Assembly: GCA_002839855.1 (NCBI GenBank)
Contig: PGYV01000005.1
Coordinates: 19,824-83,823 of the forward strand
Reading direction: 5' to 3'
Origin: Candidatus Goldiibacteriota bacterium HGW-Goldbacteria-1
GTDB taxonomy: Bacteria > Oederibacteriota > PGYV01
Length of the DNA stretch: 64,000 bases
In this document: one piece after another, positions 1 through 64,000 of the stretch
Position numbering within the stretch: position 1 is the first letter of the stretch
Layout of the letters: every line of letters begins with the position of its first letter
The notes under the pieces: model-generated
The model's database searches: none
Told to the model about the DNA's origin: nothing
Seen by the model: the letters and a program-made list of their open reading frames with translations, nothing else
Program-made: the position numbers and the translations under genes

Positions 1-1084
1 CGTAATAATTCAACTCCGGCGTCCAGCTTACCCCGCCGTCATAGTTGTATACTTCGCCTGTCTTCCAGTCGTACTGGTTTCCGTAGTCGCCGCCGGGTAT
101 CCTTAAAAAAGACACACCAAGCTTTTTAATTTTTGCGACCGTGACATTGTCCCTGTACGCGCCTACCGGATGCCATGCAGCCAGGTTGTTGCCGTACATT
201 TTGTGTTTGTCAATAGGAAGCTTTCTTATTGATTTGGAAGCGTCTATTGTAACAGCTGATGCTTTTGTCTTTGGAGCGGCGTCCGGTATTAATTCTATCG
301 CGCCAAGATTGTTATCTTTTCCCGCTGCCACAACCGCGGATGAAACTGTCTTATCTTTATATCCGTCCCTTACAACCACAACCTTATAGTCATCGGCCGG
401 AATTGTGGCGGAAAAATTTCCCGATCCGTCTGTCTTTAAAAGCTGATCGCCTATTACTACAAGCGCCTTTTCAAGGCCTTTTCCTGAAGTCTTATCTTTA
501 ACAGTTCCCTTTACCTGCGCTGATTCACCTAAAAGTTTGCCCCTTATTGAATCCACATATATAGGGCCCGACCACGCTTCTGTGCTGTTTACAACAATAT
601 ATACTTTCCAGACTTCGCCTTTTACTTTGGTATTGTCTATCGGAAAAACCACTTCGTTCATTCCCGGCTTTATCTGTTTCTTTAACTGATACCATGCATT
701 TGCCTTACCTGAAATTACAAAGTACATTTCCTGGTACGTCATTCCTTTTACGGACGCTTCCGGTACGTATACATCCATTGTAAGTTCTTTTAACTTGTGA
801 AAATCTGCCGAAAACGGCCCTTCGAATAATGCAATATCCTGGTTCCAGCCTTTAACGCCTTTAAGGTCTATCTTTAAAGCTGATGTCCCTCCGGTTACAA
901 ATTCCGCGCCTTTTGCCACAGAGCATGCCGCCGCATTCTTGTTTACACCGTGCCAGCCTTCTGTAGTACCCGAGTCAAAACCCCATAAAGGTTTCTGACC
1001 GGAGGTACCCTCGGCAAAAACTGATGCCGAGAAAAGAAGAAAAAGCGCCGTTACTGCCAAAATCACTGCATTTTTCGTCCTCAT
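1..1084 (-). CDS. Secreted modular glycoside hydrolase-like protein, N-terminal part only
   Basis: Reads unbroken for 361 codons from an ATG at 1084 (GGAGGAGG ribosome site 7 bases upstream) and runs off the left edge. Residues 1-24 form a signal peptide ending SVFA. Residues about 25-185 look like a carbohydrate-binding-type beta-sandwich (begins LWGFDSGTTEGWHG, ends in GPIYVDSIRGKLL). Residues about 187-263 resemble a carboxypeptidase regulatory-like beta domain (VKGTVKDKTSGKGLEKA). From about 280 a TIM-barrel-like start appears, with RIPGGDYGNQYDW at 328-340, reminiscent of GH39/GH44/GH51-type enzymes. The exact family and substrate cannot be fixed because the catalytic part lies outside. 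It is third after a sigma factor and a membrane protein with a similar sugar-binding-type domain, suggesting it is a target of that regulator. Confidence 0.75.
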   Translation of the reverse strand, partial: MRTKNAVILAVTALFLLFSASVFAEGTSGQKPLWGFDSGTTEGWHGVNKNAAACSVAKGAEFVTGGTSALKIDLKGVKGWNQDIALFEGPFSADFHKLKELTMDVYVPEASVKGMTYQEMYFVISGKANAWYQLKKQIKPGMNEVVFPIDNTKVKGEVWKVYIVVNSTEAWSGPIYVDSIRGKLLGESAQVKGTVKDKTSGKGLEKALVVIGDQLLKTDGSGNFSATIPADDYKVVVVRDGYKDKTVSSAVVAAGKDNNLGAIELIPDAAPKTKASAVTIDASKSIRKLPIDKHKMYGNNLAAWHPVGAYRDNVTVAKIKKLGVSFLRIPGGDYGNQYDWKTGEVYNYDGGVSWTPELNYY

Positions 1085-1145
1085 TTTAATTCCTCCTCCA
1101 TTTTTTACTGCATATATTTGACTCATTTTTTATAATATTGTTTAC

Positions 1146-1982
1146 CTAAAAAAGCACCACATCATCTATCCATATTTCAATTGCCGCGCCGTTTCCGTTT
1201 TTGTGCTGCCACTTAAAAAGGTGTACATTTTTAAGCACGGCCTCAATATCAGCGCCATATTTACGCCCCGCCCATTCCGGCTGCTTAAGGTCATCCCTGA
1301 AAACTATATTAACTTCGTTCCAGTCATCACCTATAAATGACGTAATGTCTTTCTGGTAATCTGCGTAATTAGTAAGGGATTCGCAGGTCATTCTTTCTTT
1401 TATACAGTTATTGGATTCATGCGGAAGAATAAAATAAACACTGCCTCCCGCTGTATTACCTTTTATCTTAAACCTTATGCCGTTATATTTTGATATATCA
1501 GACCCCTGGCACTGCGGGCACTGTGATTTATTGTCAAACCTGACTACAACACCTATATAATTATAATTGTAGCCCAAATTATTACCTGTAGTTCCTGTTA
1601 TACGCACAGCCCATCCGGTATTTCCATATCCGGGCCTGCTCATTATAAATCCTTCTCCGGGTGTGTTAAATTCAGGCGGCCAGACGTAAGAATTTCCGCC
1701 CTGATGAATATCGCTGTAAGTTGACCAGACTCCCCCGCTTTTATTAAATTTATCGCCGTCATCCATGTTATCCACAACAAATATTGTAACAGCTGTAAAG
1801 GCAAAAACAGCGGCAATTGATAAAGCCGCGGCATAGCGGTGTATAAAATCAGGTTTTTTAACGCTATTTTTGGAAACCGCGCAATTTATAAGGGCATTTT
1901 TCAGGTAATATTTACCTGTTTCATTATTAATCTCTGATAATCTGGCTTTGTTAAGCTTTTCTATCAGGTCTTTTTCTTCCAT
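1146..1982 (-). CDS. Putative anti-sigma factor with extracytoplasmic carbohydrate-binding-like domain
   Basis: A 278-residue protein with a cytoplasmic segment of about 49 residues, one membrane segment at about 50-70, and an outer domain at about 83-278. The outer domain has the pattern of CBM11/CIA30 galactose-binding-like folds: GGVWSTYSD followed by GGNSYVWP, then GWAVRITGT, YNGIRFKIKG, and a final IEIWIDDVVLF. It carries two cysteine pairs (CPQC; CIKERMTC). The start is the ATG at 1982, 9 bases after AAGGAG; the ATG at 1991 abuts that site. The gene follows the sigma factor by about 60 bases, which is the basis for the anti-sigma call. No zinc anti-sigma HxxxCxxC motif is seen, so that role is inferred. 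The design recalls clostridial RsgI proteins. Confidence 0.6.
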   Translation of the reverse strand: MEEKDLIEKLNKARLSEINNETGKYYLKNALINCAVSKNSVKKPDFIHRYAAALSIAAVFAFTAVTIFVVDNMDDGDKFNKSGGVWSTYSDIHQGGNSYVWPPEFNTPGEGFIMSRPGYGNTGWAVRITGTTGNNLGYNYNYIGVVVRFDNKSQCPQCQGSDISKYNGIRFKIKGNTAGGSVYFILPHESNNCIKERMTCESLTNYADYQKDITSFIGDDWNEVNIVFRDDLKQPEWAGRKYGADIEAVLKNVHLFKWQHKNGNGAAIEIWIDDVVLF

Positions 1983-2044
1983 TTTTATCATCTCCTTACT
2001 TATTCTTACACTCTTATAATGCAGGCCGGTTCAAAGCGTTGCGT

Positions 2045-2626
2045 TTATTTTTCACTTTTTTCAAGTTTTTTTCTTAACATCATAAGCCCTCTTGAAAGCA
2101 GGGATTTAACAGTCCCCCCGTTCTTGCCCAGCGCTTCGGCTATCTGCGGCACTGTCATTTCCTGAAAAAATCTTAATACAATTACATCCTGATATTTGGA
2201 ATCCATTGCATAGAGGGCTGTCTTTATATCCTGATAATCTTTATTTTTGTCAATTTCTTCCTGCGCCTTAGTAAGTTCATGGTCAATTGCCTCTGCTGAT
2301 TCTTTATCCAATACCCCTTCTTCACCTATTGCGTCGTCATATAAAACAGGATCATATTTTCTTTTTCTGAAAAACATATTTACTTCATTACCTGCTATAC
2401 GGTACAGCCACGCGGAAAAAGGAACGCCTGTAAACCTGTATGTGTGTAATTTATTAAGGGCTTTGAAGAAAGTTTCCGATGTGATATCAGCCGCAGTTTC
2501 CGCGCTGCCGGTTTTATGAAGCACGTATCTAAGGATAGGTTTGTAGTATTTTTCAAACAATTCCCCAAAAGCTGCCGGATTTGTTTTTGCCCTCTCTATT
2601 ATTTCCTGTTCATTAAACTCAGGCAT
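2045..2626 (-). CDS. ECF-type RNA polymerase sigma factor
   Basis: A 193-residue sigma-70 family protein of ECF size. Region 2 is visible (FGELFEKYYKPILRYVLHKT, ADITSETFFKAL, PFSAWLYRIAGNEV), then an acidic linker of about 45 residues, then region 4 with a helix-turn-helix (VPQIAEALGKNGGTVKSLLS). An in-frame TTG at 2668 would add 14 residues, but the ATG at 2626 gives the usual ECF start (MPEFNEQEII) and family length. It is the first gene of the sigma, membrane protein, hydrolase run. It starts 83 bases after the end of a GGDEF gene. By family it binds core RNA polymerase and is held by a membrane anti-sigma; the next gene is the obvious candidate. Its regulon cannot be read here. Confidence 0.88.
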   Translation of the reverse strand: MPEFNEQEIIERAKTNPAAFGELFEKYYKPILRYVLHKTGSAETAADITSETFFKALNKLHTYRFTGVPFSAWLYRIAGNEVNMFFRKRKYDPVLYDDAIGEEGVLDKESAEAIDHELTKAQEEIDKNKDYQDIKTALYAMDSKYQDVIVLRFFQEMTVPQIAEALGKNGGTVKSLLSRGLMMLRKKLEKSEK

Positions 2627-2708
2627 ATATTCCAAATTCCCCGTAAATTTTATTTTATAAAGCCGCAAAAAAATTACTATATTTTTATAACTTATTAACC
2701 CTGCCGGC

Positions 2709-4103
2709 CTACGCTTTGGTAACTCTGTTTCTTCCGTTATGTTTTGAAGTGTAAAGCGCCTTATCGGCGCGTTCTATTAAGCCTCTTCTTGAAATCGCGT
2801 CACCCGGATATGTTGCAACACCCATGCTTAAAGTAACGCCGATTACAGTACCATTAAAGTTAAGTTTTGTTTTCTCTATCTCTTTTCTTATTTTAACCGC
2901 CTTGATATGCGCCGCTTCTTTATCTGTATCCGGCATTATAATTACAAATTCCTCACCGCCATACCTTGCAACTGTCTCCGCAGGGCTTGTGCTGTTTTTT
3001 AAAATTACCGCGATATTCTTCAGTATAAAATCCCCTGCAAGATGCCCGTATGTGTCATTAACTTTCTTGAAGAAATCTATATCACACATCACAAGGGAAA
3101 GCTGGTTATCATACCTTCCCGCCCTTTTAACTTCATCTTCCAGTTTTTCCTGAAAATACCTGTGGACATAAAGCCCGGTTAAACTGTCAGTTACGGATAT
3201 CTGCTGTATTTCCTCGTACAGATTTACCTTTTCAAGCGAAATAGCTATCTGGTTGGCAAGTATTTTCATGCTTTCCACCTGTTTGTCATTGAAAAGATTT
3301 TCCGCGGAACCCGATATTATCATCAGGCCAAGCAGCTTTTTTTCAACCACAAAAGGCACTTTTAAAACACTTTTATGAAAATGCACATCATCAAGTCCGG
3401 ACGCGGCATAGGATATTTCAAGCCCGGTCTTCTCATTGATAACAGATTTAATAATCTGCTTCTCTTTTTCCTTTATATATTCTTCATCATAACCCATTGA
3501 AGAAGCAATATAAAAAGAATCCGCCTTTTTAAACACAAGAAGCACGTTTACCTTCTCCGGCTCTATCTCAAAATTATATTTAAGAACTTTTTTCAGTATC
3601 TCTTTTATTATCTGTGCCATATCATCATATTTCATGGCAAAACTGAGCCCTTTGGCGGCCGTATAAAGAGATGTAATGCCTTTTATCTCCGACTCTATAT
3701 TGTTATCTTCTTTTTCGGCAAGATTCACAGATTCGCTTTTCACCAGTTCTAAATCCTGCTTCTTTTTCATTATTTCTACTTCCCTTAATTTCAGTTTAAG
3801 TTCATTACGGGCAAAAGGCACTGACAGCATATAAAGCAGAATGAACCACAGGCCGCCTAAAAGGGCTGCCGAAACAGATATGGTTTTTAACTTAAAAGAC
3901 AGAATAAATATCAGAACAACAGCAGACAGAAGAAATAAATTCATCTGTATTCCCGTGTTTTCCCTTGCCGCCAGAAGGATTATTAAACCAAGAAAGAAAA
4001 CCGCATACTGCGCTGTTGAAAGCCCAAAAAAATGACCAAGAAGGTATATTAAAGCAGCTCCCGCGATAAGCGCCGGATATAAAATAATCCATTTACTTTT
4101 CAT
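2709..4103 (-). CDS. Membrane GAF-GGDEF diguanylate cyclase without an I-site
   Basis: A 464-residue protein. Several hydrophobic helices fill residues 1-100, a short coiled segment follows, then a GAF-like domain at about 145-295, and a GGDEF domain at about 300-464. The active-site signature GGEEF is at 382-386, so synthesis of cyclic di-GMP from GTP is expected. The position of the inhibitory RxxD site is SPAE here, so product inhibition through that site is unlikely. The start overlaps the end of the next GGDEF gene by 11 bases, indicating translational coupling in the coaE-HDOD-HD-GYP-GGDEF-GGDEF run. The GAF ligand is unknown. Confidence 0.88.
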   Translation of the reverse strand: MKSKWIILYPALIAGAALIYLLGHFFGLSTAQYAVFFLGLIILLAARENTGIQMNLFLLSAVVLIFILSFKLKTISVSAALLGGLWFILLYMLSVPFARNELKLKLREVEIMKKKQDLELVKSESVNLAEKEDNNIESEIKGITSLYTAAKGLSFAMKYDDMAQIIKEILKKVLKYNFEIEPEKVNVLLVFKKADSFYIASSMGYDEEYIKEKEKQIIKSVINEKTGLEISYAASGLDDVHFHKSVLKVPFVVEKKLLGLMIISGSAENLFNDKQVESMKILANQIAISLEKVNLYEEIQQISVTDSLTGLYVHRYFQEKLEDEVKRAGRYDNQLSLVMCDIDFFKKVNDTYGHLAGDFILKNIAVILKNSTSPAETVARYGGEEFVIIMPDTDKEAAHIKAVKIRKEIEKTKLNFNGTVIGVTLSMGVATYPGDAISRRGLIERADKALYTSKHNGRNRVTKA

Positions 4104-5571
4104 CGTAAATATCCTCCCAGAACGTTATGCGGTTTCTTCCATTTTCTTTGGAATAATAAAGCGCTTTATCGGCGTTATTAACCATCTCGCCAAGTTTACA
4201 CCTGTTATTAAATTCCATTCCTCCGCCGCTTAACGTAAGCCTGGTTTTTTCTGTTTCATTTACATTAATTATAAGCTTTTCAAAATTTCCGCGGATCCTT
4301 TCAGCCACAAACCTTGCCCCGTTAAGGTTTGTGTTTGGAAGTACTATGGCAAATTCCTCGCCGCCGTAACGCCCTATTATATCCACATCCCTTAAATTTT
4401 CCTTTAAGAACTCTCCAAGCAGCCTTAACACTTTATCCCCAAATGTATGCCCGTGAGTGTCATTGCACTCTTTAAAATGATCTATATCTATCATAAGATA
4501 AGAGAATGTTTCATTAAGTTCTTTTGCCCTTTTAAATTCTTCATCCAGTTTTTCCATAAAATGGCGCCTGATAAACAGCCCTGTAAGGCCGTCCTTAGTG
4601 GCAAGTTCGCGTGTTTTTGTATAAAGCATCGCGTTCTGAACGGCGTTAGTACACAAATCTCCAAGGTAGTTTAAAAGTCTGGCGTCTTCAGCGTCAAACA
4701 TTTTTGGAACATTGGAATAAAATTTAAGCAGCCCTATTATCTTTGTATTTACAATCAGCGGGATGGCTATCATGGACTTAAATTTAATCCAGTCCCTTCT
4801 TACAAGCTTAAATCTGAAATCTTCATCAATATTTTTTATTATTAAAGTATATTTGTTTTTTATGACCCAGTCGTCAAACGGGTCTTTTCTGTATACCTTT
4901 ATAGTGCCTCGGATAAAGGTTTCTTTCTCATGATTTTCCAAAGCCGGATAAAAAATGTCATTATCCTCATCACGGATAAGCAGCATAAATTCCGCCTGTT
5001 TATCCCCAAGAATACTGTTCATGCCGTCATTAATTATTTTAACTATCACTTTTCTGTCAAGCGCGGATGTCAGTTTCTGCGCTATTTCATTAAGTTTTAA
5101 GTAATTTCTTATTCTGCCTTTATTGGCTTCAATAACACCGTGAATTTTATTAATTTTTTCAGTGAATTCAATGTGTTCTTTTTCTATTTCACCTTCCCAT
5201 AGTTCGTACTGCCCTTCTTTCATCTCTATATCTTCTATCCATTTTAATAACACAAAAGAAAAAATTATGGACAGCAGAACAAATGCGGCGTATGGGACCG
5301 GAGATTCCCCCTGCATCGTCCTTAAAAAAAATATAAGGTTTACAAAAATATACAGAAGCCCATAGATAAGCCCCGCGCTCTTTCCCATTGAGAAAAACGA
5401 GTAAATCATGGCAAATAATCCCAGCGACATAATTATGGGATTGTCAAAAACCAGGGAAAAAACTATTATCGCAATGCTGATAAGCGCCAGCACAGCTGAA
5501 TTTACAGCAACAAAAGCGATGTTCTTGTTATTGCGGAAATAAAACCTGTTTAAGACTGCCAGCCTATCCAT
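4093..5571 (-). CDS. Membrane GAF-GGDEF diguanylate cyclase with an I-site
   Basis: A 492-residue protein with hydrophobic helices at about 15-110, a charged helical stretch, a GAF domain at about 165-320 and a GGDEF domain at about 325-480. GGEEF is at 403-407 and is preceded by RDVD at 394-397, the canonical RxxD inhibitory site that its downstream neighbour lacks. Expected role is membrane-associated cyclic di-GMP synthesis with product feedback. It overlaps both neighbours by a few bases (5564-5571 upstream, 4093-4103 downstream), so it is part of a tightly packed operon. The two cyclases share architecture and are probably tandem-duplication paralogues that diverged in regulation. Confidence 0.88.
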   Translation of the reverse strand: MDRLAVLNRFYFRNNKNIAFVAVNSAVLALISIAIIVFSLVFDNPIIMSLGLFAMIYSFFSMGKSAGLIYGLLYIFVNLIFFLRTMQGESPVPYAAFVLLSIIFSFVLLKWIEDIEMKEGQYELWEGEIEKEHIEFTEKINKIHGVIEANKGRIRNYLKLNEIAQKLTSALDRKVIVKIINDGMNSILGDKQAEFMLLIRDEDNDIFYPALENHEKETFIRGTIKVYRKDPFDDWVIKNKYTLIIKNIDEDFRFKLVRRDWIKFKSMIAIPLIVNTKIIGLLKFYSNVPKMFDAEDARLLNYLGDLCTNAVQNAMLYTKTRELATKDGLTGLFIRRHFMEKLDEEFKRAKELNETFSYLMIDIDHFKECNDTHGHTFGDKVLRLLGEFLKENLRDVDIIGRYGGEEFAIVLPNTNLNGARFVAERIRGNFEKLIINVNETEKTRLTLSGGGMEFNNRCKLGEMVNNADKALYYSKENGRNRITFWEDIYDEK

Positions 5572-6694
5572 TAAACACCGCGCTTTTACGCAGGTATCTT
5601 ATAAACGCGTCCACTATTACCGGGTCAAACTGCGTCCCGGAATTTTTTCTTAATTCAGAAATGGCAAGTTCCGCCGGAAGCATGTCCCTGTAAGCCCTGG
5701 CAGAGACCATAGTATCAAAAGCATCCGCTACGTGAATTATCCTTGCGCCCACCGGAATTTCTTCCGCTTTTAACTTGTCCGGATAACCTTTTCCGTCATA
5801 TCTTTCATGATGGTGAAGTATTATAGGAACAATTGCAGCCAGTGAATCAATTTCCTTTATAATTTTCGCGCCTATTACGGGATGATCCCTTACAATTAAA
5901 AATTCTTCTTCGGTCAGTTTGGAAGGTTTCTTTATTATTTCATCCGGCATTCCTATTTTTCCGATATCGTGCAGAAGCCCTGCGTATTTTATTATTTCTA
6001 TTTCCCTCTCCTGCAGCATCATTTCTTCCGCTATGTGTGTGCCGTACTCTGATACTTTCTGTGAATGCCCGGAAGTGTAATGATCTTTTGCGTCTACCGT
6101 AGTAGACAGCGCTTTTATTATATTAACTTCGTCCTTTTTCATGCTTTCATAAAGTTTTACATTTTCTATCGCAAGGGCTGCCTGTTTTGACAGTATTGTC
6201 AGCAGCGATAAATCCCTGCTGGTTATGTCGCCTTCAGGCGTGTCAGTTATCAGGTCAAGAAGCCCCACAGGTTTATCGTGCGCGATTAAAGGTACAAGCA
6301 CAAATGTCAGTTTCTCGCTGTCGTCAATATCCTCTTCTATGTCAGGCAGGGCGATAGTCCTGCCTTTTTTCAGAGCCCATTCAATGACCTTCTTTTTATT
6401 CTGCAGGTTAATTTTATTCTCTATTTTTCTGCTTATGTTGCGTTTTAAAGCCACATCAAGTTCCCCTGTTGAATCGTCCGTTAAAAAAAGCAGGGCTCCG
6501 TGGCATGGTATGACCTCTGACGCAAGGTCTAAAAGCGAATTTAAAACACGCTCTAAAGTCCTGGCTTCGGCAATTATATCAACAAGCCTGTAAAGGGTTG
6601 TCAGTTCTTCAAAGGACTGCCTTAACCCTTCGTTAATGACTTCCAGGTTTTTTATGTATTCTTTAAGCTGTTTTACTTCTTCATCGGAATCCAT
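5564..6694 (-). CDS. GAF / HD-GYP domain cyclic di-GMP phosphodiesterase
   Basis: A 376-residue soluble protein: a short N-terminal coiled coil, a GAF domain at about 35-180, and an HD-GYP domain at about 185-370. The metal-binding HDIGK starts at 242 and the HHERYDGKGYP signature is at 295-305, so the residues expected of an active HD-GYP enzyme are present. The family hydrolyses cyclic di-GMP. It sits directly upstream of two cyclases and downstream of an HDOD protein, so synthesis and breakdown of the same messenger are encoded in one transcript. Activity itself is inferred. Confidence 0.9.
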   Translation of the reverse strand: MDSDEEVKQLKEYIKNLEVINEGLRQSFEELTTLYRLVDIIAEARTLERVLNSLLDLASEVIPCHGALLFLTDDSTGELDVALKRNISRKIENKINLQNKKKVIEWALKKGRTIALPDIEEDIDDSEKLTFVLVPLIAHDKPVGLLDLITDTPEGDITSRDLSLLTILSKQAALAIENVKLYESMKKDEVNIIKALSTTVDAKDHYTSGHSQKVSEYGTHIAEEMMLQEREIEIIKYAGLLHDIGKIGMPDEIIKKPSKLTEEEFLIVRDHPVIGAKIIKEIDSLAAIVPIILHHHERYDGKGYPDKLKAEEIPVGARIIHVADAFDTMVSARAYRDMLPAELAISELRKNSGTQFDPVIVDAFIRYLRKSAVFNG

Positions 6695-6709
6695 TTTTTC
6701 CCCTTATAA

Positions 6710-7588
6710 TCAGAATGAAGTCATGTTAAAGAATGCCTGAGCTTCATTAAGTTCCGAATCCAGTTTTGCCATAAGTTCATCTTCCGCTTTTTCATCAAGG
6801 TTTAAAAGCGCCCTTGCGTCGCCGCTTAACGGCATTATTACAGTATCCCCGGAATTACCAAGCCCTTTTTTATTGCACAGGGTGTTTGCCACATTTACAA
6901 TTGTTGCCATTACGTTTTCTTCCTGTTCATCTTCCGGATGATGGTGAAAATTAATACCGGCCTGAAGTTCATGCGGCAGATTCCATTTTTCCGCCATTAT
7001 CCTTCCCACTTCCTGGTGGTCGATGCCTATTATCTGTTTTTCTGACTGATATAAAGGAATTTTTCTCTCTGCCGAATCTTTTAATGCCGCAACAAATTCA
7101 TCGTGCATGTACTGTTCAAAAAAAGTCTTGCCTATATCATGAAGAAGCCCCGCCGTAAAAGCGCTTTCATGTGATTTGTATTTAATTTTTTTAGCAAGCA
7201 GGCTGCAGCACAAAGCCACGCCCACGCTGTGCTTCCAGAATTCCTGATGGGAGAAAAAAGCATTCCTGTCATCGCCGGTGAAAATTTTATGCACAGATAC
7301 CGTTAACGCCAGGTTTCTTATGGTATCAAACCCAAGGATTGACACAGCCTGCGTGATATTTTTTATTCTGAAAGGAAAACCGTAAAAAGCCGAATTGGCA
7401 AGCCTTAAAACCTTTGCGGTTAAAGCCTGATCCACCATTATTATGTTGCTTAAATCAGAGGCCGATGTAAGCGGATTGGAAACAACCTGAATTACCCTTG
7501 CCACAACGACAGAGAGCGTAGGAAGGGCTTTTATGCGTTCAAGAATCCTTTGTATTTTCTCTTCCTGCTGGTGAAGTTTATCATCCAT
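6710..7588 (-). CDS. HDOD domain signalling protein
   Basis: A 292-residue protein made mostly of an HDOD domain, recognisable from LPTLSVVVARVIQVVSN near the start, the helix VDQALTAKVLRLANSAFYG and AVSILGFDTIRNLAL. A conserved HDIGK is retained at about 147-151 in LLHDIGKTFFEQY, though HDOD proteins are usually thought to be non-catalytic. The start overlaps the end of coaE by 8 bases, and the HD-GYP gene follows after 15 bases. HDOD proteins usually act as scaffolds or regulators in signalling and motility. The specific partner here is not visible; the adjacent c-di-GMP genes are the best guess. Confidence 0.85.
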   Translation of the reverse strand: MDDKLHQQEEKIQRILERIKALPTLSVVVARVIQVVSNPLTSASDLSNIIMVDQALTAKVLRLANSAFYGFPFRIKNITQAVSILGFDTIRNLALTVSVHKIFTGDDRNAFFSHQEFWKHSVGVALCCSLLAKKIKYKSHESAFTAGLLHDIGKTFFEQYMHDEFVAALKDSAERKIPLYQSEKQIIGIDHQEVGRIMAEKWNLPHELQAGINFHHHPEDEQEENVMATIVNVANTLCNKKGLGNSGDTVIMPLSGDARALLNLDEKAEDELMAKLDSELNEAQAFFNMTSF

Positions 7589-8192
7589 TAAAGCCCTCGC
7601 TGATTTTATTTACCGCCTTTAACACCTTTAGGCAAAGGTCTTTTTTTGTTTTATTATTATAAATTATATACCTGCTATATGCAATCTTTTTCGGCTCCGG
7701 GAATGAAACCTGATATGATTTTATGGTTCTATATTTTTTCTTTTTAAACGGCGCAACCCTTTTATTCCAGACATTTATATCGGTCTTTATGTATATAATC
7801 TCATCCGCTTTTCTGTAAAACCCGCTTTCAAACAGCACAGCCATATCCAGGATTACAACTTTTTCATCAAGGCAGTTTATATGTTTTAAAAGCGCTTTAT
7901 TCATGGCGGGATATACAAGTTTAATAAAATCCCTGTAAGCCCGGCGGGAACCAAAAACAATTTCCCCAAGTTTTTTTCTGTCTATCTGCAGGCCTTCTGC
8001 AAGTATTCCCTTTTTATACCTTTTCACAAGCGCAGTATATAAAGCGCACCCCGGCGCGTATATGGAATGCACAAATTCATCCACATCTATTACCATAAAG
8101 CCTTTTTTACGCAGAAAATTAGCGGCAACAGTCTTGCCCGAACCCGTAAAACCCGTTAATGCTATTATCTTTTTTACCGCACTCTTTTTCAT
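7581..8192 (-). CDS. coaE: Dephospho-CoA kinase
   Basis: A 203-residue P-loop kinase catalysing the last step of coenzyme A synthesis, ATP-dependent phosphorylation of dephospho-CoA. Evidence is the N-terminal ALTGFTGSGKTVAANFL (P-loop), then VIDVDEFVHSIY matching the family's VIDADxxxH block, and VVILDMAVLFESGF matching the LxxPLLFE block. The ATG at 8192 follows GGTGA by 5 bases; a GTG at 8201 would add three residues. It is the first gene of the c-di-GMP operon, a housekeeping gene feeding into signalling genes by overlap. Family length is about 200, so it is complete. Confidence 0.88.
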   Translation of the reverse strand: MKKSAVKKIIALTGFTGSGKTVAANFLRKKGFMVIDVDEFVHSIYAPGCALYTALVKRYKKGILAEGLQIDRKKLGEIVFGSRRAYRDFIKLVYPAMNKALLKHINCLDEKVVILDMAVLFESGFYRKADEIIYIKTDINVWNKRVAPFKKKKYRTIKSYQVSFPEPKKIAYSRYIIYNNKTKKDLCLKVLKAVNKISEGFNG

Positions 8193-8214
8193 TTTATTCA
8201 CCGCTTGGTTTTAT

Positions 8215-8361
8215 TATTCCGCTTATATTTAATTGTTTATGTCTTCGCTTATGCTTAACTGCTTTTCGCTTAATTGCCTATGTCTTCGCTTATGCTTAAC
8301 TGCTTTTTGCTTAATTGCCTATGTCTTCGCTTATGCTTAACTGCTTTTTGCTTAATTGCTT
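8215..8361. repeat. Three 41-bp tandem repeats rich in GCTTA
   Basis: The gap between polA and coaE holds three near-identical 41-bp units starting TGTCTTCGCTTATGCTTAAC at 8240, 8281 and 8322, with a partial GCTTAT-rich lead-in from 8215. Units differ at one or two bases. Within each unit the word GCTTA recurs every 7-11 bases, as in the core of the other intergenic repeats of this window (14914, 16338, 20101, 33270). There are no unique spacers, so this is not a CRISPR array. Confidence 0.9.
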
Positions 8362-8364
8362 ATA

Positions 8365-10962
8365 CTATCCGCATTCAAACCAGTTTTCCCCCGTACCCAC
8401 CGTTACGGTCACAGGTACTGTTAAATCCGCCGCGCCTTCCATAAGTTTAACCGCCATGGCGCGCGCTGCAGATGTTTCTTTTTCCGGAACGGAAAAAACA
8501 AGTTCATCATGTACCTGCAGTATCATTTTTGTCTTCATCTTTTTATTTTCAAGTTCACTTTGAATATCTATCATTGCTTTTTTTATGATATCCGCGGCCG
8601 TTCCCTGAATAGGCGCGTTTATTGCCGCCCGCTCCGAAAGTTCCCTTACAGTCCTGTTGGCGCTGTTAATATCCTTAAAATACCTGCGCCTTCCCATTAA
8701 CGTTTCCACATAGCCGTTCTCGCGCGCGGACGCAATTGTGTCCTGCTGATATTTTTTCACACCCGGGAAGTTGGCAAAAAATTTGTCTATGTATTCAGAC
8801 GCTTCATAATTGCTTATCTTAAGCTGCTTGGCAAGCCCGTACGGGCTCATACCGTAAATGATTCCAAAATTAATCGTCTTGGCAAACCGCCTTTGTTCAT
8901 GGGTAAGTTTTTCTTTGGAAACTTCAAAAACTTCGCAGCCTGTTATTGTGTGAATGTCCTCGCCTTTTTTAAACGCGTCTATCAGTTTTTTGTCATTTGA
9001 TACATGCGCCATTATGCGCAGTTCTATCTGCGAATAGTCCGCTTTAAGCACTGTTTCGCCCGCGCCAAGCGGGATGAATATTTTTCTGATAGCTTTTGCC
9101 TCTTCGCTTCTTACCGGAATATTCTGTATATTCGGATTACTTGATGACAGCCTGCCGGTTGCCGCGACAGTCTGATTATAAGACGGGAATATTTTGTCAT
9201 CGCGGTTCATAAAAGACAGTATGACATCAAGAAAGCCGCCTTTTAACTTGGTCAAAGACCTGTACTTTAAAATTTCAGCCACTGCCGGATGCGCGTCTTC
9301 AAGGTTTGACAGCACTTCAACATCCGTGGAATAGCCTGTCTTTGTTTTCTTCTGTGTTTTTAACTTAAGTTTTTCAAACAATATCACAGAAAGCTGTTTG
9401 GGCGAATTTATATTAAACTCCTCACCGGTAAGTTTATAAATTGTTTTTTCTGAAGCGGCTATCTCTTTTTCTGTATCCTTGATAAGCTGCTGCAGAAACT
9501 TTCTGTCTATTTTAAGCCCCTCTTTTTCCATAACCGCCAGCACGCGCGACAGCGGAAGTTCTATCCCCGAATACATGGAACTTAAGGAAGCTTTTTTCAT
9601 TTTTTTGCCAAGTTCAAAAGCAAGGTCTTCAGCGTGGGCGCACAGCGAAAAAACATATTTGTCTATATTCTCTTTTTCTGCCAGTTCTATCATTATCTTT
9701 TTTGCGCCCCTGCCTGCAAGTTCATCAAAAGAAAGAAAAGTACCGCCAAGATACTCCGAAAATACACCTGCGGCATCCTTAAAGTTTCTTTCCGGGTCCA
9801 CAAGATAAGACGCCAGCATTACGTCAAAGATATTTTCTTTATCATCAAGCGCCGAATCCCTGAATATGCCCTTGGCGGAATTGGTTATTATTTTTTTTCC
9901 TTTTAAGTATTCAGGCAATCCGGTATATGAAGAACCGAACATATGCCAGTATTTTTTGCCGTCTGACACCGCGGCTATTTCCACGTTTTCTTCCCCGCCA
10001 AAAAAAACAGAAACAGTATCAGCGGCAGTAAGTTCTTTTTTTATCTCATCAAAAGAAGTTATATTTACGGATTTCTTCTGCGCCTTTACCTCTTGTTTTA
10101 CCTGCCCGCCCGATACAAGCGATTTAAAATTATATTTTATAAACTCTTTGTCAAGGGCTGCCGTATCCATTGAACACACCGTACATTCTTCGCTTTTAAA
10201 ATTAATTTTTTCAAGGGGTGTTTTGTCGGTATTAAGCGTTATTAACTGCCTGCTTATTTTCATTTCTTCAATGCCGGCAAGGATAAGCTTTTTAGCGCGC
10301 TCCGGCTTGATTTTTTTCGCGTTTTTTATGATGCCGTCAATGGAATCATATTCTTTTACCAGCGCGTACGCCGTCTTTTCGCCTATGCCTTTTACGCCCG
10401 GAATATTATCCGCGGAATCGCCCATAAGCGATAATACATCTATTATCTGGTGCGGCTCTATTCCCATTTTAAGTTTTACAGATTCGGGAGTCAGAATAGT
10501 TTCGCCGTCCCTGCCAATCCTTAAGATACTTATATTCTTATTTACAATCTGTATAAGGTCTTTATCCCCGGTTAAAACCGTCACTTTCATTTTTTTCTTT
10601 TCAGCGTCATGCGCGGCTGACGCAATTAAATCATCCGCTTCATAACCCTGCTCTTCCAGAAGCGGAATCTTTCCCGCTGCCGCTATTTGCTTTATCAGTT
10701 TCATCTGTATTTTTAAGGAATCCGGCATCTTCTGGCGCTTTTCTTTATATCCCGGAAACATTTCATTTCTGTAAGTCCTGCCCGGGTAATCAAACGCTAT
10801 GCAGAAGCAGTCCGGTTTTTTATCTTTTATTATCCTAAGCAGCATATTGTAGAATCCATAAACCGCGTGGACTTCCATGCCGTCCGCCGTGGTCAAAGGC
10901 GGCATTCCAAAAAACGCCCTGTAAGCAAAAGAGTTGCCGTCAGCTATATAAAAAGTTCCCAT
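8365..10962 (-). CDS. polA: DNA polymerase I, apparently lacking active proofreading
   Basis: An 865-residue family A polymerase. The N-terminal 5'-3' nuclease (about 1-290) keeps acidic motifs such as YEADDLIAS and GDKDLIQIV and a helix-hairpin-helix (GVKGIGEKTAYALV). The middle domain at about 295-470 has the fold length but not the DxE acid pair of exonuclease motif I, where DTVSVFFGGEENVEI is found. So 3'-5' proofreading is probably lost, as in Taq-type enzymes. The polymerase domain has motif A LKADYSQIELRIMAH, motif B KTINFGIIYGMSPYGL and motif C LQVHDELVF. The role is gap filling and repair. It overlaps truA by one base. Confidence 0.96.
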   Translation of the reverse strand: MGTFYIADGNSFAYRAFFGMPPLTTADGMEVHAVYGFYNMLLRIIKDKKPDCFCIAFDYPGRTYRNEMFPGYKEKRQKMPDSLKIQMKLIKQIAAAGKIPLLEEQGYEADDLIASAAHDAEKKKMKVTVLTGDKDLIQIVNKNISILRIGRDGETILTPESVKLKMGIEPHQIIDVLSLMGDSADNIPGVKGIGEKTAYALVKEYDSIDGIIKNAKKIKPERAKKLILAGIEEMKISRQLITLNTDKTPLEKINFKSEECTVCSMDTAALDKEFIKYNFKSLVSGGQVKQEVKAQKKSVNITSFDEIKKELTAADTVSVFFGGEENVEIAAVSDGKKYWHMFGSSYTGLPEYLKGKKIITNSAKGIFRDSALDDKENIFDVMLASYLVDPERNFKDAAGVFSEYLGGTFLSFDELAGRGAKKIMIELAEKENIDKYVFSLCAHAEDLAFELGKKMKKASLSSMYSGIELPLSRVLAVMEKEGLKIDRKFLQQLIKDTEKEIAASEKTIYKLTGEEFNINSPKQLSVILFEKLKLKTQKKTKTGYSTDVEVLSNLEDAHPAVAEILKYRSLTKLKGGFLDVILSFMNRDDKIFPSYNQTVAATGRLSSSNPNIQNIPVRSEEAKAIRKIFIPLGAGETVLKADYSQIELRIMAHVSNDKKLIDAFKKGEDIHTITGCEVFEVSKEKLTHEQRRFAKTINFGIIYGMSPYGLAKQLKISNYEASEYIDKFFANFPGVKKYQQDTIASARENGYVETLMGRRRYFKDINSANRTVRELSERAAINAPIQGTAADIIKKAMIDIQSELENKKMKTKMILQVHDELVFSVPEKETSAARAMAVKLMEGAADLTVPVTVTVGTGENWFECG

Positions 10963-11753
10963 TATTCATCCCCTTCGTCATCGCTGCCATAGCGTTTTGA
11001 AACGTTTCTTTTGTCATATGTTATTTTCACCAGATAAAGCCCCTGCGGCGGCGCCGTATTTCTTACAAGCGCCCTGTCCTGTGTCTCAAGCATTTTTTTA
11101 ATGTCCTCCGCCGATATCTGCCCCTGCCCGTAAAGGACAATTATGGCGGTAAGGCGGCGGACCATATTATAAAGAAAACTTTTACCTTTAAAATCCAAAA
11201 TAATCCACTTCCCGTTTTTCTTGACTTTTATCGAGTCTATCGTGCGGGTGTATTCTTTTGTGTCATTGCCGTTTTTGGAAAAGGAAAAAAAGTTATGCCT
11301 GCCGGTTAAAATAGATGCTGCCTGCCGTAATTTTTCAACATCAAGTTTTTCAGGTATGTGCCAGCTGCGGCCGTTATACACCGCGTAATACTGCACAGAA
11401 TTACAGATGACATATCTGTACAATTTTTGTTTTACGTTATATCGGGGGTTTAAGCCTGCCGGCGCGTCTTCAACAGACATTACCCGGATGTCGTCCGGAA
11501 GAAGTCCGTTTAATATTGGTTTGAAGTTTTTTGCGGGAATTGAAGTATCCGCGGAAAAAGACACCACCTGCCCGTAAGCGTGAACGCCGGCGTCTGTCCT
11601 TCCCGCTCCGAACGTTTTGATATCCGCGCCGAAAAACTTAAACAGCGCGTGTTCCAGTATCCCCTGAACGGTCAGAAACTTATCCTGCCTCTGCCATCCA
11701 TAATATTTGGCCCCGTCATATGACAGGACCATTTTATACGTCTTTCTGCTCAT
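10962..11753 (-). CDS. truA: tRNA pseudouridine(38-40) synthase TruA
   Basis: A 263-residue protein starting MVLSYDGAKYYGWQRQ shortly after the first residues. The catalytic block FGAGRTDAGVHAYGQVVSF carries the conserved aspartate, and the C-terminal FLYNMVRRLTAII block is present. It converts uridines at positions 38-40 of the anticodon stem-loop of several tRNAs to pseudouridine. The gene overlaps the upstream GGDEF gene by 20 bases and the downstream polA by one, so it is translated as part of the argS operon. Length is normal for the family. Confidence 0.95.
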   Translation of the reverse strand: MSRKTYKMVLSYDGAKYYGWQRQDKFLTVQGILEHALFKFFGADIKTFGAGRTDAGVHAYGQVVSFSADTSIPAKNFKPILNGLLPDDIRVMSVEDAPAGLNPRYNVKQKLYRYVICNSVQYYAVYNGRSWHIPEKLDVEKLRQAASILTGRHNFFSFSKNGNDTKEYTRTIDSIKVKKNGKWIILDFKGKSFLYNMVRRLTAIIVLYGQGQISAEDIKKMLETQDRALVRNTAPPQGLYLVKITYDKRNVSKRYGSDDEGDE

Positions 11754-12741
11754 CTTTTTTTGCCTGTTTCACGTTATTTCTGCCTGAATGCTTTGCTTTA
11801 TACAAAGCGGCATCGGCCCTTTCGACAAGCGCCTGTTTTAAAATAGCGTGCGTGGGATATTCTGCCACGCCAAGGCTTATGGTGACATTTATAAGTTTAT
11901 CGTCTCCGTAAAACGCGTGTTCTTCTATCGCTTTTCTTATTTTTTCCGCGGTTTCCATGGCGGATTCAATTTCGGTTTCCGGCATTATTACCGTGAACTC
12001 TTCGCCTCCGTAACGGCACAGCGAATCCACGGGTGAAATCTGCCCGCGCACGACTTCTATTGTTTCCTGAAGCACCACATCGCCGATACCGTGCCCGTAA
12101 GTATCGTTAATATTTTTAAAATGGTCTATGTCAAGCATGATAAGCGACATCTTATTTCTGAACCGTTTGGCAAGGTTAAGTTCTTCTTCCATCTTGGTTT
12201 CAAAATACCTGCGGTTATAAGCGCCGGTAAGCCCGTCAATTATCGCGCGCCTTTCGCTTTCTTCTTTTTGTTCCCTTAGAACGCTGGTGGCGTCTTTCAC
12301 GTGTTCAATAACTTCCTTTTCAAGCTTCTTTCCCGTCTGCCTTCTTAACTGGCTTACAATTTCAACAGACTTATTTTTAATCTCTGTCTTTACAAGGTTA
12401 ATTATTTCCGGCAGCTGTTTTTTCATCTCTTTGTCTATCTCTTTTTTAATCTGGTTGCGTACCTGCCCCCTGATACTGCGCCGCATCATTTTCAGGGAAG
12501 CAAGTTCTTTGTTTATGGTCTTTTTAATATTGCCTATAACCACAACAGTTATTTCTTTTTCAATCTCGCTGTTCATTTCGCCAAGAAACTGTTCTTCCTT
12601 TTTTAACATTTCTTCGTAAATTTCCTGGAATTCCACGCCTATTTTTCTGGCGTCTTTAAGCTGTTCCTTTAAATTCTTAACTTCGCCTATGACCATTTCA
12701 AGGTCTTTTTTTATCTCTTTTAATTCTTTATCTTCAGCCAT
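11734..12741 (-). CDS. Cytoplasmic coiled-coil GGDEF diguanylate cyclase
   Basis: A 335-residue soluble protein. Residues about 1-165 are highly charged and predicted to form a long coiled coil (rich in EIKKDLEMVIGEVKNLKEQL-type heptads). The GGDEF domain fills about 170-325, with GGEEF at 245-249. The RxxD inhibitory position reads SPVD, so no I-site. The coiled coil would supply the dimerisation that cyclases need. No sensory domain is recognised, so the input is unknown. It is wedged between argS, whose stop abuts its start, and truA, which it overlaps by 20 bases. That links a second-messenger enzyme to translation genes. Confidence 0.87.
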   Translation of the reverse strand: MAEDKELKEIKKDLEMVIGEVKNLKEQLKDARKIGVEFQEIYEEMLKKEEQFLGEMNSEIEKEITVVVIGNIKKTINKELASLKMMRRSIRGQVRNQIKKEIDKEMKKQLPEIINLVKTEIKNKSVEIVSQLRRQTGKKLEKEVIEHVKDATSVLREQKEESERRAIIDGLTGAYNRRYFETKMEEELNLAKRFRNKMSLIMLDIDHFKNINDTYGHGIGDVVLQETIEVVRGQISPVDSLCRYGGEEFTVIMPETEIESAMETAEKIRKAIEEHAFYGDDKLINVTISLGVAEYPTHAILKQALVERADAALYKAKHSGRNNVKQAKKDEQKDV

Positions 12742-14403
12742 TTACATCCTCTCCCTTTTTGTTATCCCAATTATATCAAAACACGTTTCAAGAGTTTTCT
12801 TAAGCGCCTTTATCAGCACAGCCCTTTTGGGCGACACTTCGCCGGTTTCCGATATTACCCTGTGCTTATTGTAAAAAGAGTGGAACTTGGAAACCAGTTC
12901 AAACATTGCCGCCACAAGCGTGGACGGCGCGTACCTGGCCGCCGCTTCTTTTATCACGTCCGGCATATTCAGCATATACAACAGTATGTCCTCTTCTTCA
13001 GGTTCCAGAGCGGAAAAATCCGCTTCTTTGGATTCATAATCTTTGTCTGCCGCCTCTTTTATCTTAAGCAGAATCCCGCACGCCCTGGCATAAGCGTACT
13101 GCACATAAAACACAGGGTTTTTGTCAGACTGTTCCTTTGCAAGCTCTATATCAAAATCCAGGTGCGAATTATAATTACGCATAATGAAGAAATATCTTGC
13201 CGCGTCTTTACCCACTTCGTCAATCAAATCATCCAGCGCCGCAATCTTGCCCGCGCGTTTGCTCATCTTTACTTTTTCGCCGTTCTCCATAAGGTTAACC
13301 TGCTGCAGTATAAGCACATCCAGCCGTTCTTTCTCATAGCCCAGCCCCTGCACAATGGCTTCCATTCTCTTTATATATCCGTGATGGTCAGGCCCAAGTA
13401 TATTTATTACACGGTCAAAGCCGCGCTTTTCCAGCTTGTTTAACATGTATGCTATATCGCTTGCAAAATAAGTAAACTGCCCGTCCTGCTTTTTTACAAC
13501 CCTGTCCTTGTCGTCGCCGAACTCTGTTGTCTTAAACCAGACCGCGCCTTCTTCTTCCTTAAACAAACCGCGCTTTTCTATTTTTTCAAAAGCCTCTTCC
13601 ACTTCTTTGCTTTTATGAAGTTCAGATTCGTAAAACCAGTTATCAAATGCCACGCCGAATTTTTCCAGTGTCTGTTTCTGCCACTGTATCATCTTTTCAA
13701 GGCCAATCTTTCTGAAGTAGTTGTCCTTTAAGTCAAAATTATCTTTATATTCCGCTACAAGAGAATCGCCCTTTTCCGCTTTTATCTTTTCCGCAAGTTC
13801 AATTACATACTGCCCAAGATAGCCGCCTTCGGGAATATTGGCGGGCGTACCAAAAAGCTCCATGTATCTTTCTTTAAGCGACAAACCAAACAAATCCATC
13901 TGCCTGCCGTAATCATTCACATAATCTTCTTTTACAACATGATATCCTGACATGGACAGAAGTTTTCCAAGCGAATCGCCATAAGACGCCGCCCTTCCGC
14001 TTACAACAACAAGGGGCCCGACAGGATTAGCGCTTACAAATTCAAGGTTTATCTTCTTGCCGCTTCCGGTGTTATTACAGAAAAAACTGTCATCAGAAAG
14101 AAGCATTTCTACCTGCTGTGCATAGTATGCCGGAGAGATGAAGAAATTCACATAACCCGGCTTTACCGGCTGTGGATCAACTATGTTTTTATTGGTTTTA
14201 AGCAGTTCCGCCACCGCGGCAGCCGCATCAAAAGGGCTCTTTTTAATGGCTTTTGAGAGCAAAAAGCCCGCATTTACGCCATAAGTACCGTGTGTGCCAA
14301 CAGGCGCTTTATCAACCTTTATGGAGTCAACATTCAGCTCTATTTCAAAGTTTTCCCGCGCGCAATCCCTGAAAATCCCTTTTAAATAATCATTAAATGC
14401 CAT
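12742..14403 (-). CDS. argS: Arginyl-tRNA synthetase with an aberrant HIGH motif
   Basis: A 553-residue class I synthetase charging tRNA-Arg. It has the N-terminal Arg-tRNA-synthetase domain (about 1-90), the catalytic core beginning EFVSANPVGP, the KMSK loop (VKMSKRAGKIAAL) and the DALR anticodon-binding C-terminus. The HIGH-type signature, normally GPLHVGHGR, reads GPLVVVSGR here (residues 129-137), so both histidines are missing while the flanks are conserved. Otherwise length and order are normal. It heads the run argS, GGDEF, truA, polA behind a good sigma-70 promoter. Identity is secure; the motif change is an observation whose effect is unknown. Confidence 0.95.
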   Translation of the reverse strand: MAFNDYLKGIFRDCARENFEIELNVDSIKVDKAPVGTHGTYGVNAGFLLSKAIKKSPFDAAAAVAELLKTNKNIVDPQPVKPGYVNFFISPAYYAQQVEMLLSDDSFFCNNTGSGKKINLEFVSANPVGPLVVVSGRAASYGDSLGKLLSMSGYHVVKEDYVNDYGRQMDLFGLSLKERYMELFGTPANIPEGGYLGQYVIELAEKIKAEKGDSLVAEYKDNFDLKDNYFRKIGLEKMIQWQKQTLEKFGVAFDNWFYESELHKSKEVEEAFEKIEKRGLFKEEEGAVWFKTTEFGDDKDRVVKKQDGQFTYFASDIAYMLNKLEKRGFDRVINILGPDHHGYIKRMEAIVQGLGYEKERLDVLILQQVNLMENGEKVKMSKRAGKIAALDDLIDEVGKDAARYFFIMRNYNSHLDFDIELAKEQSDKNPVFYVQYAYARACGILLKIKEAADKDYESKEADFSALEPEEEDILLYMLNMPDVIKEAAARYAPSTLVAAMFELVSKFHSFYNKHRVISETGEVSPKRAVLIKALKKTLETCFDIIGITKRERM

Positions 14404-14430
14404 TATATCTCCCTAATTAAAATTTGACCT

Positions 14431-14459
14431 ATTATATGGTTAAAACACTTAAAAATCAA
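14431..14459 (-). promoter_or_regulatory. Sigma-70 promoter of the argS operon
   Basis: On the minus strand a -35 TTGATT (14459-14454) and a perfect -10 TATAAT (14436-14431) are separated by 17 bases. The argS ATG lies 27 bases beyond the -10, after AGGGAGA. Confidence 0.75.
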
Positions 14460-14486
14460 TGAAATTTAGGGGTTTTAGCCGCACAA

Positions 14487-14526
14487 ATAAAAAAGCCCGG
14501 TCCGGTACACTTTCCGGATCGGGCTT
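14487..14526 (-). terminator. Intrinsic terminator after the DUF2934 gene
   Basis: A 13-bp inverted repeat (AAGCCCGATCCGG / CCGGACCGGGCTT, one mismatch) around an 8-base loop is followed on the minus strand by TTTTTTA. It lies 20 bases past the stop of the small gene at 14547 and just upstream of the argS promoter, so it separates the two transcripts. Confidence 0.88.
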
Positions 14527-14546
14527 CTTAATTATTTAATAACTTA

Positions 14547-14720
14547 TCAGTTATATTTTCTTCTGATTTCAATTTCCGCCTTAAGCCAGTCCCCAAGTTC
14601 GTCGCCTGCTTTTCCTGCGGCTGTCCTTTTTCTGAATATTTCATCCGCCATCGCATGAATCTCTTTCTGAATAGCTTCTTCTGAAGGTTTCTGGTGTGGT
14701 TTCTTTTCGTCTTTTGACAT
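14547..14720 (-). CDS. Small DUF2934 protein
   Basis: A 57-residue protein reading MSKDEKKPHQ at the start and ELGDWLKAEIEIRRKYN at the end. The pattern I-x-x-x-A-x-E-I-F then a short loop and W-L-x-A-E matches the DUF2934 family, short helical proteins of unknown function common in diverse bacteria. It has a strong ribosome site (AAGGAGGG, 6 bases before ATG), its own promoter with a TATAAT box, and its own terminator. So it is a monocistronic, probably well-expressed gene. No function can be assigned. Confidence 0.85.
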   Translation of the reverse strand: MSKDEKKPHQKPSEEAIQKEIHAMADEIFRKRTAAGKAGDELGDWLKAEIEIRRKYN

Positions 14721-14757
14721 TTATTCCCTCCTTCATTTATGTTTCCCTGTTGATAAT

Positions 14758-14785
14758 ATTATATCCCATAGAAAATATTAAGCAA
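14758..14785 (-). promoter_or_regulatory. Sigma-70 promoter of the DUF2934 gene
   Basis: Minus-strand -35 TTGCTT (14785-14780), 16-base spacer, and -10 TATAAT (14763-14758), 38 bases before the small gene's ATG. Confidence 0.7.
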
Positions 14786-14807
14786 GGGAATAAAAAAAGG
14801 AGGCTTA

Positions 14808-15087
14808 GATGGTTTGATGCTTAGAGGCTTGGCAGGAACTGAGGTTTGGATGCTTAGAAGCTTGGTAAAAACGGCTAAATCTTAAACTTATCTTTTATCG
14901 CTTAAGTATTTGCTCTCCGCTTATGCTTATCTGCTTATAGCTTAAAACGCTTTCTTTTAAAGCATACTTCCGCGGACTAAAGGCCGCGTCTATAATGTCA
15001 TAAACCAACTACAACTGCCGCGCCTTAAAAGGCGCGCCTACCAAGACAAAACCAAACTTCTGAGCAGCCGAGCTGCCGAGCCGCGGC
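14808..15087. repeat. Intergenic repeat element A
   Basis: This 280-base gap has no gene. Its left end carries imperfect 8-bp units of the type GATGCTTA-GAGGCTTG and GATGCTTA-GAAGCTTG. The middle has GGCTAAATCTTAAACTTATC and then the shared core CTCCGCTTATGCTTATCTGC from 14914, followed by TTATAGCTTAAAACGCTTTC. A GC-rich imperfect hairpin (CCGCGGACTAAAGGCCGCG) follows at about 14970. The right end has 8-bp units AGCAGCCG, AGCTGCCG, AGCCGCGG just before the aminomutase stop. It is clearly related to elements at 16251 and 20028. Confidence 0.8.
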
Positions 15088-16182
15088 TTATTCCAGCCTT
15101 GATTCCCTTATCAGTTCCTTATAATCATCAAACCAGTAAGCTTTGGGGTTTCTTTTTGCTATAACAAATTTTGAACTGTTACTTTCAAGCTTTGCCCTGT
15201 GATATTTAAAAAATATCCTGTCTTCGGTCAAGCCTACCACTTCAATCTTTCCTGTGGCGTGTGACATTACAAACTTCGCCCTTTTAGCAAGCCCTGAACA
15301 GTGCGACTTTGCCTTTTCAAAAATCCTGTATCCCTCTTCTACCGGGACTGCAAAGTCTTTATTAGCAAGGGTTGGCCTGCACTGAAAAACATAATATGGC
15401 GGAACCCCCATAAAAGAAAGTTTGCGTAAAAGCTGTGCCAATGTTTCTACATTATCATTAATTCCCCTAAGCAGCGGGGTCTGATTTGCCATTATAGCAC
15501 CGGCTCTGATAAGTACATTTAACGCTTTAATTGCCTTGGGTGTAAGTTCCCTTGGATGGTTAAAATGCACCATAAAATATATCTTTCTTTCGTCTTCCGA
15601 GTATTTTCTGACCATAGCGGCAAAAGACGGGTCTTTTAAAATTCTGTCAGGATTATAAGCCGGCATTTTAGTCCCTATCCTTATAATCTGAACCGTTTTA
15701 ACCTTTCTTAACTTGCCTATTATTTCGCTTAATTTTTTTGTGGGTAACATTAACGGATCGCCGCCGGTCAATAACACATTGGTTATTTCCTTATGTTTTT
15801 TTATGTACGCCGCGGCTTTATTAATATCCACGCAGCCGGCTTCACCTTTTTTGATAAATATGCGCTTTCTGAAACAAAACCTGCATATACTGCCGCAGGT
15901 GCCGCTTACTAAAAGCAGGGCTGTTGACCTGTATTTATGCTGCATGCCGGGCATTACAAGGTTTGATTTTTCTTTTGAAGGGTCATAACTTCCCCATCGG
16001 TCCATTTCAAGAAGTTCAGGAATAACTATTCTGCGTATAGGATCTTTCTTGTTTTTCCAGTCTATCAGAGATAAATAATAGTCATTAACTTTAAATTCAT
16101 ACTTATCCGTGACTTTTTTCAGATTTGTCTTTTCTTTTTCCGAAAGCCCGCTGATTTTACCGATATCCGTGATGTACTTCAT
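15088..16182 (-). CDS. KamA-family radical SAM aminomutase
   Basis: A 364-residue radical SAM enzyme of the lysine 2,3-aminomutase family. The cluster motif is GTCGSICRFCFRKRIF (CxxxCxxC plus FRKR), followed by VLLTGGDPLMLP, and RIGTKMPAYNPDRIL, all family hallmarks. It is shorter than classical KamA (about 416) and closer in size to EpmB or YodO-like members. Free lysine to beta-lysine, or modification of a lysine on a protein such as EF-P, are both possible. No EpmA or EF-P gene is nearby to decide. It has an AAAGGAGGTG ribosome site, its own promoter, and repeats on both sides, so it is probably a single-gene transcript. Confidence 0.88.
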   Translation of the reverse strand: MKYITDIGKISGLSEKEKTNLKKVTDKYEFKVNDYYLSLIDWKNKKDPIRRIVIPELLEMDRWGSYDPSKEKSNLVMPGMQHKYRSTALLLVSGTCGSICRFCFRKRIFIKKGEAGCVDINKAAAYIKKHKEITNVLLTGGDPLMLPTKKLSEIIGKLRKVKTVQIIRIGTKMPAYNPDRILKDPSFAAMVRKYSEDERKIYFMVHFNHPRELTPKAIKALNVLIRAGAIMANQTPLLRGINDNVETLAQLLRKLSFMGVPPYYVFQCRPTLANKDFAVPVEEGYRIFEKAKSHCSGLAKRAKFVMSHATGKIEVVGLTEDRIFFKYHRAKLESNSSKFVIAKRNPKAYWFDDYKELIRESRLE

Positions 16183-16210
16183 AAAGCACCTCCTTTAAGA
16201 TTGCATAACC

Positions 16211-16239
16211 ACTATAAAAGATGTGCGGAGTAATGTAAA
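16211..16239 (-). promoter_or_regulatory. Sigma-70 promoter of the aminomutase gene
   Basis: Minus-strand -35 TTTACA (16239-16234), 17-base spacer and -10 TATAGT (16216-16211), 28 bases before the ATG at 16182. Confidence 0.6.
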
Positions 16240-16250
16240 GGGGGAAATCG

Positions 16251-16550
16251 CAAGCTAGGCAGCTAGGCAGCTAGGCAGCTTGGCAGCTTGGCAGCTTGGA
16301 AGATCGGAAGGTCGGAAGGTCGGAAGGTCGGCGCGATCTCCGCTTATTCTTATCTGCTTATAGCTTAAAACGCTTTCTTTTAAAACGCACTGCCGCGGGC
16401 TGAAGACCCGCGTCTACCAAGACAAATACAAACATATATCAACTACAACTACTGCGCATAATACCGAGCAATTTTATTATAGGCTCGGTATTAAAAAGGT
16501 GCGCCTGCCAAATCTTAACCAAGCATCCAAGCCTCTAAGCGTCCAAGCAT
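16251..16550. repeat. Intergenic repeat element B with ten 8-bp units
   Basis: Between the aminomutase promoter and the PilZ stop. From 16253 to 16332 lie ten consecutive 8-bp units that drift: AGCTAGGC three times, AGCTTGGC twice, AGCTTGGA, AGATCGGA, AGGTCGGA twice, AGGTCGGC. Next is the shared core CTCCGCTTATTCTTATCTGC at 16338, then CCGCGGGCTGAAGACCCGCG at about 16393, then a perfect 10-bp inverted repeat (AATACCGAGC at 16460, GCTCGGTATT at 16483). The right end has 8-bp units in the opposite orientation (AACCAAGC, ATCCAAGC, CTCTAAGC, GTCCAAGC). No gene is seen. Confidence 0.85.
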
Positions 16551-16928
16551 CTAAATGAATGTCTTCCTATGCTCTATTATAAAAGTTTCAATGATTTCCC
16601 TGTCATTTTCTTTTAATATCATAAAATCAAGCCCTGTTATGTATCCTTTATGCTTATCTTCCCATCTTGTATTTGCAACTTCACAGCACATCAGCGTTTT
16701 TGTGCCTTTATGATTTTCCATCATTATTTCCACTTCTATCACATCGCCCGGTTCGGGTTTTTCAGGCAGAATAATGCTTATCCCTTTTAAAGATATATCG
16801 TGAATTTCAGCGTCTTTTTTTTCTTCCGGATTCTCACTTACATAATCATGTATTAAGTTGTATAAAACCCTATTTTTCATTTCAACCCTGCTATGTGACC
16901 TTCTTTCATCAATCCTATTTACAGTCAT
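16551..16928 (-). CDS. PilZ domain cyclic di-GMP receptor
   Basis: A 125-residue protein consisting of one PilZ domain. The RxxxR element is in DERRSHSRVEMKNRV and the second element is DISLKGISI, matching (D/N)xSxxG. So both cyclic di-GMP contact motifs are intact. The ATG at 16928 follows GAGGTGA by 5 bases; a longer in-frame start at 17030 would add 34 residues that do not look like PilZ and cross a hairpin. It stands downstream of uvrA, apart from any obvious effector. A single-domain PilZ protein probably acts by binding a partner that is not visible here. Confidence 0.87.
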   Translation of the reverse strand: MTVNRIDERRSHSRVEMKNRVLYNLIHDYVSENPEEKKDAEIHDISLKGISIILPEKPEPGDVIEVEIMMENHKGTKTLMCCEVANTRWEDKHKGYITGLDFMILKENDREIIETFIIEHRKTFI

Positions 16929-17009
16929 CGCAATCACCTCAACTGATAGTATGCATATAGCATGCCTGAATTTCTTCAGTTGAAACGATTGAATGCGCCT
17001 TACGAAAAC

Positions 17010-17066
17010 GCTGTACGTGCCGTGCGGCACACCCTGTATTCAAAGTGTCCCATACGGTACAGACAG
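17010..17066. repeat. Large GC-rich hairpin between uvrA and the PilZ gene
   Basis: GTGCCGTGCGGCACAC (17017-17032) and GTGTCCCATACGGTAC (17045-17060) are inverted copies that can pair over 16 positions with two G-U pairs and two mismatches, round a 12-base loop. The outer bases GCTGTAC and GTACAG extend it. The left arm is itself nearly palindromic. On the minus strand only TTTT follows, so termination of uvrA is possible but weak; a REP-like element is the alternative. Confidence 0.55.
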
Positions 17067-17072
17067 CGAAAA

Positions 17073-19949
17073 TTATTTTTTGGAGGTTTTTTTCTTTTTT
17101 ATAGGTTTAGCAGCATCATCAGATACCCTGTGCGTTACATTTACATGCTTTTTCAAATACTGCCCGGTGTATGATTTGGCGCACTGCATTACTTCTTCCG
17201 GCGTCCCTTCAACTACAATATTACCGCCTTTATCCCCGCCTTCCGGGCCAAGGTCAATCACATAGTCTGCATTTTTAATTACATCAAGGTTATGTTCAAT
17301 AACAATTACCGTATTGCCCCGCTCCACAAGTTCATTTAAAACATGAAGCAGTTTTTCAATATCCGCAAAGTGTAATCCTGTCGTAGGTTCATCAAGAATA
17401 TACAATGTCTGCCCGGTTGACCTTTTACACAATTCTGTGGCAAGTTTTATCCTCTGCGCTTCACCGCCTGATAATGTGGTTGCCGACTGCCCAAGTTTAA
17501 TATACCCAAGCCCCACTTCGTCCATTGTCTTTAATACCCTGTAGGCATTGGGAATATTCTGAAAAAAGCCCATAGCGTCTTCCACCCTCATATCAAGGAC
17601 TTCGTGTATGTTTTTATTTTTATACAGTATCTCCAGCGTTTCCCTGTTGTATCTTTTTCCGCCGCACTCTTCGCACGGCACATACACGTCAGGCAGAAAG
17701 TGCATTTCTATTTTTATTATTCCATCGCCCGCGCACGCTTCACAGCGGCCGCCTTTTACGTTAAAGCTGAACCTGCCGGATTCATACCCGCGCATCTTTG
17801 ATTCTTTTGTTTCCGAAAAAAGATCCCTTATTTCGCCAAACACACCGGTATATGTGGCCGCATTAGACCTTGGCGTCCTGCCTATGGGGCTTTGGTCTAT
17901 CTCTATGACCTTGTCAATATGATGCCAGTTATTAAGTTCTTTATACCCATCCGGTTTGTAATTGGTATGGTAAACCTTGTGCAGAAGCGCCGGATAAAAG
18001 GTTTCCCCTATAAGCGATGACTTACCCGAGCCGGAAACCCCGGTTACGGCAACAAAAGAACCAAGCGGGAATTTTACCGAAACATTTTTTAAATTATTGG
18101 TGGTAACACCTGAAATTTCAACAAACTTTTCGCTTGTCCTTCTTTTTTTATTAATCTGTATTTTATCCCTGTTCATCAGATATCCGGCCGTAAGCGAGTT
18201 CCTGCATTTCATTATTTCTTTCAGCGTTCCCTGGCATACCACTTCGCCGCCGTGAACACCGGGCCCCGGACCCATGTCAACTATGTAATCACAGTGAAGC
18301 ATTGTCTCTTCATCATGTTCCACCACAATGACCGTATTACCAAGGTCGCGCAGGTTCTTAAGAGCCTGTATCAGTTTCATATTATCACGCTGATGAAGGC
18401 CTATGCTGGGCTCGTCCAGAATATAAAGCACGCCCATAAGGCCCACCCCTATCTGGTTTGCAAGGTGAATCCTCTGGAATTCTCCTCCGGACAGCGTACC
18501 TGCTTTGCGTTCAAGGGTAAGGTATGAAAGTCCCACGTTTAAAAGAAATTCCAGCCTTCCTTTTATTTCTTTAAGGATAAGTTTGGCAATTGCGGCATCC
18601 CTTTCATTAAGCTTAAGCGTGGTAAAAAACTCATACGCTTTTTCTATGGAAAATTCCGTGGCTTTAATAATTGATTTGCCGTTGATTAAAACCGACAGGC
18701 TTTCCGGTTTTAACCTTTTCCCGCCGCAGACATGGCAAAGTTTTTCGCTCATATATCTGCCTAAAATATCTTCCCTTATTTTTTCCGTGGAAGTTTCGCG
18801 GTACCTTCTTTCCAGAAAAGGCACAAGCCCTTCAAAACCGCCTGTATACTTATATTCCCCGTCATGCGATTTATATTTGTAATCAAATTTAATATCTTCT
18901 TCAAGCCCATATAGAATGGCCTTTCTGGCTTTTTCGGGCAGTTTTTCAAAGGGCACATCAAAACTGAATTTTAAATGTTTGCCCAGCGACGCCAGCATCT
19001 GCCAGTAATAGCCATCCTGATTGCGCCACGGCTTTAAAGCGCCCTCTTTAAGCGACAGTTTAGGCTCCAGAATTAATTTTTCATCCACCTGAATCTTTGT
19101 CCCAAGCCCCGTGCATTCAGTACAGGCGCCGAAAGGGTTATTAAAGGAGAACATCCTTGGCTGAAGTTTCGCCATTGAAAAACCGCACTTTGGGCAGGAC
19201 AGTTTTTCGGAAAAAAGCGTGTCTTTCTTTGTGTTAAAATCCGTGATAATAACCGCGCCTTCAGCAAGCTTTATGGCAAGTTCCACAGACTGAGTAAGCC
19301 TGCCTTTGATATCAGGTTTAACTTCAAGCCTGTCCACTACAATTTCTATACTGTGTTTTTTATTTTTTTCAAGTTTTATATCCGTATCAAGTTCTTTAAG
19401 TTCGCCGTTGACCCTTACCCTTAAAAAACCCTCTTTTTTTATCTTATCAAACAGCTGATGGTATTCGCCCTTTCTTCCGCTGACAACCGGCGCAAGCACC
19501 ATTATTTTGGCATCATTCATGTCCGTCAATATTTTATCCACTATCATCTGAACTGTCTGTGACTTTATCGGGGTGCCGTCATTCGGGCAGTGCGGAACGC
19601 CTATGCGCGCGAATAATAACCTTAAATAATCATAAATTTCGGTAATTGTGCCCACGGTGGAACGCGGATTATTGCCGGCGCTTTTCTGTTCAATGGCAAT
19701 AGCCGGGGAAAGCCCTTCTATAATATCCACATCGGGTTTCTGCATCTGCCCTAAAAACATCCTTGAATATGCGGACAAAGATTCCATGTAGCGCCTTTGC
19801 CCTTCCGCATAAATGGTATCAAACGCCAGTGAAGACTTGCCGGAACCTGATACCCCGGTTAAAACAATAAATTTATCCCTTGGAAGGGTTATGTCTATAT
19901 TCTTTAAATTATGTTCACGCGCGCCTTTAATTACTATGTCTTTTGCCAT
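17073..19949 (-). CDS. uvrA: Excinuclease ABC subunit A
   Basis: A 958-residue tandem ABC ATPase that, with UvrB, finds bulky DNA lesions in nucleotide excision repair. Seen: MAKDIVIKGAREHNLKNI start, first P-loop GVSGSGKSSLAFDT, RRYMESLSAYSRMF, zinc finger CPKC, signature LSGGEFQRIHLA, second P-loop GVSGSGKSSLIGET, zinc finger CEAC/CEEC, second signature LSGGEAQRIKLATEL and ILDEPTTGLHFAD. It ends in a lysine-rich tail. The ATG at 19949 follows AGGAG by 7 bases; an upstream in-frame ATG at 19970 is less well placed. The promoter lies just upstream. Length is close to the family's 940-950. Confidence 0.97.
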   Translation of the reverse strand: MAKDIVIKGAREHNLKNIDITLPRDKFIVLTGVSGSGKSSLAFDTIYAEGQRRYMESLSAYSRMFLGQMQKPDVDIIEGLSPAIAIEQKSAGNNPRSTVGTITEIYDYLRLLFARIGVPHCPNDGTPIKSQTVQMIVDKILTDMNDAKIMVLAPVVSGRKGEYHQLFDKIKKEGFLRVRVNGELKELDTDIKLEKNKKHSIEIVVDRLEVKPDIKGRLTQSVELAIKLAEGAVIITDFNTKKDTLFSEKLSCPKCGFSMAKLQPRMFSFNNPFGACTECTGLGTKIQVDEKLILEPKLSLKEGALKPWRNQDGYYWQMLASLGKHLKFSFDVPFEKLPEKARKAILYGLEEDIKFDYKYKSHDGEYKYTGGFEGLVPFLERRYRETSTEKIREDILGRYMSEKLCHVCGGKRLKPESLSVLINGKSIIKATEFSIEKAYEFFTTLKLNERDAAIAKLILKEIKGRLEFLLNVGLSYLTLERKAGTLSGGEFQRIHLANQIGVGLMGVLYILDEPSIGLHQRDNMKLIQALKNLRDLGNTVIVVEHDEETMLHCDYIVDMGPGPGVHGGEVVCQGTLKEIMKCRNSLTAGYLMNRDKIQINKKRRTSEKFVEISGVTTNNLKNVSVKFPLGSFVAVTGVSGSGKSSLIGETFYPALLHKVYHTNYKPDGYKELNNWHHIDKVIEIDQSPIGRTPRSNAATYTGVFGEIRDLFSETKESKMRGYESGRFSFNVKGGRCEACAGDGIIKIEMHFLPDVYVPCEECGGKRYNRETLEILYKNKNIHEVLDMRVEDAMGFFQNIPNAYRVLKTMDEVGLGYIKLGQSATTLSGGEAQRIKLATELCKRSTGQTLYILDEPTTGLHFADIEKLLHVLNELVERGNTVIVIEHNLDVIKNADYVIDLGPEGGDKGGNIVVEGTPEEVMQCAKSYTGQYLKKHVNVTHRVSDDAAKPIKKKKTSKK

Positions 19950-19987
19950 GTTAAGCTCCTGTAAAATCATAATAGTTACGAATACTC

Positions 19988-20015
19988 ATTATAACAGAAA
20001 AAAATGGGATTGAAA
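19988..20015 (-). promoter_or_regulatory. Sigma-70 promoter of uvrA
   Basis: Minus-strand -35 TTTCAA (20015-20010), 16-base spacer, -10 TATAAT (19993-19988), 38 bases before the uvrA ATG. No LexA-type box was recognised around it. Confidence 0.6.
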
Positions 20016-20027
20016 ACAAAGGGACAG

Positions 20028-20270
20028 CAGAATCAGATGCTTGGAGGCTTGGATGCTTAGAAGCTTGGTAAAAACAGCTAAATCTTAAACTTATCTTTTT
20101 CCGCTTATGCTTATCTGCTTATAGCTTTAAACGCTTTTTTTAATATACTTCCGCGGGCTGCCGTCACCGCCATAGTGCCTGGTAATACCTCATCTGCCAA
20201 ACCTAAACCAAACATCTAAACATCCAAGCTTCTAAGCCTCTAAATCCGCTTATCTGCCTATACCTTAATT
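20028..20270. repeat. Intergenic repeat element C
   Basis: Fills the gap upstream of uvrA. Left end: four 8-bp units GATGCTTG, GAGGCTTG, GATGCTTA, GAAGCTTG (from about 20036), then GTAAAAACAGCTAAATCTTA shared almost exactly with element A. Core CCGCTTATGCTTATCTGCTT at 20101, then CTTCCGCGGGCTG. Right end: inverted 8-bp units AAACATCT, AAACATCC, AAGCTTCT, AAGCCTCT (about 20206-20237), then another CCGCTTATCTGCC. No gene is present. Confidence 0.85.
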
Positions 20271-22847
20271 TTAATATGACCACCATACGCTGGCAGTACT
20301 TATTTCAGGTTCGTTTCTTCCTCCCATTATCCACATCTTGCCGTCATATATACACCCGGCAAACGACTCTCTCCAGAGCGCGGATGAATCCGTTGATATC
20401 TGTGTCCATGTAACACCGTCCGTACTTGACCAGGCATCGCCCAGCGTTGTCGAATTATACCCGCCTATTACCCACATCCTGCTCTGATGAACAAAACTTA
20501 CATGTGCTGCCCTTGGGGCAAAACCTGCAGCTGCAGTTTCCTGAATCCATGTTATACCGTCAGACGACGACCATACATCATTTAAATAAGTCTCCGTTGC
20601 GTCTAAACCGCCAATTACCCAAATTTTATTGTTATAACTTAAAACCGTATGAAGTTTTCTTTTGGAAAATTCCGGATTTGAAGCTGCTAAATTCCACAAA
20701 GCTCCGTCAGAAGAATAATAAACGCTGTTTAATAAAGAATATGCCTGATCTCTGCCTCCAATTATCCACATCTTCTGACCTGTCCCATCATCAAATAAAG
20801 CGGACGCATGGTAAGTGCGTCTTCCAAAAGCCGCGTTCCCGGTTGTCATAAGCCAATCAGTACCATTAACAGATTCAAAAACTTCGGCAGACGCATTTGC
20901 TCCATCAGAACCTGCCAGCACATATATTTTTCCGTTATACACATGAGCGGTATGCTGAATTTTAAATGGCATAGGCGTATTCTGCGGAACATATGTCCAT
21001 GTTATACCGTCAGCAGATTTAAAAGTTGGTGTATTTCCCGTTCCCTCAGAATAGTTCATCCCTCCTGTTACCCACATTTTTTCTCCGGTTCCATCATCAA
21101 AAACAAAACTTGCAAACTCCCCTCTTCTCCCAAATTCCGCGGCTCCTGTTGCCTTTGTCCATACCGTTCCCGGCAGCGCGGTATTTGTTGCTGTTGCAGT
21201 ATATGTATGCGTATAAGTTGCTGTGGCTGTATTGGTGTCAGTTCCTGTCTCTGTAACTGTGTGAGTATTTGTATGAGTCTCTGTCGCCGTATAAGTGGAC
21301 GTTGGTGTATATTCTGTCAGTTGAAAGCTTAGTGTATAATTATAAATGAATCCATCAGGGACATTCGGGCTTGTTATCTTCAGCCCATACAATCCGGGTG
21401 TAAGTGAAATTGAAATTTTGGAATAGCCGTTGCCATTACTGTTATCATCAGCTGTAATCAGGCCGCTGCAAGGATCAGAAAAAAGTTGAAGATAGGTATC
21501 CCCGCCATCGCCGCCGGAAGTTGTTATATCCGCCAGACAGTGGGCGTTAACGGTGAAATGAACCCAGTCGTCGTCAGTATCCCACGACTGCCTTGTCTGT
21601 GTTTCCCCGTTTTCTATGGGCTTTGAAAAACCGCAGCCGTCATCATCTTCATAAATATCGGGGGTTAATTCAGGGGTGGCCGTATTTGTATACGTATGGG
21701 TGGGTTCTGCTGTATGGGTATAAGTTGATGTTAAAACAGTATAAAGAATATGATAACCGGGATTATCTTCAAAATTTTCCACTTTTACATAGTAAGTTCC
21801 CGCCTCAAGAACCGCATTTATACCGGAATAATTACCGGCAAGATTTCCTGAATCATAACGGTAATAGTCATTTGAAACAACGCCTGAAGCCATATATAAA
21901 AAAATTCTATTCGCAGCCGATATCGGCGCCCCGCCTGTAATAATTGATATATATGCCGGTTCCGGCAGCATTAAAAACGCCCAGTCAATTGAATTATCGG
22001 GATAGTCCGCCGCGTGCAATTGCATAACTTCAGGCGTCAGCTGCGGTGCTGTAGACCATTCATTATCCTGCGGCTCCCACGAGTCTATGGGGGTCGGAGT
22101 TTCAGATGATGTGAATGTGGGTTCGGCAGTATAAGTGTCCGTTGAAGTCGGAAGCACTCCGGGCTCTGTCACAAGCTGTATTGTGTAATTAAGTTCCGCG
22201 GGAATACCCATAAAATTGGGCAGGTTTATGAAATATGTTCCCGCCCCAAGCACAGCGTAGCGTATAAAAGTATTTTCTTCTGTATATGAGGATACTTCCC
22301 CGTAAATATCAGTTGAAGCGTCAGATTCATAAAGATAAGCGTTAAGCCCGGCGTAAGCGTTTCCTGTCTTGACAATTACTGAAACGCCCTTTGTTTCGTA
22401 CAGCTCAAACCACATCCAGTCCGTATCACTTATCGGATAAATTGAAGCATAACGGATGGTATCAACAGGCAATTCTACGGCCGTGATACTTGTGTTTTCA
22501 TCTTCGTAAGCGTCCTGCGAAGGAACCTGCGTGTATGTGAATGTAGGCTGAACTGTATAAGTATAAGTGGGGGTTTCAGTTTCTGTATATGTCTGTGTGT
22601 ACGTTTCAGTAAACGTTTCCTGTGGCGTATCTGTATAAGTATTGGTAAAAGTATAAGTGCTTAAAGGGTCAACGGTATTTGTTTCAGTAAAGGTGGGTAT
22701 TAGCGGAGGTGTTAACGTCAGGTTTGGTGTTGGCAATTCGCCGTCCGGAGCCGAAGGACTTGCAGGATTTGTTTTGGAAGAACAGCTTATTACCAGGCCA
22801 TAAATTAAAAGGACAACAATGACTGCAGCAAGGGTTTTTTTAGCCAT
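20271..22847 (-). CDS. Modular lipoprotein: PPC-like domains, Thr/Tyr linkers, kelch propeller
   Basis: An 858-residue secreted lipoprotein. The signal segment ends LVISC, a lipobox; the ATG at 22847 follows GGAGG by 5 bases. A Thr/Tyr/Pro linker (about 35-110) is followed by three repeats of a beta-sandwich resembling pre-peptidase C-terminal domains (SDTDWMWFEL, NSIDWAFLML, TDDDWVHFTV, each ending in a G-TYF-I or similar strand), separated by more linkers of the TYTxT type. Residues about 565-858 hold six or so kelch-like blades (KMWVTGG, KIYVLAGSDG, KMWIIGGRD, KIWVIGGLD, RMWVIGGYN, KMWIMGGRN). The role is probably surface binding or display; no enzyme motif is seen. It is likely monocistronic. 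Confidence 0.8.
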   Translation of the reverse strand: MAKKTLAAVIVVLLIYGLVISCSSKTNPASPSAPDGELPTPNLTLTPPLIPTFTETNTVDPLSTYTFTNTYTDTPQETFTETYTQTYTETETPTYTYTVQPTFTYTQVPSQDAYEDENTSITAVELPVDTIRYASIYPISDTDWMWFELYETKGVSVIVKTGNAYAGLNAYLYESDASTDIYGEVSSYTEENTFIRYAVLGAGTYFINLPNFMGIPAELNYTIQLVTEPGVLPTSTDTYTAEPTFTSSETPTPIDSWEPQDNEWSTAPQLTPEVMQLHAADYPDNSIDWAFLMLPEPAYISIITGGAPISAANRIFLYMASGVVSNDYYRYDSGNLAGNYSGINAVLEAGTYYVKVENFEDNPGYHILYTVLTSTYTHTAEPTHTYTNTATPELTPDIYEDDDGCGFSKPIENGETQTRQSWDTDDDWVHFTVNAHCLADITTSGGDGGDTYLQLFSDPCSGLITADDNSNGNGYSKISISLTPGLYGLKITSPNVPDGFIYNYTLSFQLTEYTPTSTYTATETHTNTHTVTETGTDTNTATATYTHTYTATATNTALPGTVWTKATGAAEFGRRGEFASFVFDDGTGEKMWVTGGMNYSEGTGNTPTFKSADGITWTYVPQNTPMPFKIQHTAHVYNGKIYVLAGSDGANASAEVFESVNGTDWLMTTGNAAFGRRTYHASALFDDGTGQKMWIIGGRDQAYSLLNSVYYSSDGALWNLAASNPEFSKRKLHTVLSYNNKIWVIGGLDATETYLNDVWSSSDGITWIQETAAAGFAPRAAHVSFVHQSRMWVIGGYNSTTLGDAWSSTDGVTWTQISTDSSALWRESFAGCIYDGKMWIMGGRNEPEISTASVWWSY

Positions 22848-22906
22848 ATGCTCCTCCATATATTTTAATCAATTATACCAAATAAACTGTCATTTTAAAA
22901 ACCCGC

Positions 22907-23611
22907 TTACTTTTCAAGTATTTTAATTACTGCGGAAGGATTTGTAAGCCTGCCTTCTTTTATAATAGCTTCAACCCTTTGATAAGCAAAATCCCTGGTC
23001 TTTTTATCTTTTGTTTTTATATAAATTCCCGCCCAGTATTCCGCGGCAAACTGGGGTGTCTTTATCTGCTCGTAGATATTCCCAAGAATCCTTTCCACTA
23101 TAGCAGGGTGGTCTTCAAAGCGCAGCGCGTCTTCCAGCAGCTTAATATATTCACTTTCTTTATTTTCCTGTTTATAAAGAATGGCGCCAAGATAAAGGCG
23201 CAGCTGCCAGATCTTGGGATTAAAATCCAGCCCTTTTCTTATTACCTTTAACGCCTCATCCACCCTGTTAAGATTAAACGCCAGAATAGACGAGCCATAA
23301 GTATACGCGAAAGAAAAATAGGGGTCCACATCAGTGATGTCATCAATATAAGTTACCAGATTTTTATGCCTGTTAACATTCTGGCTTCTATCGCCATAAT
23401 ACTGAAGGAAATTTATATATTCAACATCCCCGGCAAGCGACCTTACCCCGAATCCCGCGGCGCCCAGATGAAGAAATTTCCTGTAAGAATCCGGGTTTAT
23501 AAAGTACCACGAAGGCTGGTTTGAAAAAACTTTAGCCGTTGCTTTTTCGTTTATAAAGGCAGACCCCGCCAAAAGACAGATTATTAAAACGGGTAAAAGA
23601 TACTTCTTCAT
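22907..23611 (-). CDS. Secreted or membrane-anchored TPR-like protein
   Basis: A 234-residue protein. Residues 1-23 are a signal peptide or anchor (MKKYLLPVLIICLLAGSAFI). The rest is helical and TPR-like: AFNLNRVDEALKVIRKGLDF followed by LYLGAILYKQENKESEYIKL and HPAIVERILGNIYEQIKTPQ. The ATG at 23611 is 10 bases after AAGGAG and inside the operon's next reading frame junction; an upstream start at 23635 would overlap the permease gene. It follows the ABC exporter genes closely, so it may be a periplasmic partner of that exporter. No specific family was recognised. Confidence 0.75.
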   Translation of the reverse strand: MKKYLLPVLIICLLAGSAFINEKATAKVFSNQPSWYFINPDSYRKFLHLGAAGFGVRSLAGDVEYINFLQYYGDRSQNVNRHKNLVTYIDDITDVDPYFSFAYTYGSSILAFNLNRVDEALKVIRKGLDFNPKIWQLRLYLGAILYKQENKESEYIKLLEDALRFEDHPAIVERILGNIYEQIKTPQFAAEYWAGIYIKTKDKKTRDFAYQRVEAIIKEGRLTNPSAVIKILEK

Positions 23612-23615
23612 ATGC

Positions 23616-24389
23616 TCAGTACTCCTTCTTCTCAAAAAAGTAAGCGGCTGCCATAAGCGTCGCGGTTGAATAAACAGCCGCGTAAAGTAATGTCAGTCCA
23701 AGATACTGCGCTGAAAAAAGCCCTGAAGGGCTGAAAATCTTGTCTTTAAGATTAAACAGCTCCAGATTTGGAATTAAATAATAAAAAATATTTATCACAA
23801 CATTTATCACCGCGTTGTTAATGTTTTCTGACAAATATTTAAGATGTATTGTAAGGTGCCCCAGGATATATACAAAAAATAAGAATATAACCGCGCCCGG
23901 CACCGATGTGGAAATAATGCTTAACAACAGGGCTGTTGAAGTAAGAACCGCAAGGCTGATAAAAATAAGCCCTGCTGCTGTTAACAGTTTAAGGCTCCAC
24001 GGATCGCCGCCCCTTATCTGTATAATTACCATAAGCGTCACAAGCATAAGCAGCACATTCATAAGTATAGTCAGTACAATCCCCGCATATTTTCCGGTTA
24101 AATATTCAAGCCTTGACACGGGCTTTACAAGTATCATTGACAGCGTCTTTAATTCCGTTTCTTCAAACATCTGTACCGTTATGGACAGCGCAAGCGTAAG
24201 AAACCCAAAAAGCCCTATCGCAAACAGCCCGAAATCAGTAACCATCTTTACTTCCACTTCCTGCGCAAGTTCGCTTATAACAAGTGCAAAACCTATGCCA
24301 AACACCGCGAACATAATAAGGACGTTTAATATCTTATTCCTGAAACTCTGCTTAAATACATATTCAGCCACCGCCGCTATGCGCCTCAT
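23616..24389 (-). CDS. ABC-2 type transporter permease
   Basis: A 257-residue membrane protein with about six hydrophobic helices (for example ILNVLIMFAVFGIGFALVI, GIVLTILMNVLLMLVTLMVI, GAVIFLFFVYILGHL). The cytoplasmic loop SMILVKPVSRLEYLTGKYAG is typical of NatB/ABC-2 permeases. Its ATG overlaps the stop of the ATPase gene (ATGA), so the two are co-translated and form one exporter. The substrate is unknown. The TPR-like gene directly after it has the usual place of an accessory protein. Confidence 0.87.
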   Translation of the reverse strand: MRRIAAVAEYVFKQSFRNKILNVLIMFAVFGIGFALVISELAQEVEVKMVTDFGLFAIGLFGFLTLALSITVQMFEETELKTLSMILVKPVSRLEYLTGKYAGIVLTILMNVLLMLVTLMVIIQIRGGDPWSLKLLTAAGLIFISLAVLTSTALLLSIISTSVPGAVIFLFFVYILGHLTIHLKYLSENINNAVINVVINIFYYLIPNLELFNLKDKIFSPSGLFSAQYLGLTLLYAAVYSTATLMAAAYFFEKKEY

Positions 24390-25129
24390 TTCAGTTTACC
24401 TCCTACCGTTTTCACAAAATACTTTTCCACTTCACCGTATTTCCGCTTAATCTCCGATACAGTTTTTATTTCAGTAATTTTACCGCCGTGAAGAATTGCC
24501 ACTTTATCACATATTTTTTCCACTTCACTTAGGATATGGGAATTAAAAAAAATGGTTTTACCCTGTTTTTTAAGATTAAGAATGATATCCCTTGTTTCTT
24601 TATATCCCAGCGGATCCAGCCCTGACATGGGTTCATCCAACAGCAGCAGTTCCGGGTCATTTAAAAGCGCCTGCGCCAAACCAAGCCTGCCCTGCATGCC
24701 TTTTGAAAACCCTTTAATCCTTACGTCATTTTTTTTATTAAGCCCTGTCAGTTCAAGTACTTCTTCTATTTTTTGTTTTTTATTTTTTTCATCAATACCG
24801 AATATATCAGCAAAATATGATAATACCTCGCGAGCTTTTAAGTACTTTGGAAAATAAGGCAGTTCTGAAAGGTACCCCACCCTTGCGCGTACAGACCTCT
24901 CTTCAATTGACCCGCCAAGTATTGACACTGTTCCTTTTGTGGGTTTTAAAAGCCCCAGCAGCACTTTCATAAGGGTAGTCTTTCCCGCGCCGTTTAAACC
25001 TAAAAGGCCGAAAACCTCACCCTTTACCACATTAAAGGAAATATCCTGAACCGCAGTCACACGGTCATTTTTCCAGAAATCCTGCGCCTTATAAATTTTT
25101 GTAAGGCCGCTTACTTCAATTACATTCAT
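24386..25129 (-). CDS. ABC transporter ATP-binding protein
   Basis: A 247-residue ATPase with Walker [21 protein letters not shown]-loop region [16 protein letters not shown], signature [16 protein letters not shown], Walker [16 protein letters not shown] and switch [16 protein letters not shown]. This order is that of NatA/CcmA-type exporters. It pairs with the overlapping permease gene downstream. The upstream gene is the histidine kinase, ending 18 bases earlier, so kinase and exporter may share a transcript; a sensory link is possible but not shown. Confidence 0.93.
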
Positions 25130-25146
25130 TTAAGGCCTCCGTTATA

Positions 25147-27975
25147 TTAGTTTTCTTTCAACTCCAAAGAAATAGTAAAATAAAAAGCTGTGCCTTTGCC
25201 TTCCTGCGATTCCACGCGAATTGTACCGCCGTGCTGTTCAACCACTTTTTTACATACAGAAAGTCCTATACCCGTCCCCGGATACTTATCTTTTGTATGT
25301 AACTGCTGAAAAATTACAAAAACTTTCTCAAAATAAGCCTTATCAATTCCTATTCCGTTATCTTTGACATAAAATTCATATAACCCGTTCTTCTTTTCAC
25401 AGCCAATTCTTATTTCCGGCTTTTTGTCGGATATGAATTTAAGCGAATTTGCCATAAGGTTCTGAAAAAGCTGCACCATCTGCGTCCTGTCCGCGTAAAT
25501 TACAGGCAGTTTTGTTTCCACAATTACATCCGCGTTTATTTCATGAATCCTTAATTCAAGGCTGTTAATTACCTCTTTTACAAGATCGTCCATATCAACA
25601 TCCATAAATTCAATATTAGTCCTGCCAAGGCGCGAATACATAAGAAGGTCGCTTATTAACCGCTGCATCCGCTTGGCGCCGTCTGCGGCATAACCAATAT
25701 AATCTTTAGCGTCATTATCCAGTTTATCCGCGTATTTTTTTTCCAGCAGTTTCACATAACTTGAAACCATCCTTAACGGCTCTTTCAAATCATGCGAAGC
25801 CACATAGGCAAATTCTTCCAGGTCTTTATTTGACCTTTTAAGTTCTTCCATAGCCATTATAATCTTCTGCTCTGCTCTCTTTTTATCGGTAATATCCCTT
25901 GAAACACCCCTGAACATAAGTGTTTTTTCACCGGCTATTTCAAAAGGTATAACTTTTGTATCCGCAGCTACCCGCGTCCCGTTCTTATGTATAATTTCGC
26001 CTTCCATGCTTATTACTTCTTTATTTTCTGATCTTTTGGATAATTCTATAAATTCATTCCATTTGTCTTCAGGTGCAAGTTTGCCCCTGATATCAATTCC
26101 AACAATCTCTTCCGGTGAATATCCTGTAAGTTTATAAACCTGCGGATTGCTGTACCGTATTATCCCCAACTCGTCCATTTCCCAAATCCAGTCTGCTGTA
26201 TTTTCCGCCATGTCCCTGAATTTTTTTTCGCTTTCTTTAAGGGCATCTTCCGCTTTTTTACGTTCTTCTATATTTCGCACAACAGCTATTACCCTGTCTT
26301 CTCCGGCTATTACGGCTTTTTTAAGGCTGACTTCCGCCCAGAACGGTTCATTGTCCCACGTGCTTGCGTGCCATTCAAACACCTGAGGTATCCCTTCCGC
26401 CGCTTTGCGCGAGTATTCAATTTTCCTTTCTTCGGAATCAAAATGTTTATCATATAAACCGGGGGACAGCGCCTGTTCTTTTGTACAACGGTACATTTCA
26501 AGCATTTTTTTATTAACATCAACCAGGTGGAAATCTTTCAGGTCATGAATAAATATAGCGTCATTTACTGAATCAAATATCTCCCTGTAATTATGCTCCG
26601 ACTGGCGCAGAGCATTCTCAATTCTAAATATATCCTCCATATTTGAAATCATCGCAAAAGCGCCGATAAACTCGCCTGTGTCCGAAAAAAGCGGCGTCCC
26701 TTTAATAATTACAGGCACCTTTGACCCGTCTTTTTTAACAAACTCCATTTTGAACGGATCGGTTTTATCATACTGCTGCGATTTTAACAGATACTCTTTA
26801 ATTATCTCGACACTAACCCCTTTAACAAAAATTGATACCGGCTCGCCTATAAGTTCATCTTTTGTATATCCCAGAATCCGGCACATGGCCGGATTAATAT
26901 CAATTGTATACCCGTTCTTGTCAATCTGCCAGAAACCTTCCTGCGTACTGTTAAGTATCCTTCTAAGATGCCTTTCGCTTTCCACCACGTGCCTTTCCGC
27001 AATTTTTCTTTTGGTCACGCTCCTCAAAGACAAAAACATAAATATAAGGATAAGCATTACTCCGGCACAGCTAATGGCGATTATGCTCATAAAAACCGGC
27101 CAAAGTTCTTTGTTAATTGATTCTCTCTCCGCTGTCATGACCATCCATCCGTTATATCCGGCGGGAAGCGCATAATACAGAAACTTTTCTTTATCAGCAA
27201 CAAACTTTTCCTTCTTAAATACCCATTTTATACCGGATAAATTTAAACCTTCAAAACGCCTTACATCATCCGGCCATTGTCTATTTTTTAATCCGGTAAT
27301 ATCCACGGTTTTAAAAATCAGTTCTTTGTCATTCGAAGCAAAAATAACACCTTCGGGCGTTATAAGAACTGCAATTCCGCTTACCGCATCCATTATTTTT
27401 TCTATCTCTTCCATACCCATTTTAACGGCAATAACTATCCGCCTGTTATTAATATTTATGGCTCTGGAACAGTATATTCCCCTTTTTCCGGTTATCACCC
27501 CAAGGGCGGAATACATATAATTACTTTCAGTTACCGCATTTTTAAAATACGGCCTGAATGAAAAGTTTTCCCCCCTAAGCGATATGCCTTCAGAAACAGC
27601 GGACGCGAACACTTTCCCTTTGCCGTCCATAACGTAAATAAGATCCACATTTGTTGAAGCCGCCAGCACATTAAGCATTGACTGCATTTCACGATTGGAA
27701 GTATCGCCGTTGATTTTAAGCAGATTGATGAAATCTTCGCTCAATCTGAGCGAATCCACAATATCATTCAGTTTTGCAAATATTTTGCCTTCAACAAGAA
27801 AAGACAGTTTTTCCGCTTCTTTTCTGATAATCCTTTTCTGGCTCTCTGTTTCCATCTTAAAATAAATAACTGAAATAAACGCAATTCCAATAAACACACA
27901 TATGATAAAAAATATGGCAGGAATCCCAAAAAAATCCCTGTTTTTAAACAAATTAAAATTAATTTTTACGGCCAT
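25147..27975 (-). CDS. Membrane sensor histidine kinase with dCache and three PAS domains
   Basis: A 942-residue kinase. Membrane segments at about 16-38 and 292-318 enclose a periplasmic dCache-like domain. Three PAS domains follow at about 335-455, 460-580 and 585-705 (ILNSTQEGFWQIDKNG; IFDSVNDAIFIHDL; MAENTADWIWEMDELG), the last with a PAC motif. Then HisKA with the phospho-accepting histidine at 728 (VASHDLKEPLRMVSSYV) and HATPase with DNGIGI and GTGIGLSV. No receiver domain and no response regulator gene adjoins, so the partner is elsewhere. It lies between nadX and the ABC exporter genes, all on one strand. Confidence 0.92.
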   Translation of the reverse strand: MAVKINFNLFKNRDFFGIPAIFFIICVFIGIAFISVIYFKMETESQKRIIRKEAEKLSFLVEGKIFAKLNDIVDSLRLSEDFINLLKINGDTSNREMQSMLNVLAASTNVDLIYVMDGKGKVFASAVSEGISLRGENFSFRPYFKNAVTESNYMYSALGVITGKRGIYCSRAININNRRIVIAVKMGMEEIEKIMDAVSGIAVLITPEGVIFASNDKELIFKTVDITGLKNRQWPDDVRRFEGLNLSGIKWVFKKEKFVADKEKFLYYALPAGYNGWMVMTAERESINKELWPVFMSIIAISCAGVMLILIFMFLSLRSVTKRKIAERHVVESERHLRRILNSTQEGFWQIDKNGYTIDINPAMCRILGYTKDELIGEPVSIFVKGVSVEIIKEYLLKSQQYDKTDPFKMEFVKKDGSKVPVIIKGTPLFSDTGEFIGAFAMISNMEDIFRIENALRQSEHNYREIFDSVNDAIFIHDLKDFHLVDVNKKMLEMYRCTKEQALSPGLYDKHFDSEERKIEYSRKAAEGIPQVFEWHASTWDNEPFWAEVSLKKAVIAGEDRVIAVVRNIEERKKAEDALKESEKKFRDMAENTADWIWEMDELGIIRYSNPQVYKLTGYSPEEIVGIDIRGKLAPEDKWNEFIELSKRSENKEVISMEGEIIHKNGTRVAADTKVIPFEIAGEKTLMFRGVSRDITDKKRAEQKIIMAMEELKRSNKDLEEFAYVASHDLKEPLRMVSSYVKLLEKKYADKLDNDAKDYIGYAADGAKRMQRLISDLLMYSRLGRTNIEFMDVDMDDLVKEVINSLELRIHEINADVIVETKLPVIYADRTQMVQLFQNLMANSLKFISDKKPEIRIGCEKKNGLYEFYVKDNGIGIDKAYFEKVFVIFQQLHTKDKYPGTGIGLSVCKKVVEQHGGTIRVESQEGKGTAFYFTISLELKEN

Positions 27976-27998
27976 AAAACCCCCCTGTTTTTTTGGGG

Positions 27999-28820
27999 CT
28001 ATGTCCCAATATGCAGCGGTTCCACTATTTTCTTTATCAGCACTATTGCCGACAAGGATGTCAGATAGCTTGTCTTGGGATTATTGGGCGAAGGGAAATT
28101 TTCCGTTATCGCCCTGAACCTTCCAAAATCGCCTTCCACAATAAGCTCGTGTTTATTTGTGCTTACAAACGGGTCTGCTATTATTTTTACCCTTGTTGCA
28201 TCCGGGCCGATGCCCGCTATACTTAATGTGGCCGCCACATTTATATTAGCCGGAAAACCGATAACAGCTTCCCTTGCGGTGCCGTCAAAGATAACCGTTT
28301 CAGTTACTATTTCATCAGGGTTAATGCCTTTATCCTCAAGATATTTTACCCCTTTAAAAGCCTTTGGCGGTTTTCTTGTTATAAGGGTAACCTGCTTTAA
28401 TCCGCGGTATTTGGCGGCATCCAGACCGTCTATACCCACTACCGCGCCAGACGGCACGTATACGTTAATCAGCTTGCTCCTTGCCTGTTCCACCAGATCC
28501 ATATTTTCCAGCACGCCTCCGGCGCTTAAAAACACAATATCCCTGTTATATTTAATCGCCAGTTTAAAAATATCAGTAACCGCGGCTTTCTGAGCGCATT
28601 CCACAACAAGGTCGCATTTTTTAATCAGTTTTTCCATATCAAGAAGGGCCGGTTTTGTTTTTTTAAGTTTAGAAACAAGCAGATGATATTTTGACTTATC
28701 CGTATCACAGCAAGCTTCAAGAATCACATTAATATCACCGTTATCAACGGCACAGGCTATCTCTGTGCCTATTGCCCCGCAACCTATAATCCCAAGTTTT
28801 TTTTCTCTGCGAAACAGCAT
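27999..28820 (-). CDS. nadX: Aspartate dehydrogenase-like oxidoreductase
   Basis: A 273-residue Rossmann enzyme. The N-terminus GIIGCGAIGTEIA binds NAD(P). AGGVLENMD, FPANINVAATLSIAG and the histidine of STNKHELIVEG match L-aspartate dehydrogenases (NadX type), which oxidise aspartate to iminoaspartate for NAD synthesis. No nadA or nadC is nearby. It overlaps panD by one base in a panB-panC-panD run that lacks the ketopantoate reductase gene panE. So a pantothenate-linked reductase or aspartate-handling role is possible. The family call is good; the physiological role is open. Confidence 0.82.
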   Translation of the reverse strand: MLFRREKKLGIIGCGAIGTEIACAVDNGDINVILEACCDTDKSKYHLLVSKLKKTKPALLDMEKLIKKCDLVVECAQKAAVTDIFKLAIKYNRDIVFLSAGGVLENMDLVEQARSKLINVYVPSGAVVGIDGLDAAKYRGLKQVTLITRKPPKAFKGVKYLEDKGINPDEIVTETVIFDGTAREAVIGFPANINVAATLSIAGIGPDATRVKIIADPFVSTNKHELIVEGDFGRFRAITENFPSPNNPKTSYLTSLSAIVLIKKIVEPLHIGT

Positions 28821-29185
28821 TATTTTTTCACCTTTTTCTTTAATATTTTATTTTTATCGTCAACTTTTACAATTTTCGCCTCTTGATACAATAACTCTTC
28901 TTCATTCATAAAACCATAAGCAATAATAATGACTTTATCGCCCGCTTCCACAAGCCTGGCTGCAGCGCCGTTTACGCATATTTCCCCTGAATTCTTCCTG
29001 CCTGATATCACATAAGTTTCAAACCGCTGCCCGTTATTAAGGTCAAGCACGTGAACTTTTTCATGCACACGTATTCCTGCAGCCTGCGTCAGCGCGGGGT
29101 CTATTGTAATGCTGCCTTCGTATTCCAGGTGTTTATCTGTGACTGTAGCACGGTGAATCTTTGATTTAAGCATTTCTATCATCAT
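28820..29185 (-). CDS. panD: Aspartate 1-decarboxylase
   Basis: A 121-residue pyruvoyl enzyme making beta-alanine from aspartate for pantothenate synthesis. The self-cleavage site is the Gly-Ser pair in [10 protein letters not shown], which generates the pyruvoyl group. [15 protein letters not shown] and the NGAAARL and [10 protein letters not shown] blocks are family hallmarks. A GGAGG site precedes the first of several closely spaced ATGs (29185), so the exact start could be 3 to 12 bases later. It is third in panB, panC, panD, nadX. Confidence 0.95.
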
Positions 29186-29212
29186 TTCTTTCCTCCGGTT
29201 GTGCCGGACAAA

Positions 29213-30079
29213 TTAATCATTTGTCCTTATAATCGTATTGTCAATCAGCCTCGTTTTTCCGACGTATATGGCGGCCGCTATCAGCGCTTCGCCGGATATT
29301 CTGTCGGTTTTTTCAAGCGTGTACGGATTTACCACTTCCACATAATCTATCTCCACTTTTTCTTCCTTTAATTTTCTCTTTATTTCCCTTACAATGACCG
29401 CAGCGTCGCGTTCACCAAGTTCCGCCATACTTTCCGCCATCTGAAGCGATTTATAAAGGGCAGGAGCCGTATTGCGCTCTTCAGGTGAAAGGTATGAATT
29501 TCTGGAACTTAAAGCAAGGCCGTCTTTTTCCCTTGCCGTGGGGCAGATTACAACACCGGTGTCGTAATTCATGTCTTTCATCATTTTAGTCAATATTATT
29601 ACCTGCTGCATATCCTTGTGCCCCAAAAACATTTTATCGGGCTTTACCGCGTTTATCAGTTTTGCGACAACCGTGGTTACGCCTTTAAAATGCCCCGGCC
29701 TTGAAAGCCCGCACAGCACTTTTGTCATTTCGTTTTCCACATTTAAATATGTGGCGTAGCCTTCCGGATACATTTCATCAGCAGAAGGAATAAATACGCA
29801 GTCAACTTCTTTTATTTCTTCAAGTAAAGACAGGTCGCGTTCTTCATCACGCGGGTATTTAGAAAAATCTTCATTTGGGCCAAACTGTGCCGGGTTTACA
29901 AAGATACTTACCACAACTTTTGTGGATTCCTTTGCCGCGGCTTTCACAAGCGAAAGGTGGCCTTCATGCAGGTACCCCATAGTTGGTACAAAACCAATCA
30001 CGTGGGGAGTTTTTCTTGCCGCCCTTCTGATTGAATCTGAATATTTCTGCATTTCATTTATATTTCTAATTATCTTCAA
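29213..30079 (-). CDS. panC: Pantothenate synthetase
   Basis: A 288-residue enzyme joining pantoate and beta-alanine with ATP. PTMGYLHEGHLSLVKAA is the HIGH-like motif, FVNPAQFGPNEDFSKYPRD and SSRNSYLSPEER are conserved blocks. The usual KDYQQ reads KDMQQ. The start is TTG at 30079, 4 bases after GGAGG, and yields the family's typical beginning MKIIRNINEMQ. It lies 10 bases after panB and 27 before panD. Confidence 0.96.
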   Translation of the reverse strand: MKIIRNINEMQKYSDSIRRAARKTPHVIGFVPTMGYLHEGHLSLVKAAAKESTKVVVSIFVNPAQFGPNEDFSKYPRDEERDLSLLEEIKEVDCVFIPSADEMYPEGYATYLNVENEMTKVLCGLSRPGHFKGVTTVVAKLINAVKPDKMFLGHKDMQQVIILTKMMKDMNYDTGVVICPTAREKDGLALSSRNSYLSPEERNTAPALYKSLQMAESMAELGERDAAVIVREIKRKLKEEKVEIDYVEVVNPYTLEKTDRISGEALIAAAIYVGKTRLIDNTIIRTND

Positions 30080-30089
30080 AAAGCCTCCG

Positions 30090-30878
30090 TTAAAAACTGT
30101 GTTTTTTTCCGGGAAACCTGCCGGACCTTACTTCGCCGGAAAATTTTGTTATATCAGCTAAAACCCTTTTGCCTATTGTGTCATATTGTTTTACAAATTT
30201 CGGGGTAAAGTCCGGAAAAAATCCAAGCATATCATGTGTAACCAGCACCTGCCCGTCACACCCTGCCCCGCTTCCTATTCCTATTACAGGTATTGAAACC
30301 GATTTTGTTATCTTTGCGGCGGCAGATGCTTTCACTTTTTCAACTGTAATTGCAAAAACCCCCGCTTTTTCAAGCGCGGCCGCGCTTTGAATAAGTTCTT
30401 TCTCTTCCTTATCCGTCTTTCCAATCACAGGATAACCGCCGTATTTTTTTACCGACTGCGGCTGAAGCCCAATGTGCCCCATGACAGGTATTCCAATTTC
30501 TATAATGGCTTTTACCTGCGGAATAATTTCAATTCCGCCTTCTATCTTAACCGCGTTTGCGCCTGATTCTTTTATTATTCTGCCTGCATTTTTCTTTGCG
30601 TCGCTGACAGACGCCTGATACGACATAAACGGCATGTCTGTTACAACAAAAGTATCCGCGGCGCCGCGTTTTACCGCTTTTGTGTGATAAATCATGTCAT
30701 CTACCGTAACCGGAATTGTCTCTTTTCTTCCCTGAAAAACCATACCAAGGGAATCGCCGACAAGAATTATATCTACACCCGCTTTTTCAAGCAGAAAAGC
30801 GGTAATGTATTCATACGCGGTAAGCATGACTATTTTTTTATTATTTTTTAATCCGGTTATAGAATTTATGGTAAGCAT
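30090..30878 (-). CDS. panB: 3-methyl-2-oxobutanoate hydroxymethyltransferase
   Basis: A 262-residue TIM-barrel enzyme adding a hydroxymethyl group from methylene-tetrahydrofolate to ketoisovalerate, giving ketopantoate. VGDSLGMVFQGRKETIPV is the metal and substrate motif; VKIEGG and GIPVMGHIGLQPQSV follow in the expected order, then IGSGAGCDGQVLV. It begins the pan genes, 1 base after the deoxynucleoside kinase stop, and is complete. Confidence 0.97.
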   Translation of the reverse strand: MLTINSITGLKNNKKIVMLTAYEYITAFLLEKAGVDIILVGDSLGMVFQGRKETIPVTVDDMIYHTKAVKRGAADTFVVTDMPFMSYQASVSDAKKNAGRIIKESGANAVKIEGGIEIIPQVKAIIEIGIPVMGHIGLQPQSVKKYGGYPVIGKTDKEEKELIQSAAALEKAGVFAITVEKVKASAAAKITKSVSIPVIGIGSGAGCDGQVLVTHDMLGFFPDFTPKFVKQYDTIGKRVLADITKFSGEVRSGRFPGKKHSF

Positions 30879-30879
30879 T

Positions 30880-31527
30880 TTATTTCATTCTTGGCGTATA
30901 GTAGTTTATTCCGCCCTTAATATTAAGGACGTAATCCCGTATAAGTTCGTATGCTTTCCTATCATTAACAAAATCAACTTCATCCGTGTTTACAATTACA
31001 AGGGGTGTGCTGCGCGGGAAATGGGAAAAAAAATAATTATATGCCTCTGACAGCTCGCTTATGTAATCCTTGCTTATTGATTTTTCGTATTTTCTGCCGC
31101 GCTTTTTTATGCGTTCCATAAGTGTTTCAACGCTGGCCTGCATATAAACAACAAGGTCCGGTTTCAAAAGCCCGCCTTCATCAACAACCGCTTTATGTAT
31201 TTTTTCATATAAGGAAAGTTCATTCTCTTCAAGCGTAACATAGGCAAACAGGCGGTCCTTATCAAGGATGTAATCCGCAACTATACCGGAATCAAAAAGG
31301 TCCATCTGTTTTAAAGGTTCCTGCTGTTTTATCCTGTTAATTAAGAAGAAAAGCTGGGTCTGAAAAGCATAACTGCCCATGTCCTTATAAAACTTTTCAA
31401 GAAAAGGGTTGTTGTCCACCTGTTCTAAAACAGGTTTTGCCTTTAAATCTTCGGCAAGCATGCGGGCAAAAGTGGTTTTGCCGGCCCCAAGCACGCCTTC
31501 CACAGCTATGTAATGAAAATTATTCAT
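30880..31527 (-). CDS. Deoxynucleoside kinase
   Basis: A 215-residue P-loop kinase of the deoxyguanosine/deoxyadenosine kinase family, salvaging deoxynucleosides with ATP. Evidence: YIAVEGVLGAGKTTFARML at the start, the substrate block SYAFQTQLFFLINRIKQQ, and the lid RIKKRGRKYEKSI. The ATG at 31527 follows GGAGCGG; a TTG at 31539 would add four residues. It overlaps the end of folK by 8 bases. Substrate preference (dGuo, dAdo, dCyd) cannot be read with confidence. Confidence 0.9.
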   Translation of the reverse strand: MNNFHYIAVEGVLGAGKTTFARMLAEDLKAKPVLEQVDNNPFLEKFYKDMGSYAFQTQLFFLINRIKQQEPLKQMDLFDSGIVADYILDKDRLFAYVTLEENELSLYEKIHKAVVDEGGLLKPDLVVYMQASVETLMERIKKRGRKYEKSISKDYISELSEAYNYFFSHFPRSTPLVIVNTDEVDFVNDRKAYELIRDYVLNIKGGINYYTPRMK

Positions 31528-32017
31528 TAACCGCTCCAATTCTTGTTATTTTTTCTTTATTACCGCACGCTTTAACCAGTTCTTTTACACTTAAGTTCAG
31601 CCCCGGATGAACGAAATTCCCGGCTATTTCTGTTAAAGGCACAAGTACAAAAAGCCGTTTTTGCATCTCGGCATGCGGAATAATAAGCCTGCCGCTGTTA
31701 ATCATTATATTACCATAAAATACTATGTCAATATCAATTATGCGGGGGCCCCATCTGCGGACTCCCGCCTGCCTTCTTCCCATTGACTTTTCAATACTCT
31801 TTATTGCATCCAGCAGTTCAAAAGGCAATAACTTTGTTTTTGCTTTAACTGCAATGTTGTAAAAGTCAGCCTGACGTTTGTATCCGACAGGTTCTGTCAG
31901 ATACAGAGCAGAAGTTTTAAGTATCTTAACAGAGATATTTTTTAACCTGCTTAAAGCTTCATGAATATTTTTTTCTCTGCTGCCGGTATTAGACCCCAGC
32001 GAAAGATAAATAATCAT
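31520..32017 (-). CDS. folK: Hydroxymethyldihydropterin pyrophosphokinase
   Basis: A 165-residue HPPK that transfers pyrophosphate from ATP to hydroxymethyldihydropterin in folate synthesis. Begins IIYLSLGSNTGSREKNI, has ALYLTEPVGYKRQADFYN, and RRWGPRIIDIDIVFYG with the conserved metal-binding aspartates. No folP or folB is adjacent. It lies 6 bases after dapL and overlaps the kinase gene, so it is in the same operon. Confidence 0.95.
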   Translation of the reverse strand: MIIYLSLGSNTGSREKNIHEALSRLKNISVKILKTSALYLTEPVGYKRQADFYNIAVKAKTKLLPFELLDAIKSIEKSMGRRQAGVRRWGPRIIDIDIVFYGNIMINSGRLIIPHAEMQKRLFVLVPLTEIAGNFVHPGLNLSVKELVKACGNKEKITRIGAVNE

Positions 32018-32022
32018 AACTA

Positions 32023-33180
32023 TTAACTTATCTTTCTTAACCTCTCCAGCGCCTTGTGAATTACCGGTTCATCCACGGTAAGCGCTATCCTTACATATTT
32101 ATCAGCCGATTTCCCAAAACCTATTCCGGGCGTCAATACAAGCCCCGCCTCTTCAAGAAGTTTTGAAGCAAATTCCATTGATGTATATTTACCCGGTATT
32201 TTTATCCACAGGTATAAAGTCCCTTTGGATTCAATCACTTCATATCCAAGCTCACGCAGCCCTTTTGTAAATACTTTGGCGCGTTTTTTATAAAGTTCTC
32301 TTATCTCTTTTTCTTCCTTTTCACATTCAAAAAGCGCCCTTGCGGAAGCTTCCTGCAGCGCGGAAACCGTGCCCGAATCCATATTTTCCTTTACAAGGGC
32401 AAGCCCGTTAATTATCTTCTCCCCGCCCACTGCAAATCCCACTCTCCACCCTGTCATATTATATGTCTTGGACATTGAATAAAATTCAATGACATGGTCT
32501 TTTGCCCCCGGTATCTGAAGCATGGAAACAGGTTTGTCTTTTGGGTCAAAATATATTTCCGAATATGGCGCGTCCTGCGAAATTATAAAACCGTATTTTT
32601 TTGCTTTGGCTACCGCTTTTTTATAGAATTTAAGGTCTGCCATGGCCGATGTCGGATTATTAGGATAATTAAGGTGCATGATTTTTGTTTTCTTGTAAAT
32701 CTTTTCCGGAATTGCTTCAAGGTCAGGAAGAAAACCCGCTGATTCCTTTAACGGCATAAAATACGGCACGCCGCCTGCCAGTATTGTTCCTGAAGTATAA
32801 CCCGGATAGCCGGGGTCAGGAATAAGCACTACGTCTCCCGGATTTACAAAAGCCAGGGGCAGATGAGTAATTCCGTCTTTGGCTCCTATAAGCGCCATCA
32901 CTTCATTTTCACTGATAGAAACTTTAAACCTTTTTAACATCCACTTTACTACCGCCTGTTTAAAAACTTTGCCGCCTTTGCCGATAGGATAAGAGTGATT
33001 GGCGGCATTATCAGCGGCGTCTTTAATAAAACCAAGTATTTTCTTCGGCGTAGGTTTGTCCGGATCGCCTATACCAATGTTTATGATGCTTTTGCCGGCA
33101 TCAATAGCGGCTTTTTTCTTTCTGTCAATCTCCGCGAAAATATACGGCGGAAGTTTCTTTAACCTTTTTGATACGTCCAT
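32023..33180 (-). CDS. dapL: LL-diaminopimelate aminotransferase
   Basis: A 385-residue PLP aminotransferase converting tetrahydrodipicolinate directly to LL-diaminopimelate, bypassing the succinylase/acetylase steps. The Schiff-base lysine is in SMSKTYNMTGWRVGFA; NYPNNPTSAMAD and SQDAPYSEIYFD are also present, and the start KLPPYIFAEIDRKK is typical of the DapL clade. The identification is strengthened by dapA, dapB, dapF and lysA in the same gene run, with no dapD, dapC or dapE. A repeat-containing gap separates it from the FAH gene upstream. Confidence 0.92.
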   Translation of the reverse strand: MDVSKRLKKLPPYIFAEIDRKKKAAIDAGKSIINIGIGDPDKPTPKKILGFIKDAADNAANHSYPIGKGGKVFKQAVVKWMLKRFKVSISENEVMALIGAKDGITHLPLAFVNPGDVVLIPDPGYPGYTSGTILAGGVPYFMPLKESAGFLPDLEAIPEKIYKKTKIMHLNYPNNPTSAMADLKFYKKAVAKAKKYGFIISQDAPYSEIYFDPKDKPVSMLQIPGAKDHVIEFYSMSKTYNMTGWRVGFAVGGEKIINGLALVKENMDSGTVSALQEASARALFECEKEEKEIRELYKKRAKVFTKGLRELGYEVIESKGTLYLWIKIPGKYTSMEFASKLLEEAGLVLTPGIGFGKSADKYVRIALTVDEPVIHKALERLRKIS

Positions 33181-33204
33181 TGTATTCCTCCTGATAAAAT
33201 AATT

Positions 33205-33348
33205 AGCACCTTAGCGGTTTAAGCATTTAAGCTATAGCGAAACATAAAACTTTAGCTATTTTTTCCGCTTCTGCTTAATTGCTTATTGCTTAATGTGCTA
33301 TTTTTTCCGCTTTTGCTTATCTGCCTTATGCTTATCTGCTTATTCCCA
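33205..33348. repeat. GCTTA-rich intergenic repeat D
   Basis: The gap between the FAH gene and dapL holds repeated words TTTTTTCCGCTT(C/T)TGCTTA at about 33256 and 33301, with GCTTATCTGC and GCTTATTGCTTA runs. It has the GCTTA core of elements A-C but not their 8-bp end arrays or GC hairpin. No gene is present. Confidence 0.8.
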
Positions 33349-33349
33349 A

Positions 33350-34111
33350 CTACTCCACAAAATTCGTAAGTTTTCCTATGCCTTCTATTTCCACTTCCAC
33401 CACATCGCCTTTTTTTAAAGCGCTTATTCCCGCAGGTGTTCCTGTAGATATTATATCCCCTCTGTACAAAGTCATAACCGAAGATATAAAACTTACAAGT
33501 TTTTTCGTTTTAAAAATAAATTTTGACGTATTGGAATTCTGTTTAACTTCTCCGTTTAATAACAGCCTTATATCCAGGTTATCCGGGTCTATATTTTTTC
33601 TTACAAAAGGCCCCACAGGCCCGAACGTATTAAACGACTTCGCACGCGTCCACTGCCCGTCTTTTTTCTGAAGGTCGCGCGCGGTGACATCATTAAAACA
33701 GGTAAAACCCAGAATATTATCCATCACTTCATCTTCATCTATGTCAGTTATCTCGTTTTTTATCACTATCGCAAGTTCGGCTTCAAATTCCACCTGCGTG
33801 CTCTGCTGCGGAATCACTATTTTCCCGCCGTGGCCTATAACAGTGGTGGCAGGCTTTATAAAAATAACCGGTTCTTCCGGTATTGCAAATCCCATCTCTG
33901 CCGCGTGATCGCTGTAATTTAATCCCACGCAGACTACCTTTGTGGGTTCACTGGGCGGCAATATCCGCACCTTATCTGCTTCAATTATTTTATCGGTTAT
34001 ATTATACTGCGTGAACATGTCGCCTTCTATTTCAAGAAAATTACCGTCATTACCGACAAGCCCCCACTTAATTTCATTTTCCGCGTTTTTAAACCTTACG
34101 TATTTTGACAT
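33350..34111 (-). CDS. Fumarylacetoacetate hydrolase family protein
   Basis: A 253-residue protein with the FAH fold in its C-terminal 200 residues: CVGLNYSDHAAEMG, PVIFIKPATTVIGHGG, and VEFEAELAIVI with the metal-binding E-x-E pattern, then GFTCFNDVTARDLQ and DIISTGTPAGI. The family includes acylpyruvases, oxaloacetate decarboxylases and hydratases. It is between dapB and dapL but has no known place in lysine synthesis, so the substrate is unknown; oxaloacetate or acylpyruvate metabolism is likely. Confidence 0.9.
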   Translation of the reverse strand: MSKYVRFKNAENEIKWGLVGNDGNFLEIEGDMFTQYNITDKIIEADKVRILPPSEPTKVVCVGLNYSDHAAEMGFAIPEEPVIFIKPATTVIGHGGKIVIPQQSTQVEFEAELAIVIKNEITDIDEDEVMDNILGFTCFNDVTARDLQKKDGQWTRAKSFNTFGPVGPFVRKNIDPDNLDIRLLLNGEVKQNSNTSKFIFKTKKLVSFISSVMTLYRGDIISTGTPAGISALKKGDVVEVEIEGIGKLTNFVE

Positions 34112-34149
34112 TAATACCTCTTATTTGTTTTAATAATACCGGCCAATTT

Positions 34150-34926
34150 TTATAAGCCAAGCACGTCTTTCATTGAATACAATCCGGCTTTTTTGCCCTG
34201 AATATATTTTGCGGCTTTTACCGCGCCTGCCGCCAGTGCTTCCCTGGAAAAAATTGTGTGCTTTATTTCCAGTTTATCTTCATCACTCATGTACATTACC
34301 GTATGTTCGCCTATCACTCCGCCGCCGCGCACCGCAAACACGCCAAGCTGGTTCCTGGGCCTGTCGTTATCGCGTCCGTCCCTTCCGTATATGACGTTTT
34401 CGTCATAATCAAGGCCTTTAGCGTCCATTATTACCTGCGCGCACGTAACAGCAGTTCCCGAAGGCGCGTCTTTCTTATGGCGGTGGTGCGATTCCACTAT
34501 GTCAATATCATAGTCGTCCTTCATTATTCTGGTGACCTGATCCAGCACTTTCCACATTACGTTTACGCCCACGCTGTAATTGCTTGCAAAAACCACCGGT
34601 ATCTTTTTTGCCGCTTCATCTATTTTTAACAGTTCTTCTTTTGTGAATCCTGTAGTTGCAAGCACATGTGCTTTTCCGGCTGATGACAGTATTTCCAGCG
34701 CTTCAAGCGATGCCTGCGGCACGGAAAAATCTATGTAGACATCTATATCATTAACAACAGATTTTAAATCATCCGTTACTTTAACGCCTTCAACTTCATT
34801 ACCTACAAATTCATGCCCTTTTCTTTCAACAAGGGCGTTAATCTTAAGGTCTTTACCCCTGGATATAACCGCCGCAACCGACTTTCCCATTCTGCCCGCG
34901 GCTCCTGAAATTCCTATGCGTACCAT
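34150..34926 (-). CDS. dapB: 4-hydroxy-tetrahydrodipicolinate reductase
   Basis: A 258-residue NAD(P)H-dependent reductase, second committed step of lysine/diaminopimelate synthesis. GISGAAGRMGKSVAAVI binds the nucleotide; ESHHRHKKDAPSGTA is the catalytic block with the His and Lys residues; FASNYSVGVNV precedes it. It lies 18 bases after dapA. Confidence 0.96.
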   Translation of the reverse strand: MVRIGISGAAGRMGKSVAAVISRGKDLKINALVERKGHEFVGNEVEGVKVTDDLKSVVNDIDVYIDFSVPQASLEALEILSSAGKAHVLATTGFTKEELLKIDEAAKKIPVVFASNYSVGVNVMWKVLDQVTRIMKDDYDIDIVESHHRHKKDAPSGTAVTCAQVIMDAKGLDYDENVIYGRDGRDNDRPRNQLGVFAVRGGGVIGEHTVMYMSDEDKLEIKHTIFSREALAAGAVKAAKYIQGKKAGLYSMKDVLGL

Positions 34927-34943
34927 AATTTACCCTCCGTATT

Positions 34944-35819
34944 TTAAAACTTTATTCCGTAATCCTTCATAGCTTTCTTTAATTTAATCACAGCCTCAGG
35001 CGCCGGCTTTGTCATAGGCAGCCTTATTTCATCATCTATCAGCCCCATGATTGCCATAGCCGCTTTAACAGGTATCGGGTTAGTTTCAATAAACATAGCT
35101 TTTACAAGCGGTAACATCTTGCGGTGCATTGCCTGCGCTTTTTTAATATCGCCGCTGTTAAAAGCGGTTATCATGGCTTTTACATCCTTGGGAATAATAT
35201 TTGCCACAACAGAAATAACTCCGTGCCCGCCCACCGCTAAAAGCGGAAGCGTAAGCGCGTCATCGCCTGACAGCACATCAAAGTCTTGGCCGCAGGCGTT
35301 TATCACTTCGCTCATCTGCGAAAGGTCTCCGCTGGCTTCTTTAACGCCTGTAATATTTTTAATCTTTGCAAGTTCCGCCATCACGGGAGTTGATACATTA
35401 ACACCCGTTCTGCCTAAAATATTGTAAACAACAATCGGGATTTTAACCGAAGCAGCCACAGCCTGAAAATGCTGTAGCAGCCCTGCCTGTGTGGGCTTGT
35501 TGTAATAAGGATTTACTATAAGGCAGCCGTCTGCACCTGCTTTTTCCGCGGCCTGTGAATACTCTATGGCTTCAGCAGTGGAATTAGAACCCGTGCCCGC
35601 CATGACCTTCATCCTTTTATTCACAAGTTTCACGGTAAGCGCTATTAACCCTTCGTGCTCTTCCACTGTAAGCGTGGGAGACTCGCCCGTGGTGCCGCAA
35701 GGTACAATACCGTCTGTGCCGGCTTTGGCGTGCATCTCTATAAGTTTGGCAAATGCCTTTTCATCTATTTTCCCGTTTTTAAACGGCGTAACTATTGCAA
35801 CGTATGAGCCCCTGAACAT
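34944..35819 (-). CDS. dapA: 4-hydroxy-tetrahydrodipicolinate synthase
   Basis: A 291-residue aldolase condensing pyruvate with aspartate semialdehyde. The Schiff-base lysine is in ITGVKEASGDLSQM; the catalytic tyrosine in IVVYNILGRTGVNV; the GTTGESPTLT loop is conserved. It is followed by dapB and preceded by dapF with a 25-base gap. Confidence 0.96.
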   Translation of the reverse strand: MFRGSYVAIVTPFKNGKIDEKAFAKLIEMHAKAGTDGIVPCGTTGESPTLTVEEHEGLIALTVKLVNKRMKVMAGTGSNSTAEAIEYSQAAEKAGADGCLIVNPYYNKPTQAGLLQHFQAVAASVKIPIVVYNILGRTGVNVSTPVMAELAKIKNITGVKEASGDLSQMSEVINACGQDFDVLSGDDALTLPLLAVGGHGVISVVANIIPKDVKAMITAFNSGDIKKAQAMHRKMLPLVKAMFIETNPIPVKAAMAIMGLIDDEIRLPMTKPAPEAVIKLKKAMKDYGIKF

Positions 35820-35843
35820 GTTATGCCTCCTGATAATGATTTA

Positions 35844-36677
35844 TTATTTATATACACTCTCTGAAATTATTCCTTCCGCGACAACTGAAGCCGGCCCTTC
35901 AAGAAAAACGTCTGTATATTTTCCGTCTTTATACTTAAAAGATATTTTCAGCGTGCCTCCCGGAGCTTCAAAAGTAACCGGGCTTGCCGCCTTGCCGTAA
36001 GCATTCATGATAATCCCGGCAGCCGTGGCTCCCGTACCGCACGCAAGCGTTTCATCTTCAACTCCGCGTTCATAGGAACGGATTTTGAATTTATTGATAC
36101 CCGCCTTTTCTATGAACATGGCATTGGTGCCTTTGGGCGCAAACTGTTTGTGAAAACGGATCTGCTTTCCAAACTTAACAACATCAAACTTATCCAGTTC
36201 TTTTACCTCTGTGACAAAATGCGGGACTCCCGTATTTACAAAACCGCCCTTAAACTCCCCGCCGGTTACTTTGACTTTAATATTAAGCAAAAGCGTATGC
36301 GGGTTTATCATCTGCAGTTTCACGTCGCCGTTTTTCTTTATTTCCGCGTAATGAGGGCCGTCTTTTGCTATAAAATTAGTTTTATCCTTAACATACCCTT
36401 TTTCATAAGCAAAACGAGCAATACATCTTGCGGCGTTGCCGCACATATCAGCTTCTGACCCGTCGTTGTTATAGAACCTCATATAGAAATCAGCGCCTTT
36501 AATACGCTCAAGCAGCAGCAGTCCGTCCGCGTCAATACCGAATTTCCTGCGGCATATCTTTACCACCTGTTCAACGGTCAGCTTAATTTTTCCGGAAAAA
36601 TTATCTATAAAAATAAAATCATTTCCGGCGCCGGACATCTTTGTAAACGGTATGCCTTTAACCTTGATTTTTTTCAT
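35844..36677 (-). CDS. dapF: Diaminopimelate epimerase
   Basis: A 277-residue epimerase converting LL- to meso-diaminopimelate. The two catalytic cysteines are in ADMCGNAARCIARF and TLACGTGATAAG; GAGNDFIFIDN is the N-terminal signature. The product LL-DAP of DapL is its substrate, consistent with the operon. It lies 7 bases after lysA. Confidence 0.96.
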   Translation of the reverse strand: MKKIKVKGIPFTKMSGAGNDFIFIDNFSGKIKLTVEQVVKICRRKFGIDADGLLLLERIKGADFYMRFYNNDGSEADMCGNAARCIARFAYEKGYVKDKTNFIAKDGPHYAEIKKNGDVKLQMINPHTLLLNIKVKVTGGEFKGGFVNTGVPHFVTEVKELDKFDVVKFGKQIRFHKQFAPKGTNAMFIEKAGINKFKIRSYERGVEDETLACGTGATAAGIIMNAYGKAASPVTFEAPGGTLKISFKYKDGKYTDVFLEGPASVVAEGIISESVYK

Positions 36678-36683
36678 TTCATA

Positions 36684-37937
36684 TCACCCGATATCAACAA
36701 TTTTATCCCTGGCTATTATATCTTCCAGCGTTTCTCTTTCCCTTACAAGGTAATCTTTATTGCCTTTAACCATAACTTCCGCGGCCCTGCGGCGGGAATT
36801 ATAGTTGCTTGACATCACCATTCCATAAGCGCCGGCTGTACGCACCGCAAGCAGGTCGCCTTCTTTTACTTCAGGCAGGTGCCTGTCCTTTGCAAGAAAA
36901 TCGCCGCTTTCGCATATAGGCCCCACTATGTCATAAAGCTTAAGGGCTGCCTTGTTTACGTTTACAGGAAGCACCTTATGGTATGCCTGATAGAGGCTTG
37001 GCCTTATAAGGTCGTTCATGCCTGTATCAGTAATAAGAAAGTTCTTCGTGCCGCCTTTCTTATTGTATATAACCTTTGCCACAAGTATTCCGGAATTGCC
37101 CGAAATAAACCTTCCCGGTTCAAGGATAAGCTTAACATTCATCCCCTTAAACATGGGCTTAATTTCGCCTGCAAACATATCCGCGGTTGAAGGTTTTTCT
37201 TCATTGTAAATTACGCCAAGCCCGCCGCCTATATCAAAATATTCTATCTTCGCGCCGGTTTCATTTAAACCTTCAATTATTCTCTTTACCTTGCTGATTG
37301 CTTTTACATACGGCTCTATCGTGGTAATCTGCGAACCAATATGCATATCCACAGCTTTAATATTTACGTGTTTGTATTTTCTTGCCTCTGTAAAAAGCGT
37401 TGTTGCCAGTTCTATATCAATACCAAACTTGTTTTCTTTTTTTCCGGTTGTTATGTAATGGTGCGTGGCGGCTTCAACGTCAGGGTTTATCCTTAAGCCG
37501 ACATTTACAACCTTCTTCATCTTTTTAGCCACAGCGTTTATCTGCTTTAATTCATTTATGCTTTCCACATTAAAAAGCAGTATTTTGCTGTTAATTCCAT
37601 AAACAATTTCCTCTTCTGTCTTGCCCACACCGGCATATACTGTCTTTCTTGGGTCTCCGCCCGCCTTAATGACCCTATAAAGTTCGCCCCCTGACACAAT
37701 ATCAAAACCGGAGCCTTCCTTTGCAAGAATGTTTAAAAAGGTCAGGTTTGAATTCGCCTTAACTGAATAGCAGATAAGCGTCGGGATATCAGAAAATGCC
37801 GACTTTATCTTTCTGAAATGCTCTGTTATTGTCCTGTGGCTGTAAACATAAAGCGGCGTGCCGTACTTCTTTACAAGCGCGTTTACATCCGTGTTTTCTG
37901 CAAAAAGCACGTTATTTTTATAGCCAAAATAGTCCAT
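36684..37937 (-). CDS. lysA: Diaminopimelate decarboxylase
   Basis: A 417-residue PLP fold-III decarboxylase making lysine from meso-DAP. The PLP lysine is in ICYSVKANSNLTFL; HIGSQIT, GGGLGV and the catalytic PICESGDFLA follow. The ATG at 37937 lies 5 bases after GGAGG; a TTG at 37949 would add four residues. It is the first of the lysA, dapF, dapA, dapB, FAH, dapL run. The 126-base leader upstream is too short for a lysine riboswitch and shows none. Confidence 0.96.
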   Translation of the reverse strand: MDYFGYKNNVLFAENTDVNALVKKYGTPLYVYSHRTITEHFRKIKSAFSDIPTLICYSVKANSNLTFLNILAKEGSGFDIVSGGELYRVIKAGGDPRKTVYAGVGKTEEEIVYGINSKILLFNVESINELKQINAVAKKMKKVVNVGLRINPDVEAATHHYITTGKKENKFGIDIELATTLFTEARKYKHVNIKAVDMHIGSQITTIEPYVKAISKVKRIIEGLNETGAKIEYFDIGGGLGVIYNEEKPSTADMFAGEIKPMFKGMNVKLILEPGRFISGNSGILVAKVIYNKKGGTKNFLITDTGMNDLIRPSLYQAYHKVLPVNVNKAALKLYDIVGPICESGDFLAKDRHLPEVKEGDLLAVRTAGAYGMVMSSNYNSRRRAAEVMVKGNKDYLVRERETLEDIIARDKIVDIG

Positions 37938-38063
37938 TTCATCCTCCAATTAGTAAATAATTGCACAATAATAACATAAAAAACCACAGTATTCCACAAT
38001 AAAAACAGCCATAAATTGAACCCGGGATTAAACAGAATTAAAAAGACATGCTAAAAACTTAAT

Positions 38064-38843
38064 TTACCGATGCCCATCAGCCTTTAAATGCTTTTCTATT
38101 GCCTCAATTCTCTGCTTTGAATGCGGATGCGTGGAAAGAAAATACATAAACTCATGTCCTTTTTCGCGCGATTTAAAAAGGGATAAAACCTTTTTAGCGC
38201 CTGCCGCACTGCCGTACTTTTTCATAAGCAAGTCCGCGGCAAACAGGTCCGCTTTTATTTCCTGATGCCTTGAAAAACCGGTTTCTGCGCTTCCAAGCCC
38301 CATATTAACCAGCCCTGAAATATCATTTGACGAACTGTTAAAACCCGCTATAAGCAGGATAAGTATTAAAGAACGCCCAAACCTTCTTAAATGGTCGCGG
38401 TTATTAAAATGCCCCAATTCATGCGCAAGGACAAATACAATTTCATTTTCATTATTTAATTTTTCATAAAGCCCTTTATAGAAAAAAATAATACCTCCGG
38501 GCAGCGCCGCCGCGTTTTCCGTTTTATCATTAATAAACCTTACGGTAAACGCGCCGGCCGGATAACCCGTTAACTTCCCCAAATCATCGGTCAGTTTCTG
38601 AAGTTTCAATTCTTCAGCCGGCCTTTTGACAGACGGTGCGTATTTAGCGGCAAAAACCGAAGATATCTTTCTTTCCGTCTCTTCACTTATATACGGCACA
38701 ACAAAGTTTACCGCGGCGCCAAGAATAAAATAAACCGCGGCAATCACCGCAAGCAGCCCTATTGACAGATAAAGAAATTCCAACAATGGCGAGCTTTCAG
38801 GCGCATTTACACTGCCGTCCGTATACTTCGGCACAAATTTCAT
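38064..38843 (-). CDS. Membrane-anchored M48 family metallopeptidase
   Basis: A 259-residue protein with a membrane helix at about 24-45 (FLYLSIGLLAVIAAVYFILG) and an M48 zinc-protease domain. The HExxH motif is in FVLAHELGHFNNRDHLRRFG, and the third ligand region is TGFSRHQEIKADLFAADLL. The active site would face the periplasm or cytoplasm depending on topology; substrate unknown. It overlaps the YbjQ-like gene upstream by ATGA, and is last of that three-gene group. Confidence 0.9.
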   Translation of the reverse strand: MKFVPKYTDGSVNAPESSPLLEFLYLSIGLLAVIAAVYFILGAAVNFVVPYISEETERKISSVFAAKYAPSVKRPAEELKLQKLTDDLGKLTGYPAGAFTVRFINDKTENAAALPGGIIFFYKGLYEKLNNENEIVFVLAHELGHFNNRDHLRRFGRSLILILLIAGFNSSSNDISGLVNMGLGSAETGFSRHQEIKADLFAADLLMKKYGSAAGAKKVLSLFKSREKGHEFMYFLSTHPHSKQRIEAIEKHLKADGHR

Positions 38844-39295
38844 TTTTTATACCTGATAGCCGTCCCATAAGAGTACACTTCCACGCAGCCTATGGCTTTA
38901 TTGCCTGTCATATTTCCTATGGAAGATGTTTCTATCCTTAGATTGAAAATTTCATCACAGCCCCTTTTAACGGCAGCTTCTTTCAGCCTTAGAACAGCTT
39001 CCCTTCTTCCCCGGTCAACAAGGGTTTCATAAGAAGTTATTCTGCCGCCAAAAATAGTTTTAAGCGACGCAAGGATAAATTTAAAGTAATCGTGAGAAAT
39101 AACGCAGGATCCGGATACAAAATACACTTTATCAATAGCTTTATCCGGATCAATTCCTGATTTTGTGTTTAATACAGGAATCTTAACCAGGTTTGATTCC
39201 CTTTTGTTCAGGCTCCTGTAATGGTTTTTTTCCGCTATAGTTCCGGCTGAAAAACCCACAGCAAGCAGAATAAAAAAGACAATAAGGTCGCCCAT
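38840..39295 (-). CDS. YbjQ-like protein with an N-terminal membrane anchor
   Basis: A 151-residue protein: a membrane helix at about 3-20 (DLIVFFILLAVGFSAGTIAE), then a YbjQ/UPF0145-like domain (VYFVSGSCVISHDYFKFILASL, GRREAVLRLKEAAVKRGCDE, FNLRIETSSIG, and GCVEVYSYGTAI at the end). The domain forms a small pentameric fold in relatives, function unknown. It is clearly paralogous with the next upstream gene, which lacks the anchor. Confidence 0.75.
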   Translation of the reverse strand: MGDLIVFFILLAVGFSAGTIAEKNHYRSLNKRESNLVKIPVLNTKSGIDPDKAIDKVYFVSGSCVISHDYFKFILASLKTIFGGRITSYETLVDRGRREAVLRLKEAAVKRGCDEIFNLRIETSSIGNMTGNKAIGCVEVYSYGTAIRYKK

Positions 39296-39296
39296 A

Positions 39297-39611
39297 TTAT
39301 TCCACCATTACCGCTGTCCCGTAAACATAAAGCTCCGCGGCGCCCTGTGTAATTGAAGACGTGGAAAACCTTACATTAATTACGGCGTTGGCTCCCATTT
39401 TTTCCGCCTGTGACATCATGCGTTTCATAGCTTCGTTGCGCGATTCCTGAAGCAGTTCCGTATATCCTTTTAATTCCCCGCCTACAATATTTTTCAAACC
39501 CGCCATTATGTCCCTGCCAATATGTTTTGCCCTTACAGTACTTCCCGATACAAGCCCATAATGTTCCTTAATTTTCATTCCCGGTACAGTTTCCAGATTT
39601 GTAATAAACAT
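39297..39611 (-). CDS. YbjQ/UPF0145 family protein
   Basis: A 104-residue protein spanning the whole UPF0145 domain: GLVSGSTVRAKHIGRDIMAG, GELKGYTELLQESRNEAMKR, AEKMGANAVINVRFSTSSI and LYVYGTAVMVE. Sometimes described as a heavy-metal-binding-like domain, function not established. It heads the group YbjQ, anchored YbjQ, M48 protease, with an AAAGGAGGG ribosome site. Confidence 0.88.
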   Translation of the reverse strand: MFITNLETVPGMKIKEHYGLVSGSTVRAKHIGRDIMAGLKNIVGGELKGYTELLQESRNEAMKRMMSQAEKMGANAVINVRFSTSSITQGAAELYVYGTAVMVE

Positions 39612-39721
39612 AAGACCCTCCTTTAAATTTGATGTTAATAATTATCCCATATTATTTTAAAATTTAAAAACATTTTTATCCTGCCGTACCCTATTATTCA
39701 ATATCTTAATGTATAGTTTAC

Positions 39722-39750
39722 TTGACATTATGTAAAGTATGCTTTACAAT
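39722..39750 (+). promoter_or_regulatory. Consensus sigma-70 promoter with an embedded operator
   Basis: TTGACA at 39722-39727, 17-base spacer, TACAAT at 39745-39750. Inside the spacer and over the -10 lies a perfect inverted repeat TGTAAAG (39731-39737) TATG CTTTACA (39742-39748). A dyad here is placed where a bound repressor would block polymerase, and the second gene of the operon is a helix-turn-helix regulator, so autoregulation is likely. Confidence 0.85.
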
Positions 39751-39782
39751 TGATAAAATCATAAAAACAGGAGGTATTACAT

Positions 39783-40172
39783 ATGGACAGCAAAAAATAC
39801 AGATTCGCAATGGCAACAGTTGCAGCACTTACAGCGGCAGGGGTTAGCGCGGGGGTAATTCTTCATAACTACCTTATTCCCCTGTTCACTTTGGCAATTG
39901 GCGTACTTCTTGTCATTGTGCTTAAAAGGCATTTAAAAGAAGTAATTATGGAAGATGAACGTATAAAACAGATAAGCGCTTCATCCGCAAGGGCTGCGGT
40001 GACAATATTCAGTAATTTAGCTGCGCTTACCGGTTTATTGCTGCTTGCGTTTTTCAGCAAAGGCAATCATGTTATAAGCGCTGTTGGCTATACCCTTTGT
40101 TTTTCCACCTGCTTTATCCTGCTGGTTGACCTTGTTGTGTATTTTTATCTTGATAAAAAACAGGTGGGTTAA
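39783..40172 (+). CDS. Four-helix membrane protein of the DUF2178 type
   Basis: A 129-residue membrane protein with four hydrophobic helices (about 8-28, 30-46, 70-90, 98-122). The middle loop KEVIMEDERIKQISASSARA, with DER followed by a helix, is typical of DUF2178 proteins, which are usually paired with a small XRE-type regulator. An AGGAGG site precedes the ATG. It is the first gene of a three-gene plus-strand operon with the regulator and lepB. The function of the family is unknown. Confidence 0.8.
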   Translation: MDSKKYRFAMATVAALTAAGVSAGVILHNYLIPLFTLAIGVLLVIVLKRHLKEVIMEDERIKQISASSARAAVTIFSNLAALTGLLLLAFFSKGNHVISAVGYTLCFSTCFILLVDLVVYFYLDKKQVG

Positions 40173-40173
40173 A

Positions 40174-40377
40174 ATGGAAAATAAAGTGCGGCTTATGCGC
40201 GCGGAAAAAAATATCACTCAGGAAGAGCTTGCAGTACAGCTTAAAGTAACACGGCAGACAATAATCGCCATTGAAAACGGAAGATACGACCCTTCTCTTG
40301 AACTGGCTTTTAAAATGTCAGGTTTTTTCAAACGCCCTATTCATGATATCTTCACTTATACGGGAGCAAAAAAATGA
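40174..40377 (+). CDS. Small XRE-family transcriptional regulator
   Basis: A 67-residue single-domain helix-turn-helix protein (MENKVRLMRAEKNITQEELA, then VTRQTIIAIENGRYDPSLEL). It resembles short YozG/Cro-like regulators. The ATG at 40174 is one base after the preceding stop, with GGTGGG as ribosome site. Its end overlaps lepB (ATGA). It probably binds the TGTAAAG-N4-CTTTACA dyad in the operon promoter and controls its own membrane partner. Confidence 0.92.
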   Translation: MENKVRLMRAEKNITQEELAVQLKVTRQTIIAIENGRYDPSLELAFKMSGFFKRPIHDIFTYTGAKK

Positions 40378-41042
40378 CAAACGGATTCTCTGAAACAACT
40401 TACTGGATAATATTCGCCGCTGTTATGGCGTCCTACGCGCTTGTTGTGATGGTCTTTAAATTGAAAAAAGAACACCCTGTGCGCGACTGGGCGCAGGCGG
40501 TTTTTGAAGCTATGCTTATAGCCACCTTCCTTCGAATAACAGTGGTTCAGACATTTGCCATCCCCACCCCGTCAATGGAAAACACCATGCTGGTCGGCGA
40601 CCATCCCGTTGCCATGAAATTTTATTACGGATATTACAACCCGTTTACGGACAAACTGATATTTGATATCAACAAACCCAAGCGCAACGAAGTGGTAATT
40701 ATGCGCGACCCTACAAACAGGACAAACGAAATGTGGATAAAGCGGTGCGTCGCAGTTGCAGGAGATACAGTTGAAATAAAGGATAAAAAACTTTACGTAA
40801 ATAATATCCGTCAGGAAGAAGCATATGTTGTACACGCAAGCCCGCTTTCTATATCAGGATTCTTTTCACCAAGGGACAATTTCCCTTTGACAACAATCCC
40901 CGAGGGCCATATATTCGTAATGGGAGACAACCGTGACAATTCATATGACAGCAGGTTCTGGGGGCCGCTGCCGTTAAAAAAAGTCCGGGGCAAGGCGGTC
41001 TTTGTTTATTGGCCTTTAAACAGGATAAAAGCAATTAATTAA
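40374..41042 (+). CDS. lepB: Signal peptidase I
   Basis: A 222-residue type I signal peptidase cleaving secretory preproteins outside the membrane. Membrane helices at about 8-28 and 40-60; the catalytic Ser is in IPTPSMENTMLVGD, the catalytic Lys in MWIKRCVAVAGD, and the C-terminal boxes are VMGDNRDNSYDSRFWG and the following GKAVFVYWPL. It is co-translated with the small regulator (4-base overlap), unusual company for this housekeeping enzyme. Its end overlaps the convergent DUF3795 gene by 8 bases. Confidence 0.95.
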   Translation: MTNGFSETTYWIIFAAVMASYALVVMVFKLKKEHPVRDWAQAVFEAMLIATFLRITVVQTFAIPTPSMENTMLVGDHPVAMKFYYGYYNPFTDKLIFDINKPKRNEVVIMRDPTNRTNEMWIKRCVAVAGDTVEIKDKKLYVNNIRQEEAYVVHASPLSISGFFSPRDNFPLTTIPEGHIFVMGDNRDNSYDSRFWGPLPLKKVRGKAVFVYWPLNRIKAIN

Positions 41043-41478
41043 ACACCGCTCCGCAGGCAATGCACTTTTTGGTATGGCAGCCGATTACGCCGCCGCATTC
41101 GGGGCACTTCCACTTTTTCTTTTGCGCCCTTTCAAAAGCAGCTATGCCTTTCTCTTTTATCTGCATAAGGTTATCTATAAAACTTATCTGATATCGTGTG
41201 GTATATCTTTTTTCCAGATGTTTTATCCGCGCGCACGGGAAATCCGGACAGCTATAACAGAAACCCGTACTTTTACTTTTTAATTTTTTGCAGTTATAAA
41301 TCAGACATTTGGCACAATGCCCTATTTTACCGTCATCAATCCCCCTGCATCCGACACAATGGTTCTTTTCCCTAAGATACCCCATACAGACAGCACAGTT
41401 CATCCCGCACGGCGCCGCCATAATGATTTTTTTTAACGGTTTTTTCTTAACCGGATTTTCGTTTTTTATTTTTTTCAC
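41035..41478 (-). CDS. DUF3795 family cysteine-rich protein
   Basis: A 147-residue protein starting with a lysine-rich tail, then MAAPCGMNCAVCMGYLREKN and CVGCRGI, CAKCLIYNCKKLK, CYSCPDFPCARI, ending CPECGGVIGCHTKKCIACGA. The spaced cysteines and the order match DUF3795, a putative metal-binding family. GTG at 41478 follows AAGGGG; an internal ATG at residue 20 would give the family's more usual start. Function unknown. The 250 bases upstream (41479-41728) hold no clear gene. Confidence 0.85.
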   Translation of the reverse strand: MKKIKNENPVKKKPLKKIIMAAPCGMNCAVCMGYLREKNHCVGCRGIDDGKIGHCAKCLIYNCKKLKSKSTGFCYSCPDFPCARIKHLEKRYTTRYQISFIDNLMQIKEKGIAAFERAQKKKWKCPECGGVIGCHTKKCIACGAVFN

Positions 41479-41728
41479 TTAAACCCCTTGAACCTATTCA
41501 ATACGGTTTCTATTTATTAAGTTCACTGTGCGCGGCATACTTGTACTTATTGCCCATGGCAACCGCATTCTCCTGTTTTATTATCACAGAAACCGTTATC
41601 CGCTATACCGTCGGCTTTCTGCTATATGAATACAGCACGCATCGGAAATATTGTCCCGCATCCGGCAATACAGACTTTTAACTTGCCTTTTTTATTCTTT
41701 TTATAACCGTTATTAAACTGTAAAAAAA

Positions 41729-42445
41729 CTAATGAAATTCGGGCCTTGGGCCTTCCCCGTTTTCACCCACGAAACCTTTAAGGGTTATTAAATCCGCAAT
41801 CTCATCAAACTGTTTTTTGTAAAATCTTTTATATTCCGGTTCGTAAAAGAAATACGCCCTTGCCACAATATCATCGCTTACAAGGTGGTTTTTCATGGGA
41901 ACAACAAACGCCTCTTCCGCTGTATCGGGTTTTTCTTCCATGTGCAGAAAATCAACCGCAAGGCTGGCTTCACGGAATTCGTCATCATCCACAAGCCGAA
42001 AACCTATGGAAAGCGTAAGCGGAACACCTGTGAGTTTCAGGCAGTAATTATAAACAAGGTCTATATTATAAATTATCTTTTCAAATATATACTTAAGCTC
42101 GCCGGGGGTGTATTTGTGATAATTTTCATCATCAATTTCATCAAATTCGGCATCAACTTCTTCCATCATATTTTCAAGGCCGCTCTCTTTTGAAATTATT
42201 ATATCGTCGGGGTCTTCATTTTCTTCCTCATCCTCTGCCTCTTCCTGCGTGCTGTCTTCTATAACGCTTAAAAAATCCTTTATTTCCTTTAATTCCGGCT
42301 CTGACGCGTCTATCAGGGCATCCCTTACATCTTCAAGTTCAAGGCAGGTAAATATGGCTTTATCCACCTGTTCTGCCGATAAAAACTGGTAAATAAAATC
42401 CGGCAGCAGCGTGGCAAAAGGCAGTTCAACTTTTATTTTGTCCAT
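41729..42445 (-). CDS. Acidic protein of unknown function, coupled to prfB
   Basis: A 238-residue protein I do not recognise. An N-terminal helical part (DKIKVELPFATLLPDFIYQF) is followed by a strongly acidic stretch (EEAEDEEENEDPDD at about 71-84) and a C-terminal part with ENYHKYTPGELKYIFEKIIY and a mixed alpha/beta region ending KGFVGENGEGPRPEFH. No membrane segment or signal peptide. Its start overlaps the end of prfB by 20 bases, so translational coupling with release factor 2 is likely. A role is not visible. Confidence 0.7.
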   Translation of the reverse strand: MDKIKVELPFATLLPDFIYQFLSAEQVDKAIFTCLELEDVRDALIDASEPELKEIKDFLSVIEDSTQEEAEDEEENEDPDDIIISKESGLENMMEEVDAEFDEIDDENYHKYTPGELKYIFEKIIYNIDLVYNYCLKLTGVPLTLSIGFRLVDDDEFREASLAVDFLHMEEKPDTAEEAFVVPMKNHLVSDDIVARAYFFYEPEYKRFYKKQFDEIADLITLKGFVGENGEGPRPEFH

Positions 42446-43554
42446 TTATATTCCTCTCCGCTTCAAATTTTAAAAACGCTTCTATAAATTCATCAAGGTC
42501 GCCGTCCAAGACATTATCCACGTCACCTCTTTCATACCCTGTGCGTAAATCTTTTATCATCTTATACGGGTGCAGCACGTAAGAGCGTATCTGGCTGCCC
42601 CAGCTTATGCTGCGTTTTTCCCCCGCTATTTCTTCCATTTCAAGTTTCTTCTTTTCCTCTTCAAAAATAAAAAGCCTTGCCTTTAACTCTTTCATAGCCA
42701 TCTCTTTATTCTTGCCCTGCGACCTGTCATTCTGGCACTGGACAACTATATTAGTGGGAATGTGCGTTATCCTTATGGCGGATTCCGTCCTGTTAACGTG
42801 CTGGCCGCCCGCGCCGGACGCCCTGAAAGTGTCTATCCTTAAATCTTCTTCCTTTATATCCACAACCACTTCATCGTCAAGCTCGGGTATCACTTCCAGC
42901 GACGCAAAAGTGGTATGCCTTCTTTTATTGGAATCAAAAGGCGATATTCTTACAAGCCTGTGAATTCCCTTTTCAGAACGGAAATTGCCGTAGGCGTATT
43001 CGCCCGCAACTTCAAAAGTAATGTCCTTAAAGCCGGTTTCATCGCCGTGCATAATATCGCTGACTTCAATTTTAAAACCCTTATTCTCGCACCACATTTT
43101 ATACATGCGGTAAAGCATGGAAACCCAGTCGCACGACTCTGTTCCGCCGGCGCCCGCGTGTATTTTAACAATGGCATTATTTTTATCGTACTGGCCCGAA
43201 AATAAAAGCGTAACTTCAGTGCGTTCCAGAAATTTCATTAAAGATACAAATTTCGTCTGCAGTTCGGCTTCAAGCTGCGCGTCCTTTTCAGCATCAAGAA
43301 GTTCCAGTACCGTTTCTATCTCTTCAAACGCCGCTTTTAATTCCGCGTGGCGCTGTATGTCATAAGTAACGCCTTTTATTTCAGTCTGAACTTTTTTCGC
43401 TTCCCTTGTATCCTTCCAGAAATTTGGCTCCTGCGACTTTCTTTCAAGTTCTCCTCTTCTTAAAATTCTCTTAGGCAGGTCAAAGATACACCTCTACCTT
43501 GGAGACTCTTTCGCGGATTTCCGATATCCGGTCTTTTATCTCTTTTATTTCCAT
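42426..43554 (-). CDS. prfB: Peptide chain release factor 2, read through a +1 frameshift
   Basis: RF2, which ends translation at UAA and UGA. Translation starts at ATG 43554 (after GGAGG) and reads 24 codons to an in-frame UGA (43482-43480) in the sequence CTT-TGA-C. A +1 slip resumes at GAC from 43481 and gives 375 residues in all. The second part has the tripeptide SPF (RISPFDSNKRRH), which selects UGA/UAA, and the GGQ motif in RASGAGGQHVNRTESAI. Without the frameshift reading, a 5' truncated protein would start at 43238. The next gene overlaps its end. Confidence 0.95.
43479..43494 (-). promoter_or_regulatory. Programmed +1 frameshift site of prfB
   Basis: On the minus strand GAGGTG (43494-43489) lies 3 bases before CTT-TGA-C. 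This has the layout of the E. coli site AGGGGG-TAT-CTT-TGA-C. The Shine-Dalgarno-like stretch pushes the ribosome, and slow termination at UGA by scarce RF2 lets it slip one base, giving feedback control of RF2. Confidence 0.92.
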
Positions 43555-43616
43555 TATATCCTCCACTTGTTAATCAAAATCACTCTATCCATTAAATTAA
43601 AAAAACCATTTTACGA

Positions 43617-43645
43617 ATATTACTATGATTTAAAGTTTATGGCAA
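43617..43645 (-). promoter_or_regulatory. Likely sigma-70 promoter of prfB
   Basis: Minus-strand -35 TTGCCA (43645-43640), 17-base spacer and -10 TAATAT (43622-43617), about 60 bases before the ATG at 43554. It shares the gap with the divergent pheT promoter. Confidence 0.5.
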
Positions 43646-43817
43646 GAAATATGTTTTAATATTGTTATTTCAAGCCTTTAAAATCCATATTTCATTAAAA
43701 ATAAGTGATTATATGCATTCTTATACCTTTAGGACAAAAATCCCAAAACCTCTATATTTTAAAAGGGTTTATTGGTTTCAAACGCTTATTCCTTTTTCTT
43801 AAATGAATACATTAAAA

Positions 43818-43845
43818 TTGACATATTTTGCCATTATTGTATAAT
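43818..43845 (+). promoter_or_regulatory. Sigma-70 promoter of pheT
   Basis: TTGACA (43818-43823), 16-base spacer and TATAAT (43840-43845), 67 bases before the pheT ATG. No T-box or leader peptide was recognised in the short leader. Confidence 0.8.
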
Positions 43846-43912
43846 CTAAACAGTTATATATAGGTTTAAGAATGCCATTTTGTCTTATATTATACAGGAG
43901 GATTACTTTATA

Positions 43913-46324
43913 ATGCTTGCAAGCTACAATTGGATTAAAGAATACATAGATATTAACATCCCTTCAGATGAGTTTGCGTCAAAATTATATATGTCAGGGC
44001 TTGCCTGCGAAGAAATTATAGAAAAAAAAGCTGAAATTTCCAACGTGGTCGCCGCAAAGATTCTTAAAATCGACAAACACCCTAACGCAGATAAACTGGC
44101 TTACTGTGACGTAACAGACGGCACGCAGACATATAAAGTGGTATGCGGCGCCCCTAATATTAAAGAAGGCCAGACAGTGCCTCTTGCAAGGCTTGGCGCC
44201 ACCCTGCCGGGCGGCGTTACCATTAAACGAAGCAAAATCCGCGGCATTGAATCCGAAGGCATGATGTGTTCCGGCCGCGAACTTGGTTTTGGCGATGACC
44301 ATTCAGGCATAATGCTTCTTGACGAAACAAAATACCCTCTTGGCACTGAATTTTCCCCTGTCAAAGCGGATACTGTCTTTAACTTTGAAATAACACCTAA
44401 CAGGCCGGACTTACTGTGTATAACAGGAATTGCAAGGCTTGCGTCTGCCGTTTATAAAAAGCCCGTTAAGATGCCATCCTGGACTCTGCAGGATGCAAAT
44501 ATTGACCCAAAACTTGATATTAATTCAATGCTTCAGGTTGAAAATCAGTCGCCTGAACGGTGCCCGCGTTACGCCGCCAGAATAATAAAGGACGTAACTG
44601 TAAAAGATTCCCCCGAGTGGCTTAAGGAAAAACTTATTTCCGCAGGCGTCCGCCCTATCAATAACATTGTGGATGTAACAAATTTCGTGCTGCTGGAATT
44701 GAACCAGCCGCTTCACGCTTTTGATTATGCCAGACTTAAAGGTTCTAAAATAATAATCCGTACGGCAAAAAAAGGCGAAAAAATAACCGCGCTTGACGGC
44801 AAAACATATGAACCCAAAGAAACAGATTTGATGATTGCGGATTCAACAGAGCCCGCGGCTATTGCCGGCGTAATGGGCGGCGAGCATTTTTCCGTTACAT
44901 CTTCCACAACAACTGTTGTACTTGAATCTGCCTGCTTTAATCCCGGCTCTGTCAGAAAAACTTCACGCAGCCTTGCCATTAAATCAGACTCTTCATACCG
45001 TTTTGAGCGCGGTATTGATATTGATAATACCATCAACGCTCTAAACCGCGCGGTAAACCTGATTATAGAAACATCCGGCGGAAAAGCATCTTCCGGCATT
45101 ATAGATATTTACCCGGTTAAGATTCTTCCTAAAGAAGTAAAAGTACGCTTTGAAACGCTTGCCAGAATCATAGGTATTCCCTTTACCCCTGACGCGGCTG
45201 CCGCCATAATAAAAGACCTTGGTTTTACGGTAACACAAAAAGATAACGCTTCAATGACCGTCAGTATTCCCGGTTACAGGGTTGATATTGAAAAAGAAAT
45301 TGACGTAATTGAAGACATTGCCCAGATATACGGCTATGACAACATTCCCATGACCATGCCTTTAACGCCGGTCACAATAGGCACAAGCCCCGGATTGCAG
45401 CAGTTTATCAGCAAAGCCCGGTCTACAATGACTTCATTTGGTTACTCTCAGGCGGTTAATTACAGTTTTATGAATAAAAAGCTGTTAAAGGAACTTAAAG
45501 CAGAGGCCTATTCACACCCTTCCCCTGCGGCGATTGCCAACCCTTTTAACGAAGAAGAATCGCATATGAAGGCCACCATGATACCCGACATGATTAAAAA
45601 CCTTATTTTTAATTATAATAAAGAAAATGAGAATATTCACCTTTTTGAAACAGCAAACACTTTTTCACGCCCCCTTGAAGGTAATTATACCCAGACACCG
45701 CATTTAAGCGCTGTGTCCTACGGCGATATAATGGAAACTTCATTCAGCGGCAAATCCCTTAAAACAGACCTTTACTACGTTAAATCTGCCGTTTCCGGCT
45801 TAACCGCCCTTCTTAACACAGACGCTATCCCCGAATACGCGCAGGATTCTACATACCCTGAATTTATGGAATACTCTGCCGGTATATTTATCCTGAACAA
45901 GCGTGTCGGCACTATAGGCCAGTTAAAAGAAGAAATAGCCTATGACAACAAACTTAAAGAAAAAGCATACCTGCTGGAAATAAACCTTGAAGAATTGTAT
46001 TCCCTTTACAAACCCATAAAGCGGTTTACAAAACTTTCCGCTTATCCGTCCGTAAAAAGAGACCTTGCCCTTATAATAAAAAACGATATCGCCCATTCGG
46101 CAGTGGAAAATATAATTAAAGACGGCAGGCAGTCCCTGATAAAATCCATAAACCTTTTTGACATTTACAAAGGCAAACAGGTTCCGGACGGCTGCAAAAG
46201 CCTCGCCTACAACATTATCTTCCAGTCAAACAAAAGGACCTTATCCGAAACAGAGATAAACAAGGTAATGGAAACAATAATTGACCGCCTTAAGAAAGAA
46301 ATAAACGCAGAGCTGAGGTCTTAA
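43913..46324 (+). CDS. pheT: Phenylalanyl-tRNA synthetase beta chain
   Basis: An 803-residue beta subunit of the tetrameric enzyme charging tRNA-Phe. Order seen: N-terminal ASYNWIKEYIDINI, tRNA-binding EMAP-type domain (ILKIDKHPNADKLAYCDV), B3/4 editing domain with FNFEITPNRPDLL, B5 domain, the synthetase-like core and the C-terminal FDX-ACB domain (FTKLSAYPSVKRDLALI). The ATG at 43913 follows AGGAGG by 9 bases; an in-frame upstream ATG at 43880 has no such site. It has its own promoter, and pheS is not adjacent, unlike the usual pheST pair. Confidence 0.96.
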   Translation: MLASYNWIKEYIDINIPSDEFASKLYMSGLACEEIIEKKAEISNVVAAKILKIDKHPNADKLAYCDVTDGTQTYKVVCGAPNIKEGQTVPLARLGATLPGGVTIKRSKIRGIESEGMMCSGRELGFGDDHSGIMLLDETKYPLGTEFSPVKADTVFNFEITPNRPDLLCITGIARLASAVYKKPVKMPSWTLQDANIDPKLDINSMLQVENQSPERCPRYAARIIKDVTVKDSPEWLKEKLISAGVRPINNIVDVTNFVLLELNQPLHAFDYARLKGSKIIIRTAKKGEKITALDGKTYEPKETDLMIADSTEPAAIAGVMGGEHFSVTSSTTTVVLESACFNPGSVRKTSRSLAIKSDSSYRFERGIDIDNTINALNRAVNLIIETSGGKASSGIIDIYPVKILPKEVKVRFETLARIIGIPFTPDAAAAIIKDLGFTVTQKDNASMTVSIPGYRVDIEKEIDVIEDIAQIYGYDNIPMTMPLTPVTIGTSPGLQQFISKARSTMTSFGYSQAVNYSFMNKKLLKELKAEAYSHPSPAAIANPFNEEESHMKATMIPDMIKNLIFNYNKENENIHLFETANTFSRPLEGNYTQTPHLSAVSYGDIMETSFSGKSLKTDLYYVKSAVSGLTALLNTDAIPEYAQDSTYPEFMEYSAGIFILNKRVGTIGQLKEEIAYDNKLKEKAYLLEINLEELYSLYKPIKRFTKLSAYPSVKRDLALIIKNDIAHSAVENIIKDGRQSLIKSINLFDIYKGKQVPDGCKSLAYNIIFQSNKRTLSETEINKVMETIIDRLKKEINAELRS

Positions 46325-46609
46325 ATGCCGCTTATAGCGATTGAGATTCTGGAAGAAAAGGTAAGAGAGCTGCTGCTGGCCGTGAATCATCTTCACGCCG
46401 AAAACCTTATGCTGAAAAACGAGATAAAGAACCTGTCTTCAGGTACTAATACGGCTTCCCCCGAAATGCAATACGAACTTGAATCCCTTAGAAAAACAGC
46501 TGAAAAATTCAGGCAGGAAAGAAGTGTTTTGTCAGTGAAAATCTCAAGAATGCTTGAACAATTAAAAAAGCTGTCACCCGCGGGCCAAGAGGATGACAGC
46601 AATGGATAA
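46325..46609 (+). CDS. Small coiled-coil protein between pheT and zapA
   Basis: A 94-residue helical protein: EILEEKVRELLLAVNHLHAE, a break at about 36-48 and a second helix YELESLRKTAEKFRQERSVL. Heptad patterns suggest a coiled coil; ZapB and the partner of ZapA in other bacteria have this form, but no sequence signature fixes the family. It starts one base after the pheT stop and overlaps zapA by 8 bases at the nucleotide level, so a role in cell division is inferred from position. Confidence 0.7.
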   Translation: MPLIAIEILEEKVRELLLAVNHLHAENLMLKNEIKNLSSGTNTASPEMQYELESLRKTAEKFRQERSVLSVKISRMLEQLKKLSPAGQEDDSNG

Positions 46610-47000
46610 ATCCGTAATCACAGTCACCATTTTCGGCAATGAATATACCATTAAAGGCGTTGCCGAACCGGAATACATCACTTCCCTTGCGGCATATATC
46701 AACAATAAAATGACGGAAGTTCAGGACGCCACAGGTCTTAAAGATACCAAGAAAATAGCCATACTTGCCGCTATCAACCTTGCGGACGAACTTTTTGACG
46801 CAAAAAAGAATTTGAAAGAAAAATACATTCCCAAAGAACAGTTCCAGATTGTCCGTAACAAAGTGGAAAACCTTATATCAATAATAGATAAAGAACTTCC
46901 TTCCGGAATCATCCCCGAAAAAGATGCTGACTTGGGTTTAACCGAGGATACCTCAAAAGATAAAAAAACAACAAATGATAACGGCGAAACGGAAGAATAA
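46602..47000 (+). CDS. zapA: Cell division protein ZapA
   Basis: A 132-residue protein with the ZapA domain (VTIFGNEYTIKGVAEPEYIT, AAYINNKMTEVQDATG, ILAAINLADELFDAKKNL) and a hydrophilic C-terminal tail of about 40 residues. ZapA cross-links FtsZ filaments. The ATG at 46602 is 9 bases after AGAGG, and an ATG at 46593 is nearer. The order pheT, coiled coil, zapA matches arrangements seen in other bacteria. The 6S RNA often found after zapA is not here: only 65 bases separate it from the convergent gene. Confidence 0.92.
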   Translation: MDKSVITVTIFGNEYTIKGVAEPEYITSLAAYINNKMTEVQDATGLKDTKKIAILAAINLADELFDAKKNLKEKYIPKEQFQIVRNKVENLISIIDKELPSGIIPEKDADLGLTEDTSKDKKTTNDNGETEE

Positions 47001-47065
47001 CAACTATTTTCCCCTGTAAAACCTTACATAGAAACCATTATTAAATATAAACAATTTTTTCTTTG

Positions 47066-48238
47066 CTATTTAAGAATTCCCTTGTCATCTGTTTTCGCGG
47101 CAAAAGCATCATATTCACCTTTGCTGTATGTGCCTGTCCAGCCCGCCGTGACATAACCGCCGTCCGGTGCTTTGACCGTGCCTGCCGCGTATTCATCTTT
47201 TCTGCCGCCAAAAGTGGACGTCCACAGCGAATTGCCCATGGCATCAACTTTCATGACAAAAATATCCGAAGAACCATTCCCGTATGAATCAGTGGTTCCA
47301 CAAATCACAAAATTGTTATTATCATCAATTATGGTTTTAGCCATATCAAGCATTTTTCCGCCATACGTCTTTTCCCAGATTGTATTTAAACTGCTGTCAA
47401 GCTTTACCAGATATACCTGTGAAGCATTGCCGTCTTTTACCGTATCTCCCGCTTCACCGGCAGCAATATATCCGCCATCCGAGGTTTTAATTATGTCTTC
47501 AAAAGCATCATAGCCCTTATCCCCAAATGTTTTAAACGCCAAGCTGTTGCCCTGCGCGTCCATTTTCATTATAAAGGCGTCATAGCCGCCTTTTGACCAC
47601 GAAGTGGTCCTGCCTGCCGCTATAAAGCCGTTATCAGCACATATTATTGCTGAACCAAAATCAAATTTCCCGCCGCCATACGTCCTGCTTAAAATCTGTT
47701 TTCCATTTTTGTCGGCTAATACAAAATACACCTCTATTGCATTGGAACCGCTGAAAGAAGATGTATTGCCTATTATTGCTATATTTCCATCCGCGGTTTC
47801 GCAGATGCCGGATGCTTCATCATTTCCCGCGCCGCCAAAATACGCCTGAAATTTTTCTTTCCCGTTAAATCCGGTTTTAACAAGATAAGCGTCTCTTACG
47901 CCTGCACCCTGCGAATCCGAATAGCCGCACATCAACAAGCCGTCTAAAGTGGTGATTACTTTAAAAAATCTGTCATCGCCTTTTCCCCCAAAATTACGGC
48001 TGAATTTTTCATTTCCTTTCTCGTCAATTTTTATAAGGTATCCGTCAATTGTATTTCCCGTAAAAGAATTAGTCATGCCGGCAAGAAAATAACCGCCTTT
48101 AGGATCATTACATATTGACCTGGCGCTGTCATAAGTTTTACCGCCGTAGCTTTTGTACCCTTTAAAACTTTTAATCCCGTTTACGGTACAGCCTGCTATA
48201 AACAAACATAAAAATAAACAATAAAATGCCTTTTTCAT
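47066..48238 (-). CDS. Lipoprotein made of beta-propeller-like repeats
   Basis: A 390-residue secreted protein. The signal segment ends LFIAGC, a lipobox with the cysteine at 17. Then about seven repeats of about 50 residues with the pattern YGG-x-x-D-x-A, DGGYI-A-G-x-T, G-x-D-YL-K-x-D-G-N (for example KTFGDKGYDAFEDIIKTSDG, GGYIAAGEAGDT). This is a blade-like repeat typical of predicted secreted beta-propeller proteins. No catalytic residues are visible. It lies at the end of the flagellar operon but on the same strand with 22 bases after the FlhB-domain gene, so possible read-through. Confidence 0.8.
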   Translation of the reverse strand: MKKAFYCLFLCLFIAGCTVNGIKSFKGYKSYGGKTYDSARSICNDPKGGYFLAGMTNSFTGNTIDGYLIKIDEKGNEKFSRNFGGKGDDRFFKVITTLDGLLMCGYSDSQGAGVRDAYLVKTGFNGKEKFQAYFGGAGNDEASGICETADGNIAIIGNTSSFSGSNAIEVYFVLADKNGKQILSRTYGGGKFDFGSAIICADNGFIAAGRTTSWSKGGYDAFIMKMDAQGNSLAFKTFGDKGYDAFEDIIKTSDGGYIAAGEAGDTVKDGNASQVYLVKLDSSLNTIWEKTYGGKMLDMAKTIIDDNNNFVICGTTDSYGNGSSDIFVMKVDAMGNSLWTSTFGGRKDEYAAGTVKAPDGGYVTAGWTGTYSKGEYDAFAAKTDDKGILK

Positions 48239-48259
48239 TTTTCCTCCGGCATGATGAAA

Positions 48260-48538
48260 TTATAGAAGAATTCTTCCCGATTTTCCGTTTGCTTTATATA
48301 CATAAACAAGGACTTCCGCGATTAATTTATACAGTTCAGACGGTATTTCCTGCCCAAGGTCAAGCTTTGACAGAACTTCAATCAAATCAGGGTCTTCATA
48401 AAGCGGAATATCATTTTTTTTGGCAAGTTCTATTATCTTTTCGGCAATATTCCCTTTCCCTTTTGCCGCAATCCTGGGGGCTCCGTCTTTTTCTTTATCA
48501 TATTTAACCGCAATTGCGTTTAACTTCTTTTCCGGCAT
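48260..48538 (-). CDS. Stand-alone FlhB C-terminal domain protein (FhlB/YlqH-like)
   Basis: A 92-residue protein equal to the end of FlhB: NAIAVKYDKEKDGAPRIAAK aligns with VAVALKYDESGEKAPFIVAK of this window's flhB, and LGQEIPSELYKLIAEVLVYV with LGWEIPPEMFQAVAEILAFV. It lacks the membrane part and the NPTH self-cleavage site. Such free C-terminal domains occur in other bacteria and can replace the cleaved FlhB domain in export switching. It lies directly after fliK, whose product signals to FlhB. The ATG at 48538 is preferred over a GTG at 48541. Confidence 0.85.
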   Translation of the reverse strand: MPEKKLNAIAVKYDKEKDGAPRIAAKGKGNIAEKIIELAKKNDIPLYEDPDLIEVLSKLDLGQEIPSELYKLIAEVLVYVYKANGKSGRILL

Positions 48539-48549
48539 CACAGTTCCCC

Positions 48550-51099
48550 TTATGCTTTCAGATTTATATTGCCAAGATTTATATAACCGTCCGACTCCGG
48601 AGAAATCATTTGTTCCCCTGCTTCTTCTGTTTTTATCATAAAATTTTTCATGCTGTAATTTATGGTTTCAATTCCCTTTAAAAAATCATTTTTCATCCTT
48701 GTAAGCTGCTGTTTCGCCTTCTCATTATCCGCAGTAACAGTACATTCAACATCGTTTTTATATACAGTCATCCTTACTTTGACATTTCCAAGTTTGGATG
48801 TGTTAAGGACAAACATTATATTTACAGGTTCTTTTGCTTCTATATTCTCTTTTAGTGAACCTTTTCTGTACCACACCTGAAGTTCGCCATTAAACAGTTT
48901 ATTATCCATTAAAAGCGGTATCTGCGTATAAATAATTTCATATGCGGCCGGTTTTTGGTTTATAAACTGCATCGCGTTAAGGTTATTAAGCGTGTCTTTC
49001 ACGCTTTCTCTTGCGCCGTTAACAGTGTCCTTAATCATTAAAACAGTGTCTTTATCCGCATTTTTTATTGCCGCCGATGTATTATTACTTTCAATTCTTG
49101 ATAATTCCGCTTCAAGTCCTACAAGCAGCGACTTCATACTCTGCCTTGCGCCGTTGATCAGCGCTTCTTTGGACTGCCCTTCAGAGAAACCATGTGCTTT
49201 ACCGGAGAAAATATCCTTAACCTGTGCTTCAAGTGTTATTCCGCTCTTTTCCAGGAAATTCTTTATCTGCCCGTCCATAGCTGTACGGTCAGAGGGCTTA
49301 ATTGATATCTGTGCCATTGCGTCTTTAATATCGGATGCAAGCTGCGTGCTCTTAATAATATTATATCCCGCCGCGCGCATAGATTCACCGGCCGCAATAA
49401 AACGTGAAAGCGCCGTATTTAAAGTTTCCATATTCTGATTTAATTTAATATCCCCTGAAAAATATTTATTCATAATGTCCGTAAACTTTACATTATCAAG
49501 GGGCATTTCCCTTGATTTTAAAAATATCAGGGATTCAATTGCCGATTCCACATCAAATTTGGTAACCGGTATATTGCCGGCGGCGCTGCCAAACTGCGGC
49601 TTTGCAAATAATTCTTTTAAAGAACTGTTATTAATGTTATTTTCCACAAAACCCTTTGCATTTTCTGTGAATTTCGAAGCATCTTGCGCCGTTACATTCC
49701 CGAAGATCACTTTAGAATTGGCTTTTATGAATTCACCAAGTTTCTGTGAAATTTCTGCTATTTCATCTGCCAGCTGCGGATTGCCGGCTTTAACGGCCGC
49801 TGCTGCCTGTGCCAGGTCTTTTGCAAACTCTGTTATCGCAGACGCCATATCCCGTGCATTTTTCACCTGCGGTGCCATGTCTTCCCGGCCCGCGTTTGCC
49901 TGTAATCCCTGCTGCTGCATATCATTACCTATCGCCATTATCCTTGCGAACAAATCATTATTAAGTTTTAACCCCGCACCGGCTGTAGTATTCTGTCCCG
50001 CAAATGTATCTGCAGGCTTAAAAGTTTCCGGTTTAATTGAAGATTCAAAAAATCTGCCTGCCATATTCCTGACCGCAGCAGATGCAATTTCCGGGCTTCC
50101 TGAAGGTACAACGGTATTTAAAGCGGCATTCATGCCCTGAAAGTTTACATTAAGTTCAAGTTTAACGGGATTATATGTAAATTCCGCACCTGATACAAAC
50201 TTTGCGGTAACAGGCTGTTTATCAGATGCCATTGCCATATTTATAAAATTATTTACCTCTGCTGGCTTTGCAAGATTTTCCCCCGCCGCTTTATTCATAA
50301 ACAGTGTTAAAAGTTCTTTTCCGGTATTTTTAACATTAAGCGTAACCAGATTATCTTTAACATAAAGCGCTACATCATCCGTTGACTTTGCCGCGCCATT
50401 TACATTATTAATGTCCTTAATCATCGCCGCGGATATTTCCTGCTTTAACGCATTTATTACCTGCGGATCTTTTACACCTGCCATAGATTTGGCGGCGTCG
50501 GCAAGTTTTAAATTCAGCGACATCATGGCAATTATGGAATCCTGCCTGGCAGAAGCGGTCTGCGCAGCCGCTTTGTCAAAAACAGAATTTAAGGATGATG
50601 CGTCAATTCCCTTTTCTGACATATAATTATTAAGCGCAGCATGTATCTGATTCATATTTTCTTTTGTGACCGCTATCTGATAATCCGCAAGTTTCATGGC
50701 GGTATATATATTCTGCTCATTTACCGGGACTTTTATTGCTGAAAGAAGCGATGCCACCTGTTCTGCCGCGGGTTGAACAGCTGTCAACTGACCCGGAACC
50801 ATAAGTTTACCCGCTGCTGCAAGGTCAGCAGGAATAAGTTTCATAAAAACCTTATCGCCCATCTGGGAAACCTGAACCGTTATTGAGTCCCCTTTAGATA
50901 AAGAAACATTATTTGGCAGCTGCGAAATTACGTTATATCCCTTAAAATTGATTATCGCTTTATTATCGGATGGAATTACATCAATTACCCTGCCTTTTAA
51001 TGTATCGCCTGTCTTTAACAGGGCAAACAGGTCCGAAACTTTTTTATCCTGTGAATTTAAAAGTTCAAATAAATTACCTGACAAACCCGAAACAGCCAT
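48550..51099 (-). CDS. fliK: Flagellar hook-length control protein FliK
   Basis: An 849-residue protein. The N-terminal part (LKTGDTLKGRVIDVIPSDNK) resembles a beta-structured segment; the middle 500 residues are Ala/Asn-rich, low in order and likely extended (a molecular ruler); the C-terminal domain is Flg_hook-like (LFNGELQVWYRKGSLKENIE, LNTSKLGNVKVRMTVYKNDV, MKNDFLKGIETINYSMKNF). FliK stops hook growth by acting on FlhB. It is longer than classical FliK (about 400). ATG at 51099 follows GGCGGTGA; a GTG at 51105 is alternative. Confidence 0.88.
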   Translation of the reverse strand: MAVSGLSGNLFELLNSQDKKVSDLFALLKTGDTLKGRVIDVIPSDNKAIINFKGYNVISQLPNNVSLSKGDSITVQVSQMGDKVFMKLIPADLAAAGKLMVPGQLTAVQPAAEQVASLLSAIKVPVNEQNIYTAMKLADYQIAVTKENMNQIHAALNNYMSEKGIDASSLNSVFDKAAAQTASARQDSIIAMMSLNLKLADAAKSMAGVKDPQVINALKQEISAAMIKDINNVNGAAKSTDDVALYVKDNLVTLNVKNTGKELLTLFMNKAAGENLAKPAEVNNFINMAMASDKQPVTAKFVSGAEFTYNPVKLELNVNFQGMNAALNTVVPSGSPEIASAAVRNMAGRFFESSIKPETFKPADTFAGQNTTAGAGLKLNNDLFARIMAIGNDMQQQGLQANAGREDMAPQVKNARDMASAITEFAKDLAQAAAAVKAGNPQLADEIAEISQKLGEFIKANSKVIFGNVTAQDASKFTENAKGFVENNINNSSLKELFAKPQFGSAAGNIPVTKFDVESAIESLIFLKSREMPLDNVKFTDIMNKYFSGDIKLNQNMETLNTALSRFIAAGESMRAAGYNIIKSTQLASDIKDAMAQISIKPSDRTAMDGQIKNFLEKSGITLEAQVKDIFSGKAHGFSEGQSKEALINGARQSMKSLLVGLEAELSRIESNNTSAAIKNADKDTVLMIKDTVNGARESVKDTLNNLNAMQFINQKPAAYEIIYTQIPLLMDNKLFNGELQVWYRKGSLKENIEAKEPVNIMFVLNTSKLGNVKVRMTVYKNDVECTVTADNEKAKQQLTRMKNDFLKGIETINYSMKNFMIKTEEAGEQMISPESDGYINLGNINLKA

Positions 51100-51171
51100 T
51101 TTCACCGCCTAAAATTAAATAAAGAAACCATGCCACTTATAAAGAATATATCGGAAAATAAAAGGTTTTCT

Positions 51172-51753
51172 TTACTGTTTTTTAAGGTTTTTTATAAGTT
51201 CAATTTCCCCAAATGACATCCCGGTCACTGAAGCTATTTCCTGAACAGCCATTCCATTATCCAGAAGTTTTCCCACCCTGTCATACTTGTCCTTAACGGT
51301 TGTTTTTACGGCTATTTTGGGACTTTTCGGCTCTTCTTTAATTTCAAATACGGCAGGCTGCCTGGGAATTACAACCGGTTCTGCATGCGGTTTAAATTCC
51401 TGTAATGCCGGAATTTGTACCGTTGGCTCCTGTGGGGATGTTATTTCCGTCTTATATTCCGCGGTCCTTTGCAGCCGGTTTCTTTCCATTAAATATTTAA
51501 TTTCTTTAATGACAGTTTCAGATTCTTTCAGCTTTTTTTCCAGTTCTAACTTAGCGCTGTTCATGGATGCCACACCGCTGTCTGCTGTTTTTTCCATTTC
51601 TTCCACAAGCTGCCGCATATTATGCTGAAATTCAATAAGCTCGATATCTTCAAGTTCAGACATGACGCCGCTTTTTGCTTTTGGTTTTTTAAACAAAATA
51701 AAAACAACCGCAGACATCAGGATAATATTCAGAATTATAAGTGCTATTGTCAT
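51172..51753 (-). CDS. Membrane-anchored DUF2802-like protein of the flagellar cluster
   Basis: A 193-residue protein: membrane helix at about 3-22 (IALIILNIILMSAVVFILFK), coiled coil about 35-100, proline-rich middle (SPQEPTVQIPALQEFK), and a C-terminal helix-turn-helix-like end YDRVGKLLDNGMAVQEIASV. That end matches DUF2802, often found with flagellar genes. Function unknown. It lies between fliK and a hypothetical gene, in the same operon. Confidence 0.75.
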   Translation of the reverse strand: MTIALIILNIILMSAVVFILFKKPKAKSGVMSELEDIELIEFQHNMRQLVEEMEKTADSGVASMNSAKLELEKKLKESETVIKEIKYLMERNRLQRTAEYKTEITSPQEPTVQIPALQEFKPHAEPVVIPRQPAVFEIKEEPKSPKIAVKTTVKDKYDRVGKLLDNGMAVQEIASVTGMSFGEIELIKNLKKQ

Positions 51754-51756
51754 TTT

Positions 51757-52083
51757 TTACGCCTTAATATCAATGATATGATTTTCCGAAGCGGCCTTTT
51801 TGGTATCATCCGCTTGCGCTGTTAATTCCGCTTCGTCCCTGTCACTTTTCTGATCAAACGAACCTTTTTTCCACTGCCTGGAATTTTCTTTTTTTTCCGC
51901 TATAGCAGAGGCTTCCGACTTATTTTCGGGATCAACCACCTGCTCTTTACGGTGCTCCGCGTCCTTTTGAAGTTTCAGCATTTCTTTGGATTGAGCGGCC
52001 TGAACCCCTGCAAGCAGGGCATCATTATACTTTGACGCTAAAACAGACGCCGTGATCATAACCTGCATATCATATAATCTCAC
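51757..52083 (-). CDS. Small charged protein of unknown function in the flagellar cluster
   Basis: A 108-residue protein: short N-terminal helix MQVMITASVLASKYNDALLA, then a lysine/glutamate-rich, probably disordered tail. It has no recognised family. It starts with GTG at 52083 after GGCGGTGA, or ATG at 52068, and lies 3 bases before the DUF2802 gene start and about 30 bases after fapA. Its position suggests a flagellar accessory role; nothing more can be said. Confidence 0.6.
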   Translation of the reverse strand: MRLYDMQVMITASVLASKYNDALLAGVQAAQSKEMLKLQKDAEHRKEQVVDPENKSEASAIAEKKENSRQWKKGSFDQKSDRDEAELTAQADDTKKAASENHIIDIKA

Positions 52084-52114
52084 CGCGCGTCACCGCCTTT
52101 TTATATGGATATAT

Positions 52115-53767
52115 TTATCCGGAGAACGGCAGAACCTGAATTTCGCCGTTCTTTTCTACAAATGTACAGTATTTAAGCTCGTCATTTATTGTTCGCTGGG
52201 CTTTATTTATTATTACTTTTACCCCTGTATAAACCATACCCATGCAGTTGACTTTGCCCCTTTTGGTAGTCTGCATTTCCTTTGCTTTCGCATCCAGTTT
52301 TGACTTTGTTTCTTCCCATTTTTTCTGGTCAGTCATAAGTTTAAACTGAGTCCTGGTAAGCTTTGCCATTAAGTCCCTTTTATCCGGCGGAAGCTGTCCT
52401 CCTGATTTCTGCTGAAGGTCCTTTAAGAACAATATACCTTTTTTTGTCTTATCAAGCTGCTCATTAATTCCGCTTAATTCACTTGTGGCTTTGGCCATTT
52501 CTTCCCTCATCTTGGGGGTTTCGCCTATTGTTATTTCTGTGGGGGTTGCCATTTTCGCCCCTATTTCTTTTGCTGTCACTTCATGGCCTGCGGCTATTGT
52601 CCCGCCTACCAGCAGCCCTTTTGCACCCATTATACCTATCTTATCACCCGCTACAAGCGTGGAATGCATGGCAGCTTCATTAACTATGATACTTTTTTCA
52701 GTTTCCACGTATGCGTTACGGATGTATTTTGTATTTACTTCATCCTGAGCAACAACTTTCGCTTTTTTTCCTACAATACCGCCTTTTACAGTCACTTTTC
52801 CGCCGGCATATATTTCAGTGCCGTCCGCGACATCATCAATTATTACATCCTGACCGGCTTTAATAACGTATTCCCCGACACTTCCGTGGATTATAACAGT
52901 TCCCACAAAATCAATGTTGCCTATAGCAAGTCCAAGGTCGCCCTGAACTTCAAATATTTCAAGCACTTCAAGTTTGTTATTTTTATAAACCACCTGTCCG
53001 TCATTGGACGCCACATAGAGTTCCGCGTTTCCCATTGCCTGCTCTACGCCTTTACCCATAAGAAACTTTACTTCATTGCCCTTGGCGGCAGTCAATTCTT
53101 TTCCGGTTACTGTCATGCCGTTAATACCGTTTGTAGGCGACACTTTTTTCGCCAGCGCCTGACCCTTCTTTACATTTTGAAGGCTCTGCACATTTTTATA
53201 ATCAACCGCACCTTCAGAACCTTCTGATGTGGAAGCTTCTGTTTTAAGCGCGTTATCAAATAAAAGTTCCAGCTTTGCGTCTTCTCCGTTTATTACTCCC
53301 TGACCTTCCGCCACCACATCTTCAATAGCTTCAAGCAGGACTGTAGGGTCATTTTTTGCTTCCTTAGCCTTGGATACAAGCGCTTTTATAACATCGTGCT
53401 TTATACCAAAAGAAACCGCTTCTGTTTTAAGCGCTTTCATTACATCTTCTTCTTCCATTTCTTTGCCGCCGCCCTGCGGAGGGACAATTGTTATCATGGC
53501 GCTCATTTCTTCAGGGTCAACTTTCACAAATATCTGTCCGTCTTTTACATCAATACGTTCCTGCACAATTAAAACAGGCTGTCCCGTGGCTTCCCGGACA
53601 GAGCGCTCTACAGCTTTAAAATCAAGGTCTTTTATCTGATGTTTTGCCAGCTCCTGCTGAATGGAAGCAAGGTCAACCTTAAGCCCTTTTCCTTTGGGTG
53701 CAAATACCGTAAGATAAACCCCGTCATCTTCCGTAGTAACTGTTGAATAACCGTCCATATCTACCAT
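52115..53767 (-). CDS. fapA: FapA-type flagellar assembly protein A (DUF342)
   Basis: A 550-residue DUF342 protein. The N-terminal part (MVDMDGYSTVTTEDDGVYLT) is followed by a right-handed beta-helix-like repeat region (for example GTVIIHGSVGEYVIKAGQDV, GTEIYAGGKVTVKGGIVGKK, LVAGDKIGIMGAKGLLVGGT) and a coiled-coil C-terminus. DUF342 proteins affect flagellar assembly or polymer export. ATG at 53767 is 5 bases after AGAGGTGA; a TTG at 53782 would add five residues. It is directly after the sigma-28 gene. Confidence 0.87.
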   Translation of the reverse strand: MVDMDGYSTVTTEDDGVYLTVFAPKGKGLKVDLASIQQELAKHQIKDLDFKAVERSVREATGQPVLIVQERIDVKDGQIFVKVDPEEMSAMITIVPPQGGGKEMEEEDVMKALKTEAVSFGIKHDVIKALVSKAKEAKNDPTVLLEAIEDVVAEGQGVINGEDAKLELLFDNALKTEASTSEGSEGAVDYKNVQSLQNVKKGQALAKKVSPTNGINGMTVTGKELTAAKGNEVKFLMGKGVEQAMGNAELYVASNDGQVVYKNNKLEVLEIFEVQGDLGLAIGNIDFVGTVIIHGSVGEYVIKAGQDVIIDDVADGTEIYAGGKVTVKGGIVGKKAKVVAQDEVNTKYIRNAYVETEKSIIVNEAAMHSTLVAGDKIGIMGAKGLLVGGTIAAGHEVTAKEIGAKMATPTEITIGETPKMREEMAKATSELSGINEQLDKTKKGILFLKDLQQKSGGQLPPDKRDLMAKLTRTQFKLMTDQKKWEETKSKLDAKAKEMQTTKRGKVNCMGMVYTGVKVIINKAQRTINDELKYCTFVEKNGEIQVLPFSG

Positions 53768-53782
53768 AAATTCACCTCTCAA

Positions 53783-54538
53783 TTATGCGGTTTTCTTGAA
53801 ACCGCTTCTTAATCTTAATACCGTTTTAGTGTGTATCTGACATACTCTTGATTCAGAAATATCAAGTACTTTCCCTATTTCCTTGAAATTCATCTCTTCC
53901 CAGTAATAACACTCAAGAACCGTTCTTTCTGTCTTATCAAGGGCTTCAATAAAACCTGCAAGCATAGCTGTAACCTCATTTTTTTCAAATTCTATAAGGA
54001 CAGCAGGTTCATCACCCAAAATATCTTCAAAACTGAACTTTTCCCCGTTCCTGCTTAATATATCCCCGTCAAGCGAAAGCAGGGTAATACCTTTAATTTT
54101 ATCCAATATATCATAAAACGAATCTGTTGTCACCCCTAATTCTTCTGCCATTTCTTCATCAGAAGCCGGCCTGCCAAGCTTACTTTCCATTGTAATATAA
54201 GCATTTTCAACCTTTTTTGCCATTTCCCTGACATTCTTTGGAAGTAAATCTTCTTTTCTCAGGGAATCAATTATTGCCCCTCTGATTCTTTTAGAAGCAA
54301 ACGTTTCAAACTTGATGTTTCTGGTAATATCAAACTTTCCCACCGCTTCTATTAATCCGATAATCCCTTCAATATAAAGGTCTTCCCTGTCATTTTTTCT
54401 TACTTCAGACGGCAATTGATATGAAATTCTGTCTGTGAAGTATTTAACAAGAGGAATATATAATTTAATAAGCTGTTCTCTTGTTTTGTCATCCCTGTTT
54501 TTGGCGTAACTTTTCCATAAATCTTCATTTGATTCCAA
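53783..54538 (-). CDS. fliA: Flagellar RNA polymerase sigma-28 factor
   Basis: A 251-residue sigma factor of the FliA/WhiG group. Region 2 (IPLVKYFTDRISYQLPSEVR, DLYIEGIIGLIEAVGKFD, KFETFASKRIRGAIIDSLRK), region 3 (LGRPASDEEMAEELGV) and region 4 (LDKTERTVLECYYWEEMNFK, GKVLDISESRVCQIHTKTV). It normally transcribes late flagellar and chemotaxis genes. No anti-sigma flgM is visible in the window. It sits between a small membrane protein gene and fapA. Confidence 0.94.
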   Translation of the reverse strand: MESNEDLWKSYAKNRDDKTREQLIKLYIPLVKYFTDRISYQLPSEVRKNDREDLYIEGIIGLIEAVGKFDITRNIKFETFASKRIRGAIIDSLRKEDLLPKNVREMAKKVENAYITMESKLGRPASDEEMAEELGVTTDSFYDILDKIKGITLLSLDGDILSRNGEKFSFEDILGDEPAVLIEFEKNEVTAMLAGFIEALDKTERTVLECYYWEEMNFKEIGKVLDISESRVCQIHTKTVLRLRSGFKKTA

Positions 54539-54548
54539 TTAATTCCCC

Positions 54549-54869
54549 TTACCTGAACAGGTCTTCAATATTATCATTACCCGCCGTTAAATCCAACTTT
54601 TTCCCTTTATTTTCTTCTTTTATTACAGCAGCTTTCTGTTTAATTTCCGGAGTATAAGTATCCTTTTTTGATTTTTTTGCCAAGGCCTCCATTTCTTCAT
54701 GGTAAATCAGATTAATTCCAAAAAAAGCCATAAAAAAAGCGGTAACCCCGATAAGGACCGCGGAAAGCAGTATATCACTGATTTCTTTATTAATACTTAT
54801 CAGTCCGCCTATAAAGAAACCCGCACTGCCTATCAGCAGGGAAATTTCCGCAGCAAGCCGCCTGTTCAT
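54549..54869 (-). CDS. Small two-helix membrane protein in the flagellar cluster
   Basis: A 106-residue protein with two hydrophobic helices (about 6-26 and 32-53) and a lysine/glutamate-rich tail ending GNDNIEDLFR. Family not recognised. It overlaps the PilZ gene end by ATGA and precedes fliA by 10 bases. A flagellar accessory role is implied only by its place. Confidence 0.65.
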   Translation of the reverse strand: MNRRLAAEISLLIGSAGFFIGGLISINKEISDILLSAVLIGVTAFFMAFFGINLIYHEEMEALAKKSKKDTYTPEIKQKAAVIKEENKGKKLDLTAGNDNIEDLFR

Positions 54870-55258
54870 TTGATTTTCTTAGCGGCTTTCTTTACGGCAT
54901 TCTTTACTTTTAAATCTTCCCTTAAAATATAGCTTGAAAGCCTGTCCCTGTCCGCTTCATCAATCTCTGTTATTTTTATCTTAAGTTCAACCTGGCCTTT
55001 TTCAAGTTCATTGGATCCAAGAACTTCACCGGCCATTGACACAGGAGAATCATTTCCGTCTTTGATAAATACATCCATTTCATACTTAATACCTTTTTTG
55101 ACATCCTTGCCCGCAAGAATGGTAAGTCCGTTTCCGCTTATGGTTGTGGTATAAGAAATGTTTGGCGGGACGGATGCATTTGCATACCTTTCAACTATCT
55201 GCCTGAATTCAACCTTAATCTTTTTAGAGAGCCTTACAAAATTCCTTTTTTGTGCCAT
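54866..55258 (-). CDS. PilZ domain protein of the flagellar cluster
   Basis: A 130-residue protein resembling PilZ, with RxxxR in KRNFVRLSKKIKVEFRQIVE. The second motif position reads TISGNG, with Thr instead of the usual Asp or Asn, so binding of cyclic di-GMP may be weakened or changed. A lysine-rich C-terminal tail follows. It lies between flhG and the small membrane protein, a place where PilZ genes are found in other bacteria and where it could link cyclic di-GMP to flagellar number or motion. Confidence 0.75.
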   Translation of the reverse strand: MAQKRNFVRLSKKIKVEFRQIVERYANASVPPNISYTTTISGNGLTILAGKDVKKGIKYEMDVFIKDGNDSPVSMAGEVLGSNELEKGQVELKIKITEIDEADRDRLSSYILREDLKVKNAVKKAAKKIK

Positions 55259-55286
55259 TTTTACCCTCCGTAAAATTCAGTTTTTA

Positions 55287-56231
55287 CTACCTGAAAATAT
55301 CAAATACCTTTTTAAATGCTTCAGTTATGTTATTGCCCTTTTTATCCCCGCCGCGTTCTTTTACAAACCTGTCAGATATTCTTTCCGCTATTTCTTTTAC
55401 GCAGTTAGCAGCCCTGGAATCCGGATGCAGAACAGAAAAGGGCTTTTGTGACATTACACTGTTTAAAACAGCTTTATCCCTGAATATGAAACCGTAAGAT
55501 TCCACAAATGTATTTAAGAACCTTCTTGAAAGCAGTATAACCCTTGAAGCTATTTCTTTTGCCTCTTCTTTTGAATTGGCCATGTTAACAATAAGCTTTA
55601 ACGGCACCGCTTCCTTGCTTAAAGAGACAACTTTAATAAGGCCGTAAGCGTCCATAAGGGCTGTCGGTTCCGGCGTGGTAATAACTATCCCGTAATCGGA
55701 AGCGTATATAAAACTTAACGTGTTCTTGCTTATACCAGCGCCCGTGTCTATAAGCAGTATGTCCACCATGTCTTCAACTTCTGCAAGCTGGGTAATGAAT
55801 TTTTCCCTCTGTACATTGCTTAAATTGGCAAGTTCTTTTACCCCGGACCCGCTGGCAATAAGTTTTACGCCGTATTCTGTCTCTGTAATAATATCTTTTA
55901 TGCTTCTTTCTTCCCTGATTACATGTGTAAGGTTGTAGCGCGGGTTTATTCCAAATATAATATCCACATTTGCCAGCCCAAGGTCAGCGTCAAATATCAT
56001 AACCCTGTTGCCAAGTTTTGAAAGTTCAATCGCAAGGTTAACGGTAAAATTGCTTTTACCCACCCCGCCTTTTCCGCTTGTAATGGCTATTACTTTTGTG
56101 GAGCTTCCGGAATGATGTATTTTATTCTCATTACCCCTGGGGTCCTGATTATCATCACCGTTTTTGCCTGAATCCGGTTCGCTCTGCCTTTTAGCCGTGA
56201 CTAATTCTCTGAGTTTCTCTGCTTGATCCAA
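55287..56231 (-). CDS. flhG: MinD-like ATPase FlhG
   Basis: A 314-residue deviant Walker A ATPase that with FlhF sets flagellar number and site. The sequence starts LDQAEKLRELV, the canonical N-terminus, from a TTG codon at 56231 that follows AAGGAGAC; so the TTG start is well supported. ITSGKGGVGKSNFTVNLAIE is the P-loop and VMIFDADLGLANVDIIFG is the second motif. It overlaps flhF by 31 bases. Confidence 0.93.
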   Translation of the reverse strand: MDQAEKLRELVTAKRQSEPDSGKNGDDNQDPRGNENKIHHSGSSTKVIAITSGKGGVGKSNFTVNLAIELSKLGNRVMIFDADLGLANVDIIFGINPRYNLTHVIREERSIKDIITETEYGVKLIASGSGVKELANLSNVQREKFITQLAEVEDMVDILLIDTGAGISKNTLSFIYASDYGIVITTPEPTALMDAYGLIKVVSLSKEAVPLKLIVNMANSKEEAKEIASRVILLSRRFLNTFVESYGFIFRDKAVLNSVMSQKPFSVLHPDSRAANCVKEIAERISDRFVKERGGDKKGNNITEAFKKVFDIFR

Positions 56232-57490
56232 GCTTCAAAGTCTCCTTTTAATATTAGTCTTGCCATCACGCCGGAATCTGCCACTTCAATATCATCAGGC
56301 ACAGTCTGGCCGACGGTAAGATATGAAACAGGAATTCCTCCCGAACCTACACTTAGGTTAAGAAGCATCCCGTAATTCTTTGTTTCGTCAAGTTTGGTAA
56401 ACAGTATCCTGTGAATTGGCACCATCCCAAAATTATTAATTATGCTTAACGCATCATAATATTTTGTGACCGCGCTTACCACAAGGTGTGTTTCCATGGG
56501 CGAATAAACTTCCATAAATTCCTTAAGTTCCATAAGCTGTTTTTTATTCCTTGGGCTTCTTCCCGCAGTATCAAAAAATATGATATCCTTATCCATGTGC
56601 TTATTAATTACTTTTTTGAAATCCGCGGGCGTAAGCACTATTTCCACGGGAATCCCCATTATTTCCCCATATTTTTTCAGCTGGGCTTCCGCCGCTATCC
56701 TGTATGTATCCGCGCTTACAAGCACAACTTTTTTGTTTTCCACCAGCGCGTATTTTGCCGCCAGTTTGGCAAGCGTGGTAGTTTTGCCCACTCCGGTAGG
56801 CCCTATAAACGAAATGATTTTAGGTGTACCCACAGCCGTCTTAAAAGGCCCGGAAACTTTTATCATTCCTGACAGGTAGTCCAGAAGATAGTTATCTATG
56901 TACTGTTTATTATTTATCTGCGCGTCTGACAGCTGGGAATTAATTGTCTGAAGCGTCCTGAAAACCAGATTCTCTTCCACCCCATTATCAAGCAGCAGTT
57001 TTTGTATTCTGCCTATGCCGTCTTTTAAATTTACCCCGGCCCCTGAAGGTTCTTTCATTCCCCTTATGTTTCCGCCAAGTGATATTTTGCCTTCATTTAA
57101 TTCCCTGGCAAAAGCTTCATTTTTAAGCGATATGTCTTCCACACGCCTGTAATTGGCAATCATATCCATGTTGACCTGGGAAGTCTGCTGTTGGGGCGGC
57201 GCGGCCTGCCTGTGCATTGTCTGAGGAATATACTGCTGGCTTACCTGCTGCGTTCTGCCATACGAAGGCACCGGCTGCTGTGCCGCAGGCGCAAACTGAG
57301 GTGTTCTTGGCTTTTCAATATTGATATCTATTCCGGCGGTGACTTCAGTGCGTTCGCTTCCAAACAGCCCGAAGATGCCGCCTTTTTTATATTTTTTTGT
57401 GTGAAGTATGACCGCTTCAGGGCCAAAATCTTTTTTTACTTTGGCAAGCGCCCCCTGTAATGTTTCAGCGTCAAACTTCTTTATTCTCAT
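56201..57490 (-). CDS. flhF: SRP-family GTPase FlhF
   Basis: A 429-residue GTPase: N-terminal basic domain (MRIKKFDAETLQGALAKVKK), a glutamine/proline-rich linker of about 60 residues, then the NG domain with FIGPTGVGKTTTLAKLAAKY, DKDIIFFDTAGRSPRNKKQL and RILFTKLDETKNYG. FlhF places flagella at the pole or sets position in many bacteria. Its ATG overlaps the flhA stop (ATGA). Confidence 0.94.
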   Translation of the reverse strand: MRIKKFDAETLQGALAKVKKDFGPEAVILHTKKYKKGGIFGLFGSERTEVTAGIDINIEKPRTPQFAPAAQQPVPSYGRTQQVSQQYIPQTMHRQAAPPQQQTSQVNMDMIANYRRVEDISLKNEAFARELNEGKISLGGNIRGMKEPSGAGVNLKDGIGRIQKLLLDNGVEENLVFRTLQTINSQLSDAQINNKQYIDNYLLDYLSGMIKVSGPFKTAVGTPKIISFIGPTGVGKTTTLAKLAAKYALVENKKVVLVSADTYRIAAEAQLKKYGEIMGIPVEIVLTPADFKKVINKHMDKDIIFFDTAGRSPRNKKQLMELKEFMEVYSPMETHLVVSAVTKYYDALSIINNFGMVPIHRILFTKLDETKNYGMLLNLSVGSGGIPVSYLTVGQTVPDDIEVADSGVMARLILKGDFEAWIKQRNSEN

Positions 57491-59583
57491 AGGGGAACTT
57501 TTACCATACCCACTGACCGGACTTCAACCTTTGGCACAATTTCATTGTAAGAAAGGACGGCCAGATTGGGAAGTATTTTTTCAACTATTTTCCTGAAATA
57601 ACCCCTGATAAGCGGCGAACAAAGTACAACAGGATCATATTCTTTGCCTGCATTTCTCTTAAATTCATTTATAACGCTGTTGTATATCCCCTGTATCACA
57701 TGCGGGTCAAGCCCTGCGCTTGAATATTTATCAGCCTGCCTTAACGATTCAAGTATATGCTGTTCAAGTTCCGAATCAATGGTAATTGCGTAAATAATTC
57801 CCTCTTTGGAATACTTATGCGTAAAGTACCTTGCCAGTGCCTGCCTTACAAACTCTGTCAGCACCTCTGTATCTTTTGTGGACTTAGCGTGATCGGCAAG
57901 CGTTTCAAAAACCGTAACCAGGTCCCTTATTGAAACTTTTTCCCTGATAAGGTTCTGCAGTACTTTCTGAAGCTCCCCGACAGACAGGGCGCCGGGTATA
58001 AGTTCATCCACAACCGCTGCATTTGTTTTTCTGACCATTTCAATAAGCTGCTGAACTTCCTGCCTTGTAAGCAGTTCATCAGCATGGGCTTTAATAATTT
58101 CAGATAAGTGAGTGGAAATTACCGACGGTACATCCACCACCGTGTATCCTTTAAGCTCCGCGTTTCTCTTTTCGCTTTCTTTTATCCATTTCGCGGGCAG
58201 GTTAAAAGCAGGGTCTTTGGCGGGAATTCCTTCTATATCCATTGCCTGCGAGCCCGGTTTCATAGCAAGATAATACCCTATTTCCACTTTTCCCCTGGAT
58301 ACTTCAACGCCCTTTATTTTTGCCACGTATTCATTTGAAGAAAGCTGCATATTATCGCGTATCCTGATAGGCGGTACCACAAGCCCCATCTCTAACGCTG
58401 TCTGTTTTCTTAAGATAGTCACCCTGTCAAGCAGATCGCCGCCCTGCGACGGGTCCACCAGAGGGATAAGCGCGAAACCAATTTCAAGTTCCATTGTATC
58501 AACCTGAATTAACGGCATGACATTTTCAGGCTCGCGTTTAGTCTGATCTTCTTTTTCTTTTGTGACAGCAATCTGCTGCGCGGATTTCTTATCAGCCACG
58601 CCTATTATATAAGAAACAGTCCACGCAATAACCGCCATCATGAAGAACGGTATTTTTACAAGCCACGAAGGGAAAACAAAACCCATAAAGAACAATACCA
58701 CACCCACAAGTGCAATAGCCCTTGGCTGTGCGAATAACTCTCCCGCGAAGTCCTGCCCAAGGTTGGCGTCTGATGCCGCCCTTGTCACTATTATACCCGT
58801 GCCTACAGATAACAAAAGGGCCGGAATCTGGGTGACAAGGCCTTCGCCTATTGTAAGGACGGTGTATCTCATTGCGGCGTCCGCAAGCGTCATCCCGTGG
58901 AAAATTATACCTATAAAGAATCCGGCAATAATATTTATAAGAACAATTACAATTGCGGCAATGGCATCGCCTCTTACAAATTTACTGGCACCATCCATTG
59001 AACCGTAAAAATCCGCTTCCCTTTCTATTGACCTGCGCCTTCCCCTTGCTTCTTCATCAGTAATAAGCCCCGCGTTTAAATCCGCGTCAATTGCCATCTG
59101 TTTTCCCGGCATAGCGTCCAATGTAAACCTTGCCGCAACTTCAGCCACTCGCTGGGCGCCGGAAGTGATTACCACAAACTGCACAAGTATAATTATTGTA
59201 AAAATAACAAGGCCGATTATAAGCCCGCTCATATCCTGTGCGCCTACAACAAAATTTCCGAATGTCGGGATTACTTCGCCCACATCCAACGGCTGGCTTA
59301 AGATAAGCCTTGTGGCGGAAATATTCAGCGCAAGCCTGAAAACCGTTACAATTAAAAGTAAAGTTGGGAAAGTGGAGAACTGAAGAGGTTCTTTCGCGTA
59401 CATAGTTACAATTAACACAACAAGCGCCAGAGCCAGGTTTAATACAAGAAGCAAATCCAGCAGAAATGGCGGCAAAGGAACCACAATCATTAAAACAACC
59501 GCGACAATCGCGAAAACTACTATAAAATCTGTGGATCTTCTTAATGAAGCAGAAAATCCGGTATCAGGGCTTGCAGCCGGCAT
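57487..59583 (-). CDS. flhA: Flagellar export protein FlhA
   Basis: A 698-residue type III export gate protein. Residues about 20-330 hold eight hydrophobic helices, including the conserved loop GAQRVAEVAARFTLDAMPGK and RREADFYGSMDGASKFVRGD-like stretch. The C-terminal cytoplasmic domain about 360-698 includes GYTVVDVPSVISTHLSEIIK. It starts in the flhB stop (TAATG). Confidence 0.97.
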   Translation of the reverse strand: MPAASPDTGFSASLRRSTDFIVVFAIVAVVLMIVVPLPPFLLDLLLVLNLALALVVLIVTMYAKEPLQFSTFPTLLLIVTVFRLALNISATRLILSQPLDVGEVIPTFGNFVVGAQDMSGLIIGLVIFTIIILVQFVVITSGAQRVAEVAARFTLDAMPGKQMAIDADLNAGLITDEEARGRRRSIEREADFYGSMDGASKFVRGDAIAAIVIVLINIIAGFFIGIIFHGMTLADAAMRYTVLTIGEGLVTQIPALLLSVGTGIIVTRAASDANLGQDFAGELFAQPRAIALVGVVLFFMGFVFPSWLVKIPFFMMAVIAWTVSYIIGVADKKSAQQIAVTKEKEDQTKREPENVMPLIQVDTMELEIGFALIPLVDPSQGGDLLDRVTILRKQTALEMGLVVPPIRIRDNMQLSSNEYVAKIKGVEVSRGKVEIGYYLAMKPGSQAMDIEGIPAKDPAFNLPAKWIKESEKRNAELKGYTVVDVPSVISTHLSEIIKAHADELLTRQEVQQLIEMVRKTNAAVVDELIPGALSVGELQKVLQNLIREKVSIRDLVTVFETLADHAKSTKDTEVLTEFVRQALARYFTHKYSKEGIIYAITIDSELEQHILESLRQADKYSSAGLDPHVIQGIYNSVINEFKRNAGKEYDPVVLCSPLIRGYFRKIVEKILPNLAVLSYNEIVPKVEVRSVGMVKVPL

Positions 59584-60713
59584 TATAAACTACCTCCAAT
59601 ATACGGTATAATATCGTCCCTTAAAGGCTTATTATCCACTTTTTTTTCATTTTCATCAAGCCTTATTTTTCCCTTTGTTTGATAGACAAAAGCCAGAATT
59701 TCAGCCACTGCCTGGAACATTTCAGGCGGTATTTCCCATCCAAGTTCAAGTTTTACAAGAGTCCTTGCAAGAGGCGGATTTTCCACAATTACCACCCTGT
59801 TTTTCCTGGCAATTTCCTTTATTTTTTCCGCCATAAAATTCATTCCTTTTGCCACTATAAACGGCGCTTTTTCGCCGCTTTCATCGTATTTAAGCGCAAC
59901 AGCCACATGGGTCGGGTTGGTAATTACCACATCTGCCTGCGGTATTTCGCTAATCATCCTTTTTCTTGCCATTTCCCTCTGAATACTTCTTATCCTGGAC
60001 TTAATCAAAGGGTCGCCTTCAAGCTGCTTGTATTCATCTTTTACTTCCTGCTTTGACATTTTTAAATTATCATTATACTGCCATTTCTGATAAAGAAAAT
60101 CCACAAGGGAAAAAACAATAAAAGCGCCTACAATCTTAGAGGCAAGCTTTAATGCAGTACCTGCCGCAAAAGAAAAATATGTTTCCATATCCATAAGCGG
60201 GGTCATAAAAATATCATTCATTACTTTTCTGACAGTAGACCAGAAAATATAGCCGATAATACCTATTTTTATTATTGATTTTATCAGTTCAACAAATGAC
60301 CTTAACGAAAACATTCTTTTCATTCCCTGAACCGGATTAATATTTGAAATTTTAGGTTTTAAAGGTTCAAAAGTAATATGAAAACCCACCTGAATAACAT
60401 TGGAGACTATAGCTGTAATAAAAACAGCCGCAAACAAAGGCGCCATAAGCAAAAGCATTTTGACAACAAGCGACTGAATCATTAAATTAACCGACTCTTC
60501 CGTCATTTTAAAAACAAAAGCATTTCCCCAATAATACGCGGCAAGCTGTTTTATTCCAAACATCATATACTCACCGGCCACTAAAAGCATTATGAAACCG
60601 GCCATAACATTAAGCGTGGAATTAATTTCCTGGCTCTTTGCCACCTGCCCTTTTTTTCTGGCTTCTTCTTTTTTCTTTGGCGTTGGCTTTTCTGTTTTAC
60701 CCGGTTCAGCCAT
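59583..60713 (-). CDS. flhB: Flagellar export switch protein FlhB
   Basis: A 376-residue protein with four membrane helices in the first 220 residues and a cytoplasmic domain with the self-cleavage site NPTH at 266-269 (VVITNPTHVAVALKYDES). Cleavage there switches export from hook to filament subunits. The lysine-rich N-terminus (KTEKPTPKKKEEARKKGQVA) is typical. It lies one base after fliR and overlaps flhA. Confidence 0.97.
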   Translation of the reverse strand: MAEPGKTEKPTPKKKEEARKKGQVAKSQEINSTLNVMAGFIMLLVAGEYMMFGIKQLAAYYWGNAFVFKMTEESVNLMIQSLVVKMLLLMAPLFAAVFITAIVSNVIQVGFHITFEPLKPKISNINPVQGMKRMFSLRSFVELIKSIIKIGIIGYIFWSTVRKVMNDIFMTPLMDMETYFSFAAGTALKLASKIVGAFIVFSLVDFLYQKWQYNDNLKMSKQEVKDEYKQLEGDPLIKSRIRSIQREMARKRMISEIPQADVVITNPTHVAVALKYDESGEKAPFIVAKGMNFMAEKIKEIARKNRVVIVENPPLARTLVKLELGWEIPPEMFQAVAEILAFVYQTKGKIRLDENEKKVDNKPLRDDIIPYIGGSL

Positions 60714-60714
60714 T

Positions 60715-61503
60715 TTATATCCTCATGCTTCTTATTATAAAATAAATATCTTCCCACATTGTATTCAAAAGCGTGCTGAAAAGATTTACAAGTATCGGAA
60801 GGGCTATAAGCAGCGCGCCTATACCCACCAGAATATTAAGCGGCAGCCCCACAATAAAAACGTTCATCTGCGGCAGCGTCCTTGCCACCAGCCCCAAAGT
60901 CAGGTTTGTAAGAAAAAGCGCTATGGTGGCCGGGCCGGCTATCTTAAAAGACAAAACAAACATATTATAAAAAAGGTCTGTAAGTTTATTAACGGTGGCG
61001 GTGGTTACACCCACATCATTAAGCGGGACAATATAAAAACTGTCAGAAATCGCCCTGAATAAAAAGTGATGCCCGTTTATGGAAAGAAAAATTAATATGC
61101 CCAGTACAAACTGAAACTGCCCCATAATTGACACCTGCGTATTGGACATAGGGTCAATTACGTTTACAATACCAAAACCCATCTGAAGGTCAACTATCTG
61201 CCCTGCCAGCTGAATAGCGGCAAATATCATATACGCGGCCAGCCCCACAATCACGCCCATAATTACCTGTTTAAAAACAAGCAGCCCAAAACCCATAATA
61301 TCTGACGGCATTACGCCTGTCTTATCAATTACCGGAAAAATAATAACTCCGGTAAGAAATGCAATGGCTATTTTAACAAGCGCCGGTATATTGCGGCTGC
61401 TTAAGATAGGCGCAGTGAAAAAAATGGCGGTTATTCGGATTACAACCAGGACAAAATATTCAAACTGCCCCATGGCAATGTTGAAGATGTCAACATTTCC
61501 CAT
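60715..61503 (-). CDS. fliR: Flagellar biosynthesis protein FliR
   Basis: A 262-residue membrane protein with six or more helices (for example FEYFVLVVIRITAIFFTAPI, LLVFKQVIMGVIVGLAAYMI). It contributes to the export gate core with FliP and FliQ. Order FliO, FliP, FliQ, FliR, FlhB, FlhA is standard. Confidence 0.95.
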   Translation of the reverse strand: MGNVDIFNIAMGQFEYFVLVVIRITAIFFTAPILSSRNIPALVKIAIAFLTGVIIFPVIDKTGVMPSDIMGFGLLVFKQVIMGVIVGLAAYMIFAAIQLAGQIVDLQMGFGIVNVIDPMSNTQVSIMGQFQFVLGILIFLSINGHHFLFRAISDSFYIVPLNDVGVTTATVNKLTDLFYNMFVLSFKIAGPATIALFLTNLTLGLVARTLPQMNVFIVGLPLNILVGIGALLIALPILVNLFSTLLNTMWEDIYFIIRSMRI

Positions 61504-61510
61504 ATAATTC

Positions 61511-61783
61511 TCACATCTTCATGTAATTGGGGAGGTTAAGTAAAAGCTGGGATGTAAAATTTATAAGTATCCTCAGCATCCAGGGCCCAAAGATTATCAT
61601 TGCAAGAAGAACCACGATTATTTTAGGGACAAACGTAAGGGTCATTTCCTGTATCTGCGTGATTGCCTGAAAAATACTTATCATTACGCCCACTACAAGC
61701 GCAAGCCCCAAAAGCGGCGCTGATACCAGCAGGGTTAAAAGCAGCGCTTCCCTTCCAAAACTTGTAACGAATTCTATGCTCAT
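61511..61783 (-). CDS. fliQ: Flagellar biosynthesis protein FliQ
   Basis: A 90-residue protein with two hydrophobic helices and the conserved AITQIQEMTLTFVPKIIVVL segment. It is a small export gate subunit. Length is normal. Confidence 0.96.
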   Translation of the reverse strand: MSIEFVTSFGREALLLTLLVSAPLLGLALVVGVMISIFQAITQIQEMTLTFVPKIIVVLLAMIIFGPWMLRILINFTSQLLLNLPNYMKM

Positions 61784-61795
61784 ATTGTCATCCCC

Positions 61796-62554
61796 TTAGA
61801 AACTTACTATAAGGGCTCTGGAAAGAAGGTGCCACCCGTCCACAAGTATAAACAGCAGTATTTTAAACGGCAGTGATATCATGACAGGCGGAAGCATCAT
61901 CATACCCATGGACATAAGAGTGCTTGCCACAACCATATCAATTATAAGAAAAGGCACATAAATTATAAAACCGACGGTAAAAGCGGTTTTAAGTTCGCTT
62001 ATAACAAAAGCCGGAATAAGGACGCTTGTGGGGACATCATCAGGATTTTTTGGCCTTGGGCTCTTTGAAAGGTATATAAAAAGGGCAAGATCTTTTTCCC
62101 TTGTCTGTTTAAACATAAATTGCCTTACAGGTTTTACCGCTTCATCAACCGCTTTATCAAGAGTTATCTTATTTTCGGAATAGGGTTTCCATGCTTTATC
62201 ATAAATTTCCGTGCCAACCGGGCGCATAAGAAAAAACGTCATAAAAAGCGCAAGTCCTATTAAAATCTGATTTGGCGGTATCTGCTGGCTTCCAAGCGCC
62301 TGCCTTAAAAAAGAAAGTACAATTATTATCCTTGTAAAAGATGTCATAAGCATAAGTATTGCCGGCGCCAGCGTAAGGACAGTTAAAAGCAGTATTATCT
62401 GAATGGTGGCGGCCACATCTTTCGGATTTTCTGACGGATTAACGCTAAGAGCAATATTAGGTATTGTGACATTCGCGGCGTTTAATATTCCACCCGCTGA
62501 TATCAGCAGTATAATAACAAAAAGTAACCTTTTTAATACCGAACCCTTCTTCAT
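61796..62554 (-). CDS. fliP: Flagellar biosynthesis protein FliP
   Basis: A 252-residue export gate subunit with a signal peptide at the start, helices TIQIILLLTVLTLAPAILML and FILVDGWHLL near the end, and the FliP blocks TSFTRIIIVLSFLRQALGSQ and QIPPNQILIGLALFMTFFLM. Its ATG overlaps the fliO stop. Confidence 0.96.
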   Translation of the reverse strand: MKKGSVLKRLLFVIILLISAGGILNAANVTIPNIALSVNPSENPKDVAATIQIILLLTVLTLAPAILMLMTSFTRIIIVLSFLRQALGSQQIPPNQILIGLALFMTFFLMRPVGTEIYDKAWKPYSENKITLDKAVDEAVKPVRQFMFKQTREKDLALFIYLSKSPRPKNPDDVPTSVLIPAFVISELKTAFTVGFIIYVPFLIIDMVVASTLMSMGMMMLPPVMISLPFKILLFILVDGWHLLSRALIVSF

Positions 62555-63177
62555 TTCTTTCCGCCTTTAAGCTTTTCAATAAGGATTTTTACGGTTTGAT
62601 TTCCTGAATCAACTATTTTTTTGCCCTGCCTTGCATATGTTGCTTTCATTTCGTCGGCAAATTTATTTTCGCCTTTTTTTCTGTACTTTGATACGTATTC
62701 GTCTGCTGACGCTTTAATTTTTTCAATTGTTTCAGCGTCTTTGATTTCGGTTACAGGAACAAGGCTGTTTTCGCCAGCGCTTGCCAGCACAAGCACCCTG
62801 TCCGCGAATTCAAGTACATAAACAGCTTTATTCTTATCAAGCTGTTCTTTTGCAAGTATTTTAATTACCCCTTCGGATTTTAGCGGGATGGAGGCTTTAA
62901 CATAAAAATATTTCAGGCCTGCCATAAGAAGGTATGAAAGGCCAATTACAAACAACAGGGCAAGTATAAGATTTATGGTTGTGCCCACTATCCCCGGGCC
63001 TTTTATTTCTGCGGGTTTTTCAAGGTTTGCAATTTCATCCGCAAGATACCCTTTTTCCGCCTGCTTGGTTACAGAAGCAGCGGCATCCTGCGTTTTAGCA
63101 CAGTATGCCGCTGTCGGTATTAAAACCGCCGCTAAAAAAAAAAGAACTATAACGGCTGTTATGGTTTTCAATTTCAT
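62551..63177 (-). CDS. fliO: Flagellar biosynthesis protein FliO
   Basis: A 208-residue protein: signal-like helix at about 7-26, a membrane helix about 66-88 (INLILALLFVIGLSYLLMAG), and a conserved soluble segment with VIKILAKEQLDKNKAVYVLE. FliO helps FliP assembly. It lies between fliN/Y and fliP as usual and is longer than most FliO. Confidence 0.88.
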   Translation of the reverse strand: MKLKTITAVIVLFFLAAVLIPTAAYCAKTQDAAASVTKQAEKGYLADEIANLEKPAEIKGPGIVGTTINLILALLFVIGLSYLLMAGLKYFYVKASIPLKSEGVIKILAKEQLDKNKAVYVLEFADRVLVLASAGENSLVPVTEIKDAETIEKIKASADEYVSKYRKKGENKFADEMKATYARQGKKIVDSGNQTVKILIEKLKGGKK

Positions 63178-63181
63178 TTTT

Positions 63182-64000
63182 TTATATTCTCGGTATTCTG
63201 TCAGCCGGCCTTACAATATCAGTTATCCTGATACCAAAGTTTTCGTCAATAACAACAACTTCACCTTTGGCTATGTATTTGCCGTTTACAAGAATATCAA
63301 CCGGTTCTCCGGCAAGTTTGTCAAGTTCAATAACCGAACCGGGTGAAAGGTCAAGCACTTCCCTAACAAGTTTGTTTGTCCTTCCAAGTTCAACAGTAAC
63401 AGATAAAGGAACATCCATAACAATATCCATTGCCTGGTCGTATACTTTTCCCGATCTTTCTTCCCTTAATTCAGACGGCGCTATGTTCTGTGCCGATGCT
63501 TTTGCTCCTGATGATGCTGCTCCACTGGTTACTCCGCCCACAAACCCTCCTGATGACGCGGCAGCTTTCGCTCCGGTTTTAATCATATCTGCCACTTCGC
63601 CGGCAAATGCTATTCCAAGTTTCCCGCTTCCAAGGGAACCTATATTAATATCAGCTTCCATAAGCACTACATCCCCGTCAAGCGACGGGATTATTCCCGC
63701 GTCAAGGTCTGCCATTGAAACTTCCCCGGGTGATGTCATAAGAGATGATGACAGCTGCGATGCCACGTTGCTGATTACGGCATCCATAAACTGTCCTGTA
63801 AGCTCTGTAACAGCGCTTAAATGAAGGTCTTCAAGAACAGCAGGAGGATTTGATCCGTCCTGTCCTATCATAAGATCCGCCATTATGGCAGCCTGTCCCT
63901 GCGATACTATAAGAACCGCAGTTCCGGATGCTCCAAGTTCCATTGGGGCCACAAGATTGCTTCCGGAAAATGAAGAACCAATAGAGCCGGCATCTACCAT
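63182..64000 (-). CDS. fliN: Flagellar motor switch protein FliN/FliY, partial at the right edge
   Basis: The frame is open to the right edge; the visible 272 residues may not include the real start although an ATG lies exactly at the edge. Residues about 25-130 resemble a CheC-like segment (AVTELTGQFMDAVISNVASQ), followed by an Ala/Ser-rich linker and the C-terminal FliN domain (MDIVMDVPLSVTVELGRTNK, LDLSPGSVIELDKLAGEPVD, VLVNGKYIAKGEVVVIDENF-like). A FliY-type extended protein is likely. It heads the flagellar operon in this window. Confidence 0.9.
   Translation of the reverse strand: MVDAGSIGSSFSGSNLVAPMELGASGTAVLIVSQGQAAIMADLMIGQDGSNPPAVLEDLHLSAVTELTGQFMDAVISNVASQLSSSLMTSPGEVSMADLDAGIIPSLDGDVVLMEADINIGSLGSGKLGIAFAGEVADMIKTGAKAAASSGGFVGGVTSGAASSGAKASAQNIAPSELREERSGKVYDQAMDIVMDVPLSVTVELGRTNKLVREVLDLSPGSVIELDKLAGEPVDILVNGKYIAKGEVVVIDENFGIRITDIVRPADRIPRI

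Follow-up and report, generated by a model that had tools for sequence, protein, structure and literature searches.

The window, the whole 64-kb stretch of DNA analysed here, belongs to a genome of Candidatus Goldiibacteriota (Goldbacteria/FCPU426) comprising 2.86 Mb in 18 contigs. At its start, three consecutive genes are located on the minus strand, which a sequence-only reading had assigned to an ECF sigma factor, a one-pass membrane protein and a secreted glycoside hydrolase (GH)-like protein; all three assignments were confirmed (Table 1). For two of the genes, a better start was found within the open reading frame, namely the ATG at 1982, located behind AAGGAG, for the membrane protein, and position 1084, located behind GGAGGAGG, for the third gene, the reading frame of which opens at 1126.

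Table 1. Features of the three-gene cassette at the start of the window.
Feature	Position	Strand	Basis or remark
ECF sigma factor, cassette A	2045..2626	(-)	ATG 2626, stop at 2045; 193 aa
Promoter-like element GCAACGCTTTGAACCGGCCTGCATTATA	2015..2042	(-)	-35 GCAAC, 16-nt gap, -10 CATTATA; before the anti-sigma/GH operon
Membrane anti-sigma candidate, whole	1146..1991	(-)	ORF from first ATG
Cytoplasmic N-terminal segment, residues 4-52 (from ATG 1982), putative anti-sigma domain	1836..1982	(-)	alignment, fused model
Single transmembrane helix, residues 53-75	1767..1835	(-)	sequence, alignment, predicted helix
Outer CBM11-like sensor domain, residues 76-281	1149..1766	(-)	AlphaFold2, Foldseek, PDB profile search
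Secreted GH44-like glycoside hydrolase, 5' part, same operon	1..1084	(-)	continues beyond the window

Pfam analysis of the sigma factor revealed Sigma70_r2 (4e-14) and Sigma70_r4_2 (5e-11), both above cut-off, and no other domain within its 193 residues, which agrees with its identification as an ECF sigma factor. The closest NCBIfam model was TIGR02952 (BldN family) with a score of 119 bits, the cut-off being 206; judged by this sequence score, the protein is related to the BldN family and is not a member of it. The nearest PDB sequence was that of BldN in the BldN-RsbN complex (6dxo). Orthologues of the sigma factor are present in 10 genomes.

In a survey of 45 genomes of the phylum, two types of the cassette were distinguished. 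Type A, represented by the window locus, was found in 10/45 genomes and type B in nine of those ten, in one of them split across two contigs, and all of these genomes belong to one order. The second copy in the window's own genome is located on contig C16, where the sigma factor is 48% and the membrane protein 40% identical to the window proteins and the third gene encodes a secreted protein consisting solely of a domain of the type found in the outer part of the membrane protein (sensor-type domain). In the type A loci examined with long flanks, the third gene encodes a secreted GH of 765-795 amino acids, and in type B the membrane protein is followed by a free secreted sensor-domain protein. 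An ECF gene lies immediately upstream of the membrane protein gene in 19/19 cassettes of both types, separated by a short gap or overlapping with it. Thus, the neighbour order for which related genomes had been proposed as a check recurs in 10 genomes, with a paralogous cassette in nine, and none of the 19 orthologous membrane proteins stands without an adjoining ECF gene. We conclude that the gene arrangement is far from chance.

The third gene extends past the edge of the window, where it is interrupted by a stretch of Ns in the assembly (positions 9796-10000 of locus L003), and its sequence continues on the far side. The signal peptide, sandwich and hydrolase-like barrel read from the sequence were recovered in this order; however, a CarboxypepD_reg domain lies between the sandwich and the barrel, which is GH44-like, and the N-terminal sandwich is CBM4_9/17_28-like and not of the sensor type, so that the assignment of a sensor-type domain to this protein was dropped. 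No GH family, including Glyco_hydro_44, was matched in Pfam. A profile of the third gene matched the solved cellulases 3fw6/3ii1, which we take to be a GH44 enzyme, with an E value of 1e-9, the match covering the barrel's C-terminal half. The candidate catalytic glutamates, contained in GNE(P/x)D and TEWN, are kept in 8/8 aligned relatives; in the window genome, the first of these sites (GNExD) falls in the assembly gap.

Modelling of the outer domain of the membrane protein with AlphaFold2, built on 38 homologous domains, resulted in a pLDDT of 92.4 and a pTM of 0.91. Upon comparison of the model with the PDB by Foldseek, CtCBM11 (6r3m/1v0a/6r31) occupied ranks 1-3 with E values of 2-3e-7 and TM scores of 0.52-0.65, followed by the complex-I assembly factor NDUFAF1/CIA30 and then by CBM30. 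At the sequence level, the match to Pfam CBM_11 reached 15.3 bits, which is below the cut-off of 27, and the profile search of PDB sequences returned solely CtCBM11 at a non-significant E value of 0.03; no family was above threshold in the Pfam, NCBIfam and PDB sequence searches. Based on the predicted structure, the outer domain is of the CBM11 fold, as anticipated by its earlier description as CBM11/CIA30/CBM30-type, with CtCBM11 being the best match. In the weak alignment with CtCBM11, the residues of the binding site were not clearly retained. The two cysteine pairs ascribed to the outer domain were found in type A but not across all 19 orthologues, where only C158, C161 and C203 are invariant (19/19), constituting a conserved CPxC motif and a third cysteine, and where C195 is restricted to the A type. 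Sensor-type domains are also part of large secreted proteins encoded in these genomes, several of them together with GH9, GH44 or GH16, and some of these proteins give CIA30 matches.

As a type B module, CtCBM11 binds soluble mixed-linkage gluco-oligosaccharides and single β-glucan chains, with Glc-β1,4-Glc-β1,4-Glc-β1,3-Glc as the minimum ligand (PMC8612152). Since Omp85 homologues are encoded in the genome, a diderm envelope is probable, in which the outer domain would face the periplasm; this would make soluble oligosaccharides a likelier ligand than cellulose fibres. The proposed sensing of an extracellular glycan is therefore retained with regard to the CBM11-like domain, but its location has to be revised to a probably periplasmic one. 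It is unlikely, in our estimate, that the switch is real and its outer domain responds to a signal different from glucan, be it a protein partner (e.g., the free sensor protein of cassette B), the state of the envelope or another sugar. Such a role would be compatible with the weak sequence match to CBM11, with the equally close CIA30/NDUFAF1 fold family, which is a protein-protein module that does not bind sugar, and with the CPxC motif and third cysteine, which may point to a redox or metal-related property that CBM11 lacks. Glucan sensing is favoured by CBM11 and CBM30 being the best structural matches, by the sensor-type domain being common to secreted cellulases of the same genomes, and by the glucan-degrading nature of the apparent regulon described below.

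On the cytoplasmic side, the membrane protein has an N-terminal segment of about 50 residues that is rich in K and R. As stated in the sequence-only reading, this segment is devoid of a zinc anti-sigma motif, Hx3Cx2C being absent from the segment in 19/19 sequences; this motif is also missing in about half of the known class I anti-sigma domains (PMC7406223). HMM searches of Pfam and NCBIfam matched no anti-sigma model to either the membrane protein or its N-terminal segment, and the RsgI model of these databases did not match the membrane protein. For a docking model, locus L034 was used, where sigma and anti-sigma genes are in the same frame, with stops and intergenic bases read through as linker. 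The fused model had a pLDDT of 77 and a pTM of 0.71, and in this model, derived from a shallow alignment, the segment forms two helices with pLDDT values of about 76-85 compared to 41-47 for the linker. The sigma part showed TM scores of 0.74 to RsiW-bound SigW and 0.67 to CnrY-bound CnrH, compared to 0.33-0.40 to RNA-polymerase-bound sigma factors. The prediction of the complex, suggested earlier as a check, thus places the sigma factor in an anti-sigma-bound arrangement, which we regard as moderate evidence, and is suggestive of the N-terminal segment docking on the sigma factor in a SigW/RsiW- or CnrH/CnrY-like manner. The data do not demonstrate a separate anti-sigma class, as had been considered; going by the model, the segment may resemble the short class II (CnrY-like) domains, in which two helices wrap around sigma4 and sigma2. 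The RsbN-type (class III) domain has three helices (PMC7406223), whereas only two cytoplasmic helices are predicted here from the shallow alignment.

If the membrane protein were a cell-anchored CBM protein without anti-sigma function, placed next to the ECF gene for operon convenience, the failure of every Pfam and NCBIfam anti-sigma model to match it would be readily accounted for. We nevertheless consider this highly improbable, given that the adjacency with a short gap or overlap was kept through the A/B duplication in 19/19 cassettes, that the cytoplasmic segment is conserved, and that the fused model sets the two helices apart from the linker in confidence and resembles the RsiW- and CnrY-bound sigma factors and not those bound to RNA polymerase.

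DNA alignment of the cassettes revealed the element GCAAC-N16-CRTTATA at the same place between sigma and anti-sigma genes in 19/19 cassettes, with a few -10 boxes deviating by one or two bases. Its AAC triad and T-rich stretch match known ECF -35 regions (PMC6056542). A scan of the window showed its copy to be the only exact one within 64 kb. As the element overlaps the last codons of the sigma gene in some genomes and is intergenic in others, it is the DNA and not the peptide that is conserved; a C-terminal sigma peptide motif 'TQP..G..VI' was rejected, being the element read in frame and lying outside the gene in other genomes.

With the reversed pattern as a control, 47 exact matches versus 2 control matches were found in the 10 cassette-bearing genomes, and 8 versus 12-13 in the 35 genomes without the cassette. 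This corresponds to element densities of 1.80 and 0.085 per Mb, respectively (about 21-fold; Fisher p about 1e-6), a comparison that is not phylogenetically independent because both the cassette and the dense occurrence of the motif are limited to a single order. Four genomes of the same order without the cassette had at most one match each and encode other ECF sigma factors, in 3/4 at E ≤ 1e-10. Spacers of 15 and 17 were near control level except for copies before some cassette-B sigma genes; type B sigma genes are preceded by the element, with a gap of 15 or 17 in some genomes. Upstream of type A sigma genes, no convincing copy of the element was found. A scan of the window's own genome allowing one mismatch yielded 13 matches versus 9 in the control and reflects background only.

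Assignment of the element to another ECF sigma factor or regulator, with the cassette merely being one of its targets, was also weighed, considering that each genome encodes several ECF sigma factors and that the link between sigma factor and promoter is based on co-occurrence. This is rather improbable in view of the element being enriched solely in cassette-bearing genomes, the four cassette-less genomes of the order having at most one match each despite their other ECF sigma factors, and of its presence in every cassette and, as autoregulation predicts, before the sigma gene in B, if sometimes with a gap of 15 or 17.

The 47 exact matches comprise 14 before cassette genes, 22 before genes of predicted secreted proteins or lipoproteins, two before genes of LacI regulators, one upstream of what is probably an enzyme remnant and eight elsewhere, so that 39/47 fall into the first four groups. 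The secreted set, with secretion judged by eye from the N-termini, includes GH9 enzymes with CelD_N, GH44, GH5-type and CBM4_9/CIA30 enzymes. In the window's own genome, matches precede the anti-sigma gene of the window, sigma B and anti-sigma B (near-exact), as well as two genes for large secreted proteins of 1268 and 1374 aa, both with a sensor-type domain. Two further exact or near-exact sites in this genome, C1:116630 and C11:31564, are intragenic and were rejected as chance. For the two large secreted enzymes, the element-containing upstream regions scored 23-26, compared to ≤6 for the other enzymes; for the other cellulases of this genome that were examined, sharing of the element was rejected, with their upstream regions being at background. 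This implies that the regulon is small in this genome and that other regulators must act. The conserved ECF-type element before the anti-sigma/GH operon and other cellulase genes lends sequence-level support to the earlier suggestion that the sigma factor activates the adjacent enzyme and others like it.

Taken together, the data point to a transmembrane ECF sigma/anti-sigma switch with a CBM11-like sensor for the degradation of cellulose (β-glucan), a reading to which we assign a probability of roughly 0.7 and which supports the earlier view of a membrane sensor anti-sigma factor gating an ECF sigma factor. In such a switch, the membrane protein would keep the sigma factor inactive through its short cytoplasmic segment, and its outer CBM11-like domain would bind glucan oligosaccharides on what is probably the periplasmic side. 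Upon binding, the anti-sigma factor would lose its grip, most likely by proteolysis in which the site-2 protease RseP makes the final cut; as an RseP-type homologue is encoded in the genome, release by regulated proteolysis is plausible. Neither a periplasmic autocleavage domain nor a site-1 protease was identified. The freed sigma factor would direct RNA polymerase to GCAAC-N16-CRTTATA promoters, driving the operon of the anti-sigma factor and the GH44-like enzyme, i.e., negative feedback and output, and other secreted glucan-degrading enzymes, and in cassette B additionally the sigma gene. As no convincing copy was found before type A sigma genes, anti-sigma factor and GH would be induced without the sigma factor, corresponding to a negative-feedback layout. 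Gene order and its conservation, the promoter element with its location and the identities of the enzymes are observed, and the CBM11 fold is predicted; we infer sigma binding, the ligand, how release occurs and that this sigma factor recognises the element.

Anti-sigma factors carrying a CBM are already known from SigI/RsgI, as is, with sigma24C-Rsi24C, an ECF-type pair whose outer module binds cellulose. As in SigI/RsgI of Clostridium thermocellum, a membrane anti-sigma factor with an outer carbohydrate-binding module is encoded next to the sigma gene, and target promoters precede polysaccharide-degrading enzymes (PMC6056542, PMC3990059). In contrast to that system, the partner here is a true ECF sigma factor (sigma2 + sigma4) and an RsgI_N domain is absent. 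RsgI undergoes periplasmic autocleavage (PMC12203970); in the present protein, strand 1 of the outer domain follows immediately on the transmembrane helix, leaving no room for an RsgI-type autocleavage (SEAL) domain before the CBM-like domain. Further, CBM3, PA14 and other modules, but not CBM11, are listed for RsgI proteins (PMC12203970). The analogy to RsgI with an ECF in place of a SigI partner, drawn in the sequence-only reading, thus stands with regard to the partner but is not new, since sigma24C-Rsi24C of C. thermocellum is a precedent, combining a sigma24/ECF-type sigma factor with a membrane anti-sigma factor carrying an outer module, which is a catalytically dead GH5 that binds cellulose (PMC3990059, PMC3526467). 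The present system differs from this pair in having a CBM11-like sandwich instead of a GH5 barrel, in the phylum, and in having the enzyme gene in the same operon with the promoter located between sigma and anti-sigma genes. Gating of ECF activity by an outer carbohydrate-binding domain was also proposed for ECF52 (SCO4117, Streptomyces), where sigma factor, zinc-finger domain, membrane helix and CBM are contained in one polypeptide (PMC5826349), compared to two proteins without a zinc motif here. With BldN-RsbN and CnrH-CnrY, the cassette shares a short zinc-free anti-sigma segment, but the outer sensors are unrelated.

Goldbacteria were enriched on cellulose and possess GH9 cellulases that are active; among the CBM families of a characterised Goldbacteria genome, CBM11 has the most members (PMC7031533). 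In the literature searched, no report was found of a CBM11-like anti-sigma sensor, or of a cellulase regulon or its regulation in Goldbacteria. For an uncultured phylum that binds and degrades cellulose, the present analysis provides a sensor, a sigma factor, a promoter sequence and a predicted list of targets that are testable in a heterologous host. It would also extend CBM-gated anti-sigma control with ECF sigma factors and a CBM11-like sensor beyond clostridia, in a trans-membrane layout unlike that of RsgI.

The two cassette types may, tentatively, form a two-tier circuit, in which A, with its internal promoter, would exert sigma-driven negative feedback on the sensor and B would be fully autoregulated, its free sensor copy presenting or buffering the same ligand; the membrane proteins would then constitute a glycan-sensing family with a minimal two-helix sigma trap and without an autocleavage domain, serving order-wide control of cellulose degradation. 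We consider this extended scheme possible, though clearly less probable than the switch itself. In the anti-sigma tree, A and B were separated at 100% support. The sigma tree, with long branches and low support, did not separate A and B cleanly into sister groups and is compatible with this separation without resolving it. Most type A loci with long flanks have two GGDEF genes upstream and polyamine genes downstream.

The GH44-like enzyme of cassette A matched no Pfam GH family; it may represent either a family of its own among the GHs or a remote branch of GH44. In L003 the gene is broken by two runs of N, and as the reading frame differs between their sides, these runs appear to be scaffolding gaps whose lengths are estimates. 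Secreted enzymes at loci L025, L027, L032, L085 and L087 have in common a terminal FlgD/CHU_C-like domain. Its last residues are ...K(L/I)IILK or a similar sequence, and it looks like the sorting domains of type IX secretion.

Coordinates of the features in the window and at related loci
Feature	Location	Remark
GH44-like enzyme gene	window 1-1126; L062:10870-13221	
Runs of N within GH gene	L003 8979-9040 and 9796-10000	
Two GGDEF/GAF-like genes	window 2709-5571, and relatives	directly upstream of type-A sigma
LacI-family regulators/element-LacI sites	L027 1846-2841; L032 7954-8916; L151; L154	
Cassette B third gene	L024:8912-9652 (G000:C16)	orthologues in L049-L056

The GGDEF/GAF-like gene pair directly precedes the cassette A sigma gene in nearly all relatives with enough flank, suggesting a possible cyclic-di-GMP link. 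LacI-family regulators adjoin cellulase clusters lacking the promoter-like element and, in two genomes, a LacI gene is preceded by the element; a second layer of regulation is therefore possible.

In cassette B, the secreted third-gene product and its orthologues consist solely of the sensor-type domain; as an unattached version of the sensor carried by the anti-sigma, it could serve to buffer the ligand or to present it. At L130 (G034:C70), an element stands before an apparently disrupted gene for a secreted protein, in which traces of a sensor-type domain survive.
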